From a virus, in the IMG/VR virus record IMGVR_UViG_3300032326_000835, positions 1 to 52,366 of that record: a stretch of 52,366 nucleotides of DNA; one strand, 5' to 3'. Positions 1 to 52,366 of this stretch are shown here, in pieces. How positions within the stretch are numbered: the first letter of the stretch is position 1; each line of letters begins with the position of its first letter. Below the pieces are notes generated by a model, which was not told the DNA's origin, did not search any database, and was given only the letters and a program-made list of their open reading frames with translations. Made by a program: the position numbers and the translations under genes.

Positions 1-3000
1 GGCATTAAGCCAATTCTAGGTCTAGAAGGATACATGTGTGCAGACATATCTGATACACGAGATAAGTCTGAAAGAGAAGGTCAGCAAGATCTTGTCTACA
101 ATCACATTATCCTTCTAGCCAAGAATCAAATTGGTTTAGAAAACCTTAACAAGATTAGCGAATTGTCTTGGACAGATGGCTTTTTTAAGAAACCACGCTT
201 TGACTTTACTATTTTAGAAAAGTACAAAGAGGGAATTATTGTTACATCTGCTTGTCCAAGCAGCGTACTTGTAAAGGCATTAGAAGAAGAAGAGTTTGCT
301 CTTGCTAAGAAATATATATCTTGGTTCAAAGAACGCTTTGAAGATGACTACTATATCGAAGTCATGCCTCACAATGAGGCGCACATTAACAAATATTTGA
401 TTGAACTCGCAGATGAGTTTGGAATTAAGGTTGTTGTAACACCAGACTGCCACCATGTTGATTCGTCACAAAAAGAAGTTCAAGAGTTTAAGTTACTTAT
501 GAACACACACGGCAAGTTCGTAAAAGATGCAACATATGAAAAGTCAAAGAAAAAAGGCAGCATGATGGAACGCCTTGATTATCTTTATGGCGAAGACCGT
601 CAGATTACATTTAATAAGTTTGATATCCACCTGCTCTCATACGAAGAGATTAAAGCAGCCATGGAATCGCAGGGTATTGATAGACCTGACATATACTCAA
701 ACACACTCCTATTAGCAGAGACAGTAGGAGACTATGGCATTCAAGAAGGATTAAACCTATTGCCAGTACAGTATAAGAGTCCTGATAAGGAACTTGCCAA
801 GGTTGCACTCGAAGGTTTGGCAGAGCGAGGTTTGTCAGAAAATCAAGAATATCTCGACAGACTTGAAGAAGAGTTACAGATTATTAAAGATAAAAAGTTT
901 GCTCCATACTTTCTTGTTGTAAGTAACATGATTAACTGGGCCAAGAAGGAAGAGATCATGGTTGGACCAGGTCGTGGTTCTTCTGCTGGATCCCTTGTTT
1001 GTTATGCACTAAAGATTACAGACATTGATCCTATTGAGCATAATCTTTTGTTCTTCCGATTTATTAATCCAGAGCGTAATGACTTCCCAGATATTGACAC
1101 TGATATTCAAGATACTCGTCGTGAAGAGGTTAAAGATTATTTAGTTAGACAATATCGACATGTTGCATCTATTGCTACATTTCTTCAGTTTACTGGAAAA
1201 GGAATTGTTAGAGATGTTGCACGAGTATTAAATATTCCTTTGTCAGATGTTAATAAGGTTTTAAAAACCGTAGATACTTGGGATGACTTCTGCACATCTA
1301 AATCTACAAGAGAGTTTCGTGAAAAGTATCCAGAGGTAGAGATTTATGGAGAACAACTTCGTGGTCGCATTCGTGGTACAGGAATTCATGCTGCTGGAGT
1401 TGTAACTGCAAAAGAACCAATCTTTAGATATGCTCCACTTGAGACAAGATCATCTACTGGCTCTGATGAAAGAATTCCAGTTGTTGGTGTTGATATGGAA
1501 GAGGCTGAAAGAATTGGTTTGATTAAGATTGATGCGTTGGGACTTAAAACATTGTCTGTTCTTAAAAACACAATTGATATTATCAAAGAGCGAGATGGAA
1601 AAAAGATTGACCTTCTTAAAATTAAGATGGACGATGCCAATGTTTATCAGATGCTTTCAGATGGATACACAAAGGGTGTATTCCAGTGTGAAGCAGCACC
1701 GTATACAAACCTGTTAGTAAAGATGGGTGTAAAGAATCTAAATGAACTTGCAGCATCAAATGCTTTGGTTCGCCCAGGCGCAATGAATACAATTGGAAAG
1801 GACTATGTTGATCGTAAGCATGGTCGTCAAAACATATCTTATACACACCAAGTACTAAAGGAATTTACGGAGGACACTTATGGCTGTATTCTTTACCAGG
1901 AACAAGTTATGCAAGCATGCGTACACCTTGGCGGTATGTCCATGTCGGAAGCAGATAAAGTTAGAAAGATCATTGGCAAGAAAAAAGATGCTAAAGAATT
2001 TGATCAGTTTAAAGAGAAGTTTGTAGAGGGTGCATCCAAGTTTGTTTCTCCAAACATTGCTCGTGACCTATGGCACGACTTTGAGGCTCACGCAGGGTAC
2101 TCATTTAACAAGTCACACGCAGTAGCATACTCAACGCTATCATATTGGACAGCATGGCTAAAATATTATTACCCACTTGAGTTTATGTACTCAGTATTAA
2201 AAAATGAAAAGGATAAAGATGCAAGAACTGAATACCTTATTGAAGCAAAAAGAATGGGCATTAGTGTTAAGTTACCTCACATTAACGATTCGGATATCGA
2301 TTTTAAAATTGAGGGTAAAGGCATTCGGTTTGGACTCAGTGCTATCAAGTTCATATCTGATAAAATTGGTGAACGATACATATCGGCACGACCATTTAGT
2401 TCATACAAAGAACTTGAAGAATTTACATTCACCAAAGGCAACGGAGTAAATAGTCGTGCACTACAGGCACTAAAAGCAATAGGCGCTGCAACATTTACCG
2501 ATAATCCTAGAAATGATCAAGAAATTAAAGAAAATTTATATGAATACTTAAACCTTCCAGAGTTTAATATTACGATTCCTTCTCACTACTATGCATTTAT
2601 TCAGGACATAGTTGACTTTGAAGAAAAGGGATCATACATTTTTATGGGTATGGTAAAATCAATTAAGCGAGGAACAGGATGGTCACGAGTTGAAATTTTG
2701 GACAAAACTGGCAGTGTCGGTATATTTGATGATGAAAATACGACTATTGAGACTGGTCGTTCTTACTTGGTTCTCTGTAATGATAACAGGATTGTATCTT
2801 TCATACCATCTGATGAAATAAAAGAATCATCTCATGCCCTTGTAAAGTTCTTGAGTTACAAGCAACTTCCATACAAGGATGATGAAATGTTTGTAGTTTC
2901 ATTTAAGCCAAGAATTACAAAGACTGGAAAGAAGATGGCATCTCTTACTCTTGCAGATACAAGCAGAGACCTTCATTCTATTACTGTATTTCCTACATCG

Positions 3001-3105
3001 TTTGCAAAGGCATATATGAGTATTGAAGAAGGAAAATCTTATAAATTTGATTTTGGAAAAACAAAAGACGGAACAGTAACATTGGAGGATGTACATGTCA
3101 GTTAG
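1..3105 (+). CDS. dnaE: DNA polymerase III alpha subunit, DnaE type (5' partial)
   Basis: The reading frame is open from the first base, so the start lies outside the window and part of the N-terminal PHP domain is missing. The opening residues GIKPILGLEGY match the PHP segment that follows the first histidines in DnaE. The palm motif GPGRGSSAGS begins near nt 964. The catalytic aspartates appear as PDIDTD at nt 1087-1104 and a third as KIDALG near nt 1525-1542. A finger/HhH region (SFNKSHAVAYS) and a C-terminal OB-fold-like stretch (RITKTGKKMASLTL) follow. It should be the replicative C-family polymerase of the phage, acting with the downstream recA and nuclease genes. The stop codon is overlapped by the recA start. 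Confidence 0.96.
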   Translation, partial: GIKPILGLEGYMCADISDTRDKSEREGQQDLVYNHIILLAKNQIGLENLNKISELSWTDGFFKKPRFDFTILEKYKEGIIVTSACPSSVLVKALEEEEFALAKKYISWFKERFEDDYYIEVMPHNEAHINKYLIELADEFGIKVVVTPDCHHVDSSQKEVQEFKLLMNTHGKFVKDATYEKSKKKGSMMERLDYLYGEDRQITFNKFDIHLLSYEEIKAAMESQGIDRPDIYSNTLLLAETVGDYGIQEGLNLLPVQYKSPDKELAKVALEGLAERGLSENQEYLDRLEEELQIIKDKKFAPYFLVVSNMINWAKKEEIMVGPGRGSSAGSLVCYALKITDIDPIEHNLLFFRFINPERNDFPDIDTDIQDTRREEVKDYLVRQYRHVASIATFLQFTGKGIVRDVARVLNIPLSDVNKVLKTVDTWDDFCTSKSTREFREKYPEVEIYGEQLRGRIRGTGIHAAGVVTAKEPIFRYAPLETRSSTGSDERIPVVGVDMEEAERIGLIKIDALGLKTLSVLKNTIDIIKERDGKKIDLLKIKMDDANVYQMLSDGYTKGVFQCEAAPYTNLLVKMGVKNLNELAASNALVRPGAMNTIGKDYVDRKHGRQNISYTHQVLKEFTEDTYGCILYQEQVMQACVHLGGMSMSEADKVRKIIGKKKDAKEFDQFKEKFVEGASKFVSPNIARDLWHDFEAHAGYSFNKSHAVAYSTLSYWTAWLKYYYPLEFMYSVLKNEKDKDARTEYLIEAKRMGISVKLPHINDSDIDFKIEGKGIRFGLSAIKFISDKIGERYISARPFSSYKELEEFTFTKGNGVNSRALQALKAIGAATFTDNPRNDQEIKENLYEYLNLPEFNITIPSHYYAFIQDIVDFEEKGSYIFMGMVKSIKRGTGWSRVEILDKTGSVGIFDDENTTIETGRSYLVLCNDNRIVSFIPSDEIKESSHALVKFLSYKQLPYKDDEMFVVSFKPRITKTGKKMASLTLADTSRDLHSITVFPTSFAKAYMSIEEGKSYKFDFGKTKDGTVTLEDVHVS

Positions 3106-4105
3106 TATAGAAGAAGCGTTAGCACAACTTGATCCTAAGTTGAGAAAGAGACTTGGAAGCGGAGTTGGTGTCAATTATGAATACCAGCCAACTCCTAGTT
3201 ATGGTTTAAACCGTGCACTGGGCGGAGGGTTGCCATACGGTAGACAAGTACTTATCTGGGGATCAAAGTCTTCTGCAAAGTCTTCTATGTGCCTTCAGAT
3301 GATTGCCCTAGCACAAGCAGAGGGAAAGTTATGTGCCTGGATTGACTCAGAGATGTCATACTCAGAAGATTGGGCCAGAACTCTTGGGGTAGATCCAGAA
3401 AAACTAATCTATTCACAAGCAAGAACTATTAGTGATATGGTAGATGTTGGCGTTGGATTAATGAATGCTGGTGTTGATCTAATTGTGGTAGACTCTATTA
3501 CATCAATGCTTCCAGCAATTTATTTTGAAAAAGATACAGATGAAATGAAGGCATTAGAAAACACTAAACAGATTGGAGCAGAATCCCGTGACTTTAGTAA
3601 CGCATGGAAAATGCTTAACTATGCAAACAATAAAGTTAAGCCAACTTTGCTTGTTCTTATTTCTCAGTCTCGCAACAATATCAATGCTATGTATACTAGC
3701 CAGCAGCCTTCTGGTGGTCAGGCTACTAAGTTTTATTCCTCATGTATTATTAAACTCTTTTCTTCAGAGTCAGACAATCAAGCAATTAAGGGCAAGATCA
3801 AGGTAGGAGATAAACTAATTGAAGAAAAGGTTGGCAGAACTATTAAGTGGGAACTACAGTTCTCCAAAACCTCTCCAGGGTTCCAGTCTGGTGAGTATGA
3901 TTTTTACTTTAGAGGTGACGATATTGGTCTTGATACCATTGGTGATCTGGTTACTACCGCAGAGTTAAACGGTATTGTAGAGCGCACAGGTGCTTGGTAT
4001 ATACTCCCTGACGGAACAAAGGTGCAGGGTAAAGAAGCATTTGTTAATCGTGTAAGAGAGGATCTTGAGTTGCAGGAATCAATCAAGGCTAAACTAAATG
4101 CCTAG
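3095..4105 (+). CDS. recA: RecA/UvsX-family recombinase
   Basis: RecA-fold strand-exchange ATPase of 336 aa. The Walker A region is GSKSSAKSS at residues 56-64, Walker B ends LIVVDS (D133), and an L2-like GGQATKFYSS segment follows. The usual Walker A glycine before lysine is alanine (A61), which is uncommon in RecA. I chose ATG 3095 over the ATG at 3089 because GGAGG at 3084-3088 lies 6 nt before 3095 but touches 3089. The gene overlaps the polymerase end by 11 nt, so translation is probably coupled. It likely serves recombination-dependent replication and repair with the RuvC-like and PD-(D/E)XK genes downstream. Confidence 0.95.
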   Translation: MSVSIEEALAQLDPKLRKRLGSGVGVNYEYQPTPSYGLNRALGGGLPYGRQVLIWGSKSSAKSSMCLQMIALAQAEGKLCAWIDSEMSYSEDWARTLGVDPEKLIYSQARTISDMVDVGVGLMNAGVDLIVVDSITSMLPAIYFEKDTDEMKALENTKQIGAESRDFSNAWKMLNYANNKVKPTLLVLISQSRNNINAMYTSQQPSGGQATKFYSSCIIKLFSSESDNQAIKGKIKVGDKLIEEKVGRTIKWELQFSKTSPGFQSGEYDFYFRGDDIGLDTIGDLVTTAELNGIVERTGAWYILPDGTKVQGKEAFVNRVREDLELQESIKAKLNA

Positions 4106-4274
4106 TTTTACAGTCTATAAAGGAGTTTTCCCATGCCATACTTGCAAGGTAGATGTTCTTAGCCTTCGGTGTTATGCAGCAACCCAAGAAGTTACTTGGA
4201 TGTGCAAGGATAAGCATTTGAGTAAGGTTAGTTTTGGAAAAAAGAAAAGGAGTGATTTTGACGGAGAAAAGTGA
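4098..4274 (+). CDS. Small zinc-ribbon protein
   Basis: A 58-aa frame that overlaps the recA stop by 8 nt, a typical coupled phage arrangement. It carries a CHTC pair near residues 13-16 and a second cysteine/histidine group (RCY, MCKDKH) near 25-40, consistent with one structural zinc. The C-terminus is lysine-rich. Family not recognised. It may bind nucleic acid in the recombination cluster, but that is inference from context. Confidence 0.65.
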   Translation: MPSFTVYKGVFPCHTCKVDVLSLRCYAATQEVTWMCKDKHLSKVSFGKKKRSDFDGEK

Positions 4275-4545
4275 GTCTAAAAGAATAGGTGCCAAACAGC
4301 ACAAGAATTCTGGTAGAAATACGCAAAAGGGAGACGCTTCTTGGAAGAACTTTGTTGTAGATTTTAAAGAGGTTGGAAAATCTTTTACTCTTAATAAAGA
4401 GGTTTGGGCTAAGGCCACTACAGATGCCATGAAAAATGGAAAAGATCCAGCCATAGTTGTAGTTATTGGAGAGGGAAACTCTAAGGTTAGACTTGCTATA
4501 ATTGAGATGAGCATTTTAGAACAACTTTCAGAGAATGGTGTATAA
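4258..4545 (+). CDS. Probable PD-(D/E)XK nuclease, Hjc-like resolvase
   Basis: 95 aa from a TTG start at 4258, chosen because AAAAGGAG lies about 6 nt upstream; an in-frame TTG at 4234 has no ribosome site. The order GAKQHKNSG, KGDAS, then FVVDFKEV, then an FTLNKEVW helix and IVVVIG matches small phage and archaeal Holliday-junction resolvases of the PD-(D/E)XK fold. The candidate catalytic residues are the Asp of KGD and the D-F-K of VVDFKE. It overlaps the zinc-ribbon gene and sits between recA and RuvC-like genes, as a recombination nuclease would. The fold call is moderate because the motif is short. Confidence 0.6.
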   Translation: MTEKSESKRIGAKQHKNSGRNTQKGDASWKNFVVDFKEVGKSFTLNKEVWAKATTDAMKNGKDPAIVVVIGEGNSKVRLAIIEMSILEQLSENGV

Positions 4546-4552
4546 TAGAACT
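4541..4552 (+). promoter_or_regulatory. Leaderless-type -10 box (TATAAT, 6 nt before ATG)
   Basis: TATAAT at 4541-4546 is followed by 6 nt and ATG at 4553, so transcription would start at the ATG itself. No good -35 is visible. This is the first of 17 genes in the window with identical geometry. Confidence 0.6.
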
Positions 4553-5242
4553 ATGAATACAGGATATGAACCAAAAAATAAAATAGTTCCACACATAGTC
4601 AAAAACTTCTTTACTGAAGAAGAAGTAGAGGTTTTACTTGCAATTGTTAAGTATCAAAAAAATGCTAAAGATCTTGATGCTTTTTACTCCCCCATTGTCT
4701 TGGCTGAATTATCAAGAATGCAGATAGAGGTTATGTATCCGATAACCATACGTAAAAAACTTGAAATGTTTGCATCAAATTTGGTTGGAGAAGAAGTTTT
4801 TATGTCTCATAATAGTTATTTAAGTTACAATAAAGAGCATAACTCTACATCAAATCCAAAACTACCCGTACACTACGATTCAGATAATTATTTTTCTAAA
4901 CTAACAATTGATTACCAATTAAATGCCAATATAGATTGGCCGATAGTAATTGAAAATGAAAGTTTTAATCTTCAGTACGGAGATCTTCTTGTATTTTGGG
5001 GTGCTGGTCAGGTACACTGGAGAGAGCCAGTATTATTTAAAGAGGGAGACAACACTGAAGTTTTGACAATGCATTTTTCAACAATAGAAGATTATAACAA
5101 GTTAAACAATGTTTCTCGTGATCCAGAAGCAAGAAAAGATAGGCTTAGATTATGGCAATCAGATCCAGTATTCTTAAAGTATAATGAAGATTTTTTTGAA
5201 AAAGAAGGAAATCTAACTAAAACAAACAACAACAACTCTTAA
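4553..5242 (+). CDS. Putative 2OG-Fe(II) oxygenase-like protein
   Basis: 229 aa. The pattern H107-Y-D109, then a beta-strand block (GDLLVFWGAG) and a distal H155 in QVHWRE matches the Fe(II) facial triad of double-stranded beta-helix oxygenases. The 2OG-binding arginine cannot be placed with confidence. The start at 4553 follows the leaderless -10 box; an upstream GTG-type start at 4535 is possible but overlaps the previous gene. It is one of seven such enzymes in the window. Substrate unknown. Confidence 0.6.
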   Translation: MNTGYEPKNKIVPHIVKNFFTEEEVEVLLAIVKYQKNAKDLDAFYSPIVLAELSRMQIEVMYPITIRKKLEMFASNLVGEEVFMSHNSYLSYNKEHNSTSNPKLPVHYDSDNYFSKLTIDYQLNANIDWPIVIENESFNLQYGDLLVFWGAGQVHWREPVLFKEGDNTEVLTMHFSTIEDYNKLNNVSRDPEARKDRLRLWQSDPVFLKYNEDFFEKEGNLTKTNNNNS

Positions 5243-5254
5243 AAAGGAAAATAA

Positions 5255-5560
5255 ATGCAAAACGAAAGCACAACAATTGATATGGTAAATGGTTTGTCAG
5301 AAATTGCAGACTATATGCAAGATGAAGAACTTACTACAGCACTAACTTTCATTGCTAAAATTATTATTAAGCCAGACATTCCTTTAAATGTGGCTACAGT
5401 AGAAATTGTTCGACTACAGGCTATTGCAGCAAAGATGGCTTTTAAGGCTACATGGATGGCTAATGTTGACAAATCAGATCGTGGTAAAAAGAATCTTTAC
5501 TATACTGCAGCAGAGTCTATTAATAACCTTGTTTCTGCACTAAAATACATAACTCGATAG
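5255..5560 (+). CDS. Hypothetical helical protein
   Basis: 101 aa preceded by AAAAAGGAAAATAA. The sequence is mostly amphipathic helix with many Ala, Ile and Met residues and no cysteine cluster or membrane segment. Not recognised. It sits between an oxygenase-like gene and the Cas4/RecB-like nuclease and may be co-transcribed with them. Confidence 0.75.
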   Translation: MQNESTTIDMVNGLSEIADYMQDEELTTALTFIAKIIIKPDIPLNVATVEIVRLQAIAAKMAFKATWMANVDKSDRGKKNLYYTAAESINNLVSALKYITR

Positions 5561-5597
5561 TCTGCTATACTTATAACTAATAGAAACGAGAAAATTA

Positions 5598-6413
5598 ATG
5601 ACGAAGAATTTACTACATACAGTTATGATTAAGCCAGAAGAAAAGCCAATTCATTCAATGGATATAGCAGGTCTTGAGGCTAAAATTAAAGAGGGATATA
5701 CGATTACTCGTGTAGACAAGCACACAACAAAGAAAACTTTTGCTCCATCAACTATTGCCTATGGCCATGGAGAGTGCGCTAGATATTGGTACTTGGCTTT
5801 TGATGGTCAGATGTTTGAAGACAATGCAGATGCTTACTCAGCAGCAAATATGACTGCTGGAACCCTATCGCATGCAAGAATTCAAAACGCAATGATGAAC
5901 GCTGGGATAGTTAAGGTTTATCGTGATGACGATAACGAGCCTACAACAGAGTTTAAGATTAGACATGATGATCCACCTATCTTTGGATATGGAGATGTTA
6001 TGTTTGATTGGCAAGGAGAAGAACTCATTGGTGAAATTAAAACAATGATGAACGAAGGGTTTGAATATAGAAAAGCATCAGGCAAGGCTAAAAATGGTCA
6101 CCTAATGCAGTTACTTATCTATATGAAGATCTTAAAGAGACCAAAAGGTGTTATGATTTATGAAAATAAAAATAATCATGAACTTCTTTTGATCCCTGTA
6201 GATGTAAACGATCATTACCGTCGGTGGGTAGACCAGGCATTTGATTGGATGAGACTAGTTAGAAAGACATGGGAAGATAGAACCCTGCCAAACAAAAACT
6301 ATAGATCAAATTCCAAGATATGCAAGTCATGCCCAATTAAAAAAGCATGTGAGTCTGCAGGTCCAGGCGTATTAAAAATAGCGCCCTTGGAGATTCTCGG
6401 TGAACAATTGTAG
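5598..6413 (+). CDS. Cas4/RecB-like PD-(D/E)XK exonuclease with Fe-S cysteines
   Basis: 271 aa. The nuclease core is visible as H92, GYGD (D133), ELIGEIKT (E146, K148) and QLLIYMK (Q171). One cysteine lies early (C60 in GECARYW) and three late (C242, C245, C251 in CKSCPIKKAC), the spacing of the 4Fe-4S cluster of Cas4 and AddB-type nucleases. It probably resects DNA ends during recombination-dependent replication, next to recA. No cas1 or cas2 and no CRISPR array are present, so it is not evidence of a CRISPR system. A TATACT box near 5564 may drive it. Confidence 0.85.
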   Translation: MTKNLLHTVMIKPEEKPIHSMDIAGLEAKIKEGYTITRVDKHTTKKTFAPSTIAYGHGECARYWYLAFDGQMFEDNADAYSAANMTAGTLSHARIQNAMMNAGIVKVYRDDDNEPTTEFKIRHDDPPIFGYGDVMFDWQGEELIGEIKTMMNEGFEYRKASGKAKNGHLMQLLIYMKILKRPKGVMIYENKNNHELLLIPVDVNDHYRRWVDQAFDWMRLVRKTWEDRTLPNKNYRSNSKICKSCPIKKACESAGPGVLKIAPLEILGEQL

Positions 6414-6684
6414 ATGCTGCGATAATCAGTTTGAGCAAACAGTATCTTATCAAATATATTGTTCTCCAAATTGTAGAGATATTGCAACAAAAGAAAAGAT
6501 TGCAGCAAGATACTTGCAATCAAAAAGACAAAAAAGAAAAGGAAAGGTAAGACTTTGTAAGTCTTGCTCTAATCCTCTTTCTATTTATAATGATGATCCA
6601 GTATGTTCATCTTGTAATATAAATCCTGACGCTGTTAATAAAGCAATTAAAGAAATAAAAGGTAGGACTAATGGTAAAAAATAA
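6400..6684 (+). CDS. Double zinc-finger protein
   Basis: 94 aa from GTG 6400, overlapping the preceding nuclease by 14 nt. Two Cys4 clusters are visible: CRCC...YCSPNC near residues 4-25 and CKSC...CSSC near 53-72, separated by a Lys/Arg-rich helix. The first resembles a plant- or phage-type zinc ribbon found in HNH-like and DNA-binding proteins. The basic linker suggests nucleic-acid binding. Function not known. Confidence 0.75.
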   Translation: MNNCRCCDNQFEQTVSYQIYCSPNCRDIATKEKIAARYLQSKRQKRKGKVRLCKSCSNPLSIYNDDPVCSSCNINPDAVNKAIKEIKGRTNGKK

Positions 6685-7261
6685 ATGGGGGCTGGAGTTG
6701 AAGCCAGAACGTATTTGTGCTATTGATGCCAGTACCAATAGTCTTGCTTTTGCATTATTTGATGGAGATAGTCTTGAGAAGGTTGGCAAGATTTATTTTG
6801 AAGGAAATAATGTTTATGAAAAAGTTATGGATGCTGGACAAAAGGTAAAATCATTCTTTGACTATTGCGGTGGCTTTGAGGCAATAGTAATTGAGCACAC
6901 AGTGTTTATGAATAGTCCAAAGACTGCTGCAGATCTCGCACTGGTTCAGGGAGCAATTCTGGGTGCTGCAGGCCAGTCTGGAACAAAAGTAATAGGAAAA
7001 GTATCTCCTATCACTTGGCAAAATTTTATAGGAAATAAGAAAATATCAAAAGATGAGCAACTGTCTATTCGTTCTCAAATTCCTGGAAAGTCTGAGTCTT
7101 ACTACAAGGCTCATGAGCGCATGCTTCGTAAAGAAAGGACAATAAGATTTATTAATACAATCTATGATAAATCTATTACTGACAACGATGTAGCAGATGC
7201 GTGTGGCATTGGTCACTGGGCTATAAAAAACTGGGGAAAAGCAATAGGAGTTGACAAATAA
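6671..7261 (+). CDS. RuvC-like Holliday-junction resolvase
   Basis: 196 aa with the RNase H-like RuvC fold. D19 is in the strand ICAIDAST, E75 in AIVIEHT, and the late acidic/His group is D173, D176 and H182 in DNDVADACGIGHW. These are the catalytic carboxylates of RuvC nucleases. The length fits the family. It overlaps the zinc-finger gene by 14 nt and lies just upstream of the terminase genes, where a junction resolvase would remove branches before packaging. Confidence 0.9.
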   Translation: MVKNKWGLELKPERICAIDASTNSLAFALFDGDSLEKVGKIYFEGNNVYEKVMDAGQKVKSFFDYCGGFEAIVIEHTVFMNSPKTAADLALVQGAILGAAGQSGTKVIGKVSPITWQNFIGNKKISKDEQLSIRSQIPGKSESYYKAHERMLRKERTIRFINTIYDKSITDNDVADACGIGHWAIKNWGKAIGVDK

Positions 7262-7265
7262 CATT

Positions 7266-7421
7266 ATGGCTGCTAAACTATATACAAGTGAGACTTTTAT
7301 GCGTAAGAGATATCTTATGGATAAAAAAACACCAGAAGATATTGCAAAGGAATGTGGATGTTCTTTAGAAACGGTCTATGTATACCTTGCTAAATTTGGA
7401 TTAAGGAAATCAAAACGATGA
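7266..7421 (+). CDS. Small helix-turn-helix protein
   Basis: 51 aa. Residues from TPEDIAKECGCS to ETVYVYLAKFGL form a resolvase/homeodomain-like helix-turn-helix, and both ends are basic. It starts 4 nt after the RuvC-like stop and its stop overlaps the next ATG. Probably a DNA-binding accessory protein. Confidence 0.7.
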   Translation: MAAKLYTSETFMRKRYLMDKKTPEDIAKECGCSLETVYVYLAKFGLRKSKR

Positions 7422-7540
7422 ATAAATTTGAAAAAACATTGGTAGCCGTTGCTGTTATTGGCATGGTAGGTTTTGGTTTTGCAATTACCACATTAAGAGG
7501 AATTCCAGAAACATTTAATTGGGAGGAAGATGATGAGTGA
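7418..7540 (+). CDS. Small single-pass membrane protein
   Basis: 40 aa with one hydrophobic segment (LVAVAVIGMVGFGFAITT) after a short charged N-terminus and an acidic C-terminus. ATGA overlap with the preceding gene supports coupled translation. Function unknown. Confidence 0.65.
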   Translation: MNKFEKTLVAVAVIGMVGFGFAITTLRGIPETFNWEEDDE

Positions 7541-7775
7541 AAGTCTAAATATAACAGTTGATCAAGTAAATAATCCTTTGCATTATACTTCAGATCCATC
7601 TGGTATCGAGTGTATAGAAATTACTAGACATCGTAATTTTAATATTGGAAATGCCTTTAAATATCTGTGGAGAGCAGGGCTTAAAGATGAAGAAAAAACT
7701 ATTCAAGATCTTGAAAAAGCAATCTTTTATATTAAAGATGAAATTAATAGGTTAGAGGGAAAGTATGTCAACTGA
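7533..7775 (+). CDS. DUF3310 family protein
   Basis: 80 aa. The pattern NPLHYTSDPSGIECIEI followed by NAFKYLWRAGLKD and a helix ending FYIKDEI is diagnostic of DUF3310, a family common in phages and sometimes annotated as nucleotide-kinase-like. The ATG at 7533 is preferred over 7530 because GGAGG at 7522-7526 then has a 6-nt spacer. Biochemical role not established. Confidence 0.9.
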   Translation: MSESLNITVDQVNNPLHYTSDPSGIECIEITRHRNFNIGNAFKYLWRAGLKDEEKTIQDLEKAIFYIKDEINRLEGKYVN

Positions 7776-8301
7776 AGATGATTTGGTAAAGCACTTAGAC
7801 CAAGTAAATCTGGTAGTGGAGGAATACTTAAAAGGTAATGACCCAACAGTAATTTCAAAACAACTATCTATCCCAAGGCAAAAGGTTGTGACACTTATTA
7901 ATGAGTGGAAGGTCATGGCATCTGCTAATGATGCTATCCGTGCTCGTGCCAAAGAAGCACTCGCTGCTGCAGATACACATTACAGTAAACTTGTTTCTCG
8001 TACTTACGAAGTAATAGATGAAGCCTCTATGACTAATAATCTTAGTGCAAAAACAGCAGCAATCAAACTTGTTATGGATATTGAGTCTAAGCGTATTGAT
8101 ATGCTTCAAAAGGCTGGACTGCTTGAGAATAAAGAACTTGCTGAAGAAATGGTTGAAATTGAACGTAGACAAGAAGTTCTTGTAGGCATATTAAAAGATA
8201 TTGCATCTGAATACCCACAGATTCGTGATGAAATTATGAAAAGACTTTCTTCATTTGCAAAAGACAATGAGGTGATTACTGTTGTCCACGATGTTCAATG
8301 A
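7765..8301 (+). CDS. Probable terminase small subunit
   Basis: 178 aa directly upstream of and overlapping terL. A helix-turn-helix (VISKQLSIPRQKVVTLINEW, about residues 29-48) is followed by long helices, the layout of small terminases that recognise the packaging site. No sequence family was identified with certainty, so the call rests mainly on position and fold. Confidence 0.7.
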   Translation: MSTEDDLVKHLDQVNLVVEEYLKGNDPTVISKQLSIPRQKVVTLINEWKVMASANDAIRARAKEALAAADTHYSKLVSRTYEVIDEASMTNNLSAKTAAIKLVMDIESKRIDMLQKAGLLENKELAEEMVEIERRQEVLVGILKDIASEYPQIRDEIMKRLSSFAKDNEVITVVHDVQ

Positions 8302-10066
8302 ATTCCTTGAGGCACTTCAAGATGATCACTTTGAAGAAACTCCAGTAGATGCAAGAACATTTGTTGAAGGAGAATCATACCTTGGTCAGCCACCATTGTC
8401 TGATATTCAATATGACATTGTAGAAGCCATGAGTCAAATATATCGTAAAGAAGACCTGATTAATATTATGGGTGAAGAACAAGGTACTCAGTATTATAAC
8501 AAATATACAAAAAATGAAATTATTTTGCAACTTGGCAAGGGATCTGGAAAAGACTTCACATCAACAGTAGCATGCTCATACATCGTATACAAACTTCTAT
8601 GTCTAAAAGACCCAGCAAAATATTTTGGTAAGCCTTCTGGGGATGCTATTGACCTTATCAACGTAGCGATTAACGCTCAGCAAGCAAAGAATGTTTTTTT
8701 TAAAGGCTTCAAGTCAAAGATCGAAAGATCTCCTTGGTTTGCAGGAAAATATAATTCTAAGGCAGACTCAGTTGAATTTGATAAATCAATTACTGTTTAT
8801 TCTGGTCACTCAGAAAGAGAATCTCATGAGGGACTAAACCTTCTTCTTGCAGTTCTTGATGAGATTTCTGGTTTTGCATCTGAAGTTGGAACAGGCAATG
8901 AGCAAGGAAAGACTGCTGATAATATTTATAAAGCGTTTCGTGGATCAGTAGATTCTCGCTTTCCTGATCTTGGTAAGGTTGTTCTTCTTTCTTTTCCAAG
9001 ATACCCAGGAGACTTTATTTCAGAAAAATATGATGATGTTATTGCTGAAAAAGAAGTTATAGAAAGAACCCACAAGTTTACAATTAATCCGTTGCTTCCA
9101 GAAGATAGTCCAGACAACACATTTGAAATCTCATGGGACGAAGATCAAATCACATCATATAAATATCCTGGAGTATTTGCATTAAAAAGACCTACATGGG
9201 AAGTAAACCCAACTCGTAAGATTGATGACTTTATGATTGCATTTATGACAGACCTTGGAGATGCAATGATGCGCTTCGCATGTGTGCCAACATTTGCTTC
9301 TGATGCATTTTTTAAGCAGGCAGACAAGGTAAGAGCCTGTATGACATTGAGAAATCCAGTAGACAATTTCAGAAGGTTTGATGAAGCATTTAAACCAGAT
9401 CCAACAAAAAAATACTATGTACATGCTGACCTTGCACAAAAGCATGATAAGTGTGCAGTAGCAATTGCACATGTGGAAAAATGGGTAAATATCCAGGTAA
9501 TTAATAATTACGAACAGGTAGCACCAATAGTCGTAGTAGATGCAGTAGCATGGTGGGAACCAAAGGTTGAGGGACCAGTTAATCTTTCAGAGGTTAAGCA
9601 ATGGATTCAAAATCTTAGAAGACTTGGGTTTGATATTGGAATGGTTTCTTTTGACCGTTGGCAATCATTTGATATTCAGAATGAATTAAAGCAGGTTGGA
9701 ATGAGAACTGATACTGTCTCTGTTGCTAAGAAGCATTATGAGGACATGGCTATGCTTGTGTATGAGGAAAGACTTGCAATGCCAGCAATCGAACTTTTGT
9801 TTGATGAACTAACACAGTTAAAGATTATGAAAAATGATAGAGTTGACCACCCACGTAAAAAGTCAAAGGACTTGGCTGATGCTGTATGTGGAGCAATATT
9901 TGGGGCAATATCGCATACCCCAAAAAATATAGACACTGAAGTAGAGGTTCATACTTTTAGGGATAGACCTAAGCCAGTTGACGAACTACCAGAGAATGTG
10001 ATACACTATAACTCTAGTCAAATAGAAGAGATAAAAGACTATTTGGATAGACTAAAAATACTATAA
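8282..10066 (+). CDS. terL: Terminase large subunit
   Basis: 594 aa, the expected size for a two-domain packaging motor. The ATPase shows Walker A GKGSGKD at 85-91 (K90) and Walker B LLLAVLDE ending at D193-E194. The nuclease shows the RNase H-like acidic residues D383 (VHADLAQ), D458 (MVSFDRW) and D530/D533 (KDLADAV). TTG 8282 is chosen because GAGGTGA lies 6 nt upstream; ATG 8291 lacks such a site. Portal and capsid genes, which usually follow terL, are absent here. Confidence 0.95.
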   Translation: MSTMFNEFLEALQDDHFEETPVDARTFVEGESYLGQPPLSDIQYDIVEAMSQIYRKEDLINIMGEEQGTQYYNKYTKNEIILQLGKGSGKDFTSTVACSYIVYKLLCLKDPAKYFGKPSGDAIDLINVAINAQQAKNVFFKGFKSKIERSPWFAGKYNSKADSVEFDKSITVYSGHSERESHEGLNLLLAVLDEISGFASEVGTGNEQGKTADNIYKAFRGSVDSRFPDLGKVVLLSFPRYPGDFISEKYDDVIAEKEVIERTHKFTINPLLPEDSPDNTFEISWDEDQITSYKYPGVFALKRPTWEVNPTRKIDDFMIAFMTDLGDAMMRFACVPTFASDAFFKQADKVRACMTLRNPVDNFRRFDEAFKPDPTKKYYVHADLAQKHDKCAVAIAHVEKWVNIQVINNYEQVAPIVVVDAVAWWEPKVEGPVNLSEVKQWIQNLRRLGFDIGMVSFDRWQSFDIQNELKQVGMRTDTVSVAKKHYEDMAMLVYEERLAMPAIELLFDELTQLKIMKNDRVDHPRKKSKDLADAVCGAIFGAISHTPKNIDTEVEVHTFRDRPKPVDELPENVIHYNSSQIEEIKDYLDRLKIL

Positions 10067-10080
10067 AAATAAGGAGAAAG

Positions 10081-11775
10081 ATGAATTCATTTAAGAAAAT
10101 CGCCCTTGGACTCGCTGCAGCAATGTCCCTTGGCGTACTAACAGCACTTCCGACAAGTGCTGCGGTAATCGCACCAACGCTTACAATTGATTCGGCAACG
10201 GATGCAATTACAGCAGGTGAAACGGCTACAGCAGTAGTTACATTGTCATTTATTTCAGAAACAGCAGCAGATACAGCAACAGTACTCTCTGCTATGTTTA
10301 CACAGCCAACAGGCTCATCAAAGTCTGCAACACTTTCGTTGCTTGAGACTACTACTTCAACAGTGGCAATTGCTGCTGGAAATCTTTCAGCAGATGTCAA
10401 CTCAACAGTTGGTACACCAGGATATGTAACTGCAAAGTTTACAGTTTCATTGGTTGCTCCTTCAGTTGCAGGTACATATGAAGCAAGAATCATTACAACT
10501 CGTCCAGCGACAGGTCCATCAGTTGCATGGACAGTAACAGTTAAGGCAGCAGATATTACACCTTCTGCAGCAACAACAACTTCAATCCTTAATCGTGGTG
10601 AAGTTACTACAGCAACAGCAGATGATTCCGTATTTGCTCCAAAGGCTACCTCTACAGATGCAGCAGCAGTAATTGTTGTTACACCTAAGAATGCAGCAGG
10701 TGGATCAGCAACTGAATCAATTCTTGCAACAGTTTCAGGAACAGGTTTGATTGGTTATGGCACAAATGCTACAACTATCTCTGCTCTTGGTCGTGCATTG
10801 GTAATTCCTACAGGAAATCACATTGGTGTATTTGCTGACGGTACAGCAGGAGTTGGAACAATTACTCTTACAACCCTTACAGGTACAGTTATTGCAACAG
10901 AAAAAGTAACATTCTATGGAGACATTGCTTCAATCGTTGCAACTCCAGTTAAGTCTGTTATCGCAACAGGTACAAATGTTTCAACAGTTAAGGCAGTTGC
11001 ATACGATGCATCAGGCGTAACAGTAGGAGCAGGAACACTCAATGCTTTCTCAAGCAACACAGCAATCGTATCTGATTCAGGTACAGCAGCAACTATTGTT
11101 AACGGAGAAGCCCTATTCACACTTACAGGTGTAGCAGCAGGCGGAGTAGCAGTTACAGTTAAGTCTGGAACTATCTCAGCAATTGCAGTACCAGTTCGTG
11201 TAGAGTCTGCACTTGCATCAGTCAAGATCGCATTTGATAAGGCTGAGTATCTTCCAGGAGAAGCAGCAACAATTACTGTAACTCCAGTCGATGCAGCAGG
11301 TCTTCCATTGTCTGCAAAGACACACGCTAACCTCTTTGCTACAGGCGGAATCACTTCTACATACGCATTTGGTTCAGGTTCAGATGTTCTAACTGGAGTT
11401 TCTGTAACAACAGATACATCAACAGTTAAGACATTCAGGGTCTTCATGCCTTTGACTGAAACTGAAGTCAAGATCTCAGCAACAGGTGGCTCATCACTTC
11501 CTATAGCAGGTCAGGTTGTAGTCTCTGCATCAGCAAAGGTTACAAACAAGGCAGCAGATGCTGCTAAGGATGCAGCAAAGGCAGCAGATGAGGCAACAGC
11601 AGCAGCAAAGTCTGCAATTGTTGCAGCAGATGCAGCAGCAGCACAGGCTAAGGCAGCAGTTGATGCAGTCACAGCATTGTCTACACAAGTTGCATCGCTA
11701 ATTGCTTCACTTAGAAAGCAAATCACATCACTAACTGCTTTGGTTCTTAAGATCCAGAAAAAGGTTCGTGCATAA
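10081..11775 (+). CDS. Secreted Ig-like, S-layer-like surface protein
   Basis: 564 aa with a classical Sec signal peptide (basic MNSFKK, hydrophobic core, TSA-A cleavage near residue 28). The body is Ala/Thr/Val-rich with repeated beta-sandwich-like segments, typical of bacterial Ig-like or S-layer proteins. The last 90 residues are an Ala-rich coiled coil followed by a LRKQITSLTALVLKIQKKVRA-like end. Such an architecture is usual for host surface proteins and odd for a virion protein, so it may be acquired from the host and used to alter the cell surface. AAGGAG precedes the start and a strong terminator follows. Confidence 0.8.
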   Translation: MNSFKKIALGLAAAMSLGVLTALPTSAAVIAPTLTIDSATDAITAGETATAVVTLSFISETAADTATVLSAMFTQPTGSSKSATLSLLETTTSTVAIAAGNLSADVNSTVGTPGYVTAKFTVSLVAPSVAGTYEARIITTRPATGPSVAWTVTVKAADITPSAATTTSILNRGEVTTATADDSVFAPKATSTDAAAVIVVTPKNAAGGSATESILATVSGTGLIGYGTNATTISALGRALVIPTGNHIGVFADGTAGVGTITLTTLTGTVIATEKVTFYGDIASIVATPVKSVIATGTNVSTVKAVAYDASGVTVGAGTLNAFSSNTAIVSDSGTAATIVNGEALFTLTGVAAGGVAVTVKSGTISAIAVPVRVESALASVKIAFDKAEYLPGEAATITVTPVDAAGLPLSAKTHANLFATGGITSTYAFGSGSDVLTGVSVTTDTSTVKTFRVFMPLTETEVKISATGGSSLPIAGQVVVSASAKVTNKAADAAKDAAKAADEATAAAKSAIVAADAAAAQAKAAVDAVTALSTQVASLIASLRKQITSLTALVLKIQKKVRA

Positions 11776-11790
11776 ATAATCCAACAATTA

Positions 11791-11819
11791 GGGGAGTCAG
11801 GAAACTGGCTCCCTTTTTT
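11791..11819 (+). terminator. Rho-independent terminator
   Basis: GGGAG-TCAG, a GAAA loop and CTGG-CTCCC form a strong hairpin followed by TTTTTT. It ends the surface-protein transcript before the next promoter. Confidence 0.9.
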
Positions 11820-11833
11820 GTTTAATAAAATGA

Positions 11834-11875
11834 TATAATAGCCCTATTAGACATTGCTCTAATTAGGGGGAAAGG
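11834..11875 (+). promoter_or_regulatory. -10 box and ribosome site for the PA14 gene
   Basis: TATAAT lies at 11834-11839 just past the terminator. A leader of about 30 nt follows and ends with GGGGGAAAGG at 11866-11875. The ribosome site points at the ATT codon at 11879, not at any ATG, GTG or TTG. Confidence 0.6.
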
Positions 11876-11878
11876 TTC

Positions 11879-14557
11879 ATTAAAAGATTAATATTACGAT
11901 CAGCATTTATAACAACATTTTTAGCATTGTGCCTACTGTTATTTCCACAGGATACCGCTCATGCTGAAGAGACAAGCACTGTCCAAGTAGCCCCATCAGA
12001 GACATCAACAGTAACCATTTCCGCAGGATCAACAATAACAATTGAAAGCGCAACAGCCACCATTGAGGCAGCACAGACTGCTATAACTCAGGCTGAAACT
12101 GCCACGGCAGCCATAGAGACCCAAGCAACAGCCATTACAGGCCCTACAGAGACTATTACAGCCACTATCACACAGGCTCAGACCTCTATAGTACAGGCTC
12201 AAGCAGTAGTAGATAGTGCTACTGTGGCTATGGCTCAGGTTGATTCCGCTACCGTTTTAGTTTCTGATGCTGAAGAAAATGTTGAAATTGCTCAGATTGC
12301 AGTGGATTCCCAAACAGCAGTAGTTGGAACAAATATAAGTTTAGTAGATTCTTCTACTGCAGTAGTAAATGCAAACACTAGTCCTGGTTTGACAATGACT
12401 GTTTATCATAATCCAGGTACAAATCAGTCTCCAGCAATGGGTGGCAATTTAGTTTATACTGGCACTGATACAAATGGTATTAATGAACAATGGGGTAGTA
12501 GTGGTCCAACAGTCAATGGTGGAACAACAACAATTACTGAAACTTTTAATAATAATAAACTCAACACTTCAATAGGCATTACAGTAAATGGAACACCAGT
12601 TTCAACTACAAACAATAATCAGGTTTACATTGGATCAATTGGATTCCCTGGTCCTGGACAAGACCCCTCCCTAACCCTTAGAGGATCAACTGCTGACACC
12701 CTTATAACTATGCCAGCAAATACAACCTCTGCAAGTTTCCAGGTTTTTGCTAAAAATGGTGATCATAATGCTGTTGTTACATACACTGACGGAACTACAA
12801 GTACTTTTAGTATTCAGCATAATGTTAGTGAAACATATCCTAACTATGTTCATCAAGAAATAATTACTGCACCTTCAGGAAAAACTATTGCAACAATAAA
12901 TATTCCAGCAAACTGGGACTATTATGGTGTTGACAATGTATCTGCAACTACTCAAACAACTACAACTGTTACAGAAGATTTTCAAGTAAGATGGCAAGGA
13001 CTTTGGACACCACAATACACTGGAACACAGTACATAACAGCATCAGCAGATGATGGTACTAGACTATACCTTGATGGAGAACTAGTTATTAATGACTGGT
13101 TTGATAAGGGTGGAGGAGGATCTGCTGCTGATGTTCAGACTACTGCTGGAGTTTCCAAGACTTTAGATTTTTGGTATTATGAAAATGGTGGAGGAGCAGG
13201 AGTAAGTCTACTTAGATATAGTGATAACTTGGGATGGGCAGTAATACCTGGATCAGAGTTTTCAACATCTACTGCAACACCACAACAAATTCAGGCTCTT
13301 AATACAGCACAAACAAATCTTGAGATTGCACAAGCCACACTAGATATTTTAGAATCAGATCTTGAAACAGCAGAAGAAGATCTTATTGAAGCAGAAGAAA
13401 ATCTAGAAGATGCTCAAGATGAATTAAACTCAGCAATTATTGCAGTTACAAATGCTGTAGCGGAAATGGATGCAAGCGTATCACAGGCTCAAAACTTAGT
13501 TGTGGAAACACTTGCTGCAGAAGAGGCAGAGAGAGCCAGAATTGCTGAAGAGGCAAGATTAGCAGAAATTGCAAGACAAGCGGCTTTGGCTGCAGAGGCT
13601 GCAAGACAAGCAGCAATAGCAGAGGCAAATGCAAGAGCAGCAGAAGCAGCAGCAGCCCGTGCACAAGCAGAGGCAGCAGCAGCAGAGGCTGCAGCAGAAA
13701 AAGCAGAGGCAGATAGAATTGCTGCAGAAGAGGCTGCAGCCCAGGCTGAAGCAGAAGCACAAAAAGCAGAGGCAGATAGAATTGCTGCAGAAGAAGAAGC
13801 AGCAAAAGCAGAAGCAGAAGCCAAAGAACAAGCAGAAGCAGAAGCAAAGGCTGAGGCTGAAAGACTAGAAGCAGAAGCGGAAGCAGCACGACAGGCTGAG
13901 GAAAATGCAAAGGCAGAAGCCGAAGCAAAGGAAGCAGAGGCAGAGGCTGCTAGACAAGCAGAAGAAGATGCTAAAGCAGAGGCTGAAGCAAAAGAGGCAG
14001 AACTAGAGGCTGCTAAGGCTGAAGAAGAAAAAGCACAGGCAGAAGAAGAAAAATTAAATGAGATTCTTGAAGAAGCAAAAGATGGTAAAGAATTAACTGA
14101 AGAACAAAAAGAGGTTGTTGTTGAAGCATTAGTAGCAAACTTAAAGGCTGGAGAATCAATCTCTGCAGCAGAAATAAAAGCATCTGGAGTCTCATATTCA
14201 GACCTACCACCAGCAACCCCAGTTGAGATTCGTACTGATGAAAGCGGAAATCCTCTTGTGATTACAGCAGAAGTTGCTGCACAAGTTGAATTAGTCCAAG
14301 ACCCAGGAGCATTATTAGAAGCAGCATTTACAGATCCAGGAGCAGCAATAGCAGCACTTGGAAGTATTGGTGCTGACATGACAGAGGCAGAAAGAGAAGA
14401 GGCAACAGATATGGTTGTCGCAACAGTTGTAGCAGCAGGAGCAGCATTAAATGCTGTTGGAGCAGCAACAGGTGGTTCAGCACCAGCAAGTGGTGGATCA
14501 TCAGGACCTAGTGGTGGAACAAACTCAGGTGGTTCAAGGAGGAATGAAAAATGGTAA
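11879..14557 (+). CDS. Secreted PA14-domain coiled-coil protein (apparent ATT start)
   Basis: 892 aa if read from ATT 11879. This restores a textbook signal peptide (KRLILRS, then a hydrophobic stretch, then DTAHA-EE) that a start at TTG 11927 would cut in half. An in-frame TAG at 11864 excludes an earlier start. Domains in order: Ala/Thr-rich helical repeats (about 35-155), a beta-rich region, a PA14-like module (DFQVRWQGLWTP to FWYYENGGGAGV, about 370-450), a long Glu/Ala coiled coil (about 460-750), and a Gly/Ser-rich tail. PA14 domains often bind carbohydrate, so a surface or receptor-related role is plausible. Length and repeats suggest a fibrous adhesin. Confidence 0.8.
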   Translation: MKRLILRSAFITTFLALCLLLFPQDTAHAEETSTVQVAPSETSTVTISAGSTITIESATATIEAAQTAITQAETATAAIETQATAITGPTETITATITQAQTSIVQAQAVVDSATVAMAQVDSATVLVSDAEENVEIAQIAVDSQTAVVGTNISLVDSSTAVVNANTSPGLTMTVYHNPGTNQSPAMGGNLVYTGTDTNGINEQWGSSGPTVNGGTTTITETFNNNKLNTSIGITVNGTPVSTTNNNQVYIGSIGFPGPGQDPSLTLRGSTADTLITMPANTTSASFQVFAKNGDHNAVVTYTDGTTSTFSIQHNVSETYPNYVHQEIITAPSGKTIATINIPANWDYYGVDNVSATTQTTTTVTEDFQVRWQGLWTPQYTGTQYITASADDGTRLYLDGELVINDWFDKGGGGSAADVQTTAGVSKTLDFWYYENGGGAGVSLLRYSDNLGWAVIPGSEFSTSTATPQQIQALNTAQTNLEIAQATLDILESDLETAEEDLIEAEENLEDAQDELNSAIIAVTNAVAEMDASVSQAQNLVVETLAAEEAERARIAEEARLAEIARQAALAAEAARQAAIAEANARAAEAAAARAQAEAAAAEAAAEKAEADRIAAEEAAAQAEAEAQKAEADRIAAEEEAAKAEAEAKEQAEAEAKAEAERLEAEAEAARQAEENAKAEAEAKEAEAEAARQAEEDAKAEAEAKEAELEAAKAEEEKAQAEEEKLNEILEEAKDGKELTEEQKEVVVEALVANLKAGESISAAEIKASGVSYSDLPPATPVEIRTDESGNPLVITAEVAAQVELVQDPGALLEAAFTDPGAAIAALGSIGADMTEAEREEATDMVVATVVAAGAALNAVGAATGGSAPASGGSSGPSGGTNSGGSRRNEKW

Positions 14558-14721
14558 AACTAATCAAGGATATTCTTGATCAACAATGGACTCTCCTAGG
14601 CATGTTTATCGCTTGGGTGGTTTTGGACGGTAGTGCAAAAACTGTTGTTGGTTATGGAATTATAGTAACAATGATTACATGGATACTAAGTTATCCAATA
14701 CGAAATAGAGAGGAGGACTAA
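14551..14721 (+). CDS. Small two-segment membrane protein, holin candidate
   Basis: 56 aa with two hydrophobic stretches (about 14-26 and 32-48) and charged ends. AAGGAGG at 14536-14542 precedes ATG 14551, which overlaps the stop of the PA14 gene. Size and topology fit a small holin or a lysis accessory protein, but no family was recognised. Confidence 0.6.
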   Translation: MVKLIKDILDQQWTLLGMFIAWVVLDGSAKTVVGYGIIVTMITWILSYPIRNREED

Positions 14722-14723
14722 AA

Positions 14724-15008
14724 ATGGCAACTAAGAAAATAGCAGTGGCTCCTAAAAAGGAGCACCCACAGAAGGCTCTTCCAAATATCTTAATGCGTAT
14801 AGTAGCGGTATTTGCTGCTTCTGGTCTCTCAGTACTTGGTGCTGGAGCAGTGGTAGGAATTGACACCATTCAGGCAGTAATGCTTGCAGGTCTACTAGGC
14901 GTAGCAACAGTCATTGAAAGACTGGCAAGGGCTTTTTTGGACGATGGAAAACTTACAATCGCAGAAATAAATGATGCATTTAAGACTGTAGACAAAAAGG
15001 CTAATTAG
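14724..15008 (+). CDS. Holin-like membrane protein
   Basis: 94 aa. A Lys-rich N-terminus precedes two hydrophobic segments (RIVAVFAASGLSVLGAGAVV and IQAVMLAGLLGVATVI), then a charged helix. This resembles actinophage holins encoded near lysis genes. It is directly downstream of another small membrane gene; the endolysin lies 4 kb away. Confidence 0.6.
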   Translation: MATKKIAVAPKKEHPQKALPNILMRIVAVFAASGLSVLGAGAVVGIDTIQAVMLAGLLGVATVIERLARAFLDDGKLTIAEINDAFKTVDKKAN

Positions 15009-15024
15009 TCATTGTAAGTTGTAG

Positions 15025-15080
15025 TTGACAGCCCTCTCTGGGCAATGGTATACTTAGGTATATCTATCTGGAGAGGGCTT
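15025..15080 (+). promoter_or_regulatory. Strong promoter inside an inverted repeat
   Basis: TTGACA at 15025-15030, an 18-nt spacer and TATACT at 15049-15054 form a near-consensus promoter. AGCCCTCTC at 15030-15038 and GAGAGGGCT at 15071-15079 are perfect complements. A transcript reading through from upstream would pair the ribosome-site region, while one starting here would not. Confidence 0.7.
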
Positions 15081-15085
15081 TTGCC

Positions 15086-15610
15086 ATGACTTGTATTGCT
15101 GTAGTAAAACATGAAGATAAAATCTATATGGCTGGAGATCGTGGTGCTTCAGATGATGGAACTATTCTAGCACTTTCTGCACCAAAGGTTTGGAAGATTG
15201 GTCCATATTTAATTGGTTATGCTGGGGCAATGGACGGAGAAAGAATTCGTTATAACTTTAAGCCAACCGCACCTAATATTAAAGACACTGATAAGTTTAT
15301 GCAGACAAAGTTTGTTAAAGAACTTCGTGATTTCTATAATGAATTTTGGGTTGACACATCAAAAGATGGAGACCTTGGTTTGATCATTGCCGTTCGTGGA
15401 GAAATCTATGAGCACAGTTCTGCAGATATGTCTTTATCTAAATACACACTTCCTTATCTTGCTATGGGGTCTGGAGCAGAATATGCTTACGGTGTTTTAT
15501 ATGCAACAGATAAGCAAAAAAATGCAAGGAATAGAGTAATGCAAGCAGTTAATGCTGCTATTAAGTTTAACCCATCTTGCATGGGTCCAGTTGACATTGT
15601 TAGCCTTTAG
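15086..15610 (+). CDS. Proteasome/HslV-like Ntn hydrolase
   Basis: 174 aa. MTCIAVV places Thr at position 2, where Met removal would expose the N-terminal nucleophile. A-G-D-R (D18) and PKVWKIG (K34) match the Asp17 and Lys33 positions of proteasome beta subunits and HslV, and MGSGAEYAYGVL matches the conserved Gly-Ser-Gly helix start. A phage protease of this class could process phage or host proteins. No ATPase partner is encoded nearby. Confidence 0.85.
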   Translation: MTCIAVVKHEDKIYMAGDRGASDDGTILALSAPKVWKIGPYLIGYAGAMDGERIRYNFKPTAPNIKDTDKFMQTKFVKELRDFYNEFWVDTSKDGDLGLIIAVRGEIYEHSSADMSLSKYTLPYLAMGSGAEYAYGVLYATDKQKNARNRVMQAVNAAIKFNPSCMGPVDIVSL

Positions 15611-15613
15611 GAG

Positions 15614-15625
15614 TATACTTTTAAT
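15614..15625 (+). promoter_or_regulatory. Leaderless-type -10 box
   Basis: TATACT at 15614-15619, then 6 nt, then ATG 15626. No ribosome site lies between. Confidence 0.6.
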
Positions 15626-15829
15626 ATGAATCACTCGCACGAAGATTTATCACCAGAAGAGCAAGAGTTTGGTATCTGGCTTGAAAACGGTATTGAAAGA
15701 GGTTGGGTAACACCACCCTATTGCAACACCCATGATGGCGGATACGAATATATGAGTGAAGAAGAAAGTGAAGAATGGGACCAAGGTGGAGACCCATGTT
15801 GTCATGTCATAAGACTGATGATTTCTTAA
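15626..15829 (+). CDS. Hypothetical acidic protein with Cys/His pairs
   Basis: 67 aa, rich in Glu and Asp. It contains PPYCNTHD and GGDPCCHVIRL, a pattern that could bind a metal. It resembles a short conserved type often seen in actinobacterial phages. The start is supported by the leaderless promoter. Confidence 0.75.
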   Translation: MNHSHEDLSPEEQEFGIWLENGIERGWVTPPYCNTHDGGYEYMSEEESEEWDQGGDPCCHVIRLMIS

Positions 15830-15844
15830 TAGAAAAGGAATAAA

Positions 15845-16741
15845 ATGAAGAAAGCACTACTAGCACTATTATCAGCAGCACTACTAGTTACAGTAACACA
15901 GCCAGCACAAGCAGAAGATCAAAAAGTCCTTGCGATTATTGATACTGCTATTAACTCAAAAAATTTCTCATCAATCATACACGAAGTTTGTTTTACTAGT
16001 GTAAAGTCAGCAACTCCTTCTCAAAATATGTCATGTTCTAATGGTGAACTATTTATGGAAGGAACTGGGGCAGCATCTGCTCCATGGCCAGCATCTCTCA
16101 ATAATGGAACATACCATGGAGATACAATGGTTAAGGCAGCGCTTGTAAACAATCCAAACATTAAAATTGTTTTTATTAGAGTTTACAATGTTTCTTCTCT
16201 TGGTAATTCGTCAACTCCTTATGATGGGTCAACAATTATCAAGGCTTTGGACTGGATAAATAACAATGCATCAAAGTATAGCATTGATGCTATTTCAGTA
16301 AGTCTGTCTGGAATTAATACTGCGACAAAGTCACTACACATTGGGTGCACAGATCCAGCAATTCTAAATCCATTTCAAAATCAAGTTGCAATGCTAAATT
16401 CAAAAAATGTTCCTACTTTTGTTGCTACTGGTAACGACAGACTAACTACCATTGTTGGTTTCCCAGCATGTGTGCCAGGAGTAATTGGTGTTGGGGCACT
16501 TGGAAATGAGACTCAACTTGAAAAAGCAACAAACTCTGGTCCAGGACTAGACATGGTTGCACGATCAACAGTAAGCATTACAAAGTATAATGGATCACCA
16601 ATAAATACTTCTGGAACTTCTGTAGCATCTGTAGTATCAGCAGCATCATATGTAAATCGTAATACCTTTAAAACTTTTGGAGAGTATTTATCTTCTCTTC
16701 CTAAGATTTTAATTGGCACTGCGTCATATATTCGTAACTAA
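15845..16741 (+). CDS. Secreted subtilisin-like serine protease (S8)
   Basis: 298 aa with a clear signal peptide ending AQA-E near residue 23. The catalytic triad is visible: D33 (LAIIDTAIN), H91 (TYHGDTMV) and S259 (NTSGTSVAS), with oxyanion-hole N197 (VATGNDR). There is no obvious propeptide, and the enzyme is near the lower size limit of subtilases. A secreted protease in a phage could trim surface proteins such as S-layers, including the one encoded upstream. Confidence 0.92.
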   Translation: MKKALLALLSAALLVTVTQPAQAEDQKVLAIIDTAINSKNFSSIIHEVCFTSVKSATPSQNMSCSNGELFMEGTGAASAPWPASLNNGTYHGDTMVKAALVNNPNIKIVFIRVYNVSSLGNSSTPYDGSTIIKALDWINNNASKYSIDAISVSLSGINTATKSLHIGCTDPAILNPFQNQVAMLNSKNVPTFVATGNDRLTTIVGFPACVPGVIGVGALGNETQLEKATNSGPGLDMVARSTVSITKYNGSPINTSGTSVASVVSAASYVNRNTFKTFGEYLSSLPKILIGTASYIRN

Positions 16742-16775
16742 TAACAGTCCTGGGTATGACATAAACTGCCCACAT

Positions 16776-16848
16776 TGCCCTATAACTCAGATGGTAGAGT
16801 GCCGAACTGTTAATTCGGATGTCCCTGGATCGAGGCCAGGTGGGGCAG
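16776..16848 (+). tRNA. tRNA-Asn(GTT)
   Basis: A 7-bp acceptor stem (TGCCCTA with TGGGGCA), a 5-bp anticodon stem CCGAA/TTCGG around loop CTGTTAA (anticodon GTT at 16809-16811), a D-arm with GGTAGAG and a T-arm centred on GGATCGAGGCC. The discriminator is G and CCA is not encoded directly. It is the only tRNA on the + strand. Confidence 0.9.
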
Positions 16849-16857
16849 CAGATAGTG

Positions 16858-16893
16858 TATAATTGTTATGTCAAAGTAAAACAACAAAGGAGA
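16858..16893 (+). promoter_or_regulatory. -10 box and ribosome site for the HxH oxygenase gene
   Basis: TATAAT at 16858-16863, just after the tRNA-Asn, and AAAGGAGA at 16886-16893, 6 nt before GTG 16900. Confidence 0.6.
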
Positions 16894-16899
16894 TAGACA

Positions 16900-17565
16900 G
16901 TGTTAAATTCAAATGTGCCCGTATTAAGGCCCAGCAAAGAGCATAAGTTTTTTGAAAGATATCTAGATAATGATTTAGAAGAGTTGTCAAAATTTTTAGA
17001 AAAAAAGTATGCGATGATTGAAAATGCAACCTTGCCTGGTGTAACATCAATGGAAAAAGATAAAGGAATTTTTCTAGAGTCTGGAAGTTTGTCAACAGTT
17101 AAATGGAAAGAATATAATGTGTTTCAGTTTTACCATGCATCTTTACACAAACTGTACAAAGCAATATCTGATACCGTCAAAGAAGCCTGCGAATACTATG
17201 AGGTAGATTTTGACAAGCAGGACTACTATATACAAGGCTGGTTTAACATTAATAGAGCAGAAGTAGGAAAGTTAGATTATCATGATCACGGGGCACCAGG
17301 CGCTCCAAACTTTCATGGCTACTACTGTGTAAATGCAGAGCCATCGATAACTCACTATAAATTATTTAATGATCCTTCACGAATTGTTGACAATGTAAAT
17401 AAAAATAACAGACTAGTGGTTTCAGAAGTTGGCCATCCACATGCTATGGGTGATTGGGACTGGACTGGACCAAGAATTACTATTGCGTATGATGTTCAGC
17501 CTTTAGAGGTATTGATTTCTGCAGGAAATACTATACCAGAGCAGCACTGGTTTCCATTACTATAG
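16900..17565 (+). CDS. 2OG-Fe(II) oxygenase-like protein (HxH type)
   Basis: 221 aa from GTG 16900. The strand GWFNINRAEVG followed by H128-D-H130, then GYYCVN, a distal histidine (H179 or H181 in GHPHAMG) and R192 in PRITIAYDV matches phage 2OG-oxygenases of the TIGR02466-like kind. It sits between tRNA-Asn and the carbamoyltransferase. Substrate unknown. Confidence 0.7.
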   Translation: MLNSNVPVLRPSKEHKFFERYLDNDLEELSKFLEKKYAMIENATLPGVTSMEKDKGIFLESGSLSTVKWKEYNVFQFYHASLHKLYKAISDTVKEACEYYEVDFDKQDYYIQGWFNINRAEVGKLDYHDHGAPGAPNFHGYYCVNAEPSITHYKLFNDPSRIVDNVNKNNRLVVSEVGHPHAMGDWDWTGPRITIAYDVQPLEVLISAGNTIPEQHWFPLL

Positions 17566-17566
17566 T

Positions 17567-17653
17567 ATGAAAATAATAATAAAAAAAATTAAAGCATACT
17601 TTTTATTGAGGAAGATAAGAAAAAATGGTAATCAAGATAGGTATATATACTAA
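17567..17653 (+). CDS. Possible basic peptide
   Basis: 28 aa, very Lys/Arg/Ile-rich (MKIIIKKIK start, ending DRYIY). It begins 1 nt after the oxygenase stop and ends just before the carbamoyltransferase ribosome site, so it fits the operon. No SD is visible. It may be chance, since the region is A-rich. Confidence 0.4.
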   Translation: MKIIIKKIKAYFLLRKIRKNGNQDRYIY

Positions 17654-17662
17654 GGATAAGAT

Positions 17663-19084
17663 GTGATAATTCTTGGAGTTAATGAAACCTCTCACGATGC
17701 TTCCGTGTCTTTGATTGAAAATGGGAAAATATTATTTGCTGGTCATGCAGAAAGATATAGTAAACAAAAAAATGACTGGTACATCAATGATAGTTTAATA
17801 AAAGATGCTTTACAGTATGGCAGACCAGATTGCCTTGCCTACTATGAAAAGCCTTTCCTAAAGGCCTCTAGGCTGCTTCTAAAGGGTGGTGCTGGAGACT
17901 GGAAGCCACGCTTTAATCTTACTGGTGTGCCAAGAAAATCCTTTGGACACCACTATTCTCATGCTGCTGCTGGATACTATACTAGTCCTTTTAATGATGC
18001 AGTAATAGTTGTTTTAGATGCTATTGGTGAATATAATACTTCTACCATCTGGGTTGGAGAAGGTAAAAAGATTAAACTAAAATATAAGCAAAACTATCCA
18101 ATTAGTTTTGGCTTATTTTATTCAGCGTTTACACAACTCATTGGACTTATGCCAAATCAAGAAGAATATATTATGATGGGAATGGCTGCATATGGTGATT
18201 GGAAAAAATACTATAAAAAAGTAGATAACTATTTCCCTAACTATCATACACAAAAATATAACTTTCATAAAGGTATAACTGATTGGGGATGGGTTTCTGA
18301 AGAAGATAAGTTTGATATTGCTGCTGCAGTACAGGCAGTGTATACAACAAGGCTTATGGAATTTATGTTTGAAGCAAAAGCAATTACTGGTAAAAAGAAT
18401 TTAGTATTTATGGGTGGGTGTGCCCTTAACTCATCAGCAAACACATCTTTGTGGAAATTATTTGATATGGTTTGGATAATGCCAAATCCTGGAGATGCTG
18501 GAAGTTCTTTAGGCGCTGCTGCTGCCCTGTATGGAGATCATGTTGAATGGAGTAGCCCATACATCGGATATGATCTTGGTGGAGAATATCCTATTCAAAA
18601 AATTGTTGACGGTATACTTAAAGATGGCATAGTAGCAGTTGCATCTGGTAGAGCAGAATATGGCCCAAGAGCATTGGGTAACAGATCAATTCTTGCAGAC
18701 CCAAGAGACCCATCAATAAAAGATAAGGTAAATAAGATTAAACAAAGAGAACTTTTTAGACCTTTTGCTCCTGTTGTTTTGGCTGACCATGCACATAAGT
18801 GGTTTGATATGGATTTTGAAAGCCCATATATGCAGTATACGGTCAAGTGTTTAAAACCAGAAAAGATACCCTCTGTAGTTCACGAAGATGGCACCTCTAG
18901 GGTTCAGACAGTTACAAGAGAGCAGCACCCAGGACTCTATAGGGTAATAAATAAGTTCTACCTTCAGACTGGAGTTCCAGTTCTTTTAAATACTAGTCTT
19001 AATATAAAAGGGCAGCCTCTTTTAAATGATGAAAACGATATACTTAAATGGGAAAAAGAATATAACTTTACAATATGTAGGTAA
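17663..19084 (+). CDS. Carbamoyltransferase, NodU/CmcH family
   Basis: 473 aa from GTG 17663. N-terminal LGVNETSHDAS (H11, D12) and FGHHYSHAAAGYY (H96, H97, H100) form the metal/carbamoyl-adenylate site, MGGCALNSSAN is the Kae1-like nucleotide loop, and GRAEYGPRALGNRSILADPR marks the C-terminal half. These enzymes transfer carbamoyl from carbamoyl phosphate via carbamoyl-AMP to a hydroxyl group. At 473 residues it is shorter than many relatives (about 550-600), mostly at the C-terminus. It may decorate a glycan, nucleoside or natural product. Confidence 0.92.
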   Translation: MIILGVNETSHDASVSLIENGKILFAGHAERYSKQKNDWYINDSLIKDALQYGRPDCLAYYEKPFLKASRLLLKGGAGDWKPRFNLTGVPRKSFGHHYSHAAAGYYTSPFNDAVIVVLDAIGEYNTSTIWVGEGKKIKLKYKQNYPISFGLFYSAFTQLIGLMPNQEEYIMMGMAAYGDWKKYYKKVDNYFPNYHTQKYNFHKGITDWGWVSEEDKFDIAAAVQAVYTTRLMEFMFEAKAITGKKNLVFMGGCALNSSANTSLWKLFDMVWIMPNPGDAGSSLGAAAALYGDHVEWSSPYIGYDLGGEYPIQKIVDGILKDGIVAVASGRAEYGPRALGNRSILADPRDPSIKDKVNKIKQRELFRPFAPVVLADHAHKWFDMDFESPYMQYTVKCLKPEKIPSVVHEDGTSRVQTVTREQHPGLYRVINKFYLQTGVPVLLNTSLNIKGQPLLNDENDILKWEKEYNFTICR

Positions 19085-19089
19085 CCTGG

Positions 19090-19114
19090 TATAATAGATA
19101 TGTCCTTAAGGAGG
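19090..19114 (+). promoter_or_regulatory. Promoter and ribosome site for the endolysin
   Basis: TATAAT at 19090-19095 and AAGGAGG at 19108-19114. The ribosome site selects ATG 19121 over the in-frame ATG at 19100. Confidence 0.65.
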
Positions 19115-19120
19115 AATAAA

Positions 19121-19735
19121 ATGGCAGCAAAAGGTAGTCTAGACGCAATCATTGAGATTGCAAAGAAGGAAGTGGGCACAATAGAAGGCCCTAAAGATAA
19201 CGAAACAAAATACGGAAAGTGGACTGGAATGAATTTCCAACCATGGTGCCAATCCTTTGTTTCTTGGTGTGCATTCACATCTGGACTAGATCCAAAAAAG
19301 TATCCAAAGTCTGCATCAACAGTAGCAGCGTCAGATTGGTTCAAGAAAAATGAGCGCTGGTCAGATGCTCGCAATGATGACCCAACTCCAGGAGACTGGA
19401 TTTATTTTGATTTCCCAGAAGATGGTGTAAATCGTATTTCACATGTTGGTATTTGCATTAAGAATAACGGAGATGGAACCATTCAAGTTATTGAAGGAAA
19501 TACTTCAGGAACTGCAAAGGGAGATCAACGCAACGGCGGAATGTGCGTAGAAAAAACTCGTGCATATGTCAAGAACAACAAGAAGAAGTTAATTAATGGC
19601 ATTGTTGGCTGGGGCCGCCCAGTATATGCTGGAGAAGAAAATGCTCCATTGCTAAATAAAGTTGCATCGCAAGTTGCAGTAGTGCCTGCTGCTAAGGCAG
19701 TAGTTAAGAAACCAGCAGTTAAGAAGGCAAAATAA
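19121..19735 (+). CDS. CHAP-domain endolysin
   Basis: 204 aa. The CHAP amidase/peptidase core spans about residues 5-150, with catalytic C43 in PWCQSFVSW and H108 in RISHVGI. The C-terminal 40 residues are Ala/Val/Lys-rich and could bind the cell wall or be disordered. No signal peptide is present, so it needs a holin to reach the wall. The next gene begins directly after its stop. Confidence 0.88.
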   Translation: MAAKGSLDAIIEIAKKEVGTIEGPKDNETKYGKWTGMNFQPWCQSFVSWCAFTSGLDPKKYPKSASTVAASDWFKKNERWSDARNDDPTPGDWIYFDFPEDGVNRISHVGICIKNNGDGTIQVIEGNTSGTAKGDQRNGGMCVEKTRAYVKNNKKKLINGIVGWGRPVYAGEENAPLLNKVASQVAVVPAAKAVVKKPAVKKAK

Positions 19736-19936
19736 ATGGAGTCAACAAAAAGAACACTACTCAAAACAGCAAGTTGGGAGACATTCCATCTTGTTGGTGT
19801 TGCTGGAGTAATTTATCTTTTTACTGGTGAATGGGAGTACGCAAGTCTAGGTGCACTTATTTATATTGGTTGGGAAGCCCTTGGGTACTTTCTACATGAA
19901 AGAGTGTGGGCAAAGTTTGGAAAAGGGGTAAAATAA
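19736..19936 (+). CDS. DUF2061 family membrane protein
   Basis: 66 aa. RTLLKTASWETFHL, two hydrophobic segments and EALGYFLHERVWAKFG are the hallmarks of DUF2061. Position next to the endolysin allows a role in lysis, but the family function is unknown. Confidence 0.85.
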   Translation: MESTKRTLLKTASWETFHLVGVAGVIYLFTGEWEYASLGALIYIGWEALGYFLHERVWAKFGKGVK

Positions 19937-20040
19937 TGCGTATTAAAATTATTAAATTTGTAGTTAAAGCATTGGGTTATGAGTGGGGCGGAGATCAACT
20001 AAATCTACCTTATTGGACAGTAAAAGCAAAGAAGAAGTAA
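19936..20040 (+). CDS. Small basic peptide
   Basis: 34 aa in TAATG overlap with the previous gene (start within the stop codon). Basic ends flank GYEWGGDQLNLPYW. Not recognised; overlap and spacing support expression. Confidence 0.5.
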   Translation: MRIKIIKFVVKALGYEWGGDQLNLPYWTVKAKKK

Positions 20041-20043
20041 CTC

Positions 20044-20229
20044 ATGGCATTGTACGAATATGATTGCATGCCATGTGCACAAAGATATACCAAGGAAAGA
20101 TCCATTAGAGAAGACGATCCTGGTTACAAGTGTGATAATTGCGATACTTCCTTGGTTCGTGTATATTCTAATGTTGGAGCAGTTTTCAACGGCAGTGGAT
20201 TTTATTCCACAGATAATAGGAAAAAGTGA
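20044..20229 (+). CDS. FmdB-like zinc-ribbon protein
   Basis: 61 aa. The start MALYEYDCMPCAQRYTKERS with a later CDNC pair and the VGAVFNGSGFY ending match the FmdB/CxxC zinc-ribbon regulator family. The overlap with the next GTG suggests one operon. Confidence 0.85.
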   Translation: MALYEYDCMPCAQRYTKERSIREDDPGYKCDNCDTSLVRVYSNVGAVFNGSGFYSTDNRKK

Positions 20230-20837
20230 TAACTAGCATACCAGAAGGACAAATTTGTCAAGCATTTGATCCAAGAATGATTATGACTGACGAGATACTT
20301 CGCCGCCACCATGCCACTATTCAGCCTAATACATCTTGTATAGCGCCAGCGTATGTTTATGTGGAAGGAAAGCATGGCAAAAGGTTTCTTTGTGATACAC
20401 ACTACTACTACGAACTATACATGAATGGGCAAACCTATTCAGCCCCAAATCATTCTGTAAAAGAAATTTATCAATTTATAATAGACGAAACAGAAAGAGT
20501 TAAAGAAACTTTTGCAAAAAATGTAACAAGCACAGAAACGCTTGGTCATAAGTGTTGTTTAACTAATTACTACAATGGTGGTATAGGGTGTACTGCTGAT
20601 GCTTTAATAAAACTCAATGTCATAAAAATGCCTTTTGGCAAAGTAAATTTTATCTCAAATTTAGATCCAGACAATATTTCAAAAGATATGTTTTATTGTA
20701 ATTTTCACTTCAGAAGAACCTATTATAGATACGTTAATAATGGTGTTGTTTTTGAAAAATATTTTAAAGTGTTAGATGAAAGATACAGAATGACAATGAC
20801 TCTTGCTGAAGAAGCAGAAAGACTTACTTATCTGTAG
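20226..20837 (+). CDS. Hypothetical protein related to DUF7455-like zinc protein
   Basis: 203 aa from GTG 20226. It contains APAYVYVEGKHGKRFLCDTHYYYE, which parallels ALVQVIGLNGELLFCGHHY of the next gene, so the two are probably distant paralogs. It also has HKCCLTNYYNGGIGC and FYCNFHFRR, further potential metal ligands. Function unknown. Confidence 0.65.
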   Translation: MITSIPEGQICQAFDPRMIMTDEILRRHHATIQPNTSCIAPAYVYVEGKHGKRFLCDTHYYYELYMNGQTYSAPNHSVKEIYQFIIDETERVKETFAKNVTSTETLGHKCCLTNYYNGGIGCTADALIKLNVIKMPFGKVNFISNLDPDNISKDMFYCNFHFRRTYYRYVNNGVVFEKYFKVLDERYRMTMTLAEEAERLTYL

Positions 20838-20911
20838 CACATTCTTGACATCCTGTTCTTATTAGTATATAATTGAATATATTACAAACAATACAAGAAG
20901 TGGGGTATACT

Positions 20912-21166
20912 ATGAGTACAATGATTGAGACACCAGCAGAAGTAAAAGATTGGGTATTAAAAGCCACAGATCGATGTGATTCCTGCGCTGCAGAAGCCTT
21001 AGTCCAGGTCATAGGACTTAATGGAGAACTCTTGTTTTGTGGTCACCACTATAATAGTATAATGAGTAATCCAGCAGGGTATAAAAAGATGATGTCATTT
21101 ATGATAAGTATTGTAGATGAGAGAGACAAACTTATTGAAAACAAAGCAAAGGGGAAAGATTACTAA
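20912..21166 (+). CDS. DUF7455-like zinc-binding protein
   Basis: 84 aa. DRCDSCAAEALVQV with LLFCGHHY matches a small actinobacterial family (CxxC...CxxH). The start at 20912 has GTGGGG about 7 nt upstream, and a TATAAT at 20867-20872 could supply the promoter. The TATACT just before the ATG lacks the 6-nt gap seen elsewhere. Its last base overlaps the nuclease start. Confidence 0.75.
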   Translation: MSTMIETPAEVKDWVLKATDRCDSCAAEALVQVIGLNGELLFCGHHYNSIMSNPAGYKKMMSFMISIVDERDKLIENKAKGKDY

Positions 21167-21573
21167 TGTATGAATACTATGTAAGAAAAGTAGAGAATGT
21201 TGTAGATGGAGATACCATTGATGTTCTTATTGATTTAGGGTTTGATGTCCTGTTTGCATCTCGTGTAAGGTTGGCTGGTATTGATACCCCAGAGTCTCGC
21301 ACAAAGGATCTTGCTGAGAAAGCACTTGGCCTAGAAGCCAAGGAGTACCTAAAGAAGGCTCTTAAGGATGCCAAGTCCGTTGTAATTAAGACTGAGAAGA
21401 TGAATTCATCTGAGAAGTATGGTCGCATTTTGGGCTGGGTATATGTAGATGGGAACACCGTATCTCTAAACGATATGATGATCAATGATGGCTACGCTTG
21501 GGGATATCTAGGTGACACTAAGGTTAAAGACTTTACTGCTCTTGCCAAGGCTAGGAAGAAGTCTGGCAAGTGA
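21166..21573 (+). CDS. Thermonuclease-like (SNase) nuclease
   Basis: 135 aa. VVDGDTIDVLID, RLAGIDTPESR and EKYGRILGWVYVDG are the metal-, arginine- and glutamate-bearing motifs of staphylococcal-nuclease family enzymes. There is no signal peptide, so it would act in the cytoplasm, perhaps degrading host nucleic acid. It overlaps the next GTG start. Confidence 0.92.
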   Translation: MYEYYVRKVENVVDGDTIDVLIDLGFDVLFASRVRLAGIDTPESRTKDLAEKALGLEAKEYLKKALKDAKSVVIKTEKMNSSEKYGRILGWVYVDGNTVSLNDMMINDGYAWGYLGDTKVKDFTALAKARKKSGK

Positions 21574-21902
21574 GTGATGAATTTGACATTATTGATAATC
21601 TAATACTAAACGGAGGTTTAGAGTTTGCAGGAAAAGACTCTGAAACTGGAGAGCCATTATATAAGCCTACAGACAGACTTAAAGATATCGATGCTAGGCT
21701 TAGCGAGGAGATGTCTATATATTTTTCAGAGGTAACTTTAAAACTCTGGGAAAAGGGATTTCTTGATATGGATGTAACTCAAAAAGATCCAGTAGTCAAA
21801 CTTGGTCCAAAGTCTTTTGATGTTTCCTCTATAAAGTCATTGCCAAAAGATGAAAGAGTAGTCGTTGAAGAGATAGTTAAAGTTCTTTTCAATAAAAACT
21901 GA
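21570..21902 (+). CDS. Hypothetical phage protein
   Basis: 110 aa from GTG 21570, overlapping the nuclease stop. It is acidic and helical with a central LKLWEKGFLDMDV segment. No motif recognised. Confidence 0.7.
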   Translation: MSDEFDIIDNLILNGGLEFAGKDSETGEPLYKPTDRLKDIDARLSEEMSIYFSEVTLKLWEKGFLDMDVTQKDPVVKLGPKSFDVSSIKSLPKDERVVVEEIVKVLFNKN

Positions 21903-21926
21903 TATACTGGATGTATAGGGGTATTT

Positions 21927-22343
21927 ATGAATAACTTTTATGGTGCTATTGGAACAACAGTAACTATTCTTTTGCTAGTTTATATTTACATTCTTAAAAA
22001 TAATGTAAAAAATAATAGGCAGCCAATAATTAGTCAGGCCATGCTTCAGTATCGTTATAGTAATAGAAAAAATAATTCAAGAAAAATAAAAGTTAGAACT
22101 CAGTCAAAACTTCATTATGATAAGACTAACATAAAAGTTATTATTCTTGATAACGATGCATACTGGATCAAGGATAATATTTTTTATAAGGCACCATTAG
22201 TCAACGAACTTATCAATAAAGAAGAGGCCGAGCAAGTTGACACAATACACATGGATAAGGTACAATTAGACAAGATGTTGTTTATAATGGACAAACTAAG
22301 AGAAGGGATTGAGGATGATAGTAGGAGTTCAAGGGACGAGTAG
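21927..22343 (+). CDS. Single-pass membrane protein
   Basis: 138 aa. A hydrophobic segment (IGTTVTILLLVYIYIL, residues 8-23) anchors a basic then acidic soluble region. TATACT near 21903 and AGGGG before ATG 21927 are possible signals. Not recognised. Confidence 0.7.
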   Translation: MNNFYGAIGTTVTILLLVYIYILKNNVKNNRQPIISQAMLQYRYSNRKNNSRKIKVRTQSKLHYDKTNIKVIILDNDAYWIKDNIFYKAPLVNELINKEEAEQVDTIHMDKVQLDKMLFIMDKLREGIEDDSRSSRDE

Positions 22344-22665
22344 TTTTGATAACTATCAGGTTTTCCTTAGATCTATGGCTGTTGCCCTTTCTGAGTTGTT
22401 AGAAAGCGACAAAGACTTTCATATATATTCTGCAGGACCAAATAATATTAATATGATGTCAATGGAGTTTACAAATCTATCCGAAAAAGGTATGAAGTCA
22501 AGAGGAAAAAATATTAAGTTTTTTAAAGTTTCTCCTCAGTGGTTAGAAGAAAATATATCTGAAGTAAATCATTTTGCTTTTTTATCTAATCCAAAAGAAC
22601 CAGTATCAAAGATTGTTCATATATCAAAACTAAATAATATAAATACAAATGTATATAACTTTTAA
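22315..22665 (+). CDS. SLOG/YspA-like Rossmann protein
   Basis: 116 aa from ATG 22315, preceded by AGAAGG. It opens MIVGVQGTSSFDNYQVF, continues with YSAGPNNINMMSMEF and ends with a strand-turn typical of small SLOG-family nucleotide-binding proteins (DUF2493 relatives). Such proteins are thought to sense nucleotide ligands. Function here is inferred from fold only. Confidence 0.6.
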   Translation: MIVGVQGTSSFDNYQVFLRSMAVALSELLESDKDFHIYSAGPNNINMMSMEFTNLSEKGMKSRGKNIKFFKVSPQWLEENISEVNHFAFLSNPKEPVSKIVHISKLNNINTNVYNF

Positions 22666-22715
22666 TAGAATATACATAAGCCTGTGCTTTTGCACATAAA
22701 CAGAACGGAAAAAAT

Positions 22716-22928
22716 ATGAAATTAGTTAATTCTTTAGAAACTATGGAATCAATAGTGAACAAGAATAGACAACTGTCTTGGGATGGTTGGACCGTTGTTG
22801 AAACTTTTCCATCAGAAAAGGCATACTTTTCAAAGTTTGGAATATACAAAAATAATAAATGGCAAATGAAAAAAGAGTTTGCTCCTTCTGACTTAGGTTG
22901 GGAAATTCCTGATAAGTATGTGATCTAA
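22716..22928 (+). CDS. Hypothetical protein upstream of whiB
   Basis: 70 aa with aromatic-rich DGWTVVETFP and SDLGWEIPDKYV segments. It ends directly against the whiB ATG. A short GTGC-TTTT-GCAC hairpin lies in its leader near 22682-22695. Confidence 0.65.
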   Translation: MKLVNSLETMESIVNKNRQLSWDGWTVVETFPSEKAYFSKFGIYKNNKWQMKKEFAPSDLGWEIPDKYVI

Positions 22929-23210
22929 ATGAATAAGTTTAAATGGAAAGATAATGCCGTTTGTTTAGACTACGATACAAACTTATTTTTTGAAAAATAT
23001 GAAGATGATGAATTGCTAAGGCCAGCAATTGACAGTTTGTGCTCTTCTTGCCCAGTAAGGAAAGAATGTTTTTCTGTTGGAATTTCTGGTAAAGAGTGGG
23101 GTGTTTGGGGTGGAGTTTATTTAGAAGGCGGAGAAGTCTCTAAAGAATTTTCTAGCCATAAGAGCAAAATTGACTGGGGAAAAACCTGGCAGTCTTTAAC
23201 AATGGAGTAG
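22929..23210 (+). CDS. whiB: WhiB-family Fe-S transcription factor
   Basis: 93 aa. The four cluster cysteines are C12, C38, C41 and C47 (C-x25-C-x2-C-x5-C), followed by the G-V-W-G-G turn at 58-62 that contacts sigma factor. The C-terminus is basic. WhiB proteins occur only in Actinobacteria and their phages, so this is the best host marker in the window. It probably redirects host transcription. Confidence 0.95.
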   Translation: MNKFKWKDNAVCLDYDTNLFFEKYEDDELLRPAIDSLCSSCPVRKECFSVGISGKEWGVWGGVYLEGGEVSKEFSSHKSKIDWGKTWQSLTME

Positions 23211-23211
23211 A

Positions 23212-23451
23212 ATGTATACAGATCAAATGAAAAGAGCCTTTAGATCTTTAGAGTGTCCAAAAAATTTTTCTTTACAAATTATAGATAACGATCATTTTAT
23301 AACAGTAAAAGCAAAGGAAAAAGATTTTATGTCTTTAGAGACGGTAGAGTTAAAGAGGCAGGCCATTGAGTATATGATTCGTGTAAAGAAAGCCCTAGAA
23401 GACAATGGGGCAATTGTACTACTTGTTCGAGAGGGCGGAAAAGAACTGTGA
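23212..23451 (+). CDS. Hypothetical protein
   Basis: 79 aa, mixed alpha/beta, ending in a long helix (LKRQAIEYMIRVKKALED). It starts 1 nt after whiB and overlaps the next gene, so it is part of the same operon. Not recognised. Confidence 0.7.
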   Translation: MYTDQMKRAFRSLECPKNFSLQIIDNDHFITVKAKEKDFMSLETVELKRQAIEYMIRVKKALEDNGAIVLLVREGGKEL

Positions 23452-23855
23452 CTCAGTCAATATTATTAGTTATCTTATCAATAACATCTACAACCATGGC
23501 TTTTCTTTTTTATATTCAAAAAAGAAGAAATGAACAGATGATTGCTCATACAGTACAATTCCTTCTACTGAATGAAGAGCAAAAAGAAAATGAAAAAACG
23601 GATAAAGAAAAGGCTAATGAAGATTTTTTAAAATTCATTTCAGATTCTCGTGATTGGGCATATGCCTATATAGATGAGGTACAGGCATCCTTAAATAAGT
23701 TTATTACTGATATTGAGCCAGAGATTAATTATTTTAATGAGTACGGAGACATTGGTTCAATGTCACCCAACTATGACTCCATGAAAAAAATTACTGTGTC
23801 CTATGAAGAATTAAAGAAACTGCTACCAGAAGACTATGGTAAAATAGATACATGA
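23448..23855 (+). CDS. N-terminally anchored membrane protein
   Basis: 135 aa from GTG 23448. A hydrophobic segment (ILLVILSITSTTMAFLFYI) is followed by a long charged helix and a small C-terminal domain, a type common in actinophages. It overlaps the oxygenase gene by 4 nt. Confidence 0.7.
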   Translation: MTQSILLVILSITSTTMAFLFYIQKRRNEQMIAHTVQFLLLNEEQKENEKTDKEKANEDFLKFISDSRDWAYAYIDEVQASLNKFITDIEPEINYFNEYGDIGSMSPNYDSMKKITVSYEELKKLLPEDYGKIDT

Positions 23856-24454
23856 TAACGAACCCTTCCGAAAAAGATGAAATCTATTTAGCAAATGTTG
23901 CAAAAATAGGAAACTCTACAGACAACATACAATATATAGAAAATGTGCTACCTGAAGAAGATCACAGGATTCTTCTTGATTACGCAAAGTCTGCCGACTC
24001 TTGGAAAGAGCAACCTTGGAAGGCTATAACTATTGAATCAGAAAAGTTGCCCGAAGAGATTAGAGAAATGCTAAACAAAATATTTGAACTTGTTTATAAA
24101 AGGTCCGTAGAACTTTATGATGTAGCCATTAATCCTTTTCACAAGTCTGCACTTCATATAGTCAAGTTTGTAAAAGGTTTTTATTTGGATCCACATGTAG
24201 ATACATTATCATCTGAGGGCAACCACATTGCCTCAGTATATTATATTAATGATGACTACACTGGTGGAGAACTTAACTTTCCAGATCACAATTTAAACAT
24301 TAAGCCAAAGCCTAACAGTTTAGTTATTTTCCCTGGCAATGAAAATTATTTGCATGAAGTCCGTAAGATTGTTGACAACGACAGATACAGTTCTGCTATG
24401 TGGCTTCAGTTCACTGGCTCCACCTTTAATAAAAAAGCAGAATGGTATAACTAA
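23852..24454 (+). CDS. 2OG-Fe(II) oxygenase, prolyl-4-hydroxylase type
   Basis: 200 aa. The triad is H115-V-D117 and H168 (YLHEV), with the 2OG-binding R178 (NDRYSSAMW). The conserved YYINDDYTGGELNF and NSLVIFPGN segments between them are diagnostic of the P4Hc family. The target residue or metabolite is unknown. A paralog follows directly. Confidence 0.92.
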   Translation: MITNPSEKDEIYLANVAKIGNSTDNIQYIENVLPEEDHRILLDYAKSADSWKEQPWKAITIESEKLPEEIREMLNKIFELVYKRSVELYDVAINPFHKSALHIVKFVKGFYLDPHVDTLSSEGNHIASVYYINDDYTGGELNFPDHNLNIKPKPNSLVIFPGNENYLHEVRKIVDNDRYSSAMWLQFTGSTFNKKAEWYN

Positions 24455-24457
24455 CAT

Positions 24458-25012
24458 ATGACAAACTATAACTTAGGAAATTCTGTAGATAATATACAAA
24501 TTACAGAAAACGTTTTATCTAAAGAAGAGCACCAGTCCTTGCTTAATTATGTAGAAAGCGTTGATTCTTGGGATGCTATGCCATGGGGAGTTAAAGTCTT
24601 GGAATCAGGAGAAGTAGCAAAAGAATTTTCTGAGATCTTAGATAAAGTTTTTATGATTGCCCATAAAAAATCTACAGACTTTTATAATGTTGATCTTAAT
24701 GTTTTTGAAAAAACATCTGTTCCTTTAATTAAATTTGAAAAAGGATATAAGATGAATGAGCATGCAGACACTACAGGAGACATTGCAGCAATATATTATA
24801 TTAATGATGATTACGAAGGGGGAGAGATAAATTTTATGGACCACAACTTAAAGATTAAGCCAAAGGCTAACAGTTTTATAACATTCCCAAGTAATGCAGA
24901 CTACTGGCATGAGGTGCTAGAAAATACTGTAAAGGAAAGATACTCTTCTACCCTCTGGTTTCATTTTGCTGGATCTAGCCCTATTAGGCCAAAATTAGGT
25001 TTAACCAGGTAA
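24458..25012 (+). CDS. 2OG-Fe(II) oxygenase, tandem paralog
   Basis: 184 aa with the same layout as its neighbour: H102-A-D104, YYINDDYEGGEINF, H151 (YWHEV) and R161 (KERYSSTLW). The shared openings (GNS-DNIQ-ENVL) show tandem duplication followed by divergence. All catalytic residues are intact. Confidence 0.92.
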   Translation: MTNYNLGNSVDNIQITENVLSKEEHQSLLNYVESVDSWDAMPWGVKVLESGEVAKEFSEILDKVFMIAHKKSTDFYNVDLNVFEKTSVPLIKFEKGYKMNEHADTTGDIAAIYYINDDYEGGEINFMDHNLKIKPKANSFITFPSNADYWHEVLENTVKERYSSTLWFHFAGSSPIRPKLGLTR

Positions 25013-25022
25013 TAAACTTATA

Positions 25023-25181
25023 ATGAAAGACATTATATTATCAACACTTACAGGTTTTGGATGCGGAATAGTGTTTGCTGCATTCAAATTGCCAGTACCA
25101 GCACCACCAGTTTTTGCGGGAGTCGCAGGAATTATTGGTCTATGGATTGGCTTTACAGTACTAACAAACGCAATATCCTAG
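25023..25181 (+). CDS. XapX-domain membrane protein
   Basis: 52 aa. LSTLTGFGCGIVFAAFKLPVPAPP followed by FAGVAGIIGLWIG matches XapX family proteins: two short hydrophobic segments around a Pro-rich turn. Role unknown; sits between the oxygenases and a holin-like gene. Confidence 0.8.
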   Translation: MKDIILSTLTGFGCGIVFAAFKLPVPAPPVFAGVAGIIGLWIGFTVLTNAIS

Positions 25182-25190
25182 GAGGAAAAC

Positions 25191-25469
25191 ATGAATGAAC
25201 AAATCAAAGCAGCACTAGCATCATACGGAAGATCAGTAATCGCAGCAGCAACAGCAATGTATGCATCAGGCGTAACAGATCCTCAGACGCTTGCTTACTC
25301 ATTACTTGGTGCAATTGTTCCAGTTGTATTGAGAGCAGCCAACCCTAATGACAAGGCATTTGGAAAGATGCCTTCAGTAGATGAGGTTGATGTAGCACTT
25401 AAGACTGCCAAGGTAGTCAAAAAGACTGCTAAGAAGGCTCCAGCAAAGAAGACAGCAGCAAAGAAGTAA
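25191..25469 (+). CDS. Holin-like membrane protein with Lys/Ala tail
   Basis: 92 aa with AGGAGG before the ATG. ALASYGRSVIAAATAMYASG, a second hydrophobic segment (LLGAIVPVVLRAAN) and NPNDKAFGK resemble holins of mycobacteriophage type. The last 30 residues are Lys/Ala repeats. It is the third holin-like candidate of the window and the last gene before a strong terminator. Confidence 0.65.
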   Translation: MNEQIKAALASYGRSVIAAATAMYASGVTDPQTLAYSLLGAIVPVVLRAANPNDKAFGKMPSVDEVDVALKTAKVVKKTAKKAPAKKTAAKK

Positions 25470-25483
25470 TTCTTTAGATTAGC

Positions 25484-25513
25484 AGGCCAGTTTTACTAAC
25501 TGGCCTGTTTTTC
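25484..25513 (+). terminator. Rho-independent terminator
   Basis: AGGCCAGTT, a 5-nt loop and AACTGGCCT, then GTTTTT. It closes the long + strand block and faces the end of the - strand methyltransferase gene. Confidence 0.93.
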
Positions 25514-25530
25514 TATGCTAATATATTTTT

Positions 25531-26229
25531 CTATGAGTTTCTTTTTATATATATTTCGTGAAAACCAAGTTCATGCAATATTATAGCGTCAACATACCAA
25601 TTTTTATTAAAATGTAAAAATTCATTTACGCTTTGATATATACCCACATGAACATCGTAATGAACAGCATCATAATTCATATAGGAAGTAAACCCTACAA
25701 CGCCATCAACATTAACTATTTTAGAACAATGCTTCAAAAGATTTCTCATTAGAAGTCTATCTGTCTCCGCATCAAAAAGAATAAAATCATATTTTTTTTC
25801 TAAGGTAAAAAATACATCTTTCATATCTCCTTTTATAGTCTTTACATTAGTATTATAAGAAAATTTATTTTTTATAAATTGTTCATGCGTTATTGAACTA
25901 TCTTCTGGAGCGTCTCCACCTGGCTCTCTAGTTCCCTGAGCATTATCGTATAAATCTAATAGATCTGCACTTTTAGCATTTGTTGTATCTATAAACATTT
26001 TAGCCGATCCACCGTAGCCAACACCAACCTCTAGATAATCTATCTCTTTTTTCATGGTCTTTGCATATTCATATTTTGAATTAAATAATTTTGCATTATT
26101 TAACTGGGTTTGAAATATAGGCAATGCTCTTTCCATTTCATGCTCTGCATACTTAGTTTCTTCATAATACCCAATTGGATCTTTTATGACTTTACCCTTA
26201 GACCATATTATATTTTTTGTATTCTCCAT
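25531..26229 (-). CDS. SAM-dependent methyltransferase (class I)
   Basis: 232 aa. Motif I is IDYLEVGVGYGGSAKMF, an acidic strand-2 end is LLDLYD, and TIKGDMKDV with YDFILFDAE follows as motifs II-IV. Fold and size fit the Methyltransf_24-type small-molecule or glycan methyltransferases. ATG 26229 is chosen because a TATACT box ends 7 nt before it, giving a nearly leaderless transcript. Substrate unknown. Confidence 0.85.
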   Translation of the reverse strand: MENTKNIIWSKGKVIKDPIGYYEETKYAEHEMERALPIFQTQLNNAKLFNSKYEYAKTMKKEIDYLEVGVGYGGSAKMFIDTTNAKSADLLDLYDNAQGTREPGGDAPEDSSITHEQFIKNKFSYNTNVKTIKGDMKDVFFTLEKKYDFILFDAETDRLLMRNLLKHCSKIVNVDGVVGFTSYMNYDAVHYDVHVGIYQSVNEFLHFNKNWYVDAIILHELGFHEIYIKRNS

Positions 26230-26231
26230 AT

Positions 26232-26261
26232 TTGACAGTATATCACAAAACATGATACAAT
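26232..26261. promoter_or_regulatory. Overlapping divergent promoters
   Basis: On the + strand, TTGACA (26232-26237), an 18-nt spacer and TACAAT (26256-26261, with TG two bases before) drive hsp20. On the - strand, TATACT (26237-26242) drives the methyltransferase. The + strand -35 lies between the - strand -10 and its ATG, so the two promoters should compete. Confidence 0.65.
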
Positions 26262-26263
26262 AT

Positions 26264-26317
26264 ATTTACCTGCCCAAACGGGGGGTAAATTAACTTATTC
26301 GCTTGAAAGGGGAATAA
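26264..26317 (+). promoter_or_regulatory. Structured hsp20 leader, possible RNA thermometer
   Basis: Two hairpins lie in the 5' leader. ATTTACC (26264-26270) pairs with GGTAAAT (26284-26290) with inner CCC/GGG pairs, and TTATTC (26295-26300) pairs with GAATAA (26312-26317), placing the AAAGGGG ribosome site in or beside the stem. Small heat-shock genes are the classic users of such thermometers; function here is inference. Confidence 0.45.
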
Positions 26318-26318
26318 A

Positions 26319-26723
26319 ATGGTAAAAACAGCACTGGATCTTTTTAATGATCCTTTTTTCAATACCTTCTCAAATCTTCAGAAGGTAACAACAACTACAA
26401 ACTATCCACCTTATAACCAGATTAAACTAAATGATACAGAGTATATTCTGTCATTTGCTTTGGCTGGTTTTTCTAAGGATGATGTCTCAGTATCGCTAGA
26501 CAATCGCAAACTTACAATCAAGGGCGAGAAGCAGGACACTGAGTTACCAGAGGGAGCAGAGTATCTACACAAGGGCATAGCAGCCCGAAAGTTCACAGAT
26601 ATCTTCACCCTTCCTGAATTTGTTGAGGTTATTGGGGCTGAATTCAAAGACGGTATCTTAGATATCAAACTTGAAAAACAGATACCAGAAGATAAACTAC
26701 CAAAGACCATTAAAATTAAGTAG
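26319..26723 (+). CDS. hsp20: HSP20/alpha-crystallin small heat-shock protein
   Basis: 134 aa. The alpha-crystallin domain runs from about residue 35 (YILSFALAGFSKDDVSVSL) to AEFKDGILDIKLEKQ, with the conserved A-x-x-x-n-G-V/I-L-like motif near residue 112. The C-terminal LPKTIKI tail has an I-x-I-like anchor. Phage HSP20 proteins are thought to protect nascent virion proteins. Confidence 0.93.
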   Translation: MVKTALDLFNDPFFNTFSNLQKVTTTTNYPPYNQIKLNDTEYILSFALAGFSKDDVSVSLDNRKLTIKGEKQDTELPEGAEYLHKGIAARKFTDIFTLPEFVEVIGAEFKDGILDIKLEKQIPEDKLPKTIKIK

Positions 26724-26872
26724 TATAATGGTTAACATTCCGATATAAGACTTTAAAAGGTTTTACAACGGATGCTCCTATGAGAGGAGAGTTAGCAGGA
26801 GTCGAATCTTCGTGGCTAATAGACCTGAGCAGTCGTCTATAAACTGCTCACTTACTATGCTACAATTATATT
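26724..26872 (+). other. Intergenic structured region with two -10 boxes
   Basis: TATAAT at 26724-26729 follows hsp20 directly. The interval holds hairpins CTCCT/AGGAG (near 26774-26789), TTAGC/GCTAA and a perfect 8-bp TGAGCAGT/ACTGCTCA stem (26826-26850), then TGC-TACAAT at 26858-26866. No convincing reading frame was seen. It may encode a small RNA or a leader. Confidence 0.45.
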
Positions 26873-26959
26873 GTCCCACACAGGACCTTAGTGATGGATT
26901 AGTTACCCATTTGATAGAGACCGTGGCGCAAGTCAGGTGAATTGCTTGTGTGGGACCCA
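26873..26959 (+). ncRNA. Candidate structured RNA, tRNA-like ends
   Basis: A perfect 9-bp stem GTCCCACAC (26873-26881) with GTGTGGGAC (26948-26956) encloses about 66 nt. Extended -10 TGC-TACAAT ends 6 nt before the stem, so transcription would start on its first base. The 3' strand runs into C then CCA, like an acceptor end, but no standard D-arm or TTC-type T-arm is visible, so I do not call it a tRNA. Confidence 0.45.
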
Positions 26960-26983
26960 ACATTTTGCGGTATAATAATAACA

Positions 26984-27253
26984 ATGACTGACAAAGAGTT
27001 AGACCATTATAATAAGCAGCAGTATAAGAAGATGCTTGCCAAGATAAAAGAGGATTCTGGCTGTGTAGATTGTGGTGTTGGCAATCATATAATCCTAGAC
27101 TTTGATCATATAAGAGACAAAAAATACAATATATCTAGAATGATCCATGATGGTTTTTCATGGAAATCTATAAAGAAAGAGATTGAGAAGTGCGAAGTAG
27201 TCTGCGCCAATTGTCATAGGATAAGGACTCATCATCGCTTAAATGGCCAATAG
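26984..27253 (+). CDS. HNH endonuclease
   Basis: 89 aa. CVDCG and CANC form the zinc knuckle, DFDH supplies the catalytic His region, and HRIRTHHR ends the beta-beta-alpha-metal fold. Small HNH enzymes of this form are widespread in actinophages as homing or packaging nucleases. TATAAT lies 7 nt before ATG 26984. Confidence 0.9.
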   Translation: MTDKELDHYNKQQYKKMLAKIKEDSGCVDCGVGNHIILDFDHIRDKKYNISRMIHDGFSWKSIKKEIEKCEVVCANCHRIRTHHRLNGQ

Positions 27254-27270
27254 TATGCTATAATTTTTGT

Positions 27271-27912
27271 ATGGCTATAATTACAAAACAAAATCTAATA
27301 GATGCTAAAAAAGAACGCAAACTTTTCGTTGTAAAAGATTTTTGTAAAGATTTTCCTTCGTGGGAATATGTAGACAATTTTTATGATCTTGCAAAAGAAA
27401 CTAAAACCATAGACTATAACTCTATTGGAACTTTTGTAATTGAAGAAGATCCCAGAGTTTTTGATTATTATAAAAAGGCAATATCAGATATTTCTTTATT
27501 TTACAAAGGCCATGTTATGTTTTCAATGATGATAGTTCATTTTATAAATAGAAATGACAATAGGATGATAGATAAAAATCTAAAAAACCTTTTTTCAAAA
27601 TTCACTATGGATAATTCTAAAAAAATTCCAGTGGAACTTACAATTAAAGAAGATGGCGTAGACGGATGGCCAATCGAATGGTGGGACCCAACGGTGCATT
27701 CAGATGCAGAAGACAGGTTCTTTATTCAGGGTAGTGGACAAAGCCTATGGAAGGTTTTTCATGACAACAAAGAAATAAATTATGAGGTGTTGTTGAGCCC
27801 TGGTGATATGGCATACATACCAAAAGGCGTAATTCATAGTGTTGAATCAATGTGCCCAAGGCACTCGGTAAGCATAGCCTTCTCTGACGACCCAGAGATT
27901 CTTAGGGCATAG
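27271..27912 (+). CDS. JmjC/cupin-type Fe(II) oxygenase-like protein
   Basis: 213 aa. WWDPTVHSDAED provides H143-S-D145, then FFIQGSGQSLWKVF, and LSPGDMAYIPKGVIHSV provides H189, the cupin metal triad of JmjC-like hydroxylases. The start follows TGC-TATAAT with a 6-nt gap (leaderless). Substrate could be a protein, but this is inference. Confidence 0.75.
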   Translation: MAIITKQNLIDAKKERKLFVVKDFCKDFPSWEYVDNFYDLAKETKTIDYNSIGTFVIEEDPRVFDYYKKAISDISLFYKGHVMFSMMIVHFINRNDNRMIDKNLKNLFSKFTMDNSKKIPVELTIKEDGVDGWPIEWWDPTVHSDAEDRFFIQGSGQSLWKVFHDNKEINYEVLLSPGDMAYIPKGVIHSVESMCPRHSVSIAFSDDPEILRA

Positions 27913-27936
27913 TTCAAGGCATGGTATAATTATTAT

Positions 27937-28377
27937 ATGTTAAAAGAAGGCGATTTCGCAATGACCTCCCACGGTGGAGAAGGAGATACACACATAGGGC
28001 AAGTAGTACATGTTATGTATGAAGGTGCTCTTGGTAATCCAGGAACAGAATATTATATGGAAGCAAGTGCAGAAAATCCTGCGGTAATGATTCAATTATT
28101 TGAACAAGAAGAAAGCGGATTATGGGAAGCAACAAGACTATACACTGCATGTGCAATGTCTATGTATGTCCAGATCCCTCCACTAAGGGTTGAACCTGAA
28201 GATTCAGAAGTTGCTATGGCCATGTATGATGCACAAATAGGAAAGGCTGCTCCTTGCTGGGATGGATATGTCCAAAGAGGAATGAAGCCAGGGGCAGATG
28301 GTAAGCCTGTTCCTAACTGCATACCAGTTGCTAAGTCAGATAGTTGGGCAAACTCTCCATTTAAGGTTTCAAAGTAA
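27937..28377 (+). CDS. Conserved actinophage-type protein with CWDGY motif
   Basis: 146 aa, leaderless (TATAAT then 6 nt then ATG). The C-terminal pattern PCWDGYVQRGMKP...VPNCIPV is a short cysteine-flanked motif also seen at the ends of phage structural or protease-related proteins. The N-terminal part (EGDFAMTSHGGEGDTHIGQV) looks like a small beta-barrel. Function not known. Confidence 0.65.
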   Translation: MLKEGDFAMTSHGGEGDTHIGQVVHVMYEGALGNPGTEYYMEASAENPAVMIQLFEQEESGLWEATRLYTACAMSMYVQIPPLRVEPEDSEVAMAMYDAQIGKAAPCWDGYVQRGMKPGADGKPVPNCIPVAKSDSWANSPFKVSK

Positions 28378-28505
28378 TGCCAAAGAAAAAAGCACACGCA
28401 TTTAATCCTGTTCAAATTAAAGATGGGTGGATTGTAAGACTATATAAAGATGGTCGTATTAAATCTAAGATCGAGCCATACGAACCAAAACATCCTAAGA
28501 AGTAA
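28377..28505 (+). CDS. Small basic protein
   Basis: 42 aa, TAATG overlap with the gene before. Lys-rich with a beta-hairpin-like GWIVRLYKDGRIKSKIEPY. Its stop abuts the stop of the opposing gene with no gap. Confidence 0.65.
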   Translation: MPKKKAHAFNPVQIKDGWIVRLYKDGRIKSKIEPYEPKHPKK

Positions 28506-28901
28506 TTATTTTAAATGATATCCGTATTTAGTTATTAACTCTACTACTTTATCGGCTAATCCTTCATGAAATTGATTAAAAAAGGTGGAGTATTGATCGC
28601 TGTGCATTATTGCATGCTTTAAGCCATACGCATAATTTCTATCTAGAGGAAAAAAATGTTTGCTCACATGATTCATTAATTTTATTGCTGCTTGCTCGGA
28701 TAAACTATCATCAATATCTATATTGTTTATGATAAGGTTTGCCATTTCTTGCATTGTCTCTTTTGCATCAACAACCATATTTTCCCAGTCTTGCTTTGTA
28801 TAGTTAGATATACGAGAATCTGCAGTTAATACTAATGGATTTTCAGGAGCAGATTGTTGCCAAGACTTCCAAAGTTGAACACAAGTTACTTCTTTTTCCA
28901 T
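28506..28901 (-). CDS. Helical protein, possibly TipAS-like
   Basis: 131 aa from ATG 28901, fixed by TATACT plus a 6-nt gap. The pattern of W, EM, NHV, LDRNYAYGLKHA and FFNQFHEGLADKV helices vaguely recalls the TipAS ligand-binding domain of MerR regulators, without the DNA-binding part. That likeness is weak. Confidence 0.6.
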   Translation of the reverse strand: MEKEVTCVQLWKSWQQSAPENPLVLTADSRISNYTKQDWENMVVDAKETMQEMANLIINNIDIDDSLSEQAAIKLMNHVSKHFFPLDRNYAYGLKHAIMHSDQYSTFFNQFHEGLADKVVELITKYGYHLK

Positions 28902-28929
28902 AACCACAGTATAGCACAATCATATTTTG

Positions 28930-29002
28930 TACCCCTGGCAAGAATCGAACTTGCGACGCATGGCTTAGAAGTCCATCGTTCTGTCCACTGAACTACAGAG
29001 GT
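28930..29002 (-). tRNA. tRNA-Arg(TCT)
   Basis: Acceptor ACCTCTG/CAGGGGT, anticodon loop CTTCTAA with TCT (28977-28979 on the + strand), T-arm with GTTCGATTC. Reads AGA/AGG, codons used often in this AT-rich genome. Confidence 0.92.
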
Positions 29003-29003
29003 G

Positions 29004-29089
29004 TGGCGGAAGTAATAGGATTCGAACCTATGGATCTTTCAATCTACGATTTAGCAAACCGCTGCATTCGACCACTCTGCCATACTTCC
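29004..29089 (-). tRNA. tRNA-Ser(GCT)
   Basis: Acceptor GGAAGTA/TACTTCC, discriminator G, encoded CCA. Anticodon loop TTGCTAA (GCT at 29053-29055) and a long variable arm typical of class II tRNAs. Confidence 0.93.
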
Positions 29090-29090
29090 G

Positions 29091-29163
29091 TATCTCCAAC
29101 GGGATTCGAACCCGTGTTGCCACCGTGAAAGGGTGGAGTCCTAGGCCTCTAGACCATGGAGAC
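29091..29163 (-). tRNA. tRNA-Glu(TTC)
   Basis: Acceptor GTCTCCA/TGGAGAT with a G-T end pair, anticodon stem CCACC/GGTGG around CTTTCAC (TTC at 29127-29129), T-loop GTTCGAATC. Confidence 0.92.
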
Positions 29164-29164
29164 T

Positions 29165-29238
29165 TGGAGCGGATGATCAGAATCGAACTGACCCCTTCTG
29201 CTTGGAAGGCAGAGGCACTACCAATATGCAACATCCGC
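29165..29238 (-). tRNA. tRNA-Gly(TCC)
   Basis: Acceptor GCGGATG/CATCCGC, discriminator T, encoded CCA. Anticodon stem TCTGC/GCAGA around CTTCCAA (TCC at 29204-29206). Confidence 0.93.
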
Positions 29239-29242
29239 ATCG

Positions 29243-29316
29243 TACATCTGGAAGGACTTGAACCTTCGGCTCTCTGCATATAAGGCAGGTACTCTAACCA
29301 ACTGAGTTACAGATGT
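29243..29316 (-). tRNA. tRNA-Ile(TAT)
   Basis: Acceptor ACATCTG/CAGATGT, loop CTTATAT giving anticodon TAT (29280-29282), T-arm with GTTCAAGTC. It would read AUA directly; most bacteria use a CAT tRNA modified to lysidine instead. One mismatch lies at the base of the anticodon stem. Confidence 0.85.
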
Positions 29317-29320
29317 GTAG

Positions 29321-29394
29321 TACACCAGGTAGGACTTGAACCTACGATAACCGAATTATGAGTTCGGGGCCTTAACCAACTTGGCTACTGGTGC
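29321..29394 (-). tRNA. tRNA-Met(CAT)
   Basis: Acceptor GCACCAG/CTGGTGT, anticodon stem CCGAA/TTCGG around CTCATAA (CAT at 29358-29360). It lacks the GGG/CCC anticodon-stem pairs of an initiator. Elongator Met is most likely; Ile2 (lysidine) cannot be excluded. Confidence 0.9.
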
Positions 29395-29400
29395 TAGACC

Positions 29401-29544
29401 TTATTTAATTAGTAAGCCAAAAAATGTTCCAAGTAAAAAACATAATAGTCCAATAGTAGAGTAGTAATATCTTTTCATATGTTCTTTAATAATATGGCTT
29501 TTTACTTCTTTTGATACTCTATTTAAATCATCTTGATCTACCAA
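29401..29544 (-). CDS. Small C-terminally anchored membrane protein
   Basis: 47 aa from TTG 29544, with AGGAG 8 nt upstream. A charged N-terminal half precedes one hydrophobic segment (TIGLLCFLLGTFFGLLI). It lies just upstream of the tRNA cluster. Confidence 0.6.
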   Translation of the reverse strand: MVDQDDLNRVSKEVKSHIIKEHMKRYYYSTIGLLCFLLGTFFGLLIK

Positions 29545-29555
29545 TTATTTATCTC

Positions 29556-29723
29556 CTAAACATTTTGAGATGCCCGAAAAACGGACTGTTGAATAATCTG
29601 CTCTCTTAAAAATGCTTGCTTTCTTTCAAATTTAGACAATTGTGGTTTTGCCTGAACTCTTTTTTTATTTTTATTGGCTCGCTTAATTTTATGCTGAGAA
29701 ACTTTGTTGTTAGTTTGTTTCAT
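29556..29723 (-). CDS. Small highly basic protein
   Basis: 55 aa from ATG 29723, 4 nt after the stop of the gene before it. Lys/Arg/Gln-rich (KIKRANKNKKRVQ), probably nucleic-acid binding. A longer GTG start at 29753 is possible but lacks a ribosome site. Confidence 0.6.
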   Translation of the reverse strand: MKQTNNKVSQHKIKRANKNKKRVQAKPQLSKFERKQAFLREQIIQQSVFRASQNV

Positions 29724-29727
29724 TAGA

Positions 29728-29856
29728 TCACTGGCTTTCTGATACTTTGTCACAAGGACAAATGATGGACTCTGGTAGTTCGTGAACTCTGGTTACAATG
29801 GTAATCATGGTTTCACACTCTATGCATTTATAAATTTTCTTTACTCTTTTACTCAT
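29728..29856 (-). CDS. Zinc-binding mini-protein
   Basis: 42 aa with CIEC and CPC pairs. TATGAT plus a 6-nt gap fixes ATG 29856 as leaderless. The next gene begins just after its stop. Confidence 0.7.
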   Translation of the reverse strand: MSKRVKKIYKCIECETMITIVTRVHELPESIICPCDKVSESQ

Positions 29857-29887
29857 ATACTAATCATACCACATTAAGGTATGTGTG

Positions 29888-30355
29888 TCAAGATTTGTTT
29901 CCATCCCATGTACCAATCTTAGTAGTAGGAATCCCATGATCTTCCCATAGCCTAATAACATTTGGGTTATCATCTACAGCATGCAAAACATTCCAATGCT
30001 TTTTAATCTGAAGAAGTATGTCTTTCTTTACTTCGTAGTCTGGCCTGTTGTCATCATCTTTACGCATATATAATGCGTGATGTCCAATATCATTCTTAGC
30101 AAGCCACTGAGAGGTTAGGCCACGCCAGTTTTCTTTTCTTGATGTAACAATAATTATATGTTTTTGATCAAAAAAAGCCTGATTTAACATTTCAACTACT
30201 TCAAAATTTGGCAGGGCATCTATAGAAGCCTCATGAAAGGCATCGTAATCCCTATTGGGACCACGAACAAGGTGCAGGTATGGATCTACATTAGCCAGAG
30301 TTCCATCTACATCAAAGATGACTGCTGGCGTTTCAGGGCTAGTTTTGATCAACAT
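29888..30355 (-). CDS. HAD polynucleotide 3'-phosphatase (Pnkp phosphatase-like)
   Basis: 155 aa. FDVDGTLA (D15, D17), VTSRKENWRGLTSQWL, LYMRKDDDNRPDYEVK and VDDNPNVIRLWEDHGI match the C-terminal 3'-phosphatase domain of T4 polynucleotide kinase; the kinase domain is absent. It removes 3' phosphates from cleaved nucleic acid. Its place beside six tRNA genes suggests tRNA repair, by analogy with T4, but no ligase is visible. Confidence 0.88.
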   Translation of the reverse strand: MLIKTSPETPAVIFDVDGTLANVDPYLHLVRGPNRDYDAFHEASIDALPNFEVVEMLNQAFFDQKHIIIVTSRKENWRGLTSQWLAKNDIGHHALYMRKDDDNRPDYEVKKDILLQIKKHWNVLHAVDDNPNVIRLWEDHGIPTTKIGTWDGNKS

Positions 30356-30428
30356 GATATGTCATAACTAGATAGCATGCGATATATCCAACAATCAATG
30401 CTGGTATTAAAAAGAATATACTAATCAT
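30339..30428 (-). CDS. Possible small membrane peptide
   Basis: 29 aa, nearly all hydrophobic (SIFFLIPALIVGYIACYLVM). ATGA overlap with the gene upstream and 17-nt overlap with the phosphatase support it. No independent signal. Confidence 0.5.
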   Translation of the reverse strand: MISIFFLIPALIVGYIACYLVMTYHVDQN

Positions 30429-30598
30429 TCAAAATCTACCTGTCTTTCAAACCACTTAGTCATGTAATTATCTAAGCCTCTTGCAATAGATGCTGCCTCT
30501 GTACGCATACCTAAAGCATTGGTTACTCCAGGCTCAATAGGAATAGCCTCTATTGCTCTGGCTATTTCCTCTCTTAATGTCATATCATCTATACTCAT
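30425..30598 (-). CDS. Conserved small helical protein
   Basis: 57 aa. ATG 30598 is set by a near-perfect promoter ending 6 nt before it. Sequence EEIARAIEAIP and NALGMRTEAASIARG is helical and resembles a short actinophage family of unknown function. Confidence 0.8.
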   Translation of the reverse strand: MSIDDMTLREEIARAIEAIPIEPGVTNALGMRTEAASIARGLDNYMTKWFERQVDFE

Positions 30599-30604
30599 AT
30601 TTCT

Positions 30605-30633
30605 ATTATACATCCTGTCTCTTTCTGTGTCAA
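30605..30633 (-). promoter_or_regulatory. Consensus leaderless promoter
   Basis: Reading the - strand: TTGACA (30628-30633), 17 nt, TATAAT (30605-30610), then 6 nt to ATG 30598. It is the clearest example of the leaderless class because both hexamers are perfect. Confidence 0.88.
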
Positions 30634-31637
30634 GCCTGATCTTTTTTGCTATGTAGGCTATAGAAAAGATCTGCAACATGGTTTTGATAATGAACTCCTG
30701 GATGAGCACGACTTTCATCTTTTTTATAGTTTATTATAGAGTAGTCTGAGCCTTCGTTCCAGTACCTAGTGAATATAAAATCAGACTTATGAGATGATTT
30801 ACAGGTTCTTCTTATGGAAAAATTAAGACTTTCTATTGGATTAATTGGTAAAAGAAATGAAAAATTATTTAATTTAAAATCTTTTATATTTGTTAGTTTT
30901 TCCATTACCAAAGAACTTGCTACATCCCAAGTTGTCCAGTGTAACTTTATATTATTTAACAAGCAAAAGGACTCTAAAATGTAAATAAAGTTTATGGAGT
31001 TTAAAATTAATTGATGTGGAGAAGTTGCGTCTTCTATATATTTTTGATCATCTATTTCCATAAATACAGAGTCAGACTTTGTATCTTTATGTACTTGAGG
31101 ATTAGAAAAGGTTAATCGCAAATGTTCGTTATTGTCAAGTCTTCTTTTTACTTTTGATTTATAAAATTCTTTGTCTACTACAACCATATTTCTAAAAAAA
31201 TCTGGAAACAAGCAAAAAATTTCTTTTGGCATTTTATTATTTAAACAGTATCTAATAATAGTATTACACATAGTTTCTACAGATGCCCCAGGACTTCCTA
31301 GGTTTAAAACATTTTTATTTATCTTATTACCTAAAATATTTGTCCATCTTCCAGATTCTGGAATACCGAGACCAAAAGTTATTGAGCAACCAACTCCAAT
31401 TACATCGGGAGATTCATAGACTTCTCCACGAAAACCAAGACTATTAATTTCATATTCATTATGCTCATCAACTGTTCCCATAAAAGAGTCGCCGTTTGGA
31501 GAATTTGCAACAACACCCTTAGCATATGGAGAATAAAGTCCCATACTTCCACTGTTTGTAAAATATTTTGTAAGGTACCAGTCGGTATTGTTGTTAATTT
31601 CGTAAAATTTTAAAATATCATTTGTGAAATAGGGCAT
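30630..31637 (-). CDS. SGNH/GDSL hydrolase-like protein
   Basis: 335 aa. NSLGFRGEV and VIGVGCSITFG (nucleophile S85 in G-C-S instead of G-D-S), NLGSPGASVETM (block II Gly) and late RAHPGVHYQNH (H312) follow the SGNH order. The usual DxxH aspartate is displaced, so activity is uncertain. Relatives act on acyl or acetyl esters of glycans. TATAAT lies 5 nt before the ATG. Confidence 0.7.
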   Translation of the reverse strand: MPYFTNDILKFYEINNNTDWYLTKYFTNSGSMGLYSPYAKGVVANSPNGDSFMGTVDEHNEYEINSLGFRGEVYESPDVIGVGCSITFGLGIPESGRWTNILGNKINKNVLNLGSPGASVETMCNTIIRYCLNNKMPKEIFCLFPDFFRNMVVVDKEFYKSKVKRRLDNNEHLRLTFSNPQVHKDTKSDSVFMEIDDQKYIEDATSPHQLILNSINFIYILESFCLLNNIKLHWTTWDVASSLVMEKLTNIKDFKLNNFSFLLPINPIESLNFSIRRTCKSSHKSDFIFTRYWNEGSDYSIINYKKDESRAHPGVHYQNHVADLFYSLHSKKDQA

Positions 31638-31667
31638 AATTAATTATATCACAGGGTATATCAGAAA

Positions 31668-31784
31668 CTATTCTGTATTCTTGTCTTCATTATCTTTTTC
31701 CCAAATCCTTTTACCATCTTTATAAACAGGCCAGTACCCAAGGCTACGCCAGTCCATAGACATTATCTTAGGATCTTTTGGCAT
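31668..31784 (-). CDS. Small conserved-type protein
   Basis: 38 aa (MPKDPKIMSMDWRSLGYWP...). It overlaps the upstream zinc mini-gene by 17 nt; a longer start at 31805 would overlap by 38 nt. Aromatic and charged, no motif. Confidence 0.55.
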   Translation of the reverse strand: MPKDPKIMSMDWRSLGYWPVYKDGKRIWEKDNEDKNTE

Positions 31785-31884
31785 TTGTACACCATACATG
31801 CCCATCGCTCATAGTCTGATGAGTTTCCCAATATAAAGGATCTTTAATTGACATACTACAATTTTTGCACTCATTTTTTTTCAT
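31768..31884 (-). CDS. Zinc-binding mini-protein
   Basis: 38 aa with CKNC, then THQ and HVWC, a possible Cys3His site. Its ATG overlaps the stop of the interrupted membrane gene. Confidence 0.6.
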   Translation of the reverse strand: MKKNECKNCSMSIKDPLYWETHQTMSDGHVWCTNAKRS

Positions 31885-32164
31885 TTTTATTATCCCAAAC
31901 TAATTTAGTAAAACTTTTCCAAGACAATAAGTCTGAATCTAATTCTTTCCAATGCTTATATGATTTAATATATACAAGTCCATAGGCTACTGCACTTACA
32001 ATAAACCCATATTGTTTTGTAACTAAGCCATATACAGTCCACAATGTTTAATTAAATAATAAAACAAACCAACCCCACAGAGTCTTCCTACCAACAAAAT
32101 AGATTCCAGATACACCAATAACGGCAAGCACCCAGTGAGCATAGTCATTAATCCATTGTTCCAT
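31871..32164 (-). pseudogene. PnuC-like small membrane protein interrupted by in-frame TAA
   Basis: Read through, 97 codons encode a four-part pattern: HWVLAVIGVSGIYFVGRK, WGWFVLLFN, then TAA at 32048-32050, then TLWTVYGLVTKQYGFIVS and AYGLVYIKSYKHW. The two halves stay in one frame and together match small phage proteins that resemble the WGW-x-N/Q-x-LW core of PnuC-type transporters. A single change CAA to TAA would explain the stop. TATACT lies 6 nt before ATG 32164. The downstream half could start at TTG 32044, or the stop could be read through. Confidence 0.65.
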
Positions 32165-32204
32165 ATATCTAGTATACCTTAAAGTGACAGTTTAGTCAAA
32201 TTGA

Positions 32205-32747
32205 CTATATAATAATTTTTCTTTCTAACATTTTATTGTAATAGAAATAACACAGACCCATATTAATATCATCTAAAATATTTTTGTTATATGATAATAT
32301 TTTTTTGCTTGATGGTAAATAAGTTTTTTCGTATATATGTGGCATTTTATTAAAATTTTTATAATCTTCTTTTTTTATTTCTAATAGTTCTATAATTTTT
32401 TTAATTACATCATCTGGATGTAATATAAGATCGTTAAAGTCAATAACATAATCTGCATGCTCATATAAAAAATTATTAAGGGTTATATATTCTGACATTA
32501 TTTGATGAAGCCTAATGTTTTGCCAAGATACACGGCTTGAATTATTTATTTCTTCTATTGCTCTGTAAGAAATAATACTATTTTTGGGATCCCTAACGAT
32601 TGTAATTATTTTTCTTGTTTTATTATTATTTTTATCAAACAATAAATCTACTGAATGAGACTTGTCAAAATGAATTCCTTCTTTTTTATAAAGAAGTTCG
32701 TCAAAATAGTGAGACCCACTTCTTGGAAATGTTACCAAATACGGCAT
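32205..32747 (-). CDS. Sulfotransferase-like protein
   Basis: 180 aa. TFPRSGSHYFDELL is the 5'-phosphosulfate loop and IVRDPKNSIISYRA the 3'-phosphate motif of PAPS sulfotransferases. The enzyme is small for the family. It would move sulfate to a hydroxyl on a glycan, lipid or small molecule. Confidence 0.8.
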   Translation of the reverse strand: MPYLVTFPRSGSHYFDELLYKKEGIHFDKSHSVDLLFDKNNNKTRKIITIVRDPKNSIISYRAIEEINNSSRVSWQNIRLHQIMSEYITLNNFLYEHADYVIDFNDLILHPDDVIKKIIELLEIKKEDYKNFNKMPHIYEKTYLPSSKKILSYNKNILDDINMGLCYFYYNKMLERKIII

Positions 32748-32751
32748 ATTG

Positions 32752-32877
32752 TTACGAGATTAATCCCATAGACAAATGGCTAAAGCACACATCAGCAATA
32801 ATATAGTCAGCATGATTTACGACGATATCAAAATGTGTAGCATCTTTTTCGCAAAAGAAGCATTTGGGTTTTTTCAT
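32752..32877 (-). CDS. Zinc-binding mini-protein
   Basis: 41 aa with CFFC near the start and C...H (VCFSH) near the end. Leaderless: TATAAT, 6 nt, ATG 32877. The sulfotransferase starts 4 nt after its stop, so both share the promoter. Confidence 0.7.
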   Translation of the reverse strand: MKKPKCFFCEKDATHFDIVVNHADYIIADVCFSHLSMGLIS

Positions 32878-32892
32878 ATAAACATTATACCA

Positions 32893-34320
32893 TTAGACAA
32901 AATCAAACCATAGAGGCATTATGTATCTTGATCCATGTGTAGGTGCAACATCATGCCAATAATTCATGTTTCCAGGGTATAGAATTAAATCGCCAGCCTT
33001 TGGTTTAAACGACAAGCCTTGATGGATAAAAGATAGTTCTCCACCATCATAATTATCATTTAAATATACCCAGCCTGCTAAATGGTTTGAATCTTTACGC
33101 CCCATATCATTTATTGGTATTGATTTACTATTGTTGTGTACCCACTGAGCAAAGCGAGAATTTCTTGCTTTTAGTTTTACTCCGTACTCTTTTTCTAATA
33201 AAGCCTGAACTTGAGGAATATACTTTTCTGAATAGGTAAGTGAGTCATAATATAGCAAAGATATAGCAGGCCAGCCAGCATCGTCATTCTGTAGACGACG
33301 ATTATTGCTTGTCTCTGTACTATTTATAAGTTCTATAATATGATCACATTCTTCTTTGCTTAAATAATTATTAAATACCTTTACATTACTAGGATCACTT
33401 CCAATATTGTTAAAGTTTTGTACCGTTAGGTCAGAGTAACCTATGACATTTCCTTCAGGAACGACAATATCATTAAAGTTTTTTACTAATTCTAATAGAC
33501 GACTAATGTCTGCTTGGTCAGTATGAATCATAAAGTCATAAATGCCAAATTTTTCAGATAGGTTTCTTATTTGTGCAACAACATCAATCATTGATCCTTT
33601 TATTAGATGGTGTTGCTGTCTAACTGGTGCATTCTTATCATACTTAACATGCTTTTCATCATCTGGATGATTCATTATAAGTGGGTCAACAATAACTATT
33701 GGTTTTACCTTATCTAGATCAATCTTTTTAAACTGATCTCTAAACAATAGATTATCGTCAACATAAATATATTCACAATGCTTATTTGCTATTCTAATTG
33801 TTGTGTCTGAAGAGCCAACTACAGCCATATGGGTTTTATGTTCATGATTTTTCATTAAAGCCATTACCTTGTCCATCCAGACTTCAGATATGGCAACTCT
33901 TTTTTCAAGAGTATCAATCAGCGCTGGATCGTGCATGTAATGATCTATTACTAACTTTTCAGAATGACCATTACCTTCATCACCCCATCTTCCAGCAACC
34001 ATGTTTACTCCAATTCTTCCAGGAGCAAAACGATTTAAAGTTTCAAGAATCTTTGCAGCATAGTCTGGGCTTACTCCATATGCTGGCAAAGCGATTGTCA
34101 TTATCAGTTGATTTGTTTTTTCTAATGCCTCTTTTATAACTAATGAAAAATCAATCCCCCCTGGACCATATGGGAGCAAAACAGATTTTACATTAGCATC
34201 ATCTAGTTCTTGGGCCATCTTAAGAATTCCATTAAGGTCTAAGTGTTCAATGCTGTCATTTATTTGCCAGTGTCTTCTCCACATCCAGTGAAATGTTATA
34301 GGCTTATTAGTACTATCCAT
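32893..34320 (-). CDS. Luciferase-like monooxygenase fused to a 2OG-oxygenase fold
   Basis: 475 aa. Residues 1-295 match the flavin-dependent luciferase/SsuD barrel: HWMWRRHWQ, LPAYGVSPDYAAKILETLNRFAPGR and VNMVAGRWGDEG. Residues 310-475 are a P4Hc-type domain with WVYLNDNYDGGELSF, GDLILYPGN, H456 (YWHDV) and R465. Aligned with its neighbour, the first metal ligand of the H-x-D motif is Ile (I403-N-D405). The C-terminal domain may therefore bind metal weakly or serve only for binding. I know of no family with this pair of domains. It is co-transcribed with the two genes upstream. Confidence 0.85.
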   Translation of the reverse strand: MDSTNKPITFHWMWRRHWQINDSIEHLDLNGILKMAQELDDANVKSVLLPYGPGGIDFSLVIKEALEKTNQLIMTIALPAYGVSPDYAAKILETLNRFAPGRIGVNMVAGRWGDEGNGHSEKLVIDHYMHDPALIDTLEKRVAISEVWMDKVMALMKNHEHKTHMAVVGSSDTTIRIANKHCEYIYVDDNLLFRDQFKKIDLDKVKPIVIVDPLIMNHPDDEKHVKYDKNAPVRQQHHLIKGSMIDVVAQIRNLSEKFGIYDFMIHTDQADISRLLELVKNFNDIVVPEGNVIGYSDLTVQNFNNIGSDPSNVKVFNNYLSKEECDHIIELINSTETSNNRRLQNDDAGWPAISLLYYDSLTYSEKYIPQVQALLEKEYGVKLKARNSRFAQWVHNNSKSIPINDMGRKDSNHLAGWVYLNDNYDGGELSFIHQGLSFKPKAGDLILYPGNMNYWHDVAPTHGSRYIMPLWFDFV

Positions 34321-34564
34321 TTTTTATCACTCTTCCTTTTGTTTTAAACCAAGAACCTATCTTGGATTGTGCGACTTTACTTCTAAGAAGTTCACCAAAT
34401 GTTTCATGAGATATTTCTGAACCAAGATACTCTTGTCCAGTTTCAAGATCAATGAGTTTCCACTTCCCTGGCGCTCTTGTATGTAAGATCAAATCAATGG
34501 GATACTCATAATCATTTACTTCAGAACCATCTAAAAGAATTCTTTTTTTTATATTTTCTGTCAT
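34313..34564 (-). CDS. Hypothetical protein in the oxygenase operon
   Basis: 83 aa between two oxygenase genes, overlapping the fusion gene by 8 nt. Beta-rich, with LHTRAPGKWKLIDLETGQEYLG and a basic C-terminus. It might be a partner subunit, but nothing was recognised. Confidence 0.75.
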   Translation of the reverse strand: MTENIKKRILLDGSEVNDYEYPIDLILHTRAPGKWKLIDLETGQEYLGSEISHETFGELLRSKVAQSKIGSWFKTKGRVIKNG

Positions 34565-34565
34565 A

Positions 34566-35180
34566 TTAAACTATCGTAAACCAAATTGGAAGTGTATACC
34601 TTGTTCCAGACAATACTTCTTTAACCTCATGAGGGTAGTGTAAATTGCCTGGGAAGACAATGAAGTCTCCAATATTAGGCTTTATAGAAACATCATGAAG
34701 TCCAAAACTAATTTCTCCACCTTCATATGAATCATTTAAATAAACCAATACTGGCAGATGATTGTCTGTAACATACCCTAAATCATCAACATGCAACTTT
34801 AGGTATGTTCCTTCTGTCCACTTTACAACACTAAGATGTGGTTCTTTTGCTCTAATTTTTTCTTTTTCAATGCCATATGCTTTACATATTTGCTCTTTAC
34901 ATCGTTCTATTATATTGTTAATATCTTTGACACCACTGTACTGATGCATATATGTTATAGCGTTTCCTTCGTTATCTTTTTGAGACACAAAACTGATACA
35001 ATTTCTATTATCTATGTCCTCCAGCAAGTATTCAATTTCTTTTTTTGTTAAAAAATTAGGGATAACCTTAATATTTTCTGCGGAATTTCCAATCCTATGA
35101 AAAAATTCCATATATGATTCATTTCTTTCTATGCTTGGAGGATCATTTCCAACAGGTATTCCATTAACTATATAGGCCAT
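34566..35180 (-). CDS. 2OG-Fe(II) oxygenase, prolyl-4-hydroxylase type
   Basis: 204 aa from ATG 35180 (leaderless). The triad is H130-V-D132 and H184 (YPHEV), with R194 (GTRYTLPIW). VYLNDSYEGGEISF is diagnostic. First gene of the operon that ends with the luciferase-like fusion. Confidence 0.92.
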   Translation of the reverse strand: MAYIVNGIPVGNDPPSIERNESYMEFFHRIGNSAENIKVIPNFLTKKEIEYLLEDIDNRNCISFVSQKDNEGNAITYMHQYSGVKDINNIIERCKEQICKAYGIEKEKIRAKEPHLSVVKWTEGTYLKLHVDDLGYVTDNHLPVLVYLNDSYEGGEISFGLHDVSIKPNIGDFIVFPGNLHYPHEVKEVLSGTRYTLPIWFTIV

Positions 35181-35186
35181 ACAACC

Positions 35187-35218
35187 ATTATACACTATGA
35201 GTGGATTTGAAGTATAAT
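35187..35218. promoter_or_regulatory. Back-to-back leaderless promoters
   Basis: ATTATA at 35187-35192 (- strand TATAAT) is 6 nt from ATG 35180, and TATAAT at 35213-35218 is 6 nt from ATG 35225 on the + strand. The 44-bp gap holds both -10 boxes and little else. Confidence 0.75.
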
Positions 35219-35224
35219 AGGATA

Positions 35225-35539
35225 ATGACCCTACTATATATTTTGTATAGCCCTGCATACCGTGCCATTAAAATAGGTATATCAGATGTCTCAGGCAGAA
35301 GATATGCAAGTCATAGGACTAAGGGATGGATATTGATAAAGTATTGGTGGTTTTCCGAACGGGATAAGGCAAGAGCAATAGAATCCCTAGTAGTACAAAC
35401 ACTTACTAAGAAGCATGGATACTTCTTAGATAAAAAAGATATGCCTCAAGGCGGATACACTGAGACATTTGATGCGTCTAAGATAACTCGAAAAGGCTTG
35501 ATCCGTATGGTCAATAGGGCTATAAAGGACCTGTCGTAA
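35225..35539 (+). CDS. GIY-YIG nuclease-like protein (T5orf172/MUG113 type)
   Basis: 104 aa. TLLYILYSP, AIKIGISD and GRRYASHRTKGW form the first half of the GIY-YIG core in its T5orf172 variant, and the metal-site Glu lies in RAIESLVVQTL. It is the only + strand gene in the long - strand block. Could be a mobile or host-DNA nuclease. Confidence 0.75.
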   Translation: MTLLYILYSPAYRAIKIGISDVSGRRYASHRTKGWILIKYWWFSERDKARAIESLVVQTLTKKHGYFLDKKDMPQGGYTETFDASKITRKGLIRMVNRAIKDLS

Positions 35540-35542
35540 TCT

Positions 35543-36133
35543 TTACCTTGGTTTTATACATCGAGCAATTGCCTCAGTATAAAACTTATATAAACGAGAC
35601 AGGTCTAACTGCTCTACATACATCTTTATTTCTTCATACTCAGGAGAAACCTTACTAGATACAAGATGGCTGTATTCTGGATATCCTTTTACTGTATTTT
35701 CTTTATAGCCTTTGGTAATTATTGGTAGATTCATAGCATCTGCTACCGCAATGGTGGTTTCAAGAGGATATGTCATTAAGTCCTCATAGTCTATGATGGT
35801 ATGAAATCCTTTGGATACATCTATCTTGTCTACAGCGTCAAAGTATTCTTGTACATCTTTTATTATTTTATTATTTTTAATATCATTAAGAGTCTCATTA
35901 TCTTTGTCATAAAAAGCAGTCATTGCTATCTTTGATGTAACCATATCGACAGGATCTCTTGCTATTGTTATCATTTTGTTATTTTTAGCACTGTGATATT
36001 TTTTAATATATACACCAGTGTGCTGAAGGATTCTGTCTTGAAGATAAAAGGATCCAACTCTAGGTGGTGTGACTATAGAGTATTCTAGGTTTACCTTATC
36101 AAATATCCTAGGTTGATCATTTACTTCTGGCAT
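35543..36133 (-). CDS. Sulfotransferase-like protein (second copy)
   Basis: 196 aa. VTPPRVGSFYLQDRI and MITIARDPVDMVTSKIAM match the PAPS-binding motifs of the gene at 32205-32747, though with P-P-R in place of F-P-R. ATG 36133 overlaps the zinc-ribbon gene; GTG 36142 is an alternative. Confidence 0.7.
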   Translation of the reverse strand: MPEVNDQPRIFDKVNLEYSIVTPPRVGSFYLQDRILQHTGVYIKKYHSAKNNKMITIARDPVDMVTSKIAMTAFYDKDNETLNDIKNNKIIKDVQEYFDAVDKIDVSKGFHTIIDYEDLMTYPLETTIAVADAMNLPIITKGYKENTVKGYPEYSHLVSSKVSPEYEEIKMYVEQLDLSRLYKFYTEAIARCIKPR

Positions 36134-36216
36134 TTTGGACACTGCTTCGTAATGTCTTTGGTTCCATAGGGTGCCTGATACATACCCCCACAGTTAAAGC
36201 ATAGAACATCTAGCAT
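36121..36216 (-). CDS. Rubredoxin-like zinc-ribbon mini-protein
   Basis: 31 aa with CFNCGG and CPKC, a minimal two-knuckle ribbon. AAAGG precedes the ATG. It overlaps the sulfotransferase start by 13 nt. Confidence 0.7.
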   Translation of the reverse strand: MLDVLCFNCGGMYQAPYGTKDITKQCPKCQK

Positions 36217-36321
36217 TTTTTGCCTTTATTACATTTCATTATATAAGTATAGCATGGGCATTAGTTCGGCGAAAAATAGGTTTTAAAGTTCGGCGCAAAG
36301 TAGAGGTAACAAAACCTTTCT

Positions 36322-36338
36322 ATGCCCTAAACGGGCAC
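36322..36338 (-). terminator. Possible terminator hairpin
   Basis: TGCCC-loop-GGGCA hairpin just past the C2H2 mini-gene. The following - strand sequence has only short T runs, so it is weak. Confidence 0.4.
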
Positions 36339-36442
36339 TATCGGTGAGTAGCCTTCATATGCCTAGATAGAGAATCATGTCCAAATACACCCCATCTTAA
36401 GTCCCACTCTTTCTTACAAATCGGACATATTAATATCCTCAT
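36338..36442 (-). CDS. C2H2 zinc-finger mini-protein
   Basis: 34 aa: CPIC, then a helix SLSRHMKATHR with H-x4-H, a classical C2H2 finger, rare in phages. It overlaps the preceding gene by 29 nt in another frame. Confidence 0.7.
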   Translation of the reverse strand: MRILICPICKKEWDLRWGVFGHDSLSRHMKATHR

Positions 36443-36521
36443 CACTCTCCCAAACGACTAAACATTTTGTACAGGTAATGCCATGCTCTCTCATATACCA
36501 AGTATGATCACACTTCTTCAT
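36414..36521 (-). CDS. Zinc-binding mini-protein
   Basis: 35 aa with C-D-H near the start and CTKC in the middle. ATGA overlap with the gene upstream. Typical of the zinc mini-genes in this arm. Confidence 0.65.
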   Translation of the reverse strand: MKKCDHTWYMREHGITCTKCLVVWESDEDINMSDL

Positions 36522-36640
36522 TGCCTATGTCTTTTCTTGTTGCCATACCTAGCCTTAACCTCAGCCTTAGCCTGATCCACAATAGCGTTCGTAATGTCTT
36601 CAACACTAAACTCTTGATCGAAGGTTTGTTCAGTATCCAT
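36518..36640 (-). CDS. Small helical protein
   Basis: 40 aa: acidic N-terminus (FDQEFSVEDI) and a basic helix (AKAEVKARYGNKKRHRQ). It overlaps neighbours on both sides in start/stop fashion. Confidence 0.65.
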   Translation of the reverse strand: MDTEQTFDQEFSVEDITNAIVDQAKAEVKARYGNKKRHRQ

Positions 36641-36836
36641 TTAGGCACTCATTTCTTGTATGGTATAGTCTGATCTTGGTCATTGTCTTTTTGTTCGGGG
36701 CATACAACTCTTCACCACAACAAGCAGTCTTAAGATACCACTCCTTAGCAAAGAAGTCATAAAGCATACCTTTATAGTTCTCATATTTCTTAGCCACAAA
36801 GGTTTGAAATGGGTCTGGTATTTCCATATTGATCAT
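36630..36836 (-). CDS. Hypothetical protein
   Basis: 68 aa, leaderless (TATACT, 6 nt, ATG 36836). Contains KTACCGEELY, a single CC pair. First gene of a four-gene overlapping operon. Confidence 0.7.
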   Translation of the reverse strand: MINMEIPDPFQTFVAKKYENYKGMLYDFFAKEWYLKTACCGEELYAPNKKTMTKIRLYHTRNECLNGY

Positions 36837-36909
36837 ACTCTAAGTATAGCGATTTTGGCGGGGGAAGTCAAGAGGCCATCGTAATCCCTAGTATAAGATA
36901 TAAACCCTA

Positions 36910-36990
36910 TTAGGAGATACGCCAGATATATAAGGCTAACGCAGTGCTGAGGATATATGGGATAGCGCAGAAAACAAACATATCCATCAT
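36910..36990 (-). CDS. Small membrane peptide
   Basis: 26 aa with one hydrophobic segment (FVFCAIPYILSTALALYIW). ATGA overlap with the gene upstream. Confidence 0.5.
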   Translation of the reverse strand: MMDMFVFCAIPYILSTALALYIWRIS

Positions 36991-37109
36991 TTGCTCCCTG
37001 GCCAGATAGACTCTTTGATAGCCAATATCATTAACAAACCAGATAGACCCAACATTCCATATATCCAGTATACGAATAAGATGTATGGGTCATTTAGGAT
37101 GTGTTGCAT
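36987..37109 (-). CDS. Small membrane protein
   Basis: 40 aa with a hydrophobic core (ILFVYWIYGMLGLSGLLMILAI-like). Leaderless: TATACT, 6 nt, ATG 37109. Confidence 0.6.
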   Translation of the reverse strand: MQHILNDPYILFVYWIYGMLGLSGLLMILAIKESIWPGSK

Positions 37110-37136
37110 TGTTTTAGTATACCCTGGTTTTATAGT

Positions 37137-37325
37137 CTATACATAGTCTGGATGGTCTAATGGAGTAGGTGCTGTGATAAGACATTTACATTCCATGCAT
37201 TGGGCATCGTCTAATAGATACCCTGCGATCTCATAGGTTTCTTGGTCAAATTGAACTGTTACTCGTAATAAACTTGATCCACAACAAGGACAAACAGGTG
37301 TTGGGATACCTCTGAGATTTACCAT
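37137..37325 (-). CDS. Zinc-ribbon protein
   Basis: 62 aa with CPCCG and CMECKC, a clear two-knuckle ribbon. Starts 2 nt after the stop of the membrane peptide gene. Confidence 0.8.
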   Translation of the reverse strand: MVNLRGIPTPVCPCCGSSLLRVTVQFDQETYEIAGYLLDDAQCMECKCLITAPTPLDHPDYV

Positions 37326-37327
37326 AG

Positions 37328-37414
37328 TTATCCAGTCATACGGATTTGTTGTAGGTATGCCATGTAGTTGAGAAATATGAATAGGCCAAGCATTATGATT
37401 AAGAAAGGTTTCAT
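37328..37414 (-). CDS. Small membrane peptide
   Basis: 28 aa with one hydrophobic segment (FLIIMLGLFIFLNYMAYL). ATGA overlap with the upstream gene. Confidence 0.55.
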   Translation of the reverse strand: MKPFLIIMLGLFIFLNYMAYLQQIRMTG

Positions 37415-37569
37415 GGTTTATACATCACATCGTAATATTTATTTGACATAGCAAAGGCTTTCTTCTTGGTTGGCCATTCTTCTGATGAGTATTCTTGTAT
37501 GACAGCATCGTAGTATCTCCATTGGCCAGTAGCAGGATTGATCTCAACTTTTACTTTCATAGTGTTCAT
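37411..37569 (-). CDS. Hypothetical protein
   Basis: 52 aa. TATGAT, 6 nt, ATG 37569 (leaderless). Beta-rich with INPATGQWRYYDAV. First gene left of the candidate origin. Confidence 0.7.
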   Translation of the reverse strand: MNTMKVKVEINPATGQWRYYDAVIQEYSSEEWPTKKKAFAMSNKYYDVMYKP

Positions 37570-37579
37570 ATCTCCATCA

Positions 37580-37994
37580 TATCAGATAGTTATCCACATG
37601 TCAATACCCATAAAAATGTTAGTTATCCACAGGTTTATCCACAGATTAATCTTACTGATAATATATTTAGACATTCTAATAGTGGAGCGTTGTGGAGGAT
37701 AGTGGAGAATAGAGCGCTACCACAGATGCATCGTAATGTCAAACCGAAAAACCTTCATATCCCCAAACCTTCATAGCGGGGATTTTATCACAAACCTTCA
37801 TATCTGTCAAACCTTCATATGCATGGTTTGGGCATTATACATCGTAAACGATGGTTTGTCAAGCCCATTTGCTGCAAAAAAATCTCCCAAAACCAGGGAG
37901 AAATTGTCGATAATCGTAATGTTTTTTTAACAAACCTTTATAGAATTTAAAGAAACCAGGACATAATGGTTTGTTATTCTATAGGGGTTATTTG
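37580..37994. other. Candidate replication origin: DnaA boxes, AT-rich DNA, direct repeats
   Basis: About 415 bp with no convincing gene. Three perfect TTATCCACA boxes lie at 37590-37598, 37623-37631 and 37635-37643, followed by an AT-rich stretch. Then AACCTTCATA occurs four times (starting near 37750, 37766, 37793 and 37810) with a fifth variant at 37932. TCGTAATGT occurs twice, and GGTTTG appears in the opposite orientation. This is the layout of a DnaA-dependent or iteron-type origin; function is inference. Confidence 0.55.
37750..37820 (+). repeat. Iteron-like AACCTTCATA direct repeats
   Basis: Four copies of AACCTTCATA with starts at 37750, 37766, 37793 and 37810 (spacings 16, 27 and 17). 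Three extend to TCATAT. A diverged copy (CAAACCTTTATA) is at 37931-37942. Confidence 0.8.
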
Positions 37995-38261
37995 TTATAG
38001 GGTTTGGTCTTGATCCCCTGGGGTTTCGCCCTCGGCGAATTGGCCTTCGGCCTGATCACTGAGGTTATAAACTGTTCCCAGTTGCTTACCAATCTTGTTT
38101 GGATCTAGCCCCTCCAAAAAATCGGGGGTAAATGAAAAGAAGTGTTTCAAACCTACAGTATGAGTAACACCTACAAAGGTATTCCATAGGTTATCACTAA
38201 AGGTTTTATATCCTTTGGGATCATTCTTCATATAGTCTGCAAAGTGATGTCTAGGACTCAT
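37995..38261 (-). CDS. Hypothetical protein next to the candidate origin
   Basis: 88 aa, leaderless (TATAAT, 6 nt, ATG 38261). His/Phe-rich N-terminus (SPRHHFADYM) and an acidic Gln-rich end. Its 3' end holds two G/C-rich hairpins, which could slow ribosomes or end transcription near the origin. Not recognised. Confidence 0.7.
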   Translation of the reverse strand: MSPRHHFADYMKNDPKGYKTFSDNLWNTFVGVTHTVGLKHFFSFTPDFLEGLDPNKIGKQLGTVYNLSDQAEGQFAEGETPGDQDQTL

Positions 38262-38450
38262 AATATCATTATAACATGGTTTGACAAACCTTAAAACCTC
38301 TGGTATAAGTTCAGCAGGGGGAAAGTTTTAAGGGTTCGTAATGTCCTGGTTTGGGGATATAAAGGTTTGGATCGTAATGTCTTTTGGAAATGAGGTTTGG
38401 GGTTTGACAATTTGATAAAACTATGTCACGTGCCCTTTCGGGCCAAAAGA
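38262..38450. other. Intergenic region with GGTTTG and TCGTAATGTC repeats
   Basis: GGTTTG occurs repeatedly (near 38277, 38342, 38360 and 38390-38403) and TCGTAATGTC twice (near 38335 and 38372). These match, partly inverted, the repeats of the candidate origin, so the repeat field may extend across the gene at 37995. Confidence 0.5.
38432..38443 (-). terminator. Weak terminator hairpin
   Basis: GCCC-TTTC-GGGC just past the stop of the gene at 38451. Stem is short; a T run is weak. Confidence 0.4.
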
Positions 38451-38711
38451 CTAGTCGTCTTCGAGTAGGTCCTCAATGCTCTCAAACCCTGTGTCCTCAG
38501 TATCCAAACCTTCAATAAATAAATCCCATGTTTCATTTATGTATTGCTCTAGTGTTGGAGTATGATTAATTACTCCCTCGGCAAATGCGAAAGCAAGTGG
38601 CAAACCTAAGTCGTTATAAATAAAGAAATCAATCCACTCATCCTCTGCTTTATAGTTAATCCATAGTTGCCCAAGGATTAGTGCCTTGTTCTCAAATGTT
38701 GTTGCTGGCAT
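38451..38711 (-). CDS. Acidic hypothetical protein
   Basis: 86 aa, very acidic C-terminus (DTEDTGFESIEDLLEDD). AAGGAA precedes the ATG. Overlaps the upstream gene. A DNA-mimic role could be imagined but nothing proves it. Confidence 0.75.
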   Translation of the reverse strand: MPATTFENKALILGQLWINYKAEDEWIDFFIYNDLGLPLAFAFAEGVINHTPTLEQYINETWDLFIEGLDTEDTGFESIEDLLEDD

Positions 38712-38898
38712 AGTTTGTTCCTTCCTTAGTTTCTTTGGCTGACTCTGCTATTACCTGTAAACGATTATACACTACATAGGGCTGAGATTTTGCCATGTAT
38801 TCCCCGACCAATTCTAAATCCACTCGCAGGTCAGCAATAATGTTACCCATTTTATTGGCAATCTTTTCCTCATCTGTAATTCGTTTGCTTATTCTCAT
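38692..38898 (-). CDS. Helical hypothetical protein
   Basis: 68 aa with a basic N-terminus and a long helix. GGGAG precedes ATG 38898. Confidence 0.7.
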   Translation of the reverse strand: MRISKRITDEEKIANKMGNIIADLRVDLELVGEYMAKSQPYVVYNRLQVIAESAKETKEGTNYASNNI

Positions 38899-38991
38899 GG
38901 TTCTCCCTTATGTTAATTGTATCAAAAAGTGGGGGAAAGAGCAAGCCCCACGCCTGCCCTTCCCACCCGATTAGCCTAGGTGACCCAATAC

Positions 38992-39345
38992 CTAGACTAG
39001 CGCAGGGCAATAAGCACCCATAAATTTATCAAAGGGCACTGAGACTCTATCAGTAACAGTATTAGTAGTGAAGTCGACTAGGACCGTAAACTCACCTAGT
39101 TCTAAGGACCCACCCTCGTTAGCAATTGCATGGATTCCAAACCCTGTCTCTTCTAGAATGCTATCCTGCATAAGATAACTAATGATCATCCGTGTTCCAT
39201 AGGATGAATCACCTAGTCTAGGTTTTGCATGCTGCAGCGCCATGGCCAGGTCCCGCTGCCATTCAGTCTCTCCCCAGTGGCTGTACAAAACTACCATAGG
39301 CCCCTTGTCAGAGTCCTTGAATACAAAATTAATCCGTGCTCCCAT
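38992..39345 (-). CDS. Hypothetical protein
   Basis: 117 aa, TAATG overlap with the gene upstream. Mixed alpha/beta with VVLYSHWGE and LEETGFGIHAIAN. Not recognised. A CTAGGT/ACCTAG inverted repeat lies just beyond its stop and may end the transcript. Confidence 0.75.
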   Translation of the reverse strand: MGARINFVFKDSDKGPMVVLYSHWGETEWQRDLAMALQHAKPRLGDSSYGTRMIISYLMQDSILEETGFGIHAIANEGGSLELGEFTVLVDFTTNTVTDRVSVPFDKFMGAYCPALV

Positions 39346-39683
39346 TATTCTTGCTCCTCATCTAAGTCGCCTTCAAAGTCGATAACTACTTTAACAATTC
39401 GTCCGTCCTCGTTATACTTAACATAAACAGGATAATATCCGTCACCATATCCTGTGTTAAATACTACTGCACTACCAGTGCCTAAAACACCAGCACTAGC
39501 AGAAAGTGTCATAGCACTAGCGCCATGATAAGAGTAATCTCCAGCCTTACCCTCTAACTCCCACTCCTCGCCTTCATTTGTTTTCCATTGGTCAAGGTAG
39601 CAGGGGTCACCCACCATTGCTTGACCTGAGTCAACTGCAAAGGAACCTACTAATTCAAGTTCATCTATTACTATTTGTGTCAT
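39345..39683 (-). CDS. DUF4241-like beta-rich protein
   Basis: 112 aa. VDSGQAMVGDPCYL and GDGYYPVYVKYNEDGRI resemble the short DUF4241-type phage proteins. Acidic C-terminus. Overlaps both neighbours. Confidence 0.65.
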   Translation of the reverse strand: MTQIVIDELELVGSFAVDSGQAMVGDPCYLDQWKTNEGEEWELEGKAGDYSYHGASAMTLSASAGVLGTGSAVVFNTGYGDGYYPVYVKYNEDGRIVKVVIDFEGDLDEEQE

Positions 39684-40132
39684 TTCTTATCCAATCCTAC
39701 TAGGGTCATTTGTTCTTGTTCTAATTTTAGCATTTCTTCCTCAGTTATGCAAACTGGACACCGCTCATACTCATAGTATCTTTCATTAATTAGTTGGCCA
39801 TCATCTTCAATCTCTGCCCCGCAACCTTCGCAGTAATACCAATATGAAGATACTTTGATTTGAATAGTAGTATTATCAGGGAAAGGAACCTCAGTGATAA
39901 AGTATCCTATTCGATTAACGAATCCCCATCCACTCCAAATGTAGGACCCACCGTCGTCGCCATCCCCATACATCCAGATATTTTTTTCAGGGGATTGCTT
40001 AACAAACTCATACTCATCACCATAGGTTTCAAACATCAAACCATCGAATGAGGCATTGTTGTCTATATGGTTAGTGATTGGCTTATAGGTCTCAACAAAG
40101 TCGTCAAAGTCCATTTCAATAAATGTGTCCAT
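39680..40132 (-). CDS. Hypothetical protein with C-terminal zinc ribbon
   Basis: 150 aa. An acidic N-terminal half with GDGDDGGSYIWSGWG precedes CEGCG...CPVC (about 101-130). Promoter at 40163-40191 drives it and the two genes after it. Leader ends with GAAAG. Confidence 0.75.
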   Translation of the reverse strand: MDTFIEMDFDDFVETYKPITNHIDNNASFDGLMFETYGDEYEFVKQSPEKNIWMYGDGDDGGSYIWSGWGFVNRIGYFITEVPFPDNTTIQIKVSSYWYYCEGCGAEIEDDGQLINERYYEYERCPVCITEEEMLKLEQEQMTLVGLDKK

Positions 40133-40162
40133 GTGGGGTTCTTTCTGTTAGGGTATATTATA

Positions 40163-40191
40163 AGTATAGCGGTTTGATATTAATCTGTCAA
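40163..40191 (-). promoter_or_regulatory. Consensus sigma-70-type promoter
   Basis: - strand TTGACA (40186-40191), 17 nt, TATACT (40163-40168), then a leader of about 24 nt with a GAAAG site. Confidence 0.85.
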
Positions 40192-40440
40192 CTTCATTCG
40201 CACTAGGTCATAAGCGTCAATGGCACCAGCACAGTAATCATCTAGTTCATGATCATTTTCTAACTGATACTGCTCACGCTTTTCTGTGAGGTCAGCAATG
40301 CGTTCCTCTACAAATTTACGCAGGGTATCAATAACATCTAGTGAAGCACATTCTCCACAGTATGAGTTGTAGTCCTCTTCCTCTGTATAGGGGATAGAGC
40401 AACCACAACTGTTACACCATGATTCATCACGCATTCCCAT
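40180..40440 (-). CDS. Zinc-ribbon plus coiled-coil protein
   Basis: 86 aa from ATG 40440, preceded by AGGAG. CNSCG...YCGEC near residues 9-30, then a charged helix. Its 3' end overlaps the promoter of the next operon. Confidence 0.75.
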   Translation of the reverse strand: MGMRDESWCNSCGCSIPYTEEEDYNSYCGECASLDVIDTLRKFVEERIADLTEKREQYQLENDHELDDYCAGAIDAYDLVRMKLTD

Positions 40441-40711
40441 TTTTTCTCCTATCTGAAATAGCAAAGGCTAGTTGGTATGTTAATCCATATACCGCTGTAA
40501 GTGCGTCCATGTAACCTTCGTTATATAAACGCTGTACGGTATCTTCATAGTCCTCATCTGAACCTAGTTCATTAGAGTTCTCTAGGAGAGGAACCAATTC
40601 CTTCTCACATTCATACATCATATTCTTAAGTTCTCCATGAAGGATATCTGTTCCTGATTCGCCTAGGTCTACTAGGGTCTGTAGTCTTGGTTCTAGTTGT
40701 GTTGTTTCCAT
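40427..40711 (-). CDS. Helical hypothetical protein
   Basis: 94 aa. TATGAT, 6 nt, ATG 40711 (leaderless), and TAATG overlap with the upstream stop, so it may be read both ways. Sequence is helical and acidic. Confidence 0.75.
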   Translation of the reverse strand: METTQLEPRLQTLVDLGESGTDILHGELKNMMYECEKELVPLLENSNELGSDEDYEDTVQRLYNEGYMDALTAVYGLTYQLAFAISDRRKNGNA

Positions 40712-40869
40712 TACTCTATCATACCCTCTGCCACTGACAAAAGGTGACGGGTAGCCAATACCTGTCCGTTTAAATGAATAACAGAATCACGGTCACCGTC
40801 GGGCAATCTATCATAGTCTTGTTCTAGACTAATCAAATGTATCTTTATATATTCAATGAACTCATTCAT
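40711..40869 (-). CDS. Small hypothetical protein
   Basis: 52 aa (MNEFIEYIKIHL...), TAATG overlap on both sides. Helix-turn-helix-like spacing but no clear motif. The promoter of the next gene lies in its last codons. Confidence 0.65.
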   Translation of the reverse strand: MNEFIEYIKIHLISLEQDYDRLPDGDRDSVIHLNGQVLATRHLLSVAEGMIE

Positions 40870-41096
40870 TACATATTCTCCCTTACAAGATTATTACTAA
40901 CTAACTCATCAATTACAACTGCGTTGCCATAGTGTTGGACGACCTGCTCAAACTTGTCCTCACCCCAACCACCCCACTCTTCTTCAATCTCATCAATCTC
41001 GTTTTGGTTTAGTTGTTCAGTGTCCAGAATAAAAAGCGGGGAGCGAGAGTCAAACTCCCACCAATCCCCATTGACATTGCTAATGTAAATAGTCAT
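40869..41096 (-). CDS. Hypothetical protein
   Basis: 75 aa with NVNGDWWEFDSRSPLFILDTEQL and EEEWGGWGEDKFEQV. It resembles a short actinophage family of unknown role. Confidence 0.75.
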   Translation of the reverse strand: MTIYISNVNGDWWEFDSRSPLFILDTEQLNQNEIDEIEEEWGGWGEDKFEQVVQHYGNAVVIDELVSNNLVRENM

Positions 41097-41197
41097 TAGT
41101 TATCCTCGCACTCATGGGCTTCAATAAACGACGGCATATCAATTAACTGTAAGTCACAATCTCCACAGTAAGGAACATAAACTACATTAGTTGTCAT
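41096..41197 (-). CDS. Zinc-binding mini-protein
   Basis: 33 aa with YCGDC and HEC, a possible Cys3His site. TAATG overlap with the gene after it. Confidence 0.65.
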   Translation of the reverse strand: MTTNVVYVPYCGDCDLQLIDMPSFIEAHECEDN

Positions 41198-41366
41198 CTT
41201 CTTCCTCATCTTCATCTTCTGAGGTTTGTGTTACATCAATTGAATAGACTTCACCTGAGAAAGCATAATCTTCATAGTGCCAGCCAAGTTCTTCTGCGGC
41301 TTGTTCGTCTTCTGCTTCAACTTCGTAGTTATACTCTACGATTACTTTAATGTCATATGTTGGCAT
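41187..41366 (-). CDS. Acidic mini-protein
   Basis: 59 aa. A beta-strand N-terminus (YDIKVIVEYNYEVEAEDE) precedes a run of Glu/Asp at the C-terminus. AAGGAG precedes ATG 41366. A similar N-terminal pattern occurs at 51191-51337. Confidence 0.7.
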   Translation of the reverse strand: MPTYDIKVIVEYNYEVEAEDEQAAEELGWHYEDYAFSGEVYSIDVTQTSEDEDEEEDDN

Positions 41367-41390
41367 TAGGGTCTCCTTTTTCTTTATATA

Positions 41391-41612
41391 TTAATTATAG
41401 GGGTTGGTGTTGATTTTTACAACTTGTGAGGGTGTGATATCAGTCACATCATCTGGGCTGGTCTTGACTGTTGCATCTTCCCAGCCTAAAAGGATCAATT
41501 CATCTGGGTAGTCACAGACACAGGTAGGAGCCTTTTTAAAGTCTTGGGTAGTTACCTCAAAGAGGGTATCACAATGGGTACAGATAAGATTATACTTAAG
41601 CCAAGTAGTCAT
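41391..41612 (-). CDS. Zinc-ribbon protein
   Basis: 73 aa with CTHC and CVC pairs near residues 11-33, then an acidic beta-rich tail. TAATG overlap upstream. Confidence 0.75.
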   Translation of the reverse strand: MTTWLKYNLICTHCDTLFEVTTQDFKKAPTCVCDYPDELILLGWEDATVKTSPDDVTDITPSQVVKINTNPYN

Positions 41613-41761
41613 TAGTCAAAATACCCTTCTGCCCATAGTCCTTGTAGAAAATCTTCTGCTAGTTTTAGTCCTTCTTTATCTTCAGGTGTAGTTACATATT
41701 TGTATGCATTTTGCACAGCAACAACCATGAGTTCTTGGTCATATACTTCATAACCTAGCAT
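41612..41761 (-). CDS. Small helical protein
   Basis: 49 aa (MLGYEVYDQELMVV...), overlapping its neighbours by start/stop. No motif. Confidence 0.65.
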   Translation of the reverse strand: MLGYEVYDQELMVVAVQNAYKYVTTPEDKEGLKLAEDFLQGLWAEGYFD

Positions 41762-41925
41762 TACTCACCTTCCTCAAACTCATGTCCAATAATATCAATG
41801 TGGTCAGGTTCTGTTCCCTGAATTTCTTCAAGCATTAGGGTTTGGGCTTCAACCAGGGTATCAGCCTCAATCTCCCTGTTCCAATAGTTATTTACTCTCT
41901 CATGATAATCAATACTGAATTTCAT
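41761..41925 (-). CDS. Acidic small protein
   Basis: 54 aa. Beta-strand then helices, acidic end. Start/stop overlaps on both sides place it in the 42.6-41.4 kb operon. Confidence 0.65.
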   Translation of the reverse strand: MKFSIDYHERVNNYWNREIEADTLVEAQTLMLEEIQGTEPDHIDIIGHEFEEGE

Positions 41926-42014
41926 TACTCTCCCTGATTAACTAGATAGGCACGGACTTCTTCAAGGGTATTAATTGATTCCTCACACATTACGATTAAG
42001 TCTTCTCTAGTCAT
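41925..42014 (-). CDS. Small helical peptide
   Basis: 29 aa (MTREDLIVMCEESINTLEEV...), start and stop overlap the flanking genes. Probably real because of the overlaps. Confidence 0.55.
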   Translation of the reverse strand: MTREDLIVMCEESINTLEEVRAYLVNQGE

Positions 42015-42175
42015 TATTCTCCCCAATACTTGACAATAGTTTCCATGGTAATATGTAGGTGGCAGTCACAGGGTTCTCCACCCATGTTCTCCTCAAATTC
42101 AAAGTGCGATAGGTTGTCCTCATAAATTTCCATTACGAGTTCTGATATGGTGTATGGCTTGTATTGTGTGGTCAT
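42014..42175 (-). CDS. Hypothetical protein with CxC-H
   Basis: 53 aa with GGEPCDCHLHITMETIV, a possible metal site. TAATG at its end and ATGA at its start couple it to the neighbours. Confidence 0.65.
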   Translation of the reverse strand: MTTQYKPYTISELVMEIYEDNLSHFEFEENMGGEPCDCHLHITMETIVKYWGE

Positions 42176-42597
42176 GCTTCTATCATAACACTAGGGTCTG
42201 ACATTTTGGATTGCCATAGGTCACAGTTTCTATCTAATCTATCACCAAAGACACGGATGTAGTCTGCGATATCTTCTGTTTGATCTGTTAGACATTCTTT
42301 GACTGTATCTACTGATATAAAGACTCTTCCATTCCATAGACCCATTTGGCCAATGTTTGTTGGTACCTCTAGGCAACCATATGTATCTTGTTCCCAGCCA
42401 ACACCTTCTGAGCAAACCAAGGCATACTTGTTGTCGCCAAATACATTTTTTTCATCCAGGGTAACGAATAGTAAATTGTCTACAGTACATTCACTAAAGT
42501 CGCTACTATACTGTAGATTGTAAATTCCATTAGCGATTACTGCTAACTTCTTGCCGTCAATGATTTGTCCTATATAGCCTTTTGATCGATTTCTCAT
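42172..42597 (-). CDS. Hypothetical protein, first gene of the operon
   Basis: 141 aa, beta-rich (DGKKLAVIANGIYNLQYSS). AAAGGAA precedes ATG 42597. The leader resembles that of the gene at 40132, with the sequence GAACCCC just before the ATG. Confidence 0.75.
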   Translation of the reverse strand: MRNRSKGYIGQIIDGKKLAVIANGIYNLQYSSDFSECTVDNLLFVTLDEKNVFGDNKYALVCSEGVGWEQDTYGCLEVPTNIGQMGLWNGRVFISVDTVKECLTDQTEDIADYIRVFGDRLDRNCDLWQSKMSDPSVMIEA

Positions 42598-42626
42598 GGG
42601 GTTCCTTTGTTAGTGGGTATATATCA

Positions 42627-42655
42627 AGTATAGCCGAAACCTGGGAAAATATCAA
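42627..42655 (-). promoter_or_regulatory. Sigma-70-type promoter
   Basis: - strand TTGATA (42650-42655), 17 nt, TATACT (42627-42632). It would drive the seven-gene operon ending near 41391. Confidence 0.8.
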
Positions 42656-42799
42656 GTCTGTCGTAAAGAATTTTTGGTTTGACATTTTGGGGAAAAGGTT
42701 TGATGATCGTAAAGTTTATTTTGTTTGACATTTTTATGTCCGATATGTCTGGTTTGGTCCACGTGCGATTTTTTATGCATTGTGCTGCATATTTATTTG

Positions 42800-42873
42800 C
42801 GAAGCGTACGGGACTTGAACCCGTGATCTCTACCGTGACAGGGTAGCGCATTAACCAACTATGCTAACGCTCC
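42800..42873 (-). tRNA. tRNA-Asp(GTC)
   Basis: Acceptor GGAGCGT/ACGCTTC with one G-T pair, anticodon stem CTACC/GGTAG around CTGTCAC (GTC at 42837-42839), T-arm ACGGG/CCCGT. Isolated from the main tRNA cluster and placed in a repeat-rich intergenic region. Confidence 0.92.
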
Positions 42874-42910
42874 ATGCGAGGCAGTTTTAATTCATGCCTA
42901 GGAAATTGTA

Positions 42911-43933
42911 TCATGCGAGAGACATTACATTCTGCACAACTTTTAGCAGACGATTTTTCTCTGCGTTAATTGCAGGGTCAAAGCCTGATGCTGATGCAAG
43001 GATTGATTCGTTAGAACCACCACGAGCAGAGCGATACCAATCAAGGCGCTCAGTAAGTGCATTGAACGCACCCCAAGCATTACCAGCAATCATGCCATTG
43101 AATTCGCCAGTGTAAATATCGTTGATTACATCAACTTTATTTTCCCACTTCTTGCTTGAACCCTTAGCATCTTTTTCTGGCTTAGGATATGCAGCAAGAA
43201 TGATGTCGTTGAATTGCTTAGCATTGACTTCCTTCTCGAACATAGCCTTAGCCATGATGTCGAATTCGTCCATGTATGCATTAGCAAGACCAAGAGTCTC
43301 ACGAGCAATCTGCACCTTACCATTGGCGGTTTGAGTGTGGCGAATCTTGAAAGATTGCTTGATGCCCTTATTTTTCTTACGACCTACGCCACCAAGAGCA
43401 AGGTTAAGAGTATTAGCGCACACAACACGAACAGGTGTTATGCTTGCTTGAATGGCAATAGAACCATCGTGTGATGTGTTGATAAGTAGATAAGTTTTAA
43501 CCTTATCACTTACGCCGTTAGGGTCTAGGATTGTTTCACGCTCTAGTGCAAGAGCACCGAATACAACACGACCACCCTTGATTGAGCCAGCGGTCTCCCA
43601 ACGACCACCACCGTCTAGGATATTATCACCGAATGAGAATAAATCTTCATTCTGCAATGGGTGATAACGCTCACCAACGATGCCAAGAACATCTGTCTGT
43701 GTGTTATCGGTAGGATTTGTTCGCAAGACATATTGGTATGCCTTGTCGCTTGTTAGATGTGTAGGGGTTTCCAAATCTTCCAGACGAACATTCCAACCAT
43801 TAAGATTTGCTGCGGACAACATTTCTGCGGTTGTTTTTTCTTCTGTGAATACGGTTCCCAATCCATGCCAAGCAGGTTCACGGAAAGATGCGAATGATGT
43901 TTTTCCGTTTTGTGTTTCTAGGTCATGTGCCAT
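42911..43933 (-). CDS. DUF932/TIGR03299 phage-plasmid protein
   Basis: 340 aa. MAHDLETQNGKTSFAS and EPAWHGLGTVF are the family signature, and the central VCANTLNLAL segment is also typical. I chose ATG 43933 because GAAAAGAG precedes it; a longer frame to 44092 would cover the promoter and a CRP-like site. The family is widespread in phages and plasmids and its role is not known. Confidence 0.93.
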   Translation of the reverse strand: MAHDLETQNGKTSFASFREPAWHGLGTVFTEEKTTAEMLSAANLNGWNVRLEDLETPTHLTSDKAYQYVLRTNPTDNTQTDVLGIVGERYHPLQNEDLFSFGDNILDGGGRWETAGSIKGGRVVFGALALERETILDPNGVSDKVKTYLLINTSHDGSIAIQASITPVRVVCANTLNLALGGVGRKKNKGIKQSFKIRHTQTANGKVQIARETLGLANAYMDEFDIMAKAMFEKEVNAKQFNDIILAAYPKPEKDAKGSSKKWENKVDVINDIYTGEFNGMIAGNAWGAFNALTERLDWYRSARGGSNESILASASGFDPAINAEKNRLLKVVQNVMSLA

Positions 43934-44203
43934 GAGTTTTCTCTTTTCTGTTGTTGTTAATTTAAGTATACACCGACCCACTGACAAATGCAAATCGGGA
44001 TAGTTAAACAGGGGATAAATCGGACATTCCTTAATGTGATTAAATTCACATGATCGTAAAGGCGTGTCGTAACTTATCCACAAGTTATCCACAGGCCCAC
44101 GTGCAATTTTTGCAGGAAAATAAAAAGTGAGCAGTTTACATGGCCATGCTCAGGGCCCTCACCTAGTTTAGAGACATTCGGCATGTCTATTAGTAGCCCC
44201 CTA
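43934..44203 (-). promoter_or_regulatory. Intergenic cassette: promoter, CRP-like site, two DnaA boxes, terminator
   Basis: From left to right: TATACT (as AGTATA, 43965-43970) with CTGACA at 43981-43986; perfect TGTGA-N6-TCACA at 44035-44050; GGCGTGTCG at 44061-44069; DnaA boxes TTATCCACA at 44074-44082 and 44085-44093; CACGTGCAATTTTTGCA at 44098-44114; and a hairpin at 44117-44152. No gene seen. Confidence 0.7.
44117..44152 (-). terminator. Rho-independent terminator
   Basis: - strand TGAGCA and TGCTCA arms followed by a T-rich run (CTTTTTATTTT). It ends the gene at 44204-44635. Confidence 0.8.
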
Positions 44204-44635
44204 CTAAAAATCAATCCTGTCTACACTTGAAGAAAGCCAAGTAATATTATCAGAATTATATGATACAGATTCAAAATCAATATCATTTACAATTGATTCA
44301 ACATCCTCATCGTGAGGTACCTGCAGTGTTAAGTTATAAGTTACGGTAACCTCAACTTCAACTTCCTTGATTAATTCAAAGCCACAGATTTCTGCAATCT
44401 CATTTGCTTGGTCCTCTGTGATTCCACCGTCAGAAAGTTCTTTCATTGTCCACTCGTGCATTGCGTCACGCATTGACTGTGTTGCATTCTGTGCTTTGTA
44501 GACATTCTGTGACATCTCTGAAGAGCGCTCCTGCAATGACAGGATTAATGCATCTTTTCTTTGAAGTGATTCCCTAAATGATTCAATCTGATTATTAAGG
44601 AATTCTGTTGTTGCATTTGTTACGGTTTGGTCCAT
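44204..44635 (-). CDS. Coiled-coil hypothetical protein
   Basis: 143 aa. A long N-terminal coiled coil (NNQIESFRESLQRKDALILSL-like) precedes a beta-rich acidic domain. GAAAGAG and CCCCC precede ATG 44635. It resembles small actinophage proteins of unknown role. Confidence 0.75.
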   Translation of the reverse strand: MDQTVTNATTEFLNNQIESFRESLQRKDALILSLQERSSEMSQNVYKAQNATQSMRDAMHEWTMKELSDGGITEDQANEIAEICGFELIKEVEVEVTVTYNLTLQVPHDEDVESIVNDIDFESVSYNSDNITWLSSSVDRIDF

Positions 44636-44665
44636 GGGGGCCTCTTTCTATTGTTGGTTTACTTA

Positions 44666-44695
44666 AGTATACTACTGGCCACTGACAATTGTCAA
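44666..44695 (-). promoter_or_regulatory. Promoter with TGTCAG-N10-TATACT
   Basis: - strand TTGACA (44690-44695), 18 nt, TATACT (44666-44671). TGTCAG (44682-44687) lies 10 nt before the -10, as in six other promoters. Confidence 0.8.
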
Positions 44696-44843
44696 GGACC
44701 CTTGCGGGGAGCCTTTTCCCTACATGCTCAGGTAGTATGGGTTCTTTCAGTCCCCCAATGAACTGTGCTCTATAGTATTTCTGTGATCGCCCTAATCAGC
44801 CTGGCGAATTGGAGTGGGGCTTTTACACCCCACCCAACCTCAT

Positions 44844-45269
44844 TTAGAGATAACGAGCCACCGCATTGTATGTGGAAGTATTTACAACTTCCTCATCTGT
44901 CATTTTGAGGATACGAATTGCGTTCGTGATTTCCTCTTTCATTTCCTTATAGGTATGAGTATGAATAACCTCAAAGTCCTTTTCAGGTTCAGCAGGGAAC
45001 TCATTTTCATTGGCTACTACAATATCAAAATCAACATTGAGATTGTTATTCCAAGAACGATAGTTAGTGCGAAGGTTGATTGCCTTTGAGAAATTAGCAA
45101 TAGCCCACTTACCAATTTCTGTTTTCCATGCTTCATATGCGATTAGGTGCTTTCGTTCGTTTTCACCTTGTGTTGCGTAGTCCATCTCTAGTTTTGCTAG
45201 TGATGCTTCTAGTCCTGCGATTACTCGTTGAGTAGGGATTTTTACTGAGATTGCTTTGCCTCTTGCCAT
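44844..45269 (-). CDS. Hypothetical protein
   Basis: 141 aa. A basic N-terminus (ARGKAISVKIPTQ) precedes helices, and a conserved-looking WKTEIGKWAIANF lies in the middle. Leader with CAGAAAAGAGAAAAC. Downstream, GTGGGG/CCCCAC (44816-44835) is a possible terminator without a T run. Confidence 0.75.
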   Translation of the reverse strand: MARGKAISVKIPTQRVIAGLEASLAKLEMDYATQGENERKHLIAYEAWKTEIGKWAIANFSKAINLRTNYRSWNNNLNVDFDIVVANENEFPAEPEKDFEVIHTHTYKEMKEEITNAIRILKMTDEEVVNTSTYNAVARYL

Positions 45270-45405
45270 TTGTTTTCTCTTTTCTGTTGTGGGGTGTTAG
45301 TTGGGGGTTTGTGAGCCTTTTGACAACTTGCTCAGGTTGTCCCACTCTATTTATTTAGACACGCATTTCTGTGGGGCGTGTTTGGTTTTGGCGTTATTGC
45401 CAAAC

Positions 45406-45570
45406 TTACTTGGCTGTCCAAGTTGTGTAACGGGTTGCACCTGCTACATCTAACTTAACACGAACATTACCATTTGCCTGTGGTGTGATTTCTGTGATGA
45501 TACCACTTACCTTTGACTTTTGTGTTGTGTAGGTATCGCCTACCTTGTATGTTGCTGTTGCTACTGCCAT
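45406..45570 (-). CDS. Small beta-barrel-like protein (paralog A)
   Basis: 54 aa: TYKVGDTYTTQKSKVSGIIT, then TP..NGNVRVKLDV. It shares spacing and residues with the gene at 45676-45846. The shape suggests an SH3-like or Kow-type fold. The leader contains CAGAAAAGAG. Confidence 0.75.
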   Translation of the reverse strand: MAVATATYKVGDTYTTQKSKVSGIITEITPQANGNVRVKLDVAGATRYTTWTAK

Positions 45571-45675
45571 TTTTTTCTCTTTTCTGTTTAGGGGTTGTTA
45601 TTTGGTTATACCTAAGTATAACATTTTGTAAATAAAAATGTCAAATCGAAACCTGACATTTCTCACATATTGAGA

Positions 45676-45846
45676 TTACTTAGATGTCTTGACCATAGCC
45701 AAGCGACGAGAGCCGTTTGCTAGGACAAGTGAAACTCTAGTAACCTTATTAGACATTGGTGTAAAACCTGCGATACGACCTGTAACGCCTGTCTTGCTTG
45801 TTGTAAATAAATCACCAATTTGGTAAGTGTATCCATGAAGTGTCAT
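45676..45846 (-). CDS. Small beta-barrel-like protein (paralog B)
   Basis: 56 aa: TYQIGDLFTTSKTGVTGRIA, then TP.SNKVTRVSLVLANGSRR. Tandem relative of the previous gene. GAAAGG precedes ATG 45846, and a TATACT box lies upstream near 45887. Confidence 0.75.
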   Translation of the reverse strand: MTLHGYTYQIGDLFTTSKTGVTGRIAGFTPMSNKVTRVSLVLANGSRRLAMVKTSK

Positions 45847-46083
45847 TTGGGTCTTGCCTTTCTTTGTGGGGGTTAATTGCTTATAGTATAATTTTAGCAG
45901 AAAAATGTCATAAATGCTAATTCTAGGGGGGTTTTGGGGTGTGTTCTTAAACACATCTTAAAGGCGTGTCGCAACTTGACAAATTAAGTTTTGCCGACGT
46001 GGATCCCTGCAATTTTTATTGGTGGAAAAATAAAAGTACTATGCACCAAATTAAAAATATTATTTGCAGGGAATTCATTTATC

Positions 46084-46818
46084 TCATTTCTTAGTTGCAG
46101 AAAAAATTATGTCACTCTTAGAGTATACACACAATGAGCAAGAAACGCAAGCGCTACCTTTTTCTGATATTAGTTTAATTTGTTTATTATTTTCAGGACA
46201 TTTAGCAGCAGGCTTACCAATCATTTCTTTTACATCGGCCTGGCCAATTGCAAAATTCTTAGCAAGATATGCCATGCGAACCCCGCTATTAATTTTTAAA
46301 TCAACGGCAGTTTTAACATTCTCACTATCTGCAGAAAAATACAATGATAAATTAGATACATCCTTAAGGATAAGCGCTGCAGACTTAACTCGTGTGTATA
46401 CCCAAAATTGAATGTCAGGATTATTTTCAATTACAACTTTCCAGGCATTAGTATATGTATCATTAAAAAAGTCTCCGTCCCAGTGGATACGGAACAACTT
46501 AGGGGCATTTTTCTTTTCACAATCTGCAATAAACTCATCAATCATTTCAGAAAGTAGCATGAGCATAGTTAGACCGTCTGCGTCTTTTAGCAGGGACCAA
46601 TTGTGTAGTAGGTTAACCTTTACGGTAGGGAAGACCTTTTCCAATTTGCCTGCATAGCAAACACTCTCGCAGACACTCGTAGCGCCAGGACATGAATAAG
46701 CCTTTCCTGCAGGTAGGCCAAAGGTATTTGCGATACTTGCTTGTTTTCCATTAGGGGTGACGGCATTAGCAACCTTTCTATCTTTTGATCTTTTTAGTTT
46801 AAGTGTATTAGTAGTCAA
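46084..46818 (-). CDS. Gp88-family phage protein
   Basis: 244 aa from TTG 46818. The pattern NTFGLPAGKAYSCPGATSVCESVCYAGKLE, then FRIHWDGDFFNDTYTNAW, then CVSCSLCVY matches mycobacteriophage Gp88-like proteins. Its cysteines suggest an Fe-S or zinc centre and the W-D-G-D motif a TIM-barrel-like fold. Activity is not established; a radical-SAM relation is only a guess. Confidence 0.82.
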   Translation of the reverse strand: MTTNTLKLKRSKDRKVANAVTPNGKQASIANTFGLPAGKAYSCPGATSVCESVCYAGKLEKVFPTVKVNLLHNWSLLKDADGLTMLMLLSEMIDEFIADCEKKNAPKLFRIHWDGDFFNDTYTNAWKVVIENNPDIQFWVYTRVKSAALILKDVSNLSLYFSADSENVKTAVDLKINSGVRMAYLAKNFAIGQADVKEMIGKPAAKCPENNKQIKLISEKGSACVSCSLCVYSKSDIIFSATKK

Positions 46819-46984
46819 GGCCTAGGCTCATTTCTAATGCAATGTCTTCATTATACATTGCGGACATTTCTTCTAGTAAGCAATGGGTGCATTTTTCTTC
46901 ATATGCGTCAACCGCATTTTCTTTACATTCAGGGCAGGTAGTTGCATAGTATTCGTCATAGAACTCATCTGATATATTTCCCAT
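46808..46984 (-). CDS. Zinc-ribbon protein
   Basis: 58 aa from ATG 46984, with AAAGGAG upstream. CPEC and CTHC near residues 17-35, acidic C-terminus. It overlaps the Gp88 start by 11 nt. Confidence 0.75.
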   Translation of the reverse strand: MGNISDEFYDEYYATTCPECKENAVDAYEEKCTHCLLEEMSAMYNEDIALEMSLGLDY

Positions 46985-46989
46985 GGGGG

Positions 46990-47142
46990 CTATTCTCCTT
47001 TTTGTTGATATTTTAATTGTAGCATTTCGGACTGACATTTTCTACCCTTGCGAGAGTAGGCCTTTTTAGAGGGAACGGCAGAGGCAGCATTGCTACGGCG
47101 TAATTCCATAAGCCTGCGTAATTCCTCTGGTGTTTTTTTCAT
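46990..47142 (-). CDS. Small basic protein
   Basis: 50 aa (MKKTPEELRRLMELRRSNA...). TGC-TAAGAT, 6 nt, ATG 47142 (leaderless). Its end carries the ribosome site and a TGTCAG-N10-TACAAT promoter for the next gene. Confidence 0.65.
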   Translation of the reverse strand: MKKTPEELRRLMELRRSNAASAVPSKKAYSRKGRKCQSEMLQLKYQQKGE

Positions 47143-47186
47143 ATAATAATCTTAGCATACAGGGGAAAAAATATCAACTTCTTAAA

Positions 47187-47202
47187 TGTGATAAATCTCA
47201 CA
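47187..47202. promoter_or_regulatory. CRP/GlxR-like palindrome
   Basis: TGTGA-TAAATC-TCACA, centred about 52 bp from the ATG and inferred start site at 47142. This is a usual activator distance. Confidence 0.6.
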
Positions 47203-47252
47203 AGGGCGGGACGTGCATTTCTGTGCGGGGAAGCACACAAAAATACTTTTAA

Positions 47253-47495
47253 CTATTCTTCTTCTTCAATAAAAACATATAACTTAAATACATGTTCATA
47301 GTTGCAAATAAAAACATCTTCCTCACCATAGTCATTACGATAAGTAATTGTGTAATTATCTCCAGTAGCATCATCTTCAATTGATATTACATCAACAATA
47401 ACACCTTCAATCTCTACAAGATCATTTTCCATTAACTGGCTAGGTGTTAGTAGGTCTGCATATACAAGTTCCATGCTGTTTATTGTATCAGACAT
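47253..47495 (-). CDS. Acidic beta-rich protein
   Basis: 80 aa. ENDLVEIEGVIVDVISIEDD and ITYRNDYGEEDVFI suggest a small barrel; the C-terminus is IEEEE. AGGA precedes the ATG. Confidence 0.75.
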   Translation of the reverse strand: MSDTINSMELVYADLLTPSQLMENDLVEIEGVIVDVISIEDDATGDNYTITYRNDYGEEDVFICNYEHVFKLYVFIEEEE

Positions 47496-47496
47496 T

Positions 47497-47781
47497 CTAA
47501 TCCTCCCAATCGGGTAGCCAAAACGATAGGTGGTGTTGGTCTACAATCGCTCTTGCAGGTGCTTGAGTTTCTCCACGATAGAGAATCTGAAAGTCACCAA
47601 CCTTTGGCATATCAATCATGCGCTCATAGTCCTCATCATAGTAAGCGTCAATAGCCTCGATACAAGGTTGCACCATTTCTGCGGGGACTGGAGGGTAGTG
47701 ATTACCCTTTAGGTGATAAAGAATCTGAGTTTCTAAATCCAAGACTGTATCCTGAATTCCTAACGCTGTAACTGCTCCCAT
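47497..47781 (-). CDS. Hypothetical protein
   Basis: 94 aa. DYERMIDMPKVGDFQILYRGETQAPA and HHLSFWLPDW are reminiscent of a small actinophage family. One base separates it from the next gene. Confidence 0.75.
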   Translation of the reverse strand: MGAVTALGIQDTVLDLETQILYHLKGNHYPPVPAEMVQPCIEAIDAYYDEDYERMIDMPKVGDFQILYRGETQAPARAIVDQHHLSFWLPDWED

Positions 47782-47782
47782 A

Positions 47783-47992
47783 TTATTTCACACTCACATT
47801 TCCATTACGATAGAAGGTCTTGGTATACATTTTACCCGTAGGGTCTGACAAGTTATATGTTGCATATTCCTTAGCATCGCCATAGTCCACACACTTATTC
47901 CATGCAGTTACTATTTCTAGCATATCTGCGGTGCGTGTTGTTGATACAAGTTCGCCGTCATAGGCGATAGTAAGTGAGTAGTTATATTCCAT
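47783..47992 (-). CDS. Hypothetical protein
   Basis: 69 aa. SLTIAYDGELVSTTRTADMLEI and KTFYRNGNVSVK, beta-rich. TAATG overlap upstream. Confidence 0.7.
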   Translation of the reverse strand: MEYNYSLTIAYDGELVSTTRTADMLEIVTAWNKCVDYGDAKEYATYNLSDPTGKMYTKTFYRNGNVSVK

Positions 47993-48135
47993 TAGTCGTT
48001 CTCCTTAGTAGTAAATAGTGCGCCTTCATTAAGCAAGCCTAACTCTAAATTAAATAGTTCATCGCTATTAGCCTTAGACAAGTCTATCCAACCTGCGCCA
48101 TCGTTGTCAATTCTAAATATCTCTACATATCCCAT
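47992..48135 (-). CDS. Small acidic protein
   Basis: 47 aa (MGYVEIFRIDNDGAGWIDL...). Start and stop overlap the neighbours. Confidence 0.65.
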   Translation of the reverse strand: MGYVEIFRIDNDGAGWIDLSKANSDELFNLELGLLNEGALFTTKEND

Positions 48136-48302
48136 TAGTGTTGTTCCTCGCAATTCTCTGAATAGTTAAACTCACAATAGTAGCAACCCATAGTTTCTCC
48201 ATGAGCCTTGCATACATATTTAAATTGTAATTCATCGCAACACAATAGTTGCTCATCTTTAATTAAATAGAATTCGTTTTGGTCAATATAGGTATCTATC
48301 AT
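48135..48302 (-). CDS. Zinc mini-protein, CC-C-H-GCxYC family (copy 1)
   Basis: 55 aa. LLCCDELQF, VCKAHG and GCYYCEF share order and spacing with the gene at 50482-50667, so the two are paralogs in duplicated modules. TAATG overlap at the start. Confidence 0.75.
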   Translation of the reverse strand: MIDTYIDQNEFYLIKDEQLLCCDELQFKYVCKAHGETMGCYYCEFNYSENCEEQH

Positions 48303-48517
48303 TATGCACCAACCTTTACTGCAACTGTGCGATAAGTTTTGCGACCCCAATTATTGTAACCGCTATTGGGTGCAACCTCTACAAGATAGGTTTCGCAACC
48401 CTCATACCAAACTGCGTGAGGGTGAGGCTCTGCACTTACAATTTCACCTTGCAAGGTGCGTGATGAGTAATTTGTTCCCACTAGAAGGGACTGGACTGTA
48501 TATACATTTGCTGACAT
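48302..48517 (-). CDS. Hypothetical protein
   Basis: 71 aa. SLLVGTNYSSRTLQGEIVSAEPHPHAVWYEG is beta-rich and the tail is basic. First gene of the operon below the promoter at 48550. GAAAG lies upstream. Confidence 0.7.
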   Translation of the reverse strand: MSANVYTVQSLLVGTNYSSRTLQGEIVSAEPHPHAVWYEGCETYLVEVAPNSGYNNWGRKTYRTVAVKVGA

Positions 48518-48837
48518 AGTGTCACCGCTTTCTTTTTCTTGATAATTCTATCTTAGCATAGGGGACTGACATTTTCGGTTAGCCCCGCCGTAGCGGATAG
48601 ACTTTCTTTTATTTATTTTTTCTTACTATGTAAGTCTAGCCTATCAGACATAAATTATCAACTTACTAGCCAGTAAATCCAAATAGTGAGACGCTCAAGT
48701 CGTGTGATTAATCTCACAAAACTTCGGGCGTGTCGTACACAGCCTCTTAAACACTTGTGGATAAACCTGTGGATAAGTCCCACGTCCAATTTTTGAAGTG
48801 TTGAGCAGTTTTAGATCTTGCTCAGGATTTTTTTTAT
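48518..48837 (-). promoter_or_regulatory. Intergenic cassette: TGTCAG promoter, CRP-like site, two DnaA boxes, hairpin
   Basis: No gene seen. -10 TAAGAT (48550-48555) with TGTCAG (48566-48571); TGTGA-N6-TCACA at 48703-48718; GGCGTGTCG at 48727-48735; two TGTGGATAA boxes at 48756-48764 and 48768-48776; CACGTCCAATTTTTG near 48781; a TGAGCA/TGCTCA hairpin at 48802-48824 with a T run on the + strand. Confidence 0.7.
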
Positions 48838-49017
48838 TCAGTAATTATCTTTGTTACACGCTTCAAAAAATTTAGTTGCATCAAATCTTTTGTTGTCTGC
48901 TTGAAACATACTAGCAAACTCATCAACTAAATCGTGAAAAGTAAATTCATCACCGATTAAATCTTTAAATGATGAAAGAATTTCAGCAGTTGCCACATAG
49001 TCTTTGCGTGTCATCAT
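48838..49017 (-). CDS. Hypothetical helical protein
   Basis: 59 aa, TAATG overlap upstream (a second ATG follows at once). FHDLVDEFASMFQADNKRFD is amphipathic. Last gene of its operon. Confidence 0.7.
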   Translation of the reverse strand: MMTRKDYVATAEILSSFKDLIGDEFTFHDLVDEFASMFQADNKRFDATKFFEACNKDNY

Positions 49018-49223
49018 TATTCGGCCACCTTTAAAAGTGCCCAAGAGCCACCTTCGTTAATTTCATCTAGTGCTGGCTGAATTCTTGGTGCAACCATTTC
49101 TTTTAGCATACCTTCAAGAAAAACAATTTGCATTTCACTAGGAAGTTGAAGCAGGCGCAGAGCAGTTGGGTGAGTTTCATCAACCTCGGTTACGAATTTT
49201 AGAGAGTGTTCAATTTTTACCAT
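49017..49223 (-). CDS. Helical hypothetical protein
   Basis: 68 aa, mostly helix (LPSEMQIVFLEGMLKEMV). AGGAA lies upstream of the ATG. Confidence 0.7.
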   Translation of the reverse strand: MVKIEHSLKFVTEVDETHPTALRLLQLPSEMQIVFLEGMLKEMVAPRIQPALDEINEGGSWALLKVAE

Positions 49224-49244
49224 TTTTATTTATTTCCTATTCTT

Positions 49245-49388
49245 TTAGTTGTTGAATTGTTGTAGGTCTTGGTCAATACCAAAATCGCAGTTGCAAGTTT
49301 CTACATCGTAGTCATTTCCGTTACCGAAAAAAATTAGTCCTGTTGAATTGCATTCATCGCAGGGGATAGATAAGACGGAGTTTATCAT
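49245..49388 (-). CDS. DnaJ-like zinc mini-protein
   Basis: 47 aa with CDECNSTG (a DnaJ-type CxxCxxxG repeat) and a CNC pair. TAATG overlap at the start. Confidence 0.7.
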   Translation of the reverse strand: MINSVLSIPCDECNSTGLIFFGNGNDYDVETCNCDFGIDQDLQQFNN

Positions 49389-49573
49389 TAGAGAACCGCC
49401 TTACCTCTAAGAGTGCCACTAACGCCAAGAGCGTCACAAGCAACTTTAACGGATACACCAACTGGGAGTTGTGTTGGGTAAGTTGAGAGGAATTGAGCAA
49501 CCGCACCACGAGAAGCAAGGTTGATTTTTTTTGTAGAACCATTAAAGGTTTCTAGTGTTATAGTGTAAGTCAT
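49388..49573 (-). CDS. Small beta-rich protein
   Basis: 61 aa (MTYTITLETFNGSTKKINLAS...). GAAAGGAAG precedes the ATG. First gene after the promoter at 49606. Confidence 0.75.
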   Translation of the reverse strand: MTYTITLETFNGSTKKINLASRGAVAQFLSTYPTQLPVGVSVKVACDALGVSGTLRGKAVL

Positions 49574-49833
49574 TGGGTGACTTCCTTTCGTTTGTTTATA
49601 TTACTATTCTAGCAGAGGGGTCTGACATTTTGGGCACTTATTTGCTTAGGCTCACTGTGATACTGGTCACATTTATTTGCTAAGGCTCATTGCTTTATTA
49701 GTCATTATTTAATTGTATAAGAGAATCTTATCACAAAAATATTAAAAAGTCAAGCCCAAACACGGCGTGTCGTAAGTGATTAATCTCACATTAGTTGTAC
49801 ACAGCCTGTGGATAACTTTTGCCACGTTCAAAA
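49574..49833 (-). promoter_or_regulatory. Intergenic cassette with two CRP-like sites
   Basis: TGC-TAGAAT (49606-49611) with TGTCAG (49622-49627); TGTGA-N6-TCACA at 49656-49671; AGTGA-N6-TCACA at 49775-49790; GGCGTGTCG at 49764-49772; a DnaA box at 49807-49815; CCACGTTCAAAATT near 49822. TTTATTTGCTNAGGCTCA-like sequence occurs twice near 49640-49690. No gene seen. Confidence 0.7.
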
Positions 49834-49938
49834 TTATTCGCCTTTCACGAATAAATAGGATCCAATAAAAAAAGAAATAAAAGAAAACCAAAACAATGCA
49901 TTACCACTTGCAAAAAAAGTTTGATAAAAATTATTCAT
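49834..49938 (-). CDS. Small membrane peptide
   Basis: 34 aa, Phe-rich hydrophobic segment (LFWFSFISFFIGSYLFV). TAATG overlap upstream. Confidence 0.55.
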   Translation of the reverse strand: MNNFYQTFFASGNALFWFSFISFFIGSYLFVKGE

Positions 49939-50084
49939 TAGTTACCCCATTCTAAAAAATAAAATAAAAAATTAATTAAAATGTTTGCGTGTGATGTTAG
50001 CATTTCAATTGTTGCTAAATCTTTTGCTTCATTTATCCAATCAAGATATTGAAATATGTCTGCAAATAGTGAGTTTATGTTCAT
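49938..50084 (-). CDS. Small helical protein with hydrophobic end
   Basis: 48 aa with ILINFLFYFLEW at the C-terminus. Overlaps its downstream neighbour by start/stop and lies next to the gene upstream. Confidence 0.6.
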   Translation of the reverse strand: MNINSLFADIFQYLDWINEAKDLATIEMLTSHANILINFLFYFLEWGN

Positions 50085-50261
50085 TTATTGTTCACTCACC
50101 TTTTCTAATTCGTTGCGAAATGATTCCGCAGTTTCATGTTGTTGTTTCAATGTGAGTGAAGCCCACAAGTAACCCATTAGGTAAGCGTTGCCACTATCTA
50201 CATCGCCACGAATATCTTGTGACATAGATTTTACATATTGAAGTAATTGCATATCAGTCAT
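50085..50261 (-). CDS. Small helical protein
   Basis: 58 aa (MTDMQLLQYVKSMSQDI...). Helical throughout, TAATG overlap with the upstream gene. Confidence 0.65.
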   Translation of the reverse strand: MTDMQLLQYVKSMSQDIRGDVDSGNAYLMGYLWASLTLKQQHETAESFRNELEKVSEQ

Positions 50262-50365
50262 TAGTTGTAACTCCTTTTACATTCTGAACATAGGTAATTT
50301 AATTTGCAATAGCAACCTGCATATACAGGTTCTGGATTTTCATAGTAGTCATCATAGTAATTCAT
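50261..50365 (-). CDS. Zinc mini-protein
   Basis: 34 aa, Tyr-rich N-terminus then CYC and CSEC. Short but ordered within the operon. Confidence 0.65.
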   Translation of the reverse strand: MNYYDDYYENPEPVYAGCYCKLNYLCSECKRSYN

Positions 50366-50368
50366 AGA

Positions 50369-50482
50369 TTATCCCCAACATTCTGAACAAGTAGCGGTTA
50401 AAAGTTTTGCATCTGCGAGAGCAACTTCAACAGTAGGCTCTTCGCAAATTTGACAAGATAAAGTTATCATTTCTTTTTGCAT
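50369..50482 (-). CDS. Zinc-ribbon mini-protein
   Basis: 37 aa with CQIC and CSEC, a minimal ribbon. TAATG overlap upstream. Confidence 0.7.
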   Translation of the reverse strand: MQKEMITLSCQICEEPTVEVALADAKLLTATCSECWG

Positions 50483-50667
50483 TAGTTTTCACACTCACAT
50501 TCTGAGGCAGATAGGTCAAAGTCGCAATATTGGCAACCTTGAAATTCAAAGTGTTCATCGCAATAAATTGCGGTTTGCATTTCTTCGCAACACAAGAATT
50601 GTTTTGTGCCACGCAAGAAAACTTTTGTTAAAGGCATATGAGAAAGAATAAGTGTAGGTGTACTCAT
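50482..50667 (-). CDS. Zinc mini-protein, CC-C-H-GCxYC family (copy 2)
   Basis: 61 aa. FLCCEEMQ, YCDEHF and GCQYCDF correspond residue for residue in position to the gene at 48135-48302; the C-terminus is Cys/Glu-rich. Confidence 0.75.
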   Translation of the reverse strand: MSTPTLILSHMPLTKVFLRGTKQFLCCEEMQTAIYCDEHFEFQGCQYCDFDLSASECECEN

Positions 50668-50852
50668 TAGTTAGACACCTTCCACTTAGACCATGGAGAA
50701 AATGGGTTTTCAATATCAGCCCATCTTTCAATGTTCTGTTCACACTCTGTACAGAATGTAAATTGTTCATCAAATGCCATGTTGCAGACAGTTGAGATAG
50801 CGGACATTTGAGGTGTATGCATTTCGCATACTGTAGTTTTTAGTGAAGTCAT
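50667..50852 (-). CDS. Zinc protein, FCxEC-WKVS family (copy 1)
   Basis: 61 aa. FTFCTECEQNIERW and WSKWKVSN match the gene at 51663-51845; CEMH near the start may complete a site. GAAAGGAAG precedes the ATG. Confidence 0.8.
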   Translation of the reverse strand: MTSLKTTVCEMHTPQMSAISTVCNMAFDEQFTFCTECEQNIERWADIENPFSPWSKWKVSN

Positions 50853-51088
50853 TTTAGACTTCCTTTCTTTAAGGGGCTTACTTCTTTTTCAACCTTCTAT
50901 ATATAGAAGTATAACAGAGGGGTCTGACATCTACTGGAGAGTAATCATACCAAAACGGACATTTTGAAATGTGACTTACATCATGTGGATAACTTGAGCG
51001 TAAATCGTAGGTGTGATGTGCATCATGTGGATAACTTTTTGGCACGTGCAAAAATTGCAGAGTGTGAATCTGCAAGATTTGTTTTTAT
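50853..51088 (-). promoter_or_regulatory. Intergenic cassette: TGTCAG promoter, half CRP-like sites, two DnaA boxes
   Basis: TATACT (50908-50913) with TGTCAG (50924-50929). Two TGTGA-N6-TCAT sequences (near 50970 and 51012) look like decayed CRP-like sites. Each is followed at once by TGTGGATAA (50984-50992, 51026-51034), and GGCACGTGCAAAAATTGCA ends the cassette. No gene seen. Confidence 0.65.
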
Positions 51089-51190
51089 TTATTTATAGTC
51101 TTTAAAAATTTCTTCTAAAGTTTTAATTTGATCATTTGTTAAATGGTCAATGTTGATTGCATTTGCAAATCCGAAAATATCTTTTTCCAT
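51089..51190 (-). CDS. Small helical peptide
   Basis: 33 aa (MEKDIFGFANAINIDHL...). Its start sits one base from the upstream stop region. Acidic and helical. Confidence 0.6.
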   Translation of the reverse strand: MEKDIFGFANAINIDHLTNDQIKTLEEIFKDYK

Positions 51191-51337
51191 TTACTGAATC
51201 TCCTCTACATGAAAAGCGTTAAACTTTTCAATTTCGTTTTCGCTAAGTGGATAGAGCGATTTTTGTAGAGCGAATACCGCTCTCATTTCATCTTCTGCCT
51301 CTACAGCATAAGAAATAAGCACATTATATTTAGTCAT
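51191..51337 (-). CDS. Small acidic protein
   Basis: 48 aa. YNVLISYAVEAEDEMRAV resembles the N-terminus of the gene at 41187-41366, so a distant common origin is possible. Confidence 0.65.
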   Translation of the reverse strand: MTKYNVLISYAVEAEDEMRAVFALQKSLYPLSENEIEKFNAFHVEEIQ

Positions 51338-51502
51338 TTATTTGACTCCTTTATATAGAAAATCCCAAGCCTTACGGCACATTAAAATTGACTCACAGTT
51401 ATCGCAACAGATAACACCATGAGGGTTAAGGTCTACATCATAGACATCAACAGAGGCGAAAGATTTGCCACATACAGAGGCAAGATTTACGAAACTACTC
51501 AT
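51338..51502 (-). CDS. Zinc mini-protein
   Basis: 54 aa with VCGK, ICCDNC and MC, a probable single zinc site. Starts inside the last codons of the gene upstream. Confidence 0.7.
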   Translation of the reverse strand: MSSFVNLASVCGKSFASVDVYDVDLNPHGVICCDNCESILMCRKAWDFLYKGVK

Positions 51503-51666
51503 TTATTTACTCCTTCAAATAGTTCTTTACACTTATTAGGATTTTCCCAATAAGGCTGACCCTCATGATAGAGGGCGGGGGCTAATACAACCTGACCGCA
51601 GGGGCATAAGTTCATCATGCCTTTGGGGTAATTGTTTACCGTAGGAAAGCGAGTCCAAATACTCAT
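51499..51666 (-). CDS. Zinc-binding protein
   Basis: 55 aa from ATG 51666 (ATGA overlap). LCPCGQ and NKCKELF provide cysteines. A longer start at 51690 is unlikely because it would extend into the preceding gene without a ribosome site. Confidence 0.7.
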   Translation of the reverse strand: MSIWTRFPTVNNYPKGMMNLCPCGQVVLAPALYHEGQPYWENPNKCKELFEGVNK

Positions 51667-51845
51667 TGAGACACCTTCCATTCTGACCAACCACTTAGTC
51701 GGTCTGAGTCATAGTCCATATACCATGACTCTATATTATTTTCACATTCCATGCAGAATGTATAAGCCACATCATTGTGAAATTCAACCGCTGGCTTGAA
51801 CGGCTTATGAGTAACGCATATTGCGTTAGTTGTTAGTGTAGTCAT
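51663..51845 (-). CDS. Zinc protein, FCxEC-WKVS family (copy 2)
   Basis: 60 aa from ATG 51845 (AAAGGTGG upstream). YTFCMECENNIESW and WSEWKVSQ are shared with the gene at 50667-50852. C-V-T-H near the N-terminus may complete the site. Confidence 0.8.
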   Translation of the reverse strand: MTTLTTNAICVTHKPFKPAVEFHNDVAYTFCMECENNIESWYMDYDSDRLSGWSEWKVSQ

Positions 51846-52250
51846 ATTGACCACCTTTCTTTAGCGGATTTCTTTACCGCTTGTTTTTCTTTATATGATA
51901 ATTATAGCAGGGGGGTCTGACATCTACTAGCCAGTAACTATGCTAAAACGGACATTTTGATTTGTGAATCACATCACATTTTCGGGGGAATTATAACAAT
52001 AAAGTAACAATACTAACATTAACGGCGTGTCGATTTGACAAGGTCGACGTGCGATCAGTGTGGTGTATATCACATAGAAAATGTCCGATTTGTCCGTGTC
52101 TAAACTTGACTTTTTGAGATTTCTGTGCTATACTTCTAGTATAAGAAAAATTAAATAAGAATAAATCCTAGTGAGCCTTAGAAATAAGCAAATAACCTAG
52201 GTCAAGGAAAAAGATAACACAAGGTTATCAAAAAAAGAAAGGAGTTCAAT
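51846..52250. promoter_or_regulatory. Divergent regulatory region at the right edge
   Basis: On the - side, TATAAT (51901-51906) with TGTCAG (51917-51922). In the middle, TGTGA-N6-TCACA (51963-51978), GGCGTGTCG (52024-52032), GACGTGCG and TGTGG-N6-TCACA (52059-52074). On the + side, TTGACT (52106-52111), 17 nt, TATACT (52129-52134), then a leader with GATAAC/GTTATC hairpin and AAAGGAG before ATG 52251. No gene seen in the gap. Confidence 0.75.
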
Positions 52251-52366
52251 ATGAACTCACTAAATGAATACAATGAAAGTATCCGCAAGGATATCGCCCT
52301 CGATTTCGGATTAGAGGCAGGTGGCTATGCCCCTAGCCCTAAGATGATACCTATACGCATAGCACA
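52251..52366 (+). CDS. Start of a rightward gene (3' partial)
   Basis: At least 38 codons, cut by the window end. It begins MNSLNEYNESIRKDIALDF, which looks soluble and helical. A strong promoter and AAAGGAG support it. Product unknown. Confidence 0.7.
   Translation, partial: MNSLNEYNESIRKDIALDFGLEAGGYAPSPKMIPIRIA

Follow-up and report, generated by a model that had tools for sequence, protein, structure and literature searches.

A phage luciferase-like barrel fused to an iron-less P4H-type domain and encoded in one operon with an intact P4H

Among the genes of aquatic phages that still lack an explanation, those for 2OG oxygenases rank with the most common. In PepI, an F420-dependent protein with the luciferase-like (LLM) fold, the catalytic residue is His62. 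MsuD, another protein of this fold, is a tetramer with defined flavin contacts (PMC8234197). In the prolyl hydroxylases OGFOD1/Tpa1, which have tandem double-stranded beta-helix (DSBH) domains, a catalytic domain is accompanied by a metal-less one, and the latter has been proposed to recognize partners or substrates (PMC4396695). The locus described here comes from a 52,366-bp IMG/VR virus record, analysed at full length (hereafter, the window). It encodes a luciferase-like barrel fused to a P4H-type domain with a lost iron site, next to a separate gene for an intact P4H (Table 1).

Table 1. Coordinates of the fusion gene, its parts and the associated genes in the window.
Feature	Coordinates	Strand	Evidence or remark
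475-aa LLM:pseudo-P4H fusion protein	32893..34320	-	single ORF; fused homologues; AF2 model
N-terminal luciferase-like (beta/alpha)8 barrel, residues 1-284	33469..34320	-	NCBIfam, model, Foldseek
Linker, approximately residues 285-299	33424..33468	-	split homologues have a stop, an RBS and a new ATG here
C-terminal pseudo-P4H (double-stranded beta-helix), residues 300-475	32896..33423	-	Pfam PF13640, AF2, Foldseek, ligand columns
u83, 83-aa protein	34313..34564	-	84-96% conserved among the matches listed
Intact P4H (HVD...H...R), upstream, same operon	34566..35258	-	Pfam PF13640 1.3e-11; H/D/H/R 71/71
Sulfotransferase-like gene, downstream	32205..32747	-	Pfam Sulfotransfer_1 2.2e-6
SGNH/GDSL-like gene, downstream	30630..31637 (listed start; true start may differ)	-	weak Lipase_GDSL_3 match, E=0.023
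Two further intact P4H genes	23852..25012	+	in relatives the pair is followed by LLM2; LLM2 absent in the window

The initial annotation described a single 475-aa ORF without giving its strand; the ORF is indeed single and lies on the minus strand, the plus strand over the same interval being full of stops. The AlphaFold (AF2) model of the full protein has a mean pLDDT of 80.7 and a pTM of 0.63. IMG/VR was scanned with each half of the protein (N-half, best 80 of 130 loci; C-half, 55 loci). Among the matches listed, ORF analysis placed both halves in one frame in about 77 other viral contigs, and the fused homologues are 62-94% identical to the window protein over the full length. The full-length form thus recurs in dozens of independent contigs, which confirms that the fusion exceeds chance. 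The nearest relatives among these matches differ by half, L005 for the N-half and L016 for the C-half, which suggests recombination between phages inside the fusion gene.

In nine contigs among the matches listed (L072, L074, L076-L079, L083, L113 and L115) the two halves are adjacent genes. Here the end of the barrel reads ...AAGGAGTTTAATTAATATG..., that is, a stop codon followed by a new start in a different frame, with a Shine-Dalgarno sequence shortly before that start; judging by this Shine-Dalgarno sequence, these versions show that the pseudo-domain can be produced as a protein of its own alongside the barrel. In the tree of C-domains the split rows occur in three places amid fused rows. 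The member that diverges most, L063, is fused; it sits on a long branch, and the base of the tree is poorly resolved. Thus, the simplest history would be two or three fissions of a fused ancestor. Separate genes in homologues had been named beforehand as a sign of an assembly fusion, and split homologues do exist. However, they appear to be derived, in two or three lineages, and are set against fused contigs from many metagenomes with an open frame under strong purifying selection. Hence an assembly join was rejected, dozens of contigs carrying the same fusion, and an artefact of any kind, a decaying gene included, is hardly credible.

The C-half belongs to the P4Hc type, as proposed initially: it matches Pfam 2OG-FeII_Oxy_3 (PF13640) above the cut-off (2.1e-8), and when modelled separately (AF2, pLDDT 86) it forms a P4H/PHD-type DSBH, with PHD2, PiuC, a viral P4H (vCPH) and a bacterial P4H as the best Foldseek matches in the PDB. 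It is about one third identical to its intact P4H neighbour, and in the tree the pseudo-domains form a clade of their own.

The ligand positions were read from one gapless alignment of 58 fused or split pseudo-domains and 71 intact P4Hs from the same contigs. All of the latter have the H, D and H iron ligands and the 2OG-binding Arg (71/71). In the window protein, the corresponding columns are P402 (first His), I403 (x), N404 (Asp), H456 (distal His) and R465 (Arg). The initial annotation had placed I403-N-D405 on the H-x-D motif; the loss of the first His stands, but that placement needs a gap and was rejected, the residues in register being P402-I403-N404. It had also foreseen that a shifted alignment might restore an intact HxD, and although the shift by one is real, an intact HxD is found in none of the domains. 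The first His is absent from 58 of 58 pseudo-domains (P, S, A, R or Q instead), the Asp column holds D in 52 and N in six, and the Arg is present in all 58. H456 and R465 do align with the distal His and the 2OG-binding Arg, as had been stated, but the family has Tyr at position 456 in 55 of 58 members and His in three. The window protein is thus a lineage exception, with H456 kept or regained and Asp replaced by Asn, most relatives showing the reverse. D405 falls on the second Asp of HVDD, a conserved position, and since it is almost as conserved in the intact P4Hs (66/71), its role is probably structural. Other possible metal ligands were considered: intact P4Hs, too, mostly have His in the H413 and H453 columns, and H395 is not adjacent to the triad columns; no new triad is proposed.

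It is near certain from these columns that the HxD...H iron triad would not form in any member of the family, which would make the domain a pseudo-oxygenase. One may still suppose that the C-domain works as an oxygenase through some unusual metal site, in view of the invariant R465 and D405 and of H456 in the window protein; however, the first His is missing throughout, the distal position is nearly always Tyr, the window protein has Asn in the Asp column, and D405 is probably structural, so that activity of the C-domain seems highly improbable. The earlier proposal of two oxidation chemistries in one enzyme is accordingly unsupported, as the oxygenase half would be unable to form the 2-His-1-carboxylate triad. 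At the same time, the domain shows no decay: the median dN/dS over sequence pairs (Nei-Gojobori, many pairs being near saturation) is approximately 0.17 for the pseudo-domain vs. 0.10 for the barrel, and both halves are under purifying selection. The binding-only role, which had been offered as the other option, is well supported for the P4H half by the family-wide loss of the iron site together with this selection. The invariant R465 might still allow the C-domain to bind 2OG or another dicarboxylate.

The intact P4H named by the initial annotation as an operon partner is present, and the order intact P4H - u83 - LLM - pseudo-P4H is constant. Among the loci found through u83 that had enough flank, u83 is followed by the LLM gene in 79 of 79 and preceded by a P4H gene in 76 of 76. 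The genes are tightly packed: the P4H stop and the u83 start are one base apart, and ATGGATAG is common to the u83 stop and the start codon of the fusion gene, which overlap. The split-gene versions retain the LLM and pseudo-P4H pair. The conservation of u83 is like that of the barrel, and over its initial 54 residues it is similar to the C-terminus of a T4-like RmlA-like nucleotidyltransferase fused to a kinase-like domain (phrog_4098); a T4-like phage gene of this type sits between the DNA polymerase and uvsX genes. Frequent though variable neighbours are the sulfotransferase-like, SGNH-like and HAD genes; the first of these is present often, not always. No RNA elements were found around the operon.

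A distant second phage LLM (LLM2) of about 265 aa was observed in L252 (5085-5882, minus strand) and also in L259-L264; it has lost the GSSD flavin-phosphate motif. In the related phage G004 the LLM2 gene directly follows two intact P4Hs, and this P4H-P4H-LLM2 arrangement occurs in six loci in all. Thus, the coupling of LLM and P4H genes recurs.

These arrangements bear on the possibility that the protein is a flavoenzyme whose C-domain serves only for oligomerisation or stability, with no functional tie to the intact P4H. Bacterial LLM enzymes can be oligomeric, as the MsuD tetramer shows (PMC8234197), and the barrel varies less than the pseudo-domain; nevertheless, the invariant linkage to the intact P4H (76/76 loci), the separate LLM2-P4H coupling and the retention of the pair in split versions make this explanation unlikely. 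Since the iron site is lost and the domain is always beside an intact hydroxylase, we would rather regard the dead half as a docking or substrate-binding piece, not a second enzyme.

The luciferase-type assignment of the N-half holds by structure, while its sequence matches are weak. The AlphaFold model comprises eight beta/alpha units (residues 9 to 284), that is, the (beta/alpha)8 barrel of the LLM fold, and its best Foldseek matches in the PDB are SsuD, MsuD, PepI (F420), SfnG and LadA, with E of about 1e-12 for SsuD, MsuD and PepI; the best viral structural match is a stand-alone phage luciferase-like protein. By sequence, Pfam Bac_luciferase (PF00296) is matched below its gathering cut-off (E=0.037; 13.8 bits vs. 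27.9), and none of the six related records passes it (0/6). The NCBIfam SsuD models are matched at 1.6e-7, and by all 19 members of an alignment; the TIGR03565 equivalog is matched at 29 bits vs. a cut-off of 518 bits. The PDB sequence match is MsuD (3.6e-5).

The MsuD flavin contacts (PMC8234197) were transferred to the barrel via profile alignment to E. coli SsuD, the rest by hand, the alignment with SsuD/MsuD being uncertain past residue 183. N104, V106, G108, H123, S177 and S178 of MsuD are kept as N106, V108, G110, H127, S170 and S171, while at the positions of T49, R77, G109 and W195 the barrel has other residues, and the R126/Y127 region has an insertion. By hand alignment and secondary structure, the equivalents of the sulfonate-binding R225, H227 and R296 and the lid are absent, the segment between strands 7 and 8 is much shorter, and the strand-7 motif is VDPLI instead of IRLH. 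Invariance is 98% or higher at approximately 57% of the barrel's positions, and the HWMWRRHW loop after strand 1 is invariant. No flavin reductase was found among the window ORFs tested. Flavin binding by the barrel is plausible from the kept residues, although cofactor binding could be altered or lost, given the missing MsuD contacts and lid.

An SsuD-type desulfonase was rejected on these grounds, the scores being far under the cut-offs and the sulfonate-binding residues and the lid absent. The broader idea of an auxiliary metabolic enzyme, an alkanesulfonate monooxygenase that would scavenge sulfur as SsuD does and carry an acquired P4H remnant, draws on SsuD and MsuD being the closest curated models and structures; it seems very unlikely, as about 30 bits are reached against cut-offs above 500, the sulfonate-binding Arg/His and lid are lacking, ssu genes were not found nearby, and the P4H remnant is under selection.

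A somewhat more serious, still rather unlikely alternative is that neither half is catalytic and that the protein as a whole serves the intact P4H, and perhaps u83 as well, as a binding adaptor or scaffold. The C-half is metal-dead, the barrel lacks the lid and many of the MsuD contacts, its Pfam match is under the cut-off, and LLM2 has lost its phosphate-binding motif. On the other hand, the near-invariant barrel positions include the O2-pocket Asn, GSSD and the entire loop after strand 1, which is an active-site-like pattern.

We tentatively favour a barrel of the flavin type whose pseudo-oxygenase domain would serve for docking or substrate binding and would cooperate with the intact P4H, a reading with a chance slightly short of even. 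Under this scheme the N-terminal barrel would most likely bind flavin (FMN, possibly F420) and perform the chemistry, and the iron-less C-terminal P4H-type domain would be a non-catalytic docking or substrate-binding module, which probably brings the barrel to the target of the intact P4H or into a complex with it. The intact P4H, encoded two genes upstream, or its substrate would be the natural partner of the dead domain. The target may be a protein, peptide or glycan co-modified by the P4H, sulfotransferase and SGNH products. A bolder and rather doubtful extension is a new kind of phage oxidation complex, in which the dead P4H domain physically joins a flavin/F420 barrel to an active Fe(II)/2OG hydroxylase for two successive redox steps on one target, with repeated origins of LLM-P4H coupling among actinophages. 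The favoured reading predicts a protein complex and a substrate-recruiting pseudo-oxygenase, and a constant partner joining a flavin-type barrel and a dead oxygenase copy offers a handle on phage 2OG oxygenases.

The host appears to be an actinobacterium, since the window carries a WhiB gene (22929-23210, Pfam 1.8e-11), and WhiB has been used as the rule for an actinobacterial host in freshwater actinophages (PMC6802176, PMC10202952). The phages carrying the fusion, a large uncultivated group, probably infect freshwater actinobacteria, the freshwater setting being inferred. The oxygenase set of the window (4535-5242, 16900-17565, 23852-24454, 24458-25012, 27271-27912 and 34566-35258) consists of three intact P4Hs, two likely 2OG/cupin proteins with no Pfam match and one JmjC_2/cupin protein. 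The fusion gene and its intact P4H neighbour match phrog_2297, phrog_274 and phrog_3531, which are P4H-type oxygenases; the labels there ("DNA endonuclease", "DNA endonuclease V", "ferrochelatase") are probably annotation errors. The window also contains a NodU/TobZ-type carbamoyltransferase gene (17663-19084, plus strand; Pfam 1.6e-54) that is also conserved among related phages, a cluster of six genes for tRNAs (Arg, Ser, Glu, Gly, Ile and Met; 28929-29394, minus strand) and, at 15845-16741 (plus strand), an ORF whose product has the subtilisin-like motif GTSVAS and probably a signal peptide and which, on a reading of its sequence, may encode a secreted phage protease.

The component folds are known, and the LLM:pseudo-P4H architecture is new as far as the collections searched show. 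No close relative of the barrel was found by tblastn in 50,697 phage records; isolated phages gave one weak match (E=0.2), an SsuD-like gene of a record that lacks annotation. No cellular source was found in approximately 85,000 prokaryote genomes with two exact peptide patterns, which is weak evidence, and the literature searched held nothing relevant on phage LLMs or LLM-P4H fusions.

Compared with the FMNH2-dependent group C enzymes SsuD and MsuD, the phage barrel has the same fold (28% identity over core residues 26-183, hhalign) and keeps several of the flavin phosphate and O2-pocket residues, others being changed, but it is about 100 residues shorter, has no lid or sulfonate-binding residues and carries the P4H-like fusion. 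PepI, a class I F420-dependent oxidoreductase, is similarly compact (in Foldseek the TM-score, scaled to the length of PepI, is about 0.7), at only 11-13% sequence identity. The stand-alone phage LLMs A0A6J7WN64 and A0A6J7WQ01 (BFVD) are short barrels, 18% and 16% identical to the query, and neither these nor LLM2 has a fused pseudo-P4H; LLM2 lies near P4H genes and is without GSSD. The C-half shares fold and family with phage P4Hc-type 2OG-Fe(II) oxygenases (PHROG 61, 2297 and 274), but its iron ligands are lost family-wide and it is fused or adjacent to an LLM barrel. In OGFOD1/Tpa1, likewise, a P4H-type catalytic domain works with a metal-less DSBH domain, and our docking or substrate-binding reading of the dead domain follows the proposal made for that system (PMC4396695). 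However, there the two domains form one eukaryotic polypeptide, whereas in the phage the dead domain has a flavin-type barrel as its fusion partner, and a separate gene encodes the live P4H.
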